Positions 1-24,924 of a DNA stretch of 24,924 nucleotides are shown here, one piece after another (position 1 is the stretch's first letter; each line of letters opens with the position of its first letter). The notes under the pieces were generated by a model. That model was not told the DNA's origin, searched no databases, and was given only the letters and a program-made list of their open reading frames with translations. Location: positions 1 to 24,924 of the IMG/VR virus record IMGVR_UViG_3300007735_000518; one strand, written 5' to 3'. The stretch is from a virus. The position numbers and the translations under genes are program-made.

Positions 1-27
1 AGTCGGAGTTCGTTATCGACAGTTGTG

Positions 28-39
28 GCCCCCGGGGGC
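28..39. repeat. 12-bp GC palindrome upstream of terminase genes
   Basis: GCCCCCGGGGGC is a perfect 12-bp palindrome about 30 bases before the first terminase start. Packaging sites (cos or pac) often lie just upstream of the small terminase gene, so it could be part of one, but there is no loop and no other cos signature. The 66 bases before the first gene otherwise show only its ribosome binding site. Confidence 0.35.
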
Positions 40-66
40 TATGCGCAAGCGCGAAAGGAGTGAAAC

Positions 67-543
67 GTGGGAAAACGAGGACCAAAACCGACGCCGACGA
101 GCGTGCTGAAGTTCCGCGGGAGCGAGCTGGCAGTGCAGCGCGAGAATGAACCCGAGGGCACCGACGGTCCACCGCTGCTGCTGCCGTTCGTCGCCAGCGA
201 CGAGGTGGCGCGCCGCTACTTCGACCGGCTGATCGAAGACCTGCGCCGGCTGGGACTGTACGCCGCCGAGGACTATCAGGCGCACAACGCCCTGGCGCAT
301 GCGTCGGCCGAGTTTGAGCGGGCGCACAACGTCCTGCAGGAAAAGGGTCTGGTCCTTGAAACGGCGCAGGGAACGTATATGAATCCATTCAAGAAGGTGC
401 GCGACGATGCGAGGGCTGAGGTCGCGCGCCTGTCGAAGTGCTTCGGCTTGACGCCGAGCGATCGTGTGGGCCTTGTGTCTTCCAAGAAGGCGAAGGGGGA
501 TGCCAGCGGGATCGAGTCGATCCTCAAGTCGAAGACGGCCTAG
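67..543 (+). CDS. terS: Terminase small subunit (P27 family)
   Basis: This is the DNA-recognition subunit of the packaging motor, which binds the phage packaging site and hands the genome to the large subunit. The 158-residue protein has the P27-family look: a basic start (MGKRGPKPTP), a helical middle with residues such as YFDRLIEDLRRLG, and a conserved block around MNPFKKVRDDARAEVARLSKCFGL (written here with the spacing of the family), ending in a basic tail. The length is normal for the family. The GTG start at 67 is chosen because AAAGGAG lies six bases upstream (54-60). It sits immediately before the large terminase gene and overlaps its start, as is usual for HK97-type phages. Family assignment is from memory of motifs and is firm; the DNA site it binds is not known. 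Confidence 0.9.
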   Translation: MGKRGPKPTPTSVLKFRGSELAVQRENEPEGTDGPPLLLPFVASDEVARRYFDRLIEDLRRLGLYAAEDYQAHNALAHASAEFERAHNVLQEKGLVLETAQGTYMNPFKKVRDDARAEVARLSKCFGLTPSDRVGLVSSKKAKGDASGIESILKSKTA

Positions 544-2137
544 GCTCGCGCCCGTCGCGGGCTTCAACGCATCGGCAACCGCCGCGAAGGGCGACTGGTT
601 CGACGTGGACGAACTGGCGCGCATCGACAAGTTCTTCGGCCTGCTGTCGCATCAGAAGGGAATCTGGGCGGGGAAGGCGTTCGAGCTGCTGCCGTGGCAG
701 CGCGATCTGCTCGGCTCGCTGCTGTGCTGGAAGCGCGCGGACGGCACGCGGCGATTCCGCCAGGCGTACATTGAGGTGCCACGCAAGAACGGCAAGAGCA
801 CGCTGGTGGCGGGCCTCGCGCTGTGGCTGCTGCTCGCCGATCGCGAGCCGGGCGCCGAGGTCTACTGCTGCGCAAGCGCGCGGGATCAGGCTGCGATCGT
901 CGGCGACGCCTGCCGGCAGATGGTGCAGTCGAACCCGGCACTTGCGAAGGCGGTCGAGGTGTTCCGCAACGTGATCACGTTCGGGAACAGCAAGCTTGAG
1001 ATCCTGAGCAGCGACGCGGGCACGAAGCACGGCAAGAACGCGAGCGCGGTGATCTTTGACGAGGTGCACACCTTCGCCGACCGCGACCTGTACGACGCGA
1101 TGGTGACTTCGATGGGCGCACGCCAGCAGCCGCTGATCGTGTCGATCACGACAGCGGGCCACGACCGCGAGAGCCTGTGCTGGGAACTACACGCCTACGC
1201 CGAGAAGGTGCGCGACGGTCTGGTCGAGGACCACGCTTTCTTCCCTGCCGTGTTCAGCGCCCCCGTCGATGCGAACTGGAAGAGCCCGAAGGTGTGGCAG
1301 AAGGCGAACCCCAGCCTGGGCGTCACCGTCACCGAGGCGTTCCTGCAGGCCGAGTGCGACAAGGCGAAAGAACTGCCCGCCTACGAGACGACCTTCCGGC
1401 AGCTGTACCTGTGCCAGTGGACTGAATCAAAGAAGGCATGGATCAGCACAGACGCATGGGCGGCATGCGCGTCGAGCGATGCAAACGCCGAGCGCCTCGC
1501 CGGCCGCGAGTGTTACGGCGGGCTCGACCTTTCGACCACGACCGACCTGTCGGCGCTGTCGCTGATCTTCCCGGGCGAGGACGGAACCGTGGACGTGCTG
1601 TCCTGGGCGTGGTGCCCCGAGGAGGGAATCCGCCGTCGCAGCCGCAGCGACCGCGCGCCCTATGACGTGTGGGCCGCAAAGGGCTTCCTGCACCCCACGC
1701 CCGGCGCGGTGGTGGACTACGAGTTCATCGCCGAGACGATCCGCCAGTGCTGCAAGCGCTACGCGGTGAAGTCAATCGGCTTCGACCCGTGGAACGCCAC
1801 GCAGCTCGCGAGCGGGCTCTACGGCGAGGGCGTGCCGATGATCGAAGTACGCCAGGGCTACCGCACCCTGAGCGAGCCGGCGAAGAAACTGGAGGCGCTC
1901 GTGGTCTCGCGCAAGATCCGGCACCCGAACAACCAGCTGCTGAACTGGTGCATCTCGAACGTGGTCTGCGAGTCGGACCCCGCCGGAAACCTGAAGCCAT
2001 CGAAGGGCAGCAGCACCGAACGAATCGACGCAGCCGCGGCGCTGGTGACGGCGCTGGCGACATGGCTGCACCAGAAGCAAGACGCGACTGGACCGAGTGT
2101 CTACGAACAACCCGAAAGGACTATCACATGGCTCTGA
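500..2137 (+). CDS. terL: Terminase large subunit (HK97-type, Terminase_1)
   Basis: This is the ATPase and nuclease that translocates and cuts DNA during packaging at the portal vertex. The N-terminal ATPase has Walker A VPRKNGKST (Lys about residue 99) and Walker B VIFDEVH (about 184-190). The C-terminal RNase H-like nuclease has its first Asp in YGGLDLSTTTDLSAL (about 343) and a late Asp in RIDAAAALVTALATW (about 510). At 545 residues it is full length. The start is uncertain: the frame is open from GTG 464, ATG 500 is preceded by GAAGGGGG that touches the start codon, and conserved sequence begins near GDWFDVDEL. I use ATG 500, giving a 44-base overlap with the small subunit gene. The stop overlaps the portal start by 10 bases, suggesting coupled translation. 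Confidence 0.93.
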   Translation: MPAGSSRSSSRRRPRLAPVAGFNASATAAKGDWFDVDELARIDKFFGLLSHQKGIWAGKAFELLPWQRDLLGSLLCWKRADGTRRFRQAYIEVPRKNGKSTLVAGLALWLLLADREPGAEVYCCASARDQAAIVGDACRQMVQSNPALAKAVEVFRNVITFGNSKLEILSSDAGTKHGKNASAVIFDEVHTFADRDLYDAMVTSMGARQQPLIVSITTAGHDRESLCWELHAYAEKVRDGLVEDHAFFPAVFSAPVDANWKSPKVWQKANPSLGVTVTEAFLQAECDKAKELPAYETTFRQLYLCQWTESKKAWISTDAWAACASSDANAERLAGRECYGGLDLSTTTDLSALSLIFPGEDGTVDVLSWAWCPEEGIRRRSRSDRAPYDVWAAKGFLHPTPGAVVDYEFIAETIRQCCKRYAVKSIGFDPWNATQLASGLYGEGVPMIEVRQGYRTLSEPAKKLEALVVSRKIRHPNNQLLNWCISNVVCESDPAGNLKPSKGSSTERIDAAAALVTALATWLHQKQDATGPSVYEQPERTITWL

Positions 2138-3903
2138 TCGACATCCTGCGCCGATATCTCGGCCCCACCCCGCCGCGCTCAGACTTCGAGGACACCGTGC
2201 CGATCGGACAGCCGACGAGCGGAAGCGTGCAGTCCTATGTCCAGTCGTACAGCTACACGGGCGAGAGCATCACGCCATCGCGCGCGCTCGAAGCGCCGAC
2301 GGTGTTCGCGTGCGTGCGTCTGATCGCGTCGAGCATCAGCCGCCTCGACTGGCAGGTATTGCGCGAGACCCCCGAAGGCAAGGTCGCCGACAGCGAGCAC
2401 CAGCTCTACAACCTGCTGAACTACGAGGCGTCGGACGATATCGGCGCGATCCAGTGGCGCGAGATGGCGCTCACGTCGGCGCTGCTCACGGGCAACTTCT
2501 TCGCCTACATCCACCGCGACAAGGCAGGCCGACCCATCGCGCTGGAGCCCTTGCGCAGCGATTTCGTCGCCATGTACCGCGACGGCGACAACCAGCCCTA
2601 CTACCAAGTCTGGACGGGCAAGTACACGGGCAAGAACGAAGAGAAGCAGATGCGGCGCTTCCGCGGCTACGACATGTTCCACCTCGTCGGGCCGACCACG
2701 TTCGAGGCCATGCTCGGCGTGCCCTTCATCCACCAGATGCGCGACCTGATCGGGCTGGAGCTGGAGGTCACGGAATACGTGACGCGGTTCTTCGCCCAGG
2801 GGGCCGTGCCCGGCGGCGTGCTGAAGATGCCGGGCCGGCTGAGCCCCGAGGCCAGCAAGCGCCTGCGCGATGCGTGGCAGGCTGCGCACGGTGGCGCCAG
2901 CCGCGCCGGCCGCGTGGCGGTGCTCGAGGACGGGCTCACCTACGAGTCGATCACGGCCACGGCCAAGGACAACGAACTGATCGAGATGCGCAAGTATTGC
3001 CGCCAGCAGATCGCGGCGGCGCTGGGCGTGCCTGCGCACAAGGTTGGCGACACTGAGAGCCAGAGTTACAGCAGCAACGAGCAGGCCGACGCGGAGTTCG
3101 TGAAGCACACGCTGGCCGGCTGGGCGGCTCGTCTGGAGCAGGAGGCCAGCCGCAAGCTGATCCAGCGCGGCGAGCGCTACTGCACGCGCATCAACTTCGA
3201 CAGCCTGCTGCGCGCCGACATGAGCACCCGATACGCCGCCTACGCGGTCGCGGTGACGAACGGCATCCTGACCCCGAACGAGATCCGGGCGCGCGAAGGT
3301 CTGCCGGCGGTCGATGGCGGCGACACCATCCGCCTGCCCATGAACACCGAGGCGCCTGGGCAGCCCGCTCCAGCCCCGAGCGAGCCCGCTGCGCCGTCCG
3401 ATGGCGTGCCCCCGTCCGTGGACGTTGAGCCCGAAGCGATCGCTCCTAGCGTCGATATGGACGCGCAGGACGAGGCCGAGGCGTTCAGCGCAGCCCGTGC
3501 CGCTACCTCGGCCATCGAGGCTGTGCGCCCAGCCGTGGAGGGCGCTTTCCGTCGCCATCTGCAGCGGGTCTCGGATTACCTGCTGAAGCAGCGCACGCAG
3601 GCCAAGGTGGACAAGTGGGAGCCGCCCATCGACTGCATCGACGACGACCTGCGCGCGACGGTGCGCGGTCTGGGCGGGCTCCTGGGCGACGAGGAGCGCG
3701 CCACGAAGGCGCTCGACGCGGCCCTGCTCCGACACGCCCGCCACCTGCGCAACGCGGTGACGGCCATCGGCACCTTGTCTGAAACGATTGACGGATGGCG
3801 ACACCTTCCCCAACTGGCAGCCGCCGAGCTGCTGGAGATGGTGCGCCTCGAAACCACACACGCACCCCTGCTGGAGACCCCCGATGCCAATCCCGAAGCC
3901 TGA
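2128..3903 (+). CDS. Portal protein (HK97 family) with C-terminal extension
   Basis: The portal forms the dodecameric ring at one capsid vertex through which DNA enters and leaves. The first ~410 of 591 residues are a typical HK97 portal: PTVFACVRLIASSISRLDW near the N terminus, EYVTRFFAQGAVPGGVLKMPG in the middle (split here as EYVTRFFAQ and GGVLKMPG), LGVPAHKVGD with SSNEQ, then GILTPNEIRAREGLPAVDGGD. The start ATG 2128 is preceded by GAAAGGA (2114-2120). After residue ~410 comes a Pro/Ala-rich linker and a helical domain of about 140 residues that most HK97 portals lack (usual length 380-430). The extension is in the same frame, with good codon use, so it is not a misread. Its role is unknown. 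The end overlaps the protease start by 20 bases. Confidence 0.92.
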   Translation: MALIDILRRYLGPTPPRSDFEDTVPIGQPTSGSVQSYVQSYSYTGESITPSRALEAPTVFACVRLIASSISRLDWQVLRETPEGKVADSEHQLYNLLNYEASDDIGAIQWREMALTSALLTGNFFAYIHRDKAGRPIALEPLRSDFVAMYRDGDNQPYYQVWTGKYTGKNEEKQMRRFRGYDMFHLVGPTTFEAMLGVPFIHQMRDLIGLELEVTEYVTRFFAQGAVPGGVLKMPGRLSPEASKRLRDAWQAAHGGASRAGRVAVLEDGLTYESITATAKDNELIEMRKYCRQQIAAALGVPAHKVGDTESQSYSSNEQADAEFVKHTLAGWAARLEQEASRKLIQRGERYCTRINFDSLLRADMSTRYAAYAVAVTNGILTPNEIRAREGLPAVDGGDTIRLPMNTEAPGQPAPAPSEPAAPSDGVPPSVDVEPEAIAPSVDMDAQDEAEAFSAARAATSAIEAVRPAVEGAFRRHLQRVSDYLLKQRTQAKVDKWEPPIDCIDDDLRATVRGLGGLLGDEERATKALDAALLRHARHLRNAVTAIGTLSETIDGWRHLPQLAAAELLEMVRLETTHAPLLETPDANPEA

Positions 3904-4411
3904 AACCCGTGCCCTCGGCACCCTTGCCCCTGCCGCCAACCTGAAGGTTCGCGGCTACGCCGTGACGTGGGACTCTTACGACATGGGCCGCGAGATGGAG
4001 CGGGTCGATCCCAACGCCTTCGCCCGGTCGATGGAGGAGCCCGGCGATATCGCGCTGCTCTGGAACCACGACACGGGCAAGCCCCTTGCCCGCGTCCGCG
4101 CCGGCAACCTGCGGCTATTCACCGATGCCACTGGCCTCGGTTTTGAGGCGACCCTGCCCGACACGGCAACGGCTCGCGAGGCTCACGCCCTGGTCGAGAG
4201 CGGCGTCGTGAGCCAGTGCAGTTTCGGCTTCATGGTGCGGGCTGAGAAATACGAGAAGGGCGTGGACAAGCCCACGCGCGTCATCCTCGACGCCGACCTG
4301 CTGGAGATCAGTCTGGTGACCTTCCCGGCCAACCCGGCCACCAGCGTCGAGGCTCGCGAGGCGCAGGCCGAGACGGTGCGTCGCACGATCCGACTCCTGC
4401 CTCCGCGCTGA
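3884..4411 (+). CDS. Prohead protease (HK97-type, peptidase S78)
   Basis: This serine protease is built into the procapsid and removes the N-terminal scaffold (delta) domain of the major capsid protein before DNA packaging. In the 175-residue protein the family pattern is visible: LKVRGYAVTWDSYD near the start, catalytic His62 in LLWNHDTGKPLARV, catalytic Ser113 in SQCSFGFMV, and the conserved DLLEISLVTFPANPAT block. Length is normal. ATG 3884 is chosen because GGAG lies seven bases upstream (3873-3876) and homology begins there; the frame is open further upstream inside the portal gene. It is followed by a 226-base non-coding stretch and then two capsid genes, of which only the second carries an obvious delta domain for it to remove. 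Confidence 0.93.
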   Translation: MPIPKPETRALGTLAPAANLKVRGYAVTWDSYDMGREMERVDPNAFARSMEEPGDIALLWNHDTGKPLARVRAGNLRLFTDATGLGFEATLPDTATAREAHALVESGVVSQCSFGFMVRAEKYEKGVDKPTRVILDADLLEISLVTFPANPATSVEAREAQAETVRRTIRLLPPR

Positions 4412-4421
4412 CCCCCCGCCC

Positions 4422-4448
4422 TTGCATCGCGTTTTTTTGACGCGACAA
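4422..4448 (+). terminator. Bulged hairpin with T-rich loop
   Basis: TCGCGT (4427-4432) pairs with ACGCGA (4440-4445) around a loop of mainly T, and the flanking TTG and CAA extend the stem past a two-base bulge. The T run is in the loop, not after the stem, so this is not a standard intrinsic terminator; it may be a regulatory or processing hairpin after the protease gene. Confidence 0.35.
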
Positions 4449-4584
4449 TGGCGGCCAATTGAATACCTCCGCGCGTGGGTGCCCCTGCCTAGTGCACGCA
4501 CACCACCGCGCGAGACAGACCTCCGTGCTTGCCCTCGTGGCGCACTGGCCTGCATGCGGACGTTGACTTGGAAGACCAACGAAC

Positions 4585-4621
4585 CGCCGGGCTAGTGCGC
4601 CTTTTTCGTCGCACCCCGGCG
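4585..4621 (+). promoter_or_regulatory. Stem-loop just upstream of first capsid gene RBS
   Basis: CGCCGGG (4585-4591) pairs with CCCGGCG (4615-4621), and inside it TGCG (4596-4599) pairs with CGCA (4610-4613) around a T-rich loop. The structure ends six bases before the GGGAG ribosome binding site (4627-4631) of the gene at 4638, a position where an RNA structure could stabilise the messenger or control translation. Confidence 0.45.
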
Positions 4622-4637
4622 CTAACGGGAGACTGCG

Positions 4638-5801
4638 ATGGAGAAGAAGAACCAACTGGATCGGAACAGCGAGGAGTACCGCGGCCTGTTTTCGCGCTAC
4701 CTCGCCCGCGGGCACAACGGCCTGACCGACGTGGAGGCTCGCGCACTGAGCGAGGGCAGCGCAACGGGCGGCGCCGTGCTGTTCCCCACGACCTACTCGA
4801 ACATGTTCATGGCCGAACTCGGCGACGATCGCATCGTCGGACAGGTGAGCAAGGTCTACAACTCAACAGGCACTTTCAGCGTGCCCATCATCACGCCGCC
4901 AAACAGCAGCAGTTCTGCTCCGCAGGGTTTCAGCGTGCAGAAGAACCCCGGCGAGGCTGGCACCCTGATCGACGCAACCGCTGGCAGCCAGACGCAGGTG
5001 ACTGTTCCGTCCTTCACGCTCCCCGGCACCAGTAACACCGGAACTGGAACTTCGACTTTTACGCTGAAGCGCATCAGCGTCCTGGTGCGTGCCTCGCGCG
5101 AACTGGTTGAGGATTCGGCGCAGATGGGCGACGCAAGCGTCGAAAACATCATCGTCAAGCAAGCGTCGCAGGACATTCTGCGCGAACTTTCTCGCCAGAT
5201 CCTGATCGGCAACAAGGACGACAGCGTGACCGCCGGCACGGCGAGCGCCGCAGGTAGCGACGCGTGCCACGGCATTGTGAACACGCTTAAGCGCTACGGC
5301 CGCAGCATCACCACAACGGCTGCAAAGGGCAACGCGACGGCGCTCATCAACGGCACTAACGAGCTGATGAACTGCATTTTAGGAATGTGCCACAACGAGC
5401 GACTCAGCCCGCACTACTGGGCAAAGTCGTCTTTGTTTGTAAACGCGCGTGCAAATTATTCAAGCACGGCAGCCAACACCGGATTGGTTTTTGGTGGCTT
5501 GTCTGCGAGCTCCGGCAACTTGTTGACGGTTGGCGATCGAAGGATTTTCGGCTTGCCGTATGAATTTTACGACATGAGCCCGGCGCAATTCGGAACAAGT
5601 AACGGCGTGCAGTCTGGAGAGCCGCTGCTTTTGGCTGTCGATCTTTCTCGTTACCTGCTCGCATTCGCGGGCAACGGGGTCAGCGTGACCCGACTGAATG
5701 AAACTTACGCCGCCACGAACGAAGTCGCGTTCATCGTGTCGGTTCGATGCGCAGGTGCGCTGACTGACGTGAACGCGGCGTTCGGAATTCATATCGGCTA
5801 A
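4638..5801 (+). CDS. HK97-fold major capsid protein 1, lacking the delta domain
   Basis: The 387-residue protein is a major-capsid-type shell protein. It shares the ARALSEG start block (residues 34-40) with the next gene, followed by GGAVLFPTTYSN, the LVRASRELVEDSAQM segment, the ILRELSRQILIGN segment and RIFGLPYEFYD, as in HK97 capsid proteins. Residues 11-40 line up with residues 104-132 of the second capsid protein (SEEY..LFSRYLARG against SDEY..AYETYLKRG), so about 93 N-terminal residues, the scaffold domain, are absent. ATG 4638 has GGGAG seven bases upstream, and there is no in-frame extension. The last third of the gene is clearly more AT-rich than the second capsid gene, suggesting separate origin. 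It could be a second shell component, a vertex protein as T4 gp24 is to gp23, or a relic. Confidence 0.85.
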   Translation: MEKKNQLDRNSEEYRGLFSRYLARGHNGLTDVEARALSEGSATGGAVLFPTTYSNMFMAELGDDRIVGQVSKVYNSTGTFSVPIITPPNSSSSAPQGFSVQKNPGEAGTLIDATAGSQTQVTVPSFTLPGTSNTGTGTSTFTLKRISVLVRASRELVEDSAQMGDASVENIIVKQASQDILRELSRQILIGNKDDSVTAGTASAAGSDACHGIVNTLKRYGRSITTTAAKGNATALINGTNELMNCILGMCHNERLSPHYWAKSSLFVNARANYSSTAANTGLVFGGLSASSGNLLTVGDRRIFGLPYEFYDMSPAQFGTSNGVQSGEPLLLAVDLSRYLLAFAGNGVSVTRLNETYAATNEVAFIVSVRCAGALTDVNAAFGIHIG

Positions 5802-5821
5802 AGCCGAAAAGGAAACACACC

Positions 5822-7129
5822 ATGAAGGGTTACAAGGAACTGCGCGAGGGCAACGACGCCCGCTACCGCGCCATGCAGGACATGATCGAGGCGGCGAACG
5901 CCAACGGCGGCGACATGAGCGCCGAGGACACCGCAAAGTTTGACGCGCTGAACGCCGAGTACCGCAGCGTGCAGAGCCAGATCGAGCGCAACCACGCGCT
6001 GATGGGCCTCGCCGCAAAGGACAAGGACGCCGGCTTCGTTGACGTGGGCCCGGACGCGCCCGAAGTGCGTCGCGCTCCAGCTGCTCGCGAGACCGCCCAG
6101 CGCGCTCCGCGCTTCGGCGACTTCCGCTGCAGCGACGAGTACGTCAAGGCATACGAGACCTACCTGAAGCGCGGCGAGCACACCCCCGTGGCCGAAATGC
6201 GCGCTCTGTCCGAGGGCACCGCGGGCTCCGGCGACGTGCTGCCACCGACCGAGTTCCACCAGGAGCTGACCAAGCGCCTGCAGCAGATGTGCGTGATGCG
6301 CAAGCTGTGCAAGGTGATGCCGCTGGGTTCGTTCAAGCGCGAGATCGCCATCGAAACGGGCCTCGTCAACGCGGGCTTTGTGTCGGAGGCTGGCTCGGTC
6401 GCGTCGGAAGGCGGCAGCACCTTCGCTGCTCGCACGCTGCAGCCGCGTCGCATCGCCGGTCTCGCCCTGATCAGCAACGAACTGATCGAGGACGCCCCCG
6501 CTCGCGGCCCCGGCTTCTCGATCGAGTCGATCCTGACGGAGCAGTTCTCGCGCAAGTTTGCCGAGGTGGAGGAGAACGGCTTCATCGCCGGCAACGCAGC
6601 TGCTCCCAACCCTCGCGGCCTGATGACCTACACCAGCACCGGCCAGAACCTGATCGCCGACGGCAAGGCGTTCGGCGGCACCGCGGCTGCTCCGACCTAC
6701 GCGATCGCTGACGTGATCGACTGGGTCTACAGCCTGCCGCGCGAGTACCGCATGCACCCTAGCACCGCGATTGTCTGCAGCGACACCTTCCTGCAGAACC
6801 TGCGCAAGCTGGCAGTCATCGCAAGCTCGACCACCACCTACTTCTGGCAGCCCAGCGGCGTGCTCGGAGAGCCCGATCGGTTCATGGGCATCCCGGTGTA
6901 CCCGTCCTACGCCGTGTCCAGCGGGGGCACGACTGGCAACCCGGCGAAGCTGGCGGTCATTGGTGCGTTCGACTACGCGGTCATCGGCGAGCGCAACGGC
7001 TACACCCTCAAGGTGCTGCGCGAGCGCTACGCCGAGACGAACCAGACGGGAATGCTTGCCCAATCGCGCACAGACTTCACGGTCACCAACGTGAACGCCT
7101 TCCGCTACCTGAGCACCAGCTCCACCTGA
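5822..7129 (+). CDS. HK97-fold major capsid protein 2 with delta domain
   Basis: This 435-residue protein is a canonical HK97-family major capsid protein. Residues 1 to about 100 form a charged, helical delta (scaffold) domain (for example MQDMIEAANANGGDMSAED), followed by the EMRALSEGTAGSGDVLPP block at 125-142 where the mature shell domain usually begins, then GFVSEAGSVASEGGSTF, LALISNELIEDA, FSRKFAEVEENGFIAGN and the conserved GIPVYPSYAV loop near the C terminus. The ATG follows AAAAGGAAA at a good distance. It lies 20 bases after the first capsid gene and uses strongly GC-biased codons, like the rest of the structural module. By architecture it is the main shell protein and the expected target of the upstream protease. 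Confidence 0.94.
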   Translation: MKGYKELREGNDARYRAMQDMIEAANANGGDMSAEDTAKFDALNAEYRSVQSQIERNHALMGLAAKDKDAGFVDVGPDAPEVRRAPAARETAQRAPRFGDFRCSDEYVKAYETYLKRGEHTPVAEMRALSEGTAGSGDVLPPTEFHQELTKRLQQMCVMRKLCKVMPLGSFKREIAIETGLVNAGFVSEAGSVASEGGSTFAARTLQPRRIAGLALISNELIEDAPARGPGFSIESILTEQFSRKFAEVEENGFIAGNAAAPNPRGLMTYTSTGQNLIADGKAFGGTAAAPTYAIADVIDWVYSLPREYRMHPSTAIVCSDTFLQNLRKLAVIASSTTTYFWQPSGVLGEPDRFMGIPVYPSYAVSSGGTTGNPAKLAVIGAFDYAVIGERNGYTLKVLRERYAETNQTGMLAQSRTDFTVTNVNAFRYLSTSST

Positions 7130-7148
7130 TCACTGACCTGAACCCACA

Positions 7149-7176
7149 CCGCTCGGGGGCGAAAGCCCCCGGGCGG
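7149..7176 (+). terminator. 12-bp hairpin with GAAA tetraloop after capsid genes
   Basis: A stem of 12 pairs (one G-T) closes on a GAAA loop at 7161-7164; the inner arms are CGGGGGC and GCCCCCG. It lies between the capsid stop (7129) and the next start (7187) and is followed only by ATTT, not a long T run. It may be a partial terminator that lowers expression of downstream genes, or a stabilising 3' end for the abundant capsid message. Confidence 0.65.
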
Positions 7177-7186
7177 ATTTCAAACC

Positions 7187-7390
7187 ATGCAGACCGTGCG
7201 AGTCATCCAGCCATTCATCGTCCAGCAGGCCGTGCATGCGCCTGGCGACTTGATCACCGTCGATGAGCGCTCCGCGATCGAACTGATCGCCACCGGGCTC
7301 GCCGAACGCGCCGAGAGCCACCCAGATCAGCCTGAAGCATGCGTGAAGCCCGACTGCTGCAAGGCAGTCAGGAAGGCAGCCAAGCGATGA
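7187..7390 (+). CDS. Small head-region protein of unknown function
   Basis: This 67-residue protein is not assigned to a named family. It begins MQTVRVIQPFIVQQAVHAPG and continues with GDLITVDERSAIELIATGLAER, a pattern (short beta start, a PG-D turn, then an acidic residue and a helix ending in GLA) seen in many small proteins next to phage connector genes. The C-terminal CVKPDCCKAVRKAAKR is rich in Cys and Lys. The ribosome binding site is weak (GGCGGA), and the hairpin just upstream may tune its expression. Its stop overlaps the next start, so it is probably translated together with the connector protein. It may be a head-tail joining accessory factor, but this rests on position alone. Confidence 0.7.
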   Translation: MQTVRVIQPFIVQQAVHAPGDLITVDERSAIELIATGLAERAESHPDQPEACVKPDCCKAVRKAAKR

Positions 7391-7971
7391 TGACGAACCT
7401 GAACGACGCAGGCGCGGTTACCGCGGCCGTGAGCACCAGCGAACTGAAGACGCACGCGCGCATCTATCACGCGCAGGACGACGCATACATCGCCACGCTC
7501 GTGCTCACGGCCACGCAGTGCATCGAGAACGAAACCCGGCGTGCGCTGATTACGCGGGCGTTCTCCTACCAGCTGGAGGCGTTCCCCGCCGACGGGCAGA
7601 TCATCCTGCCCCGCTCGCCCTGGCTAAGTGTCTCCAGCATCACCTACACCGACTCCGCCGGCGTGACGCAGACGCTGGCCAGCAGCGACTACCACGCCTA
7701 CAGCGTGGACATGATCGGCCGGGTGGTGCTGAAGAGCACGTCCTCGTGGCCGGCGACGCTAGGCACGGGCGCGCTCGACGTGACCGTGAACTTTACCGCG
7801 GGCTATGGCGCGTCCACCGCCAGCATCCCCGCTGCCCTGCGCCACGCCGTGCTGCTGCAGGCTGCGCACCTGTACGACAACCGCACCCCCGTCGGCCCGA
7901 CGCAGCTCTACGAGATCCCGCGCAGCGTGGAGCGCCTGATCGTGCAGTACCACTCGGGGGACTATCAGTGA
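7387..7971 (+). CDS. Head-tail connector (gp6/phiE125 gp8-like adaptor)
   Basis: This protein forms the ring below the portal that bridges head and tail. The 194-residue sequence has the family pattern: an N-terminal helical part with ELKTHARIYHAQDDAYIATLV and IENETRRALITRAFSYQLEAFP (shown in pieces of the family motif), then LPRSPWLSVSSITYTDSAG, a GALDVTVNFTAGYG strand block, and a last helix PAALRHAVLLQAAHLYDNR. These match phiE125 gp8 and HK97 gp6-like proteins. ATG 7387 overlaps the previous stop (ATGA), with AGGAAGG (7370-7376) upstream; ATG 7390 is a close alternative. The final residues RSVERLIVQYHSGDY are also typical of the family. Confidence 0.88.
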   Translation: MMTNLNDAGAVTAAVSTSELKTHARIYHAQDDAYIATLVLTATQCIENETRRALITRAFSYQLEAFPADGQIILPRSPWLSVSSITYTDSAGVTQTLASSDYHAYSVDMIGRVVLKSTSSWPATLGTGALDVTVNFTAGYGASTASIPAALRHAVLLQAAHLYDNRTPVGPTQLYEIPRSVERLIVQYHSGDYQ

Positions 7972-8318
7972 ATCCGGGCTACATGCGCACCCCGCTGGAA
8001 CTGCTCGGAGCGTCCACCGCAACCGACGAATACGGCCAGCCCGTGCGCACCGTCAACGCCGCCGGCAGCGGAACGGTGCTCTTCGCCGCGATCAACGACG
8101 CGAGCGCGGACGAGAAGATGAACCACCGCCAGATGAACCAGACGGTGACCCACCGCATCCGCATGCGCTGGCACCCCACCGTCAGCCACCGCAGCCAGCT
8201 GCGCACTGTCAGCGACGAGCAGGGCACCATCTCGCGCACTTGGGAGGTCGTGACGGTCGTGGACTGGCAGGAGCGACGCCAGTACCTCGACCTCATGTGC
8301 CGGGAGATCGTGACCTGA
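7968..8318 (+). CDS. Head closure protein (SPP1 gp16-like, Phage_H_T_join)
   Basis: The 116-residue beta-barrel protein would form the stopper ring that closes the filled head and contacts the tail. Family features are TATDEYGQPVRTV early in the protein, then HRIRMRWHPTVSHRSQL and WEVVTVVDWQERRQYLDLMC near the end, as in the head-tail joining family. The start GTG 7968 overlaps the connector stop by four bases (GTGA), so the frame open further upstream is not used. Length is normal (100-120 residues). Gene order after the connector is exactly that of HK97- and SPP1-like phages, which supports the call. Confidence 0.88.
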   Translation: MNPGYMRTPLELLGASTATDEYGQPVRTVNAAGSGTVLFAAINDASADEKMNHRQMNQTVTHRIRMRWHPTVSHRSQLRTVSDEQGTISRTWEVVTVVDWQERRQYLDLMCREIVT

Positions 8319-8872
8319 TGGCACGCGCCGGGCGCCAGTCGAATCTGCAGAAGTACCTGATCGAGGGGATGCCCGAGCTCAAGGAGGCGATCCGTTCGCT
8401 GAACGAGGAGACGCTGGCCCCGCTGATCCTTGAAGTGCTTGAGGACATCGGCCGTCCCACACGCAACGGCCTGATGCACTACTACCAGGCGAAGAAGGGC
8501 AAGCACGACAACGAGTCACTGAAGCGCGCGATGCAACACCGCTGGTGGAGCCGTCGCCGGCAGGCTGGTCTGCCCGTCGGCTTCTCGCGCGCGCTGGCCG
8601 TGCGCACCCTGACACAGGACGGCTTCGGCTTCAAGGTCGCAAAGCTGAAGAAGTCGGAAGGCTTCTTCATGCGCATTAAGGCGTTCGGCCCTGGCATCCA
8701 CCTGATCGAGAAGGGCCGATACAGCGGTCGCTCGTACACCGGCTGGCGCGCGGGCCTGCTGATGCTGAAGCGCTGGGCGAATGGCGCCGTGGCGCAGCTG
8801 AATCAGAAGATGCCCGTGGCATTTGAGCGTGCCGCGGCTGAGGCTGCTGCGCGTGCGGGGGTAAAGTCGTGA
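8318..8872 (+). CDS. HK97 gp10-like neck/tail protein
   Basis: This 184-residue basic protein occupies the position of HK97 gp10 between head closure and tail terminator. Recognisable parts are an N-terminal helical stretch (MPELKEAIRSLNEETLAPLI), a basic middle (MQHRWWSRRRQAG), and the block GPGIHLIEKGRYSG, which matches the HxxLxExG motif of the gp10 family, followed by a C-terminal helix. It is somewhat longer than the typical 130-150 residues. ATG 8318 overlaps the previous stop (TGATG). Family members are thought to act in tail completion or head-tail joining; the precise role here is inferred. Confidence 0.8.
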   Translation: MARAGRQSNLQKYLIEGMPELKEAIRSLNEETLAPLILEVLEDIGRPTRNGLMHYYQAKKGKHDNESLKRAMQHRWWSRRRQAGLPVGFSRALAVRTLTQDGFGFKVAKLKKSEGFFMRIKAFGPGIHLIEKGRYSGRSYTGWRAGLLMLKRWANGAVAQLNQKMPVAFERAAAEAAARAGVKS

Positions 8873-9330
8873 GCAGCCAGGCAATCGTTGCAGCCGTCCG
8901 CGACGCCCTCACGCAATCGACCAGCGTGACGAATCTGGTGTCTACGCGCATCTTCACCGCGTTTCGCGATGCCAGCACCCTGCCCGCCATCGTGCTCACG
9001 ACCGGGCAAGACGCGAACGTCTCGCCGACCTTCGGCCGCACCGACTGCCTGCGCAAGTTCACCGTCGAGGTGGACTGCATCGCGTCCACGCTGAAGGTGT
9101 CGCGCCAGATCGCCGAGGCCGTGCGATTCAAGATGCACGGCGCCAGCGGCACCAGCCGCAGCGTGCAGATCTTTGAGATCCGCGAGACCGGGATCACCAG
9201 CCAGTACGACGTGGGCAGCGAGGCCACCGAGACCGGCATCCACGTTACGACCGTCACGCTGGAAGCGACGTACCGCTCCAGCTCCGTTTCACCCACGACC
9301 ATCACCGAAGCCGGTGGTGGCGTTCCATGA
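8869..9330 (+). CDS. Tail terminator/completion protein (DUF3168-like)
   Basis: The 153-residue protein has the composition and order of a gp17/DUF3168-type tail completion protein: an N-terminal helix (AIVAAVRDALTQS), the short RIFTAFRDASTLPAIVLTTG segment (in family terms the valley before the first strand), a central beta region with CLRKFTVEVDCIAST, a helix ARQIAEAVRF-like block, and a final strand VTTVTLEATYRS. Such proteins cap the tail tube and fix its length. The start GTG 8869 overlaps the previous stop (GTGA). The last ~15 residues, rich in Ser, Thr and Gly, are a flexible tail. The family call is by pattern and position. Confidence 0.8.
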   Translation: MSSQAIVAAVRDALTQSTSVTNLVSTRIFTAFRDASTLPAIVLTTGQDANVSPTFGRTDCLRKFTVEVDCIASTLKVSRQIAEAVRFKMHGASGTSRSVQIFEIRETGITSQYDVGSEATETGIHVTTVTLEATYRSSSVSPTTITEAGGGVP

Positions 9331-9347
9331 TCTAGGAGGATCACGCC

Positions 9348-9761
9348 ATGCCAATCACCGCAGCCGTGCCCACGTTCGGCACCACCATCACCTTCAACGG
9401 CACCGCCGTCGGCGAAGTGCTGAGTCTGAACATCGACGGCCTCAAGCTGAACACCATCGACGTGACCACGCTGGCCGATCGGCATCGCAAGTTCGTCGCG
9501 GGCCTGATCGATAGCGGCACAATCTCAATGGAGGTCAACATCCTGAGCGCCCACAGCGCCATGTGGGATCAGCTGGATGACACCGCCGCGACGACTGCCC
9601 CGAGCGCCAAGACGTTCTCTCTGTCGTTCGGCAGCAGCACGAACGTGCACACCGCCTCTGGCAACTGCTTCGTGACCGACTACTCGGTGAAGGGCGGACT
9701 CGATTCGTCTCTCACCGCGTCCTTCACCATGAAGATCACCGGCGCCGTCACCCTGGCCTAA
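9348..9761 (+). CDS. Major tail tube protein
   Basis: This is the hexamer-forming protein of the tail tube. The 137-residue sequence starts MPITAAVPTFGTTITFNGTA and carries the typical VGEVLSLNIDGLKLNTIDVT, a stretch ending in GLIDSGTISMEVN, and a C-terminal TASFTMKITGAVTLA strand, as in short siphovirus tail tube proteins. The ribosome binding site AGGAGG (about 9334-9339) with nine bases of spacing is the strongest in the window, as expected for an abundant structural protein. It follows the tail terminator and precedes the chaperone pair, the standard order. Confidence 0.87.
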   Translation: MPITAAVPTFGTTITFNGTAVGEVLSLNIDGLKLNTIDVTTLADRHRKFVAGLIDSGTISMEVNILSAHSAMWDQLDDTAATTAPSAKTFSLSFGSSTNVHTASGNCFVTDYSVKGGLDSSLTASFTMKITGAVTLA

Positions 9762-9764
9762 TCC

Positions 9765-10121
9765 ATGAGCGACCTCAAGACCAAGTTTCTCGGGCTGAAG
9801 GCAACGGTGCCGTGCGAGGTCGTGAATGTCCCCGGCGTCGGAGAGGTCGAAGTACGCGGCCTCACCGCCGCCGGGCGCGACGAGTGGGAGCAGCGCATCT
9901 ACCAGAGCAAGGGCAAGACCGTGCGCAACGTGCGGGCCTCACTGGTGGCGCTGTGCCTGTTCGACGACGGCAAGCCGCTGTTCGGCTCCGGCGACATCGA
10001 GCTGCTCGGCGAACTGCCGGCGCAGGTGATCGACGGGCTGTACGACGTGGCGGCGCGCCTGAGCGGTCTGGGGTCGCAGGACAAGGACACGATCGAAAAA
10101 AACTCCGAGAGCGCCCGCTGA
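9765..10121 (+). CDS. Tail assembly chaperone, zero-frame product (gpG-like)
   Basis: The 118-residue zero-frame protein matches the short tail-assembly chaperone (lambda gpG type) that coats the tape measure during tail assembly. It begins MSDLKTKFLGLKATVPCEVV, has the common GVGEVEVRGLTAAGRDEWEQ block and the LCLFDDGKPLFGSGDIELLG segment, and ends after ...TIEKNSESAR. It starts four bases after the tail tube stop. Near its end lies the slippery heptamer A AAA AAC at 10097-10103, where a fraction of ribosomes should shift back one base and continue into the next frame to make a longer fusion protein. Assignment is strong because of sequence, position and the frameshift site together. Confidence 0.88.
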   Translation: MSDLKTKFLGLKATVPCEVVNVPGVGEVEVRGLTAAGRDEWEQRIYQSKGKTVRNVRASLVALCLFDDGKPLFGSGDIELLGELPAQVIDGLYDVAARLSGLGSQDKDTIEKNSESAR

Positions 10122-10147
10122 GGCAGTTTCTGTTTCGGCTGGCGCTC
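10097..10147 (+). promoter_or_regulatory. Programmed -1 frameshift site with stimulatory hairpin
   Basis: A AAA AAC (10097-10103) is in the correct phase (zero-frame codons GAA AAA AAC) for a -1 slip. Five bases later GAGCGCC (10109-10115) can pair with GGCGCTC (10141-10147), a 7-bp GC-rich stem at the usual distance for a stimulator. The -1 frame is open from here to 10438. This is the same logic as lambda G/GT. Confidence 0.88.
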
Positions 10148-10438
10148 GCGTTGGGCAGGACGGTCGGAGAACTGGAGGAGACTTTGAGCGGCAAAGAGCT
10201 GACTGAGTGGCAGGCGTTTGAGGCCATCGACGGCCCGATCGGCAACCAGCGCGCGGACCTGCGCGCCGGGATTGTCGCGGCCACGCTCGCCAACTGCCAC
10301 CGCTCAAGCAAGGCAGCCGCCTTCAAGCCTCAGGACTTCATGCCGTTCGTGGAACGCCCGAAGCAGTCGCAGGAAGCGATGGCTGAGATGCTGGCCCAGG
10401 CGTTCGGCGTCAAGCCCAAATGGAAGGACGGTGCGTGA
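10103..10438 (+). CDS. Frameshift extension of tail chaperone (gpT-like part of the fusion)
   Basis: This open frame, -1 relative to the preceding gene, has no good start of its own and should be made only as a fusion of about 224 residues covering 9765-10103 then 10103-10438. Its sequence fits the T-type tail chaperone domain: FLFRLALALGRTVGELEETL, then ELTEWQAFEAIDGPIG, and RAGIVAATLANCHRSSKAAA followed by KPQDFMPF, the diagnostic end motif of DUF4035-like proteins. The T part recruits tail tube subunits to the chaperone-coated tape measure. The stop overlaps the tape measure start (TGATG). The zero-frame product stops at 10121. Confidence 0.87.
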   Translation, partial: LRERPLRQFLFRLALALGRTVGELEETLSGKELTEWQAFEAIDGPIGNQRADLRAGIVAATLANCHRSSKAAAFKPQDFMPFVERPKQSQEAMAEMLAQAFGVKPKWKDGA

Positions 10439-11661
10439 TGGGTGTCATCGGATCTTTGACTGCGCGCATGGTGCTGGAGACGGGTGAATACATGGCGGCC
10501 ACCGAGAAGGTGGTGCGGCGGACTGACATGATGGGCGGGCAGATTGGTCGAATCCTGCAGAAGGCTGGCAGCACGTACTCGAAGGCGATGATGAAGTCGA
10601 TCGTGGGCGTCTTCGGCATTGGCATGGCCGACACGATGGTGCGGTCAATCAGCGAGAACCTGAAAACCAACGCCTTCGGCTCTGTCGGCATGAACATCGG
10701 CTACGCAATTGCCAATGGAATCGCGGACGGCCTGAAGTCTGCTCCAGTCGCTGGCGCGCTTGGCGAAGCGCTGGCCTCGTTTACAGGCCCGGCGTTTGAC
10801 GCATACGCCGACAAGCAGAAGTCCTCGGAGGCAATTCGATTTTCGAGCGACGGCGGGATTGGTGGCTTCCTGCAGGAATACTTCTATGGCGGCAACGCAT
10901 CAGGACGCCAAGACGTTGCCATCGACAAGCAGAAGCAGCAGGCTTCGGCTGCACAGGTTGCCGCCGACATCACCAAGCAGTACGAGCGGCAGGCGGCGCT
11001 CATTAGCGCATCTTCAGAAGAAGAGAAGCAGGCTCTGGAGCGCCAGTACGAGCGCGAGGACGTAATTGCAAAGATCAGCGACGCACTAGCAAAAAGTGGC
11101 GCAGATCAAAAGACCATTGCAGATGCTCAACGCTCCGCAGCCGCCGCCCTGGACAAGGTGAACGCGGCGCAGGATCAGGCCGCCGAGCAGGCGCGGATCA
11201 TCAAGGAGCAGTGGGCCGAGTACGAGCAGATCATGGCCGACATTCAGGAAATGGACGAGGTTTCCCTGATGGTGCAGGACGAGCTCAACGAGCGCGAAAA
11301 GGATCGCGTCGATTTCATGCGCGATCTGCAGAACGCCTACGACGCTTCAATCATGTCGGAGCATGATCTGTTCCAGAAGCAGCTCGACAGCCTCGGCATC
11401 ATGGGTGAGCAGGCCGAGAAGGCGTGGGACTTGCATGACGCGATGGAGGCCCAGAAGCTGACCGCCGACGCCACCCAGCGCCTGCAGCGGATGATGGGCT
11501 TCAGCAACGTCGAGAGCCTGAACACGGCCATCGGCGGCGTGAAGGTCTCGGGCATGTCCTCGTTCAGCCTGGAGCGGATGATGCCGACGCAGGACGCCAT
11601 CCGGGCCGCCGTGCAGCAGATCGCAAAGAACACCGCACCCCTCGCGGCAGGAGCACCCTGA
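10438..11661 (+). CDS. Short tail tape measure protein
   Basis: The position directly after the chaperone pair identifies this as the tape measure protein that sets tail length and fills the tube. The 407-residue protein has an N-terminal region (MGVIGSLTARMVLETGEYM), a hydrophobic Gly/Ala-rich segment around residues 55-115 (IVGVFGIGMADTMV, GYAIANGIADGL), and a long charged coiled-coil stretch at about 165-330 (AEQARIIKEQWAEYEQIMAD). It is unusually short; lambda's is about 850 residues. At about 0.15 nm per residue it predicts a tail near 60 nm. The middle is more AT-rich than neighbouring genes. ATG 10438 overlaps the previous stop. Function is inferred from context, since tape measure proteins are poorly conserved. 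Confidence 0.78.
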   Translation: MGVIGSLTARMVLETGEYMAATEKVVRRTDMMGGQIGRILQKAGSTYSKAMMKSIVGVFGIGMADTMVRSISENLKTNAFGSVGMNIGYAIANGIADGLKSAPVAGALGEALASFTGPAFDAYADKQKSSEAIRFSSDGGIGGFLQEYFYGGNASGRQDVAIDKQKQQASAAQVAADITKQYERQAALISASSEEEKQALERQYEREDVIAKISDALAKSGADQKTIADAQRSAAAALDKVNAAQDQAAEQARIIKEQWAEYEQIMADIQEMDEVSLMVQDELNEREKDRVDFMRDLQNAYDASIMSEHDLFQKQLDSLGIMGEQAEKAWDLHDAMEAQKLTADATQRLQRMMGFSNVESLNTAIGGVKVSGMSSFSLERMMPTQDAIRAAVQQIAKNTAPLAAGAP

Positions 11662-12593
11662 TGGCTATCACGATCGCCCAGAAGCCCAACGGCACCAGCG
11701 TCACTTTCGACCGCGGCAAGTGGCAGGCGTCGAGCGCCTATGTAATCACCGACACGGCCGGCGCCCAGCTGAACGCCGGGCAGATCATGTCGGACACGAC
11801 GGTGAACGCGAAACTTGGCCCGTCCGACATGGGCGGCAGCAGCGGCGCGCTCGATGAACTGGACGGGTCAGGCGTTTCCGGCAGCGCCATTTACTTCGCC
11901 GGCCGCCTGCGTCAGGTCGGGTTCGACCTCAAGCAGGTCGATGACGGTGGCTACGTCTGGGAAGCGGTCGTGCATTTCGACTCCAGCGTGGGCGACAGCA
12001 CGGGCACGATCACGCCAGTCGATGCGCGCAACGAGGGGCAGCCGTCGTTCATCGCGATCGAGTACAGCGTCCAAGGCGAGCCGGTGGATATCTGGCGCGC
12101 CGGCGCAACTGCTCCGACCAACAAGTCAACACCAGCCGACACCGACATCGGCGGCACCAAGGTGGACAGCGGCGGCGAGCCGATCAGCAGCTTCAACAAC
12201 GTCGCGCGCGTGACCGTGCGAAACGTCATTGTTGGCCGCCCGACTCCCCCGCTGGGATTCATCAACAAGCGCAACAGCAACTCATACTCGATCGGCCCGT
12301 ACTCGTTCCCGGCTGACACCCTGCTTTTCACGGGCTGCAATATCAGCCGCGTCGGCAGCAGCACCTACGAGATCGTGTACTCGTTTGCATACGACGAGAA
12401 GTTCCACCTGCGTCAGATCGCAAAGAAGAGCGCCGAAAACGGCGAGGTTGTCAAGTCTGCGAAGGCCGACACCTGTGGAGGCACGCCGACCGCGCCGCCA
12501 AGCGGTGAAACGTCGCACGCTTCCTGCGTCTTCTGGCGCCAGCCGTTCCCCGACACCATCAGCTTCCCGCCCACCGGAATGTTCACGACATGA
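11661..12593 (+). CDS. Probable distal tail/baseplate protein, unknown family
   Basis: This 310-residue, beta-rich protein follows the tape measure gene with a TGATG overlap, the slot usually held by the distal tail protein or baseplate hub. I do not recognise a named family with certainty. Visible parts are a Gly/Ser/Asp-rich N-terminal half and a block with NNVARVTVRNVIVGRP, YSFPADTLLFTGCN and STYEIVYSFAYDEKFHLRQI. The last block (a TLLFxG turn, then YEIVYSFAYD) recalls, from memory, tail-region proteins of prophages in Planctomycetota that contain a WEISFKFA-like segment. It ends in a Pro/Ser/Thr-rich tail. Role at the tail tip is inferred from gene order only. Confidence 0.7.
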   Translation: MAITIAQKPNGTSVTFDRGKWQASSAYVITDTAGAQLNAGQIMSDTTVNAKLGPSDMGGSSGALDELDGSGVSGSAIYFAGRLRQVGFDLKQVDDGGYVWEAVVHFDSSVGDSTGTITPVDARNEGQPSFIAIEYSVQGEPVDIWRAGATAPTNKSTPADTDIGGTKVDSGGEPISSFNNVARVTVRNVIVGRPTPPLGFINKRNSNSYSIGPYSFPADTLLFTGCNISRVGSSTYEIVYSFAYDEKFHLRQIAKKSAENGEVVKSAKADTCGGTPTAPPSGETSHASCVFWRQPFPDTISFPPTGMFTT

Positions 12594-13120
12594 GGGTGAA
12601 CGGCGCATGGCACCTGAAGGTCGGCCCCTGGTCACCGAACCAGGTCCGTGCCATTGCCGACGCCGTGAACAAGGTCAACGACGCTGCGCCGCAACCGAAC
12701 AGCGGCAGCGCATCCGGGCCGACTGTGTTCCTCGCGCGCATCACGGGCGCGACCCCCGTGTCTGGCAAGACGGCCGTCTATGGCGGGAGCACCTCGGCCC
12801 GTCCCGTTGCGTGGACCTACGACTGGGAAGAGGTGAGCCTCAACACCAGCGACGCCTACGAGACGACGAAGAGCTACCGCCGGACCAGCACGCTGGCGGG
12901 CACGAAGGGCAAGGCGTTCAACGGGTGCGAAGGCGTACAGATGATTGGCACCACCGCCACGCTCGGGCCCGGCATCACCACCAGCAACATCCCGAACGGC
13001 TTCACCTTCAAGGAGATCGCCACGAACACCGTGGTGCTCATGTACGCGCTGTCGCGCGACAACGGTGAGCCGTGCTTCTTCTTCTCTGTCCCCAACGCCG
13101 TGACAGGAACATGCTCGTGA
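12590..13120 (+). CDS. Probable virion protein of unknown function
   Basis: The 176-residue protein starts at ATG 12590, overlapping the previous stop (ATGA). It has an N-terminal helix (SPNQVRAIADAVNKVNDA), then a Gly/Ser/Thr-rich, probably beta-structured body with VFLARITGATPVSGKTAVYG, AWTYDWEEVSL and TFKEIATNTVVLMYALSRD, ending in a Cys-containing tail. The body resembles short virion-associated proteins that carry bound ligands or decorate the tail tip, but I recognise no family. Position after the probable distal tail gene suggests a tail-tip or fibre accessory component. Confidence 0.65.
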   Translation: MRVNGAWHLKVGPWSPNQVRAIADAVNKVNDAAPQPNSGSASGPTVFLARITGATPVSGKTAVYGGSTSARPVAWTYDWEEVSLNTSDAYETTKSYRRTSTLAGTKGKAFNGCEGVQMIGTTATLGPGITTSNIPNGFTFKEIATNTVVLMYALSRDNGEPCFFFSVPNAVTGTCS

Positions 13121-13404
13121 GCCCCACCCCGATCGGACCCCGGCATCAGACGCACCCGCAGCTCGCCACGGCGATCAGCGTCATGCAGCTGTTCGTGCTG
13201 GTGGTGGGCGTCGCCGGCGTGTTCATCACGCTCGGCCGCAAGGACGCCATCCTCGACCGCCAAGACCGCGACCTGACCGAACTGCGCAGCATCGTGGGCG
13301 ACCTGGTGAAGTCGCAGGTGCTGGGAGCAGCGAACGACCAGAAGCACGGGGAGGCGCTTCAGCAGGTCGCGAACCGCCTCGACCGGCTGGAGGGGCGGCG
13401 GTGA
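13117..13404 (+). CDS. Small membrane protein with coiled coil (lysis cassette candidate)
   Basis: The 95-residue protein has one transmembrane segment (about residues 16-37, VMQLFVLVVGVAGVFITLG) followed by a charged coiled coil of about 55 residues (DRQDRDLTELRSIVGDLV ... NRLDRLEGRR). This is the layout of inner-membrane spanins (Rz-like) and of DUF2730-like phage proteins. I choose GTG 13117, which overlaps the previous stop (GTGA) and has AGGA eight bases upstream, over ATG 13111, where the AGGAAC would touch the start. It overlaps the next gene by four bases. Holin or spanin function is inferred only from topology and neighbours. Confidence 0.7.
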   Translation: MSPTPIGPRHQTHPQLATAISVMQLFVLVVGVAGVFITLGRKDAILDRQDRDLTELRSIVGDLVKSQVLGAANDQKHGEALQQVANRLDRLEGRR

Positions 13405-13919
13405 TCCGGGCGCTGCTGTTCCTGCTCCTCGTCGCCCTGGCGGCCTGCAGCCCTAGCCGACAGATCGCGGTGTCGGCGACCGACGCGCAGGAGGGGGCTG
13501 GCACCATCGCCCGCCTCGCCACGCACATCGGAAGCGTGTCCACCCAGCCCGACGTGGTGGCCGAGGCTGCGACGATCGTGCTGGAGGCCCAGAAGATCGA
13601 GCGGGCCGCAGCGTCGATCCACGAGGCGCTGCCAGGCGTCGAGGATCAGACCCCGTGGTGGGCCAGTCTAATGGGCTGGGGCTTCGCTGCGGCGATCGTG
13701 GTGGCCGTGGTGGTGCTGCTGTGGCAGACGGGCATCGGGCAGGCGCTGCGTGCAGCCGTGGGGCTCATCCCCCGGCGCGCGCGCACCGAGGCCGCCCTCG
13801 CCGCCGCGACCCTCGACCCGGCTCAAACCGAAAACGTACGCGAGTGGATTAGCGCCAAGCGCGCCGCTGACCCGCTCTTCGATTCCGCGTTTCGCGCGCA
13901 GCAGGAGAAGCGCACATGA
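13401..13919 (+). CDS. Lipoprotein with second membrane segment (lysis cassette candidate)
   Basis: The 172-residue product begins with a lipoprotein signal, MIRALLFLLLVALAACSPS, with lipobox LAAC and modified Cys16. An external Ala/Thr-rich helical segment follows (to about residue 84), then a clear transmembrane helix (about 92-110, WGFAAAIVVAVVVLLW) and a C-terminal part of about 60 residues. An outer-membrane spanin would have the lipobox but not the second membrane helix, so this is either an inner-membrane lipoprotein or an unusual lysis protein. The start GTG 13401 overlaps the previous stop by four bases, with GGAGGGG upstream. No family is recognised. Confidence 0.7.
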   Translation: MIRALLFLLLVALAACSPSRQIAVSATDAQEGAGTIARLATHIGSVSTQPDVVAEAATIVLEAQKIERAAASIHEALPGVEDQTPWWASLMGWGFAAAIVVAVVVLLWQTGIGQALRAAVGLIPRRARTEAALAAATLDPAQTENVREWISAKRAADPLFDSAFRAQQEKRT

Positions 13920-14053
13920 TCATCCTCGCCACCATCGAGAGCCTCATCGGTTCGACCTGGGCCGCTATCGCCACGCTGGCCATCGGCTACATCGCTGGCC
14001 ACCTTGTGAGCGTGACCCGCATCGCCTCGTGGATTCCGGGCAAGAAGGACTAA
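13916..14053 (+). CDS. 45-residue single-pass membrane protein
   Basis: A short gene starting at ATG 13916, overlapping the previous stop (ATGA), and ending at TAA 14051-14053. The product MIILATIESLIGSTWAAIAT continues with LAIGYIAGHL and ends in a basic tail WIPGKKD. Almost the whole first 30 residues form one hydrophobic helix. It is the third membrane gene in a row, all overlapping by four bases, so it probably acts with the two before it, for example as a pinholin, antiholin or membrane scaffold. Good codon use and coupled start support that it is real despite its size. Confidence 0.65.
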   Translation: MIILATIESLIGSTWAAIATLAIGYIAGHLVSVTRIASWIPGKKD

Positions 14054-14056
14054 CCC

Positions 14057-14737
14057 GTGAGCATGATGCAGGCGGGGTGCTGCTGCGGTGGCGAATGTTC
14101 GTGCCCGAGCGGCACCACATTGCCTAGCAGCGTTTCCCTGACCATCACCGTAACTGGTTGCCAAGGCACCACCGCTGTAATCACATGCGTTTTGCTACTG
14201 AACGCAAATGCACCGTGCGTGGTTGGTGTATGCCTGTGCCAAAAGTATTCATTTACGGCCAACCTAAACACAGCTGGCGGGTGCAGCGGGAACTATGCGT
14301 GCGACATGCCATACGATTCCTTCGACACTTGCCAAAACGGAACGCCAGACCCGGGGCAAGCATTGATCGGCATCGCCAAAGCGTCGCTAGGAACGAACGG
14401 AATTGGTTTTGATTCTGCGGAATACCCGGCCTGCGACGTGTGGTTTTTGCGCTTGACGTTAGAACTCAAGGCCGGGCTGAGTAACCCCACCGCGCAATCC
14501 GCAACTGACGTTTGCAACGATTGCCACTGGCACAACCCAAGCGCGCCGTGTCTCAGCCCTGCGTCTCAAACTTTTGACATGGGATTCTGGAAAGCCACCG
14601 GCCAAGACCCGCGAGGCACCTATGTGTCTGCCGTTGGTAGCCCGATTCCAGAAACCTGCTGGGTGGATGCTCCACCTTCGTGCGAGCCGTGTACTGGATT
14701 GTGGGGCATGACCATCAACGACATCACCATCGCATGA
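14057..14737 (+). CDS. Cysteine-rich protein of unknown function
   Basis: The 226-residue protein contains 20 cysteines. It starts MSMMQAGCCCGGECSCPSG, then has a probable beta-sandwich-like body (SSVSLTITVTGCQGTTAVIT), CVVGVCLCQKYSF, CSGNYACDMPYDSFDTC and, near the end, CNDCHWHNPSAPC and CEPCTGLWGM. No signal peptide or membrane segment is visible. The gene is markedly more AT-rich than its neighbours, suggesting recent acquisition. GTG 14057 follows the preceding stop by three bases; ATG 14063 or 14066 are alternatives. Cysteine pairs suggest metal binding or disulfides. Similar CCCGG-CxC starts occur, from memory, in uncharacterised proteins of Planctomycetota. Placement next to virion genes suggests a structural or host-surface role, not proven. 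Confidence 0.72.
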   Translation: MSMMQAGCCCGGECSCPSGTTLPSSVSLTITVTGCQGTTAVITCVLLLNANAPCVVGVCLCQKYSFTANLNTAGGCSGNYACDMPYDSFDTCQNGTPDPGQALIGIAKASLGTNGIGFDSAEYPACDVWFLRLTLELKAGLSNPTAQSATDVCNDCHWHNPSAPCLSPASQTFDMGFWKATGQDPRGTYVSAVGSPIPETCWVDAPPSCEPCTGLWGMTINDITIA

Positions 14738-15243
14738 TCGACTGCGACCACTGGAGCGAGTGCAAGGTGCTGGGCGGCGGCTGCTGCGCTGCTGGTCACT
14801 ACGGCGGCCGGCCGAGCCTCGGCGTGTGCGCCCAGTGTCCGCACCGCGTGATCCGCGGCGAGCAGCCCATCGGCACCAGCATCACCTACGGCTTCATGGA
14901 CCGCGCAAAGGCGTACCTGGCTGCCGAGGCGCGTCACGCGGCGCAAGGCCCGGCGAGCGTCCAAGTGCAAGCCGAGCGCACCGCCATCTGCAAGGGCTGC
15001 GACGGGCGCGCCGACGAGATGGAGGGCAAGGCCGACCCGGGCGGCATCGGCTTCTGCACGCGGTGCGGCTGCACCAGCACGCGCGCCGCGCTGTCCGTGA
15101 AGCTGACGCTGGCCGGCGCCACCTGCCCGCTCGGGAAGTGGCAGCCTGTTCAGGGCGAAGGCGGCAGCGTCGCCACCACGATCGAGGCGATCGGCGGCGT
15201 GGCCGGCACCGTTGCGGATCAGATGAAGCGGCTGCTGGGTTAG
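14734..15243 (+). CDS. Cys-rich, probable zinc-binding protein of unknown function
   Basis: The 169-residue protein starts at ATG 14734, overlapping the previous stop (ATGA). The N-terminal part (MIDCDHWSECKVLGGGCCAA ... GVCAQCPHR) and the middle (AICKGCDGRADEM ... GFCTRCGCTSTRA) each carry two CxxC-like pairs, a layout typical of paired zinc ribbons or knuckles. The C-terminal 35 residues are Gly/Ala-rich, with a last helix (ADQMKRLLG). GC content and codons match the structural module, unlike the gene before it. Together with that gene it forms a Cys-rich pair. Its stop overlaps the stop of the convergent minus-strand gene. No family is recognised. Confidence 0.72.
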   Translation: MIDCDHWSECKVLGGGCCAAGHYGGRPSLGVCAQCPHRVIRGEQPIGTSITYGFMDRAKAYLAAEARHAAQGPASVQVQAERTAICKGCDGRADEMEGKADPGGIGFCTRCGCTSTRAALSVKLTLAGATCPLGKWQPVQGEGGSVATTIEAIGGVAGTVADQMKRLLG

Positions 15244-15443
15244 CGACGACCGGCTGCCTGCATCACGGCGACGCACTGCGACAGAATCAGCACACCCAAA
15301 CCGGCGCACAGCACTGCCACGATCACGTTCGTCAGCGAGAACCGCGACTTCTTCTTCTCCAAGCTCTTGCGATACTCAACCTCGGCCTTGATGCGGCGCT
15401 TGTCTGCTGCGCTCAGGCCACCGTCTTCTTGCACTGTTGCCAT
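15240..15443 (-). CDS. Small C-terminally anchored membrane protein, minus strand
   Basis: This is the only minus-strand gene I support. The 67-residue product begins MATVQEDGGLSAADKRRIKA, has a basic, helical middle (AEVEYRKSLEKKKSRFSL) and one C-terminal transmembrane helix (TNVIVAVLCAGLGVLILSQC). ATG at 15443 is chosen because GGAGGA (15451-15456 on the complement) lies seven bases upstream, one of the best ribosome binding sites in the window. Its stop codon overlaps the stop of the plus-strand gene it faces. A lone membrane protein gene next to the integrase, in opposite orientation, is a typical place for a lysogen-expressed gene such as a superinfection-exclusion factor, but no family is recognised. 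Confidence 0.65.
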   Translation of the reverse strand: MATVQEDGGLSAADKRRIKAEVEYRKSLEKKKSRFSLTNVIVAVLCAGLGVLILSQCVAVMQAAGRR

Positions 15444-15675
15444 GTGGGGCTCCTCCAGAAGCGCGCACGATAGTGCTCGCGAGCCGCGGCGACAAACAGA
15501 AGAAACTGAAGCATTTTTCCGACTCCGATGATGGCTTCGCACGTTGTGCATAACTTTGCGCGTCCCCCAAAAGCATGACGTTCTGCACTAGTTTTGCGAT
15601 CAATGAAGGTCCGGGTGACTTTTGAGTTTGATCTGGGTGCTAGCGTGGAGGCGGAGCCATGCGTGGAGATACCTC
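15444..15675. other. 232-base intergenic region between minus-strand gene and integrase
   Basis: This divergent space should hold the promoters of the small minus-strand gene and of the integrase. I see a 10-bp palindrome GCTCGCGAGC (15475-15484) that could be an operator, and a locally AT-richer stretch around 15548-15600, but no promoter boxes I would defend. A frame is open from TTG 15622 into the integrase, without a ribosome binding site. Confidence 0.5.
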
Positions 15676-16968
15676 GTGCAATTACCCCCCCCCCCCGTTT
15701 TTAGCGAAAAAACAGGGGTAGACCTTCTCACGCAGGTCGATGCGTGGATCGTCGCGACCCGCGAGCTCGACGGGCAGGCGGAGTATCACGTACGCCAGGC
15801 TGCGCGATGGGTGCGCGACTGGCTGGAGCACGTCAAGCAGAACGCGCGCGAGATTGGCCCGGGCTCTTGCATCGAGTGGCTGCGCGATATGACGCGCGAG
15901 GCCACGCTCGCACCTCAGACCATCCGCAACCGCATGAGTGCTTGCAGGCGCTTCGCCGGCTGGCTGCTGATTCAGGGGCTCATCGACTCGAACCCGTGGG
16001 CGCACGTACCCAGCCCGCGCGGGCGCGCCGGGCAGGGCCGCGACGCCTTCACCGACGCCGAGGTCGAGCGCCTGATCGCCCACGCGCGCGAGCAGGCAAC
16101 CAAGGGCGCGAGCCCGGCCATCCGCGCCAGCGCGCGCAACCGTGCAAACCTGTACCGATTCCTCAGCCTCACCGGACTGCGCCGCGGTGAAGCGCACGCG
16201 CAGCTGTGGGCCGACGTGGACCTTGAAGCCGGCACTCTCGTGGTCAGCCTGGACAAGGCCCGCCGGCGCGACTCGATCCCGCTGGCGAGCGCTGCCGTGG
16301 AACTGCTGCGCGAGATGCGCAAGGTGAAAGACGGGCCCAAACTGTTCAAGCGCACGGTGTCCTACAAGGGTTTGGCGACGGATCTGGCGGCTTCAGGGCT
16401 CTCGGGACGCTATGGATTCCACAGTTTCCGCTGCGGCTACATCACCGAGAGTTTCGAAAACGGGACGCCGCCTGAACTTATACAGCGCCTCGTCCGCCAC
16501 AGAAGCATTGACCAAACTCACCGCTATCTCAGGCATCGGGAACCCCGCCTGCGGGAGGCTGCAGAGAGCCGCGGCGGAAAAATATCAAAAAACTCTCCCC
16601 CGAAAACTAGTGCGGTCGATAGGTTGCCCACGCAATCGACTATGGCCTACGGCGCTCCTATCACGGCGAACATGACGATGACCAGCGCAAGCTTCGCGCC
16701 ACAGGCCGTCGATTGCACCTCTTGCGCTGGTCTTCGACATGCTCGCAGCCGTTCGGTCCCGTCTGCTGAAAAGTGGGCGCTACAGGATTCGAACCGTAGC
16801 CCCCACCTACGGGCTGAACGGCTTCTAGAAGCGGCGCTGATGCTAACGCAGGCGGGTCACCGTGAAGGTGCCCTCGTGCTGATGCATCACGCCCAGATGC
16901 TGCTGACGCAGCAGGGAGCCACTGATGGAACAGGCGATGGAACGCCTCCGATGGGGGCAGGTCGTTGA
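15676..16968 (+). CDS. int: Tyrosine integrase with homopolymer start and read-through tail
   Basis: This site-specific recombinase would insert the phage at a host tRNA gene. Counted from GTG 15676 (430 residues), the core-binding domain spans about 15-115 and the catalytic domain shows Arg169 (LTGLRRGEA), Lys194 (DKARRRD), His249 and Arg252 (FHSFRCGY), His275 (RHRS) and nucleophile Tyr284 (HRYLRH). The start is chosen because GGAG (15665-15668) lies seven bases upstream and no other ATG or GTG fits. Codons 4-7 are a run of 12 C (four Pro). Integrases normally end 15-40 residues after the Tyr; this frame stays open another ~145 residues through a tRNA-like attachment core (16773-16795) and overlaps the next gene by 44 bases. 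That tail is probably not conserved protein. Confidence 0.9.
   Translation: MQLPPPPVFSEKTGVDLLTQVDAWIVATRELDGQAEYHVRQAARWVRDWLEHVKQNAREIGPGSCIEWLRDMTREATLAPQTIRNRMSACRRFAGWLLIQGLIDSNPWAHVPSPRGRAGQGRDAFTDAEVERLIAHAREQATKGASPAIRASARNRANLYRFLSLTGLRRGEAHAQLWADVDLEAGTLVVSLDKARRRDSIPLASAAVELLREMRKVKDGPKLFKRTVSYKGLATDLAASGLSGRYGFHSFRCGYITESFENGTPPELIQRLVRHRSIDQTHRYLRHREPRLREAAESRGGKISKNSPPKTSAVDRLPTQSTMAYGAPITANMTMTSASFAPQAVDCTSCAGLRHARSRSVPSAEKWALQDSNRSPHLRAERLLEAALMLTQAGHREGALVLMHHAQMLLTQQGATDGTGDGTPPMGAGR
15685..15718 (+). repeat. Poly-C(12) tract with adjoining hairpin at the integrase start
   Basis: Twelve consecutive C (15685-15696) lie nine bases after the integrase GTG. Directly after it GTTTTT (15697-15702) pairs with AAAAAC (15708-15713), and the last four C pair with GGGG (15715-15718) past one bulged A. 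Gain or loss of one C would frameshift the integrase near its first codons. Confidence 0.8.
16773..16795 (-). other. attP: Candidate attP core: 3' end of a tRNA gene
   Basis: On the minus strand this reads as a tRNA 3' end: T loop GGTTCGAATCC, T-stem half CCTGT, acceptor half AGCGCCC and discriminator A. The rest of a tRNA is missing: the matching T-stem half ACAGG is replaced, no GGGCGCT acceptor partner follows within tRNA length, and no CCA is present. A tRNA 3' fragment next to an integrase gene is the usual form of a phage attachment core. Phage genes on both sides indicate attP, not attL or attR. Confidence 0.65.
16840..16968 (+). CDS. Possible 42-residue leader ORF (shared with integrase frame end)
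   Basis: From ATG 16840 the end of the integrase frame can be read as a separate small protein, MLTQAGHREGALVLMHHAQM followed by LLTQQGATDG and a Gly/Pro-rich end. The first 25 residues could form an amphipathic helix, unlike the low-quality translation just before it. It has no clear ribosome binding site and overlaps the next gene by 44 bases. If the integrase really ends near the attachment core in the host, this would be an independent early gene. Low confidence. Confidence 0.3.
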   Translation: MLTQAGHREGALVLMHHAQMLLTQQGATDGTGDGTPPMGAGR

Positions 16969-17305
16969 GGATTGTGGGGTCGCTGTTCAGGATCTCCTGA
17001 ACGCAGGCCGAAGCATGGATGCGATGCGGGTGCGGCTGGTGATGCTGCACAACCTGCACGAGACCGTTTCACTGCTGACCGAAACCCACAAGGCTGGGCG
17101 CATCGAGGCGCCGGCTGTCGTGGCTGCGGTCGATGCGATCTTGAACAAGTCGGCGCGCCAGGCAGAAGTGCCGCTGGTCTCTCTGGGCCAGGGCGACTTT
17201 CGCAGCGACTACTTCGAGGCCGACGTGGTGAAGGCCGAGGTGAAGAAGACTGAGGCCCGCAACTGGCTGCGCGAGCTGTGCGCTCGGATCGGGGGCACCC
17301 GATGA
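16925..17305 (+). CDS. Early protein of unknown function
   Basis: The 126-residue, mostly helical protein starts at ATG 16925 with AGGGAG (16913-16918) upstream in the leader GCAGGGAGCCACT that recurs before the gene at 19597. It begins MEQAMERLRWGQVVEDCGVA, has a central helical region (VRLVMLHNLHETVSLLTE) and a basic C terminus (EARNWLRELCARIGGTR). No family is recognised. It is the first gene after the attachment region and overlaps a mini HTH gene by four bases (ATGA), so the two are likely co-translated and may act together in early regulation or DNA metabolism. Confidence 0.65.
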   Translation: MEQAMERLRWGQVVEDCGVAVQDLLNAGRSMDAMRVRLVMLHNLHETVSLLTETHKAGRIEAPAVVAAVDAILNKSARQAEVPLVSLGQGDFRSDYFEADVVKAEVKKTEARNWLRELCARIGGTR

Positions 17306-17454
17306 GCCAGCAGGAAGTCGCCGAGCTGCTCGGCTGCGATCGCACGACGGTCGCCTACCACGAGAAGAAGGCGCTGCAGAAGATCCGCCTGCAGATCATG
17401 ATCGACCGGGAACTGGCCGCGCTGGTCAAGGAGGCATGCGATGAGTCTCGCTGA
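17302..17454 (+). CDS. 50-residue HTH protein resembling sigma-70 region 4
   Basis: A short gene starting at ATG 17302, overlapping the previous stop (ATGA), and ending at TGA 17452-17454. The product begins MSQQEVAELLGCDRTTVAYH and continues EKKALQKIRLQIM. This is the helix-turn-helix pattern of sigma factor region 4 (S-Q-x-E-V-A-x-x-L-G, then R-x-T-V, then E-K-K-A-L-x-K-I/L-R) with nothing else attached. It ends in a short helix (DRELAALVKEACDES). It overlaps the exonuclease gene by 14 bases. It may be a small transcription regulator or anti-sigma-like adaptor of early genes; binding target is unknown. Confidence 0.72.
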   Translation: MSQQEVAELLGCDRTTVAYHEKKALQKIRLQIMIDRELAALVKEACDESR

Positions 17455-18295
17455 CCTTCTCGCCGCGCGCGTGGTCGAGAACATGCCAGCGGCCGAGTAC
17501 CACGCCGTTGACGCGCTGGGCTCAAGCACGCTGCGCAAGGTGCTGTCGGCATCCCCCGCTCACGCGATGGCAGCGCTGCGCAACCGCGAGGAGACGGCCA
17601 GCCAGCGTCTCGGCACGGCGCTGCACGCCGCGCTGCTGGAGCCGGCGAAGTTCAAGGCCCAGATCGCCATCGCCCCTGAGTGCGACCGCCGCACGAAGGA
17701 CGGGAAGGCGACGTGGGAGGCGTTCCAGCTGCAGGCCGAGGGGCGCACGGTGATCACGGCCGACCAGAGCGATGCGCTGGCCGGAATGGTCGAGGCCGTG
17801 AAGGCGTCCAAGGCTGCCGCCGGGCTCCTGCGCATGGCCGACCGCCGCGAGGTGTCGCTCTTCGCCACCGACCCGCTGATCGGCCTCCCGATCAAGGCGC
17901 GCCTGGACGCCTGGGCGCCGGGCGACCGCGGCGAGTTCATCGTGGACATCAAGACCACAAGCGGGCTGGCGTCGCGCAGCGAGTTCGAGCGCACGCTGGC
18001 CTCTTATGGCTACGGCGCGCAGGCTGCGTTCTATCTGCGCGTGGCGCGCGCGGCCGGGCTGAAGGTGTCGGAGTTCATCTTCATCGCGGTCGAGACGAGC
18101 GACCCCTACGGCGTCGGCTGCTACGCGCTCGACGAGGAGATCGTCGCGCTGTTTGAGCCCGAGGTGGATCGTGGCATCGAGGCGTGGGCCGTGGCTGCGC
18201 GTGATCGTGTGTTCCGCGCGTACCCGGACGAGGTGCAGAAGCTTGGCGCGCCGAAGTGGCTGCGCCGTCAACTTGAGGAAGGGGTGGCAGCATGA
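17441..18295 (+). CDS. RecE/YqaJ-like PD-(D/E)XK exonuclease (DUF3799-like)
   Basis: The enzyme would resect double-stranded DNA ends to give 3' single strands for annealing by the next gene product. In the 284-residue protein the nuclease core is clear: GTALHAALLEP (His62), REVSLFATD (Glu137), IKARLDAW (Asp156), FIVDIKTT (Asp169 and Lys171), then YGAQAAFYL (Gln194 region), in the order found in exonuclease VIII-type and other phage PDDEXK_1/DUF3799 proteins. ATG 17441 follows AAGGAGG (about 17429-17434) with normal spacing. It overlaps the Bet gene by four bases (ATGA). The length is normal for the C-terminal nuclease domain of RecE. Confidence 0.9.
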   Translation: MSLADLLAARVVENMPAAEYHAVDALGSSTLRKVLSASPAHAMAALRNREETASQRLGTALHAALLEPAKFKAQIAIAPECDRRTKDGKATWEAFQLQAEGRTVITADQSDALAGMVEAVKASKAAAGLLRMADRREVSLFATDPLIGLPIKARLDAWAPGDRGEFIVDIKTTSGLASRSEFERTLASYGYGAQAAFYLRVARAAGLKVSEFIFIAVETSDPYGVGCYALDEEIVALFEPEVDRGIEAWAVAARDRVFRAYPDEVQKLGAPKWLRRQLEEGVAA

Positions 18296-19089
18296 GCCTG
18301 GCAACGATCGACACCGAGACCCGCGCGCTGCTGGAGTACGCGATCCCGCGCGGCACGGACATGGACAAGATGGCGATGCTGCAACTGATGCGCAGCATGG
18401 ACTTGAACCCGCTGCGCAAGGAGGTCTACGCGATCCCCTACCAGGGCAAGCTGCAGATCGTGATCGGCGTGGACGGGTGGCGCAAGGCCGCCCACGCGAC
18501 CGGGCGCTACCTGAGCGGCGAAGCGGTCTATGGCGAGGATGAGTACGGGGTGTTTTGTACCTACACCGTGCTCACCACCACCGGCGGGCGGTTCTCTTCG
18601 ACCTGCTGGCTGAGTGAGTTCAAGAGTGGCAGCCCGCTGTGGGGGCGCATGCCGCGCCACATGCTGGCGGTGAAGGCCGAGGTGCACGCTCTGAAGCGCG
18701 CGTTCGGTCTGGCCGGGCCGACCGAGTGGGATCACGACGATGGCCGCGAGACGATCGTGGGCGAGCCCGTACGCGCTGCGCAGGACGATCGGCTCGCCGC
18801 GATGAATCGCCTACTGACATCCAGCGCGGAGGCTTCGACGGAGGCTTCTGCGGTGGCTCCCCAGGCAGCGCCGGCGGTGGAGCAGCCGCCGGCGCCTGCT
18901 GTGGAGCCGCTCGAAGCGCTGGCCGAGCAGGTCGCCGAACTGGCCCGCTCACAAGGACAGAAGCGCACGGCCATGCAGGCGCTTGCTGCTGCACGCAAAA
19001 AGGGCAAGACGGAAGAAGGCACCCGTGCGGTGCTTGAGGAGTGGCACGAAGCACTGAGTAACACCAACAACAAGGAGAACATGAAGTGA
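18292..19089 (+). CDS. bet: Single-strand annealing protein (Bet/RecT-like)
   Basis: This ATP-independent annealing protein pairs the single strands made by the exonuclease. The 265-residue sequence has the Bet-family block LQLMRSMDLNPLRKEVYAIP, then YQGKLQIVIGVDGWRKAAHA and CWLSEFKSGSPLWGRMPRHM, typical of Red-beta-like proteins. Residues from about 175 on form an Ala/Pro-rich linker and a charged C-terminal helix, as in other members. ATG 18292 overlaps the exonuclease stop. Its own stop overlaps the SSB-like gene start by four bases. The three genes form one recombination operon. Confidence 0.92.
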   Translation: MSLATIDTETRALLEYAIPRGTDMDKMAMLQLMRSMDLNPLRKEVYAIPYQGKLQIVIGVDGWRKAAHATGRYLSGEAVYGEDEYGVFCTYTVLTTTGGRFSSTCWLSEFKSGSPLWGRMPRHMLAVKAEVHALKRAFGLAGPTEWDHDDGRETIVGEPVRAAQDDRLAAMNRLLTSSAEASTEASAVAPQAAPAVEQPPAPAVEPLEALAEQVAELARSQGQKRTAMQALAAARKKGKTEEGTRAVLEEWHEALSNTNNKENMK

Positions 19090-19559
19090 AGCTGATCTGG
19101 GATAGCGGCGAAGAGAAGGCACGCAAGGAACCCACCACCGTCTCGCAGGAAGTGCTGCCGGCTGGCGAGTACGAGGCCGAGGTCGTGAAGAGTGAGTCGC
19201 GGCAGAGCCCGTTCGACAACGTGAAGACGGCGCAGAACCCGGAGGGCTGGGAACTCAGCCTCTGGCTGGACGTGCATATCGATGGCAAGCGCTTCCGCGT
19301 GTTCGATGGCATCCCAGCCACCCACACCGCGCGCATCACGACCGTGCTTGCGTCGGCCGGGCTTCCCGTGCCGGCTGCTGGCATGAAGGACTTCAACGAG
19401 GAGGTGCTGCTGGGCAACACCGTGCGCATCCGCACCTACCTCAGCAAGACCACGGGCAAGGCGAAGGTGGGCGACTACCTCGCGCCGAAGGCCGTCATCC
19501 AGGGCAAGAAGGCCGGGCCCGGCAAGGTGAAGGTCGATGCGTCTGACATCCCGTTCTAA
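19086..19559 (+). CDS. Probable single-stranded DNA-binding protein
   Basis: The 157-residue protein has the features of phage SSB-like proteins: a start MKLIWDSGEEKARKEPTTVS, then LPAGEYEAEVVKSESRQSPF, beta-rich middle (ELSLWLDVHIDGKRFRVFDG), and the diagnostic acidic tip DASDIPF at the very end, like the DDDIPF tip of bacterial SSB that binds partner proteins. The start GTG 19086 or the ATG overlap (ATGA at the Bet stop) gives coupled translation. It follows exonuclease and Bet, where SSB genes are often found. The family resembles DUF669-type proteins. The fold assignment is inferred. Confidence 0.78.
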   Translation: MKLIWDSGEEKARKEPTTVSQEVLPAGEYEAEVVKSESRQSPFDNVKTAQNPEGWELSLWLDVHIDGKRFRVFDGIPATHTARITTVLASAGLPVPAAGMKDFNEEVLLGNTVRIRTYLSKTTGKAKVGDYLAPKAVIQGKKAGPGKVKVDASDIPF

Positions 19560-19596
19560 ACCACAACTAGCAGCTGCACAGCCGCAGGGAGCCACT

Positions 19597-20469
19597 ATGT
19601 ACTTCAAGCAGATTCGCGCACCGCGACCCATTCACATCACTCGCAAGAACGCCGAGGCGCACGCGGCGCTTCCAAACATTCGCAACGACCGGCTACTGAA
19701 GCAGGATCGCATCGACGCCTACAAGACGATGATCGTCAACGGCACGATGCGCCCTGTCACTTGGGCCACAGCCAGGTGCGTCGAGACTGGCGAAACCTAC
19801 AGAGTCAACGGGCAACACACTGCGCACGCATACATGCAGGCCGAGCGTGTGCCTGATGATTCTTATGCCATGCTGGAGGAGTATGTCTGCGACACCCTTG
19901 AGGATGTTGCGAGGCTGTACCAGACGTTCGACTCCAAGAGCGCAATCCGAACCCAGTCGGAGATTTTCAAGGCGTTCGCCGGCACGAACGATCGGCTGGC
20001 AGATGTGCAGTCGAAGATCGTGGAGAAGTGCATCAGTGGCATCGCCGTGGTCAGGGGAGGCGGCCGCATCGTGTACGACCGATTCACGAATGCGACCGCG
20101 GACAAGGCCACCGACATGCTGAACAACATCGACTTCGTTCTGTGGGTCAACGAGAACTTCAAGGCCGGGCAGCACTCTCACCTAGTTCGAGTGGGGTGCA
20201 TTGGCGCGATGTTCGCATCGTGGCAAAAGTGCCAGCGCGACTGCAGGTCGTTTTGGCTGGAAGTTCGAGACGAGACCAACACGGACCCCGAGCACTCTTC
20301 TCGCAAGCTGTCTCGGTTCCTGATGAAGTATTCCACGAAAGCAAAAGCCGGGCGCGACGGGATTCGTCACGAGTATGTCGTGTGCATCTTGTCGTGGAAT
20401 GCGTACCGCAAGAAGAAGCCGATCCGCATCGCCTACTTGCCAACCGCCGATGTCCCCGCCGTTTCATAA
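19597..20469 (+). CDS. DGQHR/ParB-like protein of unknown function
   Basis: The 290-residue protein starts at ATG 19597 after AGGGAG in the leader GCAGGGAGCCACT (19584-19596). Residues 25-85 carry a pattern like DGQHR/ParB-fold proteins: LLKQDRIDAYKTMIVNGTMR, then YRVNGQHTAHAYMQAE, where NGQHT stands for the DGQHR motif found in DndB-like and some ParB-like nucleases. The rest is helical, with a basic C terminus (WNAYRKKKPIRIAYLP). GC and codon use differ from the recombination genes before it. Divergence at the motif (Asn for Asp, Thr for Arg) means any enzymatic role is doubtful. It could be a regulator or a host-interaction protein. Confidence 0.7.
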   Translation: MYFKQIRAPRPIHITRKNAEAHAALPNIRNDRLLKQDRIDAYKTMIVNGTMRPVTWATARCVETGETYRVNGQHTAHAYMQAERVPDDSYAMLEEYVCDTLEDVARLYQTFDSKSAIRTQSEIFKAFAGTNDRLADVQSKIVEKCISGIAVVRGGGRIVYDRFTNATADKATDMLNNIDFVLWVNENFKAGQHSHLVRVGCIGAMFASWQKCQRDCRSFWLEVRDETNTDPEHSSRKLSRFLMKYSTKAKAGRDGIRHEYVVCILSWNAYRKKKPIRIAYLPTADVPAVS

Positions 20470-20635
20470 GCACCCGGAAGGCCGGGGCGGTGGCGCAAGC
20501 CCCGCCCTGGCTACTTCCCCAACCGTCGGAGAGATCACTACGTTCTGGCTGGGCTTCGCCTTGGGCGCGTTCGCGCCTGCGGCGCTGCTGGCTGGTGCGT
20601 GGAGCAAGGAGGCACTGCTGTGGATGATTCCGTGA
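20450..20635 (+). CDS. Small single-pass membrane protein
   Basis: The 61-residue product starts at ATG 20450, overlapping the previous gene by 20 bases, and ends at TGA 20635. It begins MSPPFHKHPEGRGGGASPAL, then TVGEITTFWLGFALGAFAPA and AALLAGAWSKEALLW, one membrane helix with a Gly/Ala face. There is no clear ribosome binding site, and a GCAA-tetraloop hairpin lies inside the first codons, so translation may be weak or controlled. The membrane segment itself looks like real coding sequence. The next gene begins inside its end. Confidence 0.5.
   Translation: MSPPFHKHPEGRGGGASPALATSPTVGEITTFWLGFALGAFAPAALLAGAWSKEALLWMIP
20485..20507 (+). terminator. Hairpin with GCAA tetraloop
   Basis: GGGCGG (20485-20490) pairs with CCGCCC (20502-20507), and GGC with GCC past one bulged T, closing on a GCAA tetraloop (20495-20498). 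No T run follows. It sits after the stop at 20469 and inside the small ORF at 20450. It resembles the GAAA hairpin at 7149-7176 and may act as an attenuator or processing site. Confidence 0.5.
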
Positions 20636-20907
20636 ATATCCCGCCGCGAGCGCGCATGCTGATGAAGGCTGCCGACACGGTGGTCGAGCGTGGCCGCCAC
20701 TACGGGCCGCCGCGCGAGCACTTCGAGCGCACGGTGAGGGCGGCACTTGCCCTGATGCCTGACCTGTTCGCGCGTCCACCGGAGCCGGAGGACTGGGCGA
20801 AACTGATGATCATCGACAAGCTTGCGCGCGACGCCGAGGTCGCGAAGGAAGACAACTGCATCGACATCGCGGGCTATGCGGCTTGCATGCATGAGGTGCG
20901 GACGTGA
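20620..20907 (+). CDS. DUF6378-like phage protein
   Basis: The 95-residue protein carries a pattern common in phages and prophages: ARMLMKAADTVVERGRHYGP followed by EDWAKLMIIDKLARDAEVAK and a last block DNCIDIAGYAACMHEV. The R-x-x-x-Y-G-x-P motif and the D-x-I-D-I-A-G-Y-A-A motif are shared with DUF6378 proteins, whose role is not known to me. GTG 20620 is chosen because AAGGAGG (20607-20612) lies at good distance; the frame is open to 20599. It overlaps the end of the membrane protein gene by 16 bases and the next gene by four (GTGA). Confidence 0.75.
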   Translation: MDDSVNIPPRARMLMKAADTVVERGRHYGPPREHFERTVRAALALMPDLFARPPEPEDWAKLMIIDKLARDAEVAKEDNCIDIAGYAACMHEVRT

Positions 20908-21272
20908 GCGACGACCCGGCAAGCACTGAGGCGTTGAAGTGGGAGCAGCGCATGGCGCAAATCAAGCGTCTGCGAACACTGTTAGAAGTCGATTGCACGG
21001 TAAACGCCGAGCGCAACAGGGCGGCGTGGACCATCTACAACCTGATGCTTGACGCCAAAGAGTTGAATGCGGACATCATGCAACTTCGTCAGGAGGTGGC
21101 GGATCTTCGTGGAGAACGCGACGAGGCGAGGCGCAGGCTGTGCGAGATTTACTGCGCAAACGACACGGATTGGTTGAGCGGGCCTTTCCCAATGGAAACA
21201 AGCACTCCGCAAATGTTTGCAAAGTTGAAGGGCTGGGACTGCTTTGCGCGCGACACTTCTGAACATCTGTAG
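20904..21272 (+). CDS. Coiled-coil protein of unknown function
   Basis: The 122-residue protein starts at GTG 20904, overlapping the previous stop (GTGA). Residues 10-85 are a charged, probably coiled-coil helix (EQRMAQIKRLRTLLEVD, DIMQLRQEVADLRGERDEAR), followed by a short C-terminal part with IYCANDTDWLSG and KLKGWDCFARDTSEHL. The gene is less GC-biased than the primase gene after it. No family is recognised; the coiled coil may serve for oligomerisation with another replication protein, but this is not shown by sequence. Confidence 0.62.
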   Translation: MSDDPASTEALKWEQRMAQIKRLRTLLEVDCTVNAERNRAAWTIYNLMLDAKELNADIMQLRQEVADLRGERDEARRRLCEIYCANDTDWLSGPFPMETSTPQMFAKLKGWDCFARDTSEHL

Positions 21273-21299
21273 CGGATTCGATCCGCTGGCAAGGACGCC

Positions 21300-23234
21300 A
21301 TGACCACCACCGACACCGCAGCCGCAGCCATCGAGGCTGCGTACCAGCTGCTCGGATTCATCTTCGACGCCGACGACCTGATCGAGTTCCGCACGCTTGG
21401 CAAGGTCGTGGGCTCGACCTGGGCGAAGCAGCGCGACGCCGCGCAGGCCATCGCCAAACTGGCGACGCTGGGGCAAGGCACGCAGGTCTACTTCGGCGCC
21501 AACCCACGCCGCCGGCGAGGCGGGAAGGCCGAGGACGTGGCCATCGCACGCTGCCTGTTCGCCGACTTCGATGGCGGCACCACCGTCGATCAGGCGCGCT
21601 TGCGGTGGACCGAGGCGTGCATCCCAGAGCCCACCGTGATCGTTATCACGGGCGGCGGCGTGCATGCGTGGTGGAGGCTGCAGGAGCCGATGGAGGATCT
21701 CGCCCTGTGGACGCAGCACCAGAAGGCGCTCGCCCGCCGGCTAGGGTCGGATCAGTCGGTCACGGATGCGCCGCGCATCATGCGCCTGCCGGGCTTCGTG
21801 AACTGGAAGTACGCGCACCAGCCCCTGTGCGTGGTCGAGTCGTGCGACCCGGACAACGCCTACAGCGTGGAGGAGTTCCCCGACCCCACGCAGTTTGTCG
21901 AGCCGGCGGCGGCAGCCGTCGAGCCTGAGCCGATCGCCGCGGGCACACTCAGCGACCTGTCGCGGAGATTCTTGGAGAGCGGCTACCTGATCCCCGGGCG
22001 TGGGCGCCGGGACACGATCTACACCGTGGCGTGCGACATGCGGGCCCGCCAGTGGCGCCAGGGCGACGCCGAGGCGGCGATCCTGAGCCGCGCCCGGTCG
22101 CTGGGCCTGACCGCAGATGATCTGCTTGACCTGCCGCGGCAGATCGGCAATGCCTTCGCCAAGGAGCGCACGCCGATCCTCGGGCGGGCAGAGGAGGCCG
22201 AGGTGGTGGTCGATCAGCCGCCAGAGACGCCGCCCGTGAGCATCCGCGAGCTGCTGCAGCGCAACCCAAAGGTGCGCCGACCGATCGTGCACGACCTGCT
22301 GCGCTCGGCCGAGACCATGAACATCATCGCCGCGCCGAAGACTGGCAAGTCGTGGATGGTCATGGACCTCGCCTTGTGCGTGGCAACCGGGCGGCCGTGG
22401 TTCAATCGGTTCAAGGTCGAGCGGTCGCCCGTCCTGCTGATCGACAACGAGCTGCACGAGGAGACGCTCGCCGACCGCCTGCAGCGGGTCGTACAAGCCA
22501 AGGGAATCGCCCTGGACGATCTCGACGGGTGGCTGGAGGTGAAGAGCCTGCGCGGTGGCCTGAAGAGCTTCAAGAGCCTTGTGGAGCCCGAGCGTGGCAT
22601 GCTGTGCGAGCAGCGGGTGCAGCCCGGCCAGTACGGCATGGTGATCTTTGACGCCTTCTATCGGTTCAACTGCGACGACGGGGCCGACGAGAACGACAAC
22701 GCCTACATGGCGAAGACGTACAACGACCTCGACAAGCTTGCCAAGCGCCTCGACGCCTGCCTGGTCTGCATCCACCACACCTCGAAGGGCAACCAGTCGG
22801 ACAAGGCGGTGACCGACGTGGGCGCCGGCGCAGGCTCGATGAGCCGAGCCGCGGACACCCATTTGGTGCTGCGCGAGCACGAACTGGCCGGGCACCTTGT
22901 GATTGACGCCGCCACGCGGTCGTGGAAGCCGCTGGAGCCGACCGTGGTGCGCTTCGAGTACCCGCTGTTCCATCCCGAGCCGATGCTGGCCCCGACCCTG
23001 AAGAAGAAGGCCAAGAAGGACGACGGTTGGAACGTGGAGCGCTTTGTGGACGAGGTGGTCGGCACCTCGGAACTGAGCACCGACGAGATGCTGGCGAGGG
23101 GCAAGGAGCGCGGCCTGAGCGCCTACCGGGTCAAGGAGTTCCGGCGGGAGGCGACGGCCGGGACGGGCAAGCGCGGCCCCCTGCTGGAGGTGCTCGGCGA
23201 GGCCCGCAATGTCACCTACCGGAGGTCACGATGA
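21300..23234 (+). CDS. Primase-helicase: AEP/RepB-like primase fused to RecA-like ATPase
   Basis: This 644-residue protein would both prime and unwind DNA at the phage origin. The N-terminal primase domain shows CLFADFDGG (88-93), TGGGVHAWWRL (117-127) and DAPRIMRLPGFVNWK (156-170), as in archaeo-eukaryotic-type phage and plasmid primases. A linker (about 200-310) is followed by a RepA/AAA_25-type ATPase with Walker A APKTGKSW (345-352), VLLIDNELHEE (378-388), VIFDAFYR (448-455) and HHTSKGNQSD (492-501). A basic helix and HTH-like C terminus (STDEMLARGKERGLSAYRVK) follow. ATG 21300 has AAGGA upstream. The stop overlaps the short ORF that contains the candidate origin (ATGA). Confidence 0.9.
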   Translation: MTTTDTAAAAIEAAYQLLGFIFDADDLIEFRTLGKVVGSTWAKQRDAAQAIAKLATLGQGTQVYFGANPRRRRGGKAEDVAIARCLFADFDGGTTVDQARLRWTEACIPEPTVIVITGGGVHAWWRLQEPMEDLALWTQHQKALARRLGSDQSVTDAPRIMRLPGFVNWKYAHQPLCVVESCDPDNAYSVEEFPDPTQFVEPAAAAVEPEPIAAGTLSDLSRRFLESGYLIPGRGRRDTIYTVACDMRARQWRQGDAEAAILSRARSLGLTADDLLDLPRQIGNAFAKERTPILGRAEEAEVVVDQPPETPPVSIRELLQRNPKVRRPIVHDLLRSAETMNIIAAPKTGKSWMVMDLALCVATGRPWFNRFKVERSPVLLIDNELHEETLADRLQRVVQAKGIALDDLDGWLEVKSLRGGLKSFKSLVEPERGMLCEQRVQPGQYGMVIFDAFYRFNCDDGADENDNAYMAKTYNDLDKLAKRLDACLVCIHHTSKGNQSDKAVTDVGAGAGSMSRAADTHLVLREHELAGHLVIDAATRSWKPLEPTVVRFEYPLFHPEPMLAPTLKKKAKKDDGWNVERFVDEVVGTSELSTDEMLARGKERGLSAYRVKEFRREATAGTGKRGPLLEVLGEARNVTYRRSR

Positions 23235-23413
23235 GCACTGATAACTATCTGTCGGTGAATCTGTCGGTGCAGACAGATACTCGAACAGATCGGGCAGAAG
23301 AATCTGTCGGTGCGTCCCTAAAGGGAACGCACCGACAGATTCGTTCTGCTGCCTGGGTGGACGAACAGATCGACCGACAGATCCGGGTCTGCCAGAAAGC
23401 GGACGTTCCATGA
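23231..23413 (+). CDS. 60-residue ORF across the iteron/hairpin cluster
   Basis: An open frame from ATG 23231, overlapping the primase stop by four bases, to TGA 23413, which overlaps the next start. The product (MSTDNYLSVNLSVQTDTRTD ... IDRQIRVCQKADVP) is repetitive because the DNA is. There is no family and little sign of protein selection. The frame may be kept open only to carry translation through a DNA or RNA signal. I would treat it as a gene of doubtful function. Confidence 0.4.
   Translation: MSTDNYLSVNLSVQTDTRTDRAEESVGASLKGTHRQIRSAAWVDEQIDRQIRVCQKADVP
23247..23382. repeat. ori: Iteron cluster and long hairpin: candidate origin of replication
   Basis: ATCTGTCGGTG occurs at 23247-23257, 23259-23269 and 23302-23312, inverted at 23330-23340, and with one change at 23372-23382. 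The half-site ACAGAT recurs at 23273-23278, 23285-23290 and 23365-23370; GAACAGATCG is exact at 23283-23292 and 23363-23372. In the middle, a 16-bp perfect arm pair (23300-23315 with 23327-23342), extended by GCAGAA/TTCTGC past one bulged G (23294-23299 with 23344-23349), forms a 22-bp hairpin. It lies just downstream of the primase-helicase gene, as many phage origins do. Confidence 0.75.
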
Positions 23414-23721
23414 CCCGCCCCCACCCCGCCGCTGTCGTGCGCGCCCTTTGCTCGTTGGAGACCGGGAAGAGCCAGGGCAACGCCATGCGCTCGTGGCTAG
23501 CCAACCTGTCCCGCGACCGCGAGCAGCTGGTGATGGCCGTCTGGGTGATCGTCGTGGTCTGTGACGCCGACCCGTGCGACGCCTGCCTGAGCCTCGGCCA
23601 GCGCGACTGCATGCGGTGCATGGCCCGCCTCAAGGACAACCCGGTTTACGACGAGAACCTGCTGGCGATGGTCGCCCTCGTGTACGACGCGCTCGGGGTT
23701 CCGCCGGGGGGTAGACGGTGA
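23410..23721 (+). CDS. Small protein with CxxC pairs, unknown function
   Basis: The 103-residue protein starts at ATG 23410, overlapping the previous stop (ATGA). It has a basic N terminus (MTRPHPAAVVRALCSLETGK), a hydrophobic helix (QLVMAVWVIVVVCDADP) and two Cys pairs (CDACLSLGQRDCMRC) that could bind zinc, then a C-terminal helix (ENLLAMVALVYDALGVPP). I recognise no family. It follows the candidate origin in the replication region, so a DNA-metabolism role is possible but unproven. Confidence 0.65.
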   Translation: MTRPHPAAVVRALCSLETGKSQGNAMRSWLANLSRDREQLVMAVWVIVVVCDADPCDACLSLGQRDCMRCMARLKDNPVYDENLLAMVALVYDALGVPPGGRR

Positions 23722-23745
23722 ACGATCCCGTGAGACGATGCGCGC

Positions 23746-23988
23746 ATGACCGAGACGCAGCTGCGCTGGGGACCGTGCGACGGCGATCGCTTGACCATCG
23801 AGGACGGCGTGCTCGAGGTGCGCGTGCCTGTGGTCTGCGGCGTGTGCCTGGACGAGCTGCCAGCCAACCTCGGCCGCGACGTGTACACCGAGGCGATCTA
23901 CCTCCCCGACGATCACGGGGTCTGGTGGTACGCCGGGAGAATGCGCTACAGCGACGCTGGCGGGCAGGCGTACTGGTCGCCGGCGTGA
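23746..23988 (+). CDS. Small protein of unknown function
   Basis: The 80-residue, probably beta-rich protein begins MTETQLRWGPCDGDRLTIED and ends DDHGVWWYAGRMRYSDAGGQ and a few more residues. A pattern of short strands with a central CGVC and a WWYAG motif near the end is seen in small phage proteins, but I cannot name a family. The ribosome binding site is weak, and it lies 24 bases after the previous gene. It is followed by the repeated 14-mer (23990-24003). Confidence 0.6.
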   Translation: MTETQLRWGPCDGDRLTIEDGVLEVRVPVVCGVCLDELPANLGRDVYTEAIYLPDDHGVWWYAGRMRYSDAGGQAYWSPA

Positions 23989-23989
23989 G

Positions 23990-24003
23990 CCCCCCGCCCT
24001 TGC
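23990..24003. repeat. 14-bp repeat shared with 4412-4425
   Basis: CCCCCCGCCCTTGC begins one base after the TGA stop at 23986-23988 and is identical to 4412-4425, which begins directly after the protease stop. Both precede non-coding spaces before a new gene, so it may be a shared regulatory or termination element. Confidence 0.6.
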
Positions 24004-24033
24004 GGAGCGAGATTCCCGTGGGAGAGTGTGCGC

Positions 24034-24402
24034 ATGGGTAAGCACAGCCGGCAGAAGGGGAAGCGCGGCGAGCGCGAGGCCGCTGCCCAGATCGCGCACC
24101 ATTGGGGCGCAACGGACGCCCGCCGCAGCGTGCAGTTCTGCGGGCGCTCGGGCGATGCCGACCTGATCGGCGTGCCGGGCATCCATGTCGAGGTGAAGCG
24201 CTACGCCGCGATCAGCGCGCTGCGATTCCTGAAGCAGGCCGAGGCCGACGCGACGCCCGGCACCGTGCCCGTGGTGGTTATGCGCGAAGACGCTGCGACC
24301 GAGTGGACCGTCATGCTGCGGGTGTCGGACGCGCCTGAATTCGCGCGCCGGCTCGTGCAGCTGCTGGGCGAGGCGACCGTGCCGGTGGAGGTGAAGCCGT
24401 GA
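24034..24402 (+). CDS. Holliday-junction-type resolvase/PD-(D/E)XK nuclease
   Basis: The 122-residue enzyme would cut branched DNA formed in replication or recombination. It has the Hjc-like order: a basic start with KGKRGEREAAAQIA (Glu13/Glu15), GDADLIGVPGIHVEVKR with Asp43, Glu53 and Lys55, then a helix (ALRFLKQAEADA) and VPVVVMREDAATEWTVML. The length is normal for these phage nucleases. ATG 24034 is preceded by GGGAG (24020-24024) with nine bases of spacing; GTG 24028 is less likely. The next gene starts inside its stop (GTGA). Confidence 0.87.
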   Translation: MGKHSRQKGKRGEREAAAQIAHHWGATDARRSVQFCGRSGDADLIGVPGIHVEVKRYAAISALRFLKQAEADATPGTVPVVVMREDAATEWTVMLRVSDAPEFARRLVQLLGEATVPVEVKP

Positions 24403-24924
24403 AGCGACTGAACGAGCGCAAGCGCGTCGAGGAGCCGCTCGCGGGTCATCACTGGCGCGAAGGCGCGACGCCAGGGACCAAGTGGACCGTCGAGAAGATG
24501 GCGCGCAACATCCACCGCGTGACCATGCTGGCCGATACGCCGCATGCGTTCGAGTGGCATGGGCTGCTCGCATCAGACCGCCACCACGACAACAGCCACA
24601 CCGATCAGGATCTGGAACGCAAGCACCTCGACGAACTGGTGCAACGCAAGGGCGGCGCGATCGACTGCGGTGACCTGTTCTGTGCGATGCAGGGCAAGTG
24701 GGACCCACGAGCCGACCGCAGCGCATGCAGGCCCGAGCACCAGTGCGGCGATTACCTCGACGCCCTCGTGCGCGAGGCGACGCAGTTCTACAAGCCATAC
24801 GCCGATCGCTTCGTCGTGATCGGCCGCGGCAACCACGAGACGGCGATCACCAAGCGCCACGAGACCGACCTCACCGAGCGCCTGTGCGCCGGGCTCAGTG
24901 CGCACGCCCCCTGCCCCGTGTATT
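24399..24924 (+). CDS. Calcineurin-like phosphoesterase, partial at window edge
   Basis: From GTG 24399 (overlapping the previous stop) the frame stays open to the window end, so about 175 residues are seen and the C terminus is missing. Metallophosphoesterase motifs are present in order: LLASDRHHDNS (D-x-H metal motif), GAIDCGDLFCAMQ (GD motif) and FVVIGRGNHETA (GNHE motif). This is the family of phage and bacterial calcineurin-like enzymes that act on phosphoesters; the substrate cannot be told. It belongs to the same co-translated block as the resolvase. Confidence 0.85.
   Translation, partial: MKRLNERKRVEEPLAGHHWREGATPGTKWTVEKMARNIHRVTMLADTPHAFEWHGLLASDRHHDNSHTDQDLERKHLDELVQRKGGAIDCGDLFCAMQGKWDPRADRSACRPEHQCGDYLDALVREATQFYKPYADRFVVIGRGNHETAITKRHETDLTERLCAGLSAHAPCPVY

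Follow-up and report, generated by a model that had tools for sequence, protein, structure and literature searches.

Why should a small phage genome encode two capsid proteins of the HK97 fold side by side, only one of which carries a full scaffolding delta domain? The locus lies in the 24,924-base virus record IMGVR_UViG_3300007735_000518 (positions 1 to 24,924), the whole of which was analysed and is referred to below as the window; the head-region features located in it are on the + strand. We consider it fairly probable that the two proteins divide the head between them: the one with the delta domain, MCP2, would form the hexamers and the portal-proximal scaffold, and the other, MCP1, would be a dedicated pentamer protein.

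Two capsid genes in one head-tail operon

The window contains an HK97-type head-tail operon composed of TerS, TerL, portal, S78 protease, two capsid-like genes, and a 67-aa ORF, followed 3' by head-tail adaptors, a tail terminator, a major tail protein, and a chaperone. A temperate-phage module comes next, i.e., tyrosine integrase, exonuclease VIII-like and RecT-like proteins, primase/helicase, and a RusA-like resolvase. The terminase large subunit (464..2137) matches PF20441/PF03354 and phrog_9 (2.8e-174). The portal protein ORF spans 1669..3903, with its true start near 2029-2100, and matches PF04860 (1.3e-93) over ORF residues 210-544. The S78 prohead protease (3884..4411; PF04586, 1e-40) starts at MPIPKP. 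In the tail region past the chaperone (10420-15473), several ORFs had no PHROG match, among them a 413-aa ORF in the expected place of a tape measure.

Both capsid-like proteins are HK97 homologues and their genes stand in tandem. MCP2 (5822..7129; 435 aa) is a canonical HK97-type major capsid protein with a delta domain, the proposed hexamer subunit and scaffold donor; MCP1 (4638..5801; 387 aa) is a second HK97-fold capsid protein, the proposed pentamer or vertex subunit. Searches of Pfam, PHROGs and NCBIfam matched MCP1 and MCP2, respectively, to PF05065 Phage_capsid (2.3e-14 and 4.5e-45), the phrog_10 major head protein (7e-22 and 7e-66), and TIGR01554 major_cap_HK97 (3e-21 and 3e-68, above the cutoff); PF05065 was matched by 21 of 21 aligned MCP1 proteins. 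The two are 25% identical to each other (BLASTP E 1e-12), and hhalign aligned MCP1 residues 10-381 with MCP2 residues 102-425 (probability 98.5, E 1.4e-15). These results bear out a preliminary description of the locus as two tandem HK97-fold genes with a common RALSEG block, the first starting at about residue 94 of the second.

AlphaFold models of both proteins were weak (mean pLDDT 48.5 and 41.9). For the MCP1 model (pTM 0.48), the top Foldseek matches in the PDB were nonetheless all HK97-fold capsids or encapsulins, with 169 matches at E <= 1e-3 and agreement from a viral library. The MCP2 model was the weaker of the two and had its best structural match in RcGTA (7.7e-4), whose major capsid protein is also the nearest solved sequence to MCP2 (3.5e-31). 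The MCP1 profile had no match at E <= 1 among all PDB chains, T4 gp24 included. A first protein without the capsid fold, raised in the preliminary description as an outcome that would overturn it, is thus not what the family profiles and the Foldseek matches of the weak model indicate.

The window probably represents a nearly complete genome, since the longest contigs of its clade are 25-28 kb (up to 27.8 kb) and many of them share a start point a few hundred bases 5' of TerL. Positions 1-20 of the window and the starts of approximately 15 related contigs coincide at one homologous point (..CTGCACGCGGC or GTTCGTTATCGAC), ~420-600 bases 5' of TerL, with the first 7-8 bases varying between lineages; it is as if the genome ends were fixed (cos-like). 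A circular genome was not accepted on the overlap of contig ends. Contig IMGVR_UViG_3300042321_001003 (L026/L029) carries the start of the protease-leader-MCP1 segment at both ends, but these are only ~96% identical and may stem from a mixed population or from an assembly that is nearly circular. Rough arithmetic with a published scaling exponent of 0.71 (PMC8814770), starting from T=7 at ~40 kb, suggests a head of T ~5. In relatives of the L024 type, the 67-aa gene is separated from the head-tail adaptor by an inserted 578-aa ORF (8530-10266 in L024) with a GDSN (SGNH-hydrolase-like) motif and no Pfam match; an insertion of about this size occupies the same position in L026.

Propeptides and the RNA leader

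Of the HK97 delta domain, residues 2-66 assemble into trimeric coiled-coil towers, with two towers in each hexamer and contact to the portal, whereas residues 76-103 (the spoke), a helix-turn-strand, line the capsomer up to the K103|S104 cut (PMC10275583). The delta domain of MCP2 comprises residues 1-127 (5822..6202), of which residues 1-102 are almost invariant in the alignment; its weak model has two long helices (2-27 and 34-69). In MCP1, the corresponding part is a short propeptide of residues 1-35 (4638..4742) that has no coiled coil and matches the capsomer-lining spoke in alignments. Consistently, the TIGR01554 model is matched from position 2 by MCP2 and from position 74 by MCP1. The two proteins share the pattern EY...YL..G...E.RALS, including a helix before E-x-RALS, with ~35 residues ahead of RALS in MCP1 versus ~127 in MCP2. 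From its alignment with MCP2 and the anatomy of the HK97 delta domain, MCP1 has lost the towers and kept the lining segment together with a probable cleavage site. The earlier view that MCP1 has no delta domain therefore holds for the coiled-coil part, which is present before the putative protease site of MCP2 and absent from MCP1, and not for the ~35 residues that remain upstream of the putative cut. A delta domain supplied by an upstream frame or a frameshift was ruled out by a stop codon just 5' of the MCP1 start and the conserved non-coding leader further 5'.

The RALS block is probably the protease cleavage site in both proteins. Alignments place the putative sites within RALSEG at R35|A36 in MCP1 (4740..4757) and R127|A128 in MCP2 (6200..6217). 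The R, A, L, and S of the MCP1 block are invariant in 21 aligned proteins, with RALS, RALT, or RAIS found in a wider set. An invariant arginine in RALS and an S78 protease in the operon are signs of HK97-type maturation for both proteins, and the P1 residue is likewise lysine or arginine in HK97, the phi12 capsid protein (CP), and Ccm (PMC8569155, PMC10275583).

The 226 bases between the protease gene and MCP1 (4412..4637) form a conserved structured 5' leader region, 93-97% identical in close relatives and thus above the adjoining genes. A putative sigma-70-like promoter (4422..4449; TTGCAT and GACAAT separated by 16 nt) was deduced from the conservation of its position in 27 aligned relatives; a scan for the strict consensus was negative here. 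The leader itself, of ~180 bases, is structured (z -3.1) and contains three conserved elements: a covarying hairpin with an invariant CUAGU loop (~4475-4506), an almost invariant helix GGCGCACU/AGUGCGCC (4539-4546 with 4594-4601) that leads into a U-tract, and, ahead of the start codon, another covarying helix, GCCGGG/CCCGGC (4586-4591 with 4615-4620). This folding and covariation agree with the earlier remark that MCP1 has a structured leader of its own. The helices are mutually exclusive or pseudoknot-like, and alternative pairing of this kind would suit attenuation or translation control, which we offer only as a suggestion. The leader had no match in Rfam, and its motif was found only upstream of the capsid pair of this clade; a match in a 62-kb contig (L246) lay inside a coding region and was dismissed as chance.

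Conservation and exchange of the capsid pair

A search of IMG/VR with MCP1 yielded 28 loci and was extended by profile scans with MCP1, MCP2, and TerL. In these profile HMM scans, MCP1 was directly followed by MCP2 in 53 contigs besides the window, always in the order TerL, portal, S78 protease, leader, MCP1, MCP2; recurrence of the tandem pair in other phages, which the preliminary description had proposed checking, is thereby established. The gap between the two genes is ~20-30 bp in most members. We defined the clade by a TerL at least 66% identical, and among its contigs with enough sequence none is without MCP1 or MCP2; those missing one of the genes end too early. The phage group with the pair is widespread, small, tailed, and uncultured.

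Prophages and phages with TerL at or below 48% identity had a single detectable major capsid protein, with the exception of two 36-kb contigs, L071 and L072. The nearest publicly recorded phages likewise have a single MCP. Large ORFs beside the capsid gene in nine other loci included no capsid gene; seven encode S78, S49, or ClpP proteases, a head-completion domain was recognized in another, and the last had no match. Relatives of MCP1 were not found in 50,697 phage records or, by pattern scan, in GTDB genomes, and we found no report of tandem or paired major capsid proteins in small phages in the open-access literature. Confinement of the pair to the clade was nevertheless rejected, since L071 (4582-5646) and L072 (4630-5682) also carry an HK97-like gene between the protease and a delta-bearing MCP. 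The products of these genes match PF05065 (5e-8 and 9e-9) and a broadened MCP1 profile (3.8e-6 and 1.6e-3), and begin at M-ALS, without a propeptide, at the same point as the predicted mature end of MCP1. In L071, the gene overlaps the protease gene and lacks the leader.

MCP1 is under purifying selection, with dN/dS mostly 0.03-0.39. Inactivating mutations in relatives, a second outcome that would have counted against the preliminary description, were not seen among 49 distinct MCP1 ORFs, all intact and with dN/dS well below 1. MCP1 evolves faster than the neighboring genes. In the tree, MCP1 and MCP2 are each monophyletic, with MCP1 on a long branch and MCP2 grouped with the L071 MCP (98/87); a test of MCP1 as a duplicate of MCP2 versus acquisition gave an AU p of 0.32. 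The MCP1 sub-type of L184, L178, and L186 is longer, and that of L184 contains an insert resembling a repeat (GYTSAPTVSFSGGGGSGATA...) in what is presumed to be the E-loop, possibly a surface decoration.

The DNA of MCP1 is indeed AT-richer than that of MCP2 (G+C 0.593 versus 0.664), as had been described, and its GC3 is the lower of the two in 37 of 39 genomes. The suggestion that MCP1 was added separately finds no support if a recent event is meant: the pair is present in every clade member, MCP1 is monophyletic there, and, with low GC3 common to these 37 relatives, the AT-rich DNA was rejected as a sign of recent import. The low G+C is most pronounced in a single hypervariable segment, an AT-richer A-domain cassette of residues ~201-337 (5238..5648). 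In close relatives, DNA identity is 37-66% over the A-domain (~5250-5550) versus 71-97% on both flanks, and the cassette is different in each of them. Since dN/dS within one A-domain type is 0.11-0.27 among informative pairs, this hypervariability looks less like positive selection than like a swapping of allelic cassettes.

Exchange also separates the two proteins. Across 39 genomes, the bodies of MCP1 and MCP2 recombine independently (A-domains, rho 0.40); L040 and L050, for example, have 100% identical MCP1 proteins and MCP2 A-domains that are 39% identical. The N-terminus of MCP1, in contrast, co-varies with the MCP2 delta domain (rho 0.81) more than with its own A-domain (rho 0.54). We read MCP1 as two modules, a propeptide that would be fitted to the assembly machinery of the phage and a swappable shell body, and note linkage to the upstream genes as an alternative cause of the correlation.

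Proposed roles and known two-protein shells

In the model that we favor, the two genes would be one co-expressed capsid cassette. MCP2 would be the main shell protein, forming hexamers, with its delta domain (residues 1-127) acting as a built-in scaffold that organizes assembly round the portal; as only MCP2 has towers, it should be the protein that adjoins the portal. MCP1 would assemble as the pentamer subunit on the MCP2 scaffold, and the same S78 protease would trim the propeptides of both. A vertex subunit could afford to lose its tower, since five pentamer subunits cannot make two trimers. We infer co-assembly, cleavage at R|ALS, and the vertex position of MCP1 from several features of the locus and its relatives. 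The pairing is obligate, with no exception among the long-enough contigs; in the two solved heads made of two proteins, the shorter propeptide is that of the pentamer protein; the MCP1-like protein of L071 and L072 starts at what is the predicted mature end of MCP1; and the N-terminus of MCP1 tracks the MCP2 delta domain over its own A-domain. The independent exchange of A-domains is in keeping with each protein forming its own capsomers, and the lower GC3 of MCP1 is weakly consistent with a minor component. The proposal in the preliminary description, that MCP1 is a vertex or minor subunit using the scaffold of MCP2, is thus plausible. Against it, the parallels with T4 and Ccm are by analogy, as MCP1 has no sequence match to solved capsids; the identical MCP1 proteins found with very different MCP2 bodies (L040/L050) could mean that the proteins are perhaps not in close touch; and it is not obvious why a 25-28 kb genome should need a vertex protein of its own.

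Other roles for MCP1 were weighed on the same evidence. Random co-assembly, with MCP1 and MCP2 mixed more or less freely in the same pentamers and hexamers, has a precedent in the two HK97-fold proteins of the Family 2B encapsulin of Streptomyces lydicus (PMC12407261) and would suit two genes set so closely together under one leader. We find it distinctly unlikely, given that A-domains touch within a capsomer and yet are swapped independently here, and that random mixing in one ring would be less likely at 25% identity. A conditional MCP1 might instead drive smaller or isometric heads, such that the phage makes two head classes, in line with the alternative capsid sizes raised in the preliminary description. 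Pentamers of satellite-encoded Ccm convert the prolate heads of phi12 to T=4 (PMC8569155), the small genome, with contigs of up to 27.8 kb, fits a small head, and the leader could regulate the cassette; this switch is unlikely, however, because a single leader precedes two genes that always occur together, no separate control of MCP1 was seen, and one genome size leaves no clear use for two head sizes.

It is very unlikely that MCP1 works outside the shell of its own virion, whether as a dominant-negative or decoy protein against competing phages or satellites or as an assembly-only protein. Its hypervariable cassette would fit an arms race, as would its faster evolution than its neighbors, but the variability looks like allele exchange under purifying selection, the gene sits directly 5' of MCP2 in a morphogenesis operon and is never lost, and the propeptide and protease-site block track the MCP2 delta domain. 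To an evolutionary leftover or neutral duplication we give almost no credence. Tandem duplicates are common in phages and MCP1 is on a long branch; a pseudogene or neutral duplicate was nevertheless rejected on the intact ORFs, dN/dS far below 1, absence of loss from any clade contig, and occurrence of a similar pair in another lineage. The vertex reading can be extended, more tentatively, to the whole group: a small (~25-28 kb) temperate siphophage lineage, together with the distant 36-kb pair, may build heads from two obligate HK97-fold proteins, one a hexamer protein with the only scaffold and the other a stripped pentamer protein with an A-domain cassette, under a promoter of their own and a clade-specific RNA leader that perhaps sets their amount or ratio.

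The nearest parallels come from T4 and a phage satellite. In T4, as here, one phage encodes two HK97-fold proteins, gp23 (hexamers) and gp24 (vertex pentamers), which are ~20% identical and are both trimmed by the phage protease, and one propeptide is much the shorter (10 residues in gp24 versus 65 in gp23) (PMC9958956). Unlike T4, which has a ~171 kb genome, a prolate head, and a separate scaffold core, the present phages have ~25-28 kb and a scaffold that would be the MCP2 delta domain; MCP1 has no sequence match to gp24, and its vertex position is proposed by analogy. Ccm of SaPIbov5 is likewise an HK97 homologue with a shorter propeptide (87 residues versus 128 in the phi12 CP, at 24% identity), and it exclusively forms the pentamers of a delta-domain head that has no separate scaffold protein (PMC8569155). 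Ccm, however, is made in trans by a satellite, still has a delta domain of its own (87 residues), and diverts heads to another shape, whereas MCP1 belongs to the operon of the phage itself, is never lost, and has only ~35 residues ahead of its putative cleavage site. The window and its relatives, moreover, encode TerL, portal, protease, tail, and replication genes, unlike a satellite. The Family 2B encapsulin resembles the present pair in that two HK97-fold shell proteins, which there co-assemble, are encoded together (PMC12407261); it differs in being a cellular nanocompartment with mixed pentamers, in contrast to a full phage head-tail operon with portal, terminase, and protease.

In its delta domain, S78 protease, and portal, MCP2 resembles the proteins of ordinary single-MCP heads such as HK97, RcGTA, phi12, and the nearest prophages. 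These use one protein for pentamers and hexamers, and no second HK97 gene was seen in their loci. Two-protein HK97 shells are treated as rare, being known from T4 and one encapsulin (PMC12407261), and dedicated vertex proteins have hitherto been known chiefly from large phages of the T4 type and from a single phage satellite. As a 2026 review links the two-gene shell to the large genome of T4 (PMC13185644), the small genome is the surprising part of our proposal. If the proposal is true, large genomes are not alone in affording a division of labor between pentamers and hexamers, and scaffold-bearing and scaffold-less subunits would let the purpose of the delta domain at pentamers and hexamers be asked directly. 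For annotation, the locus is a warning against always taking the first HK97 gene 3' of the protease for that of the main capsid protein.
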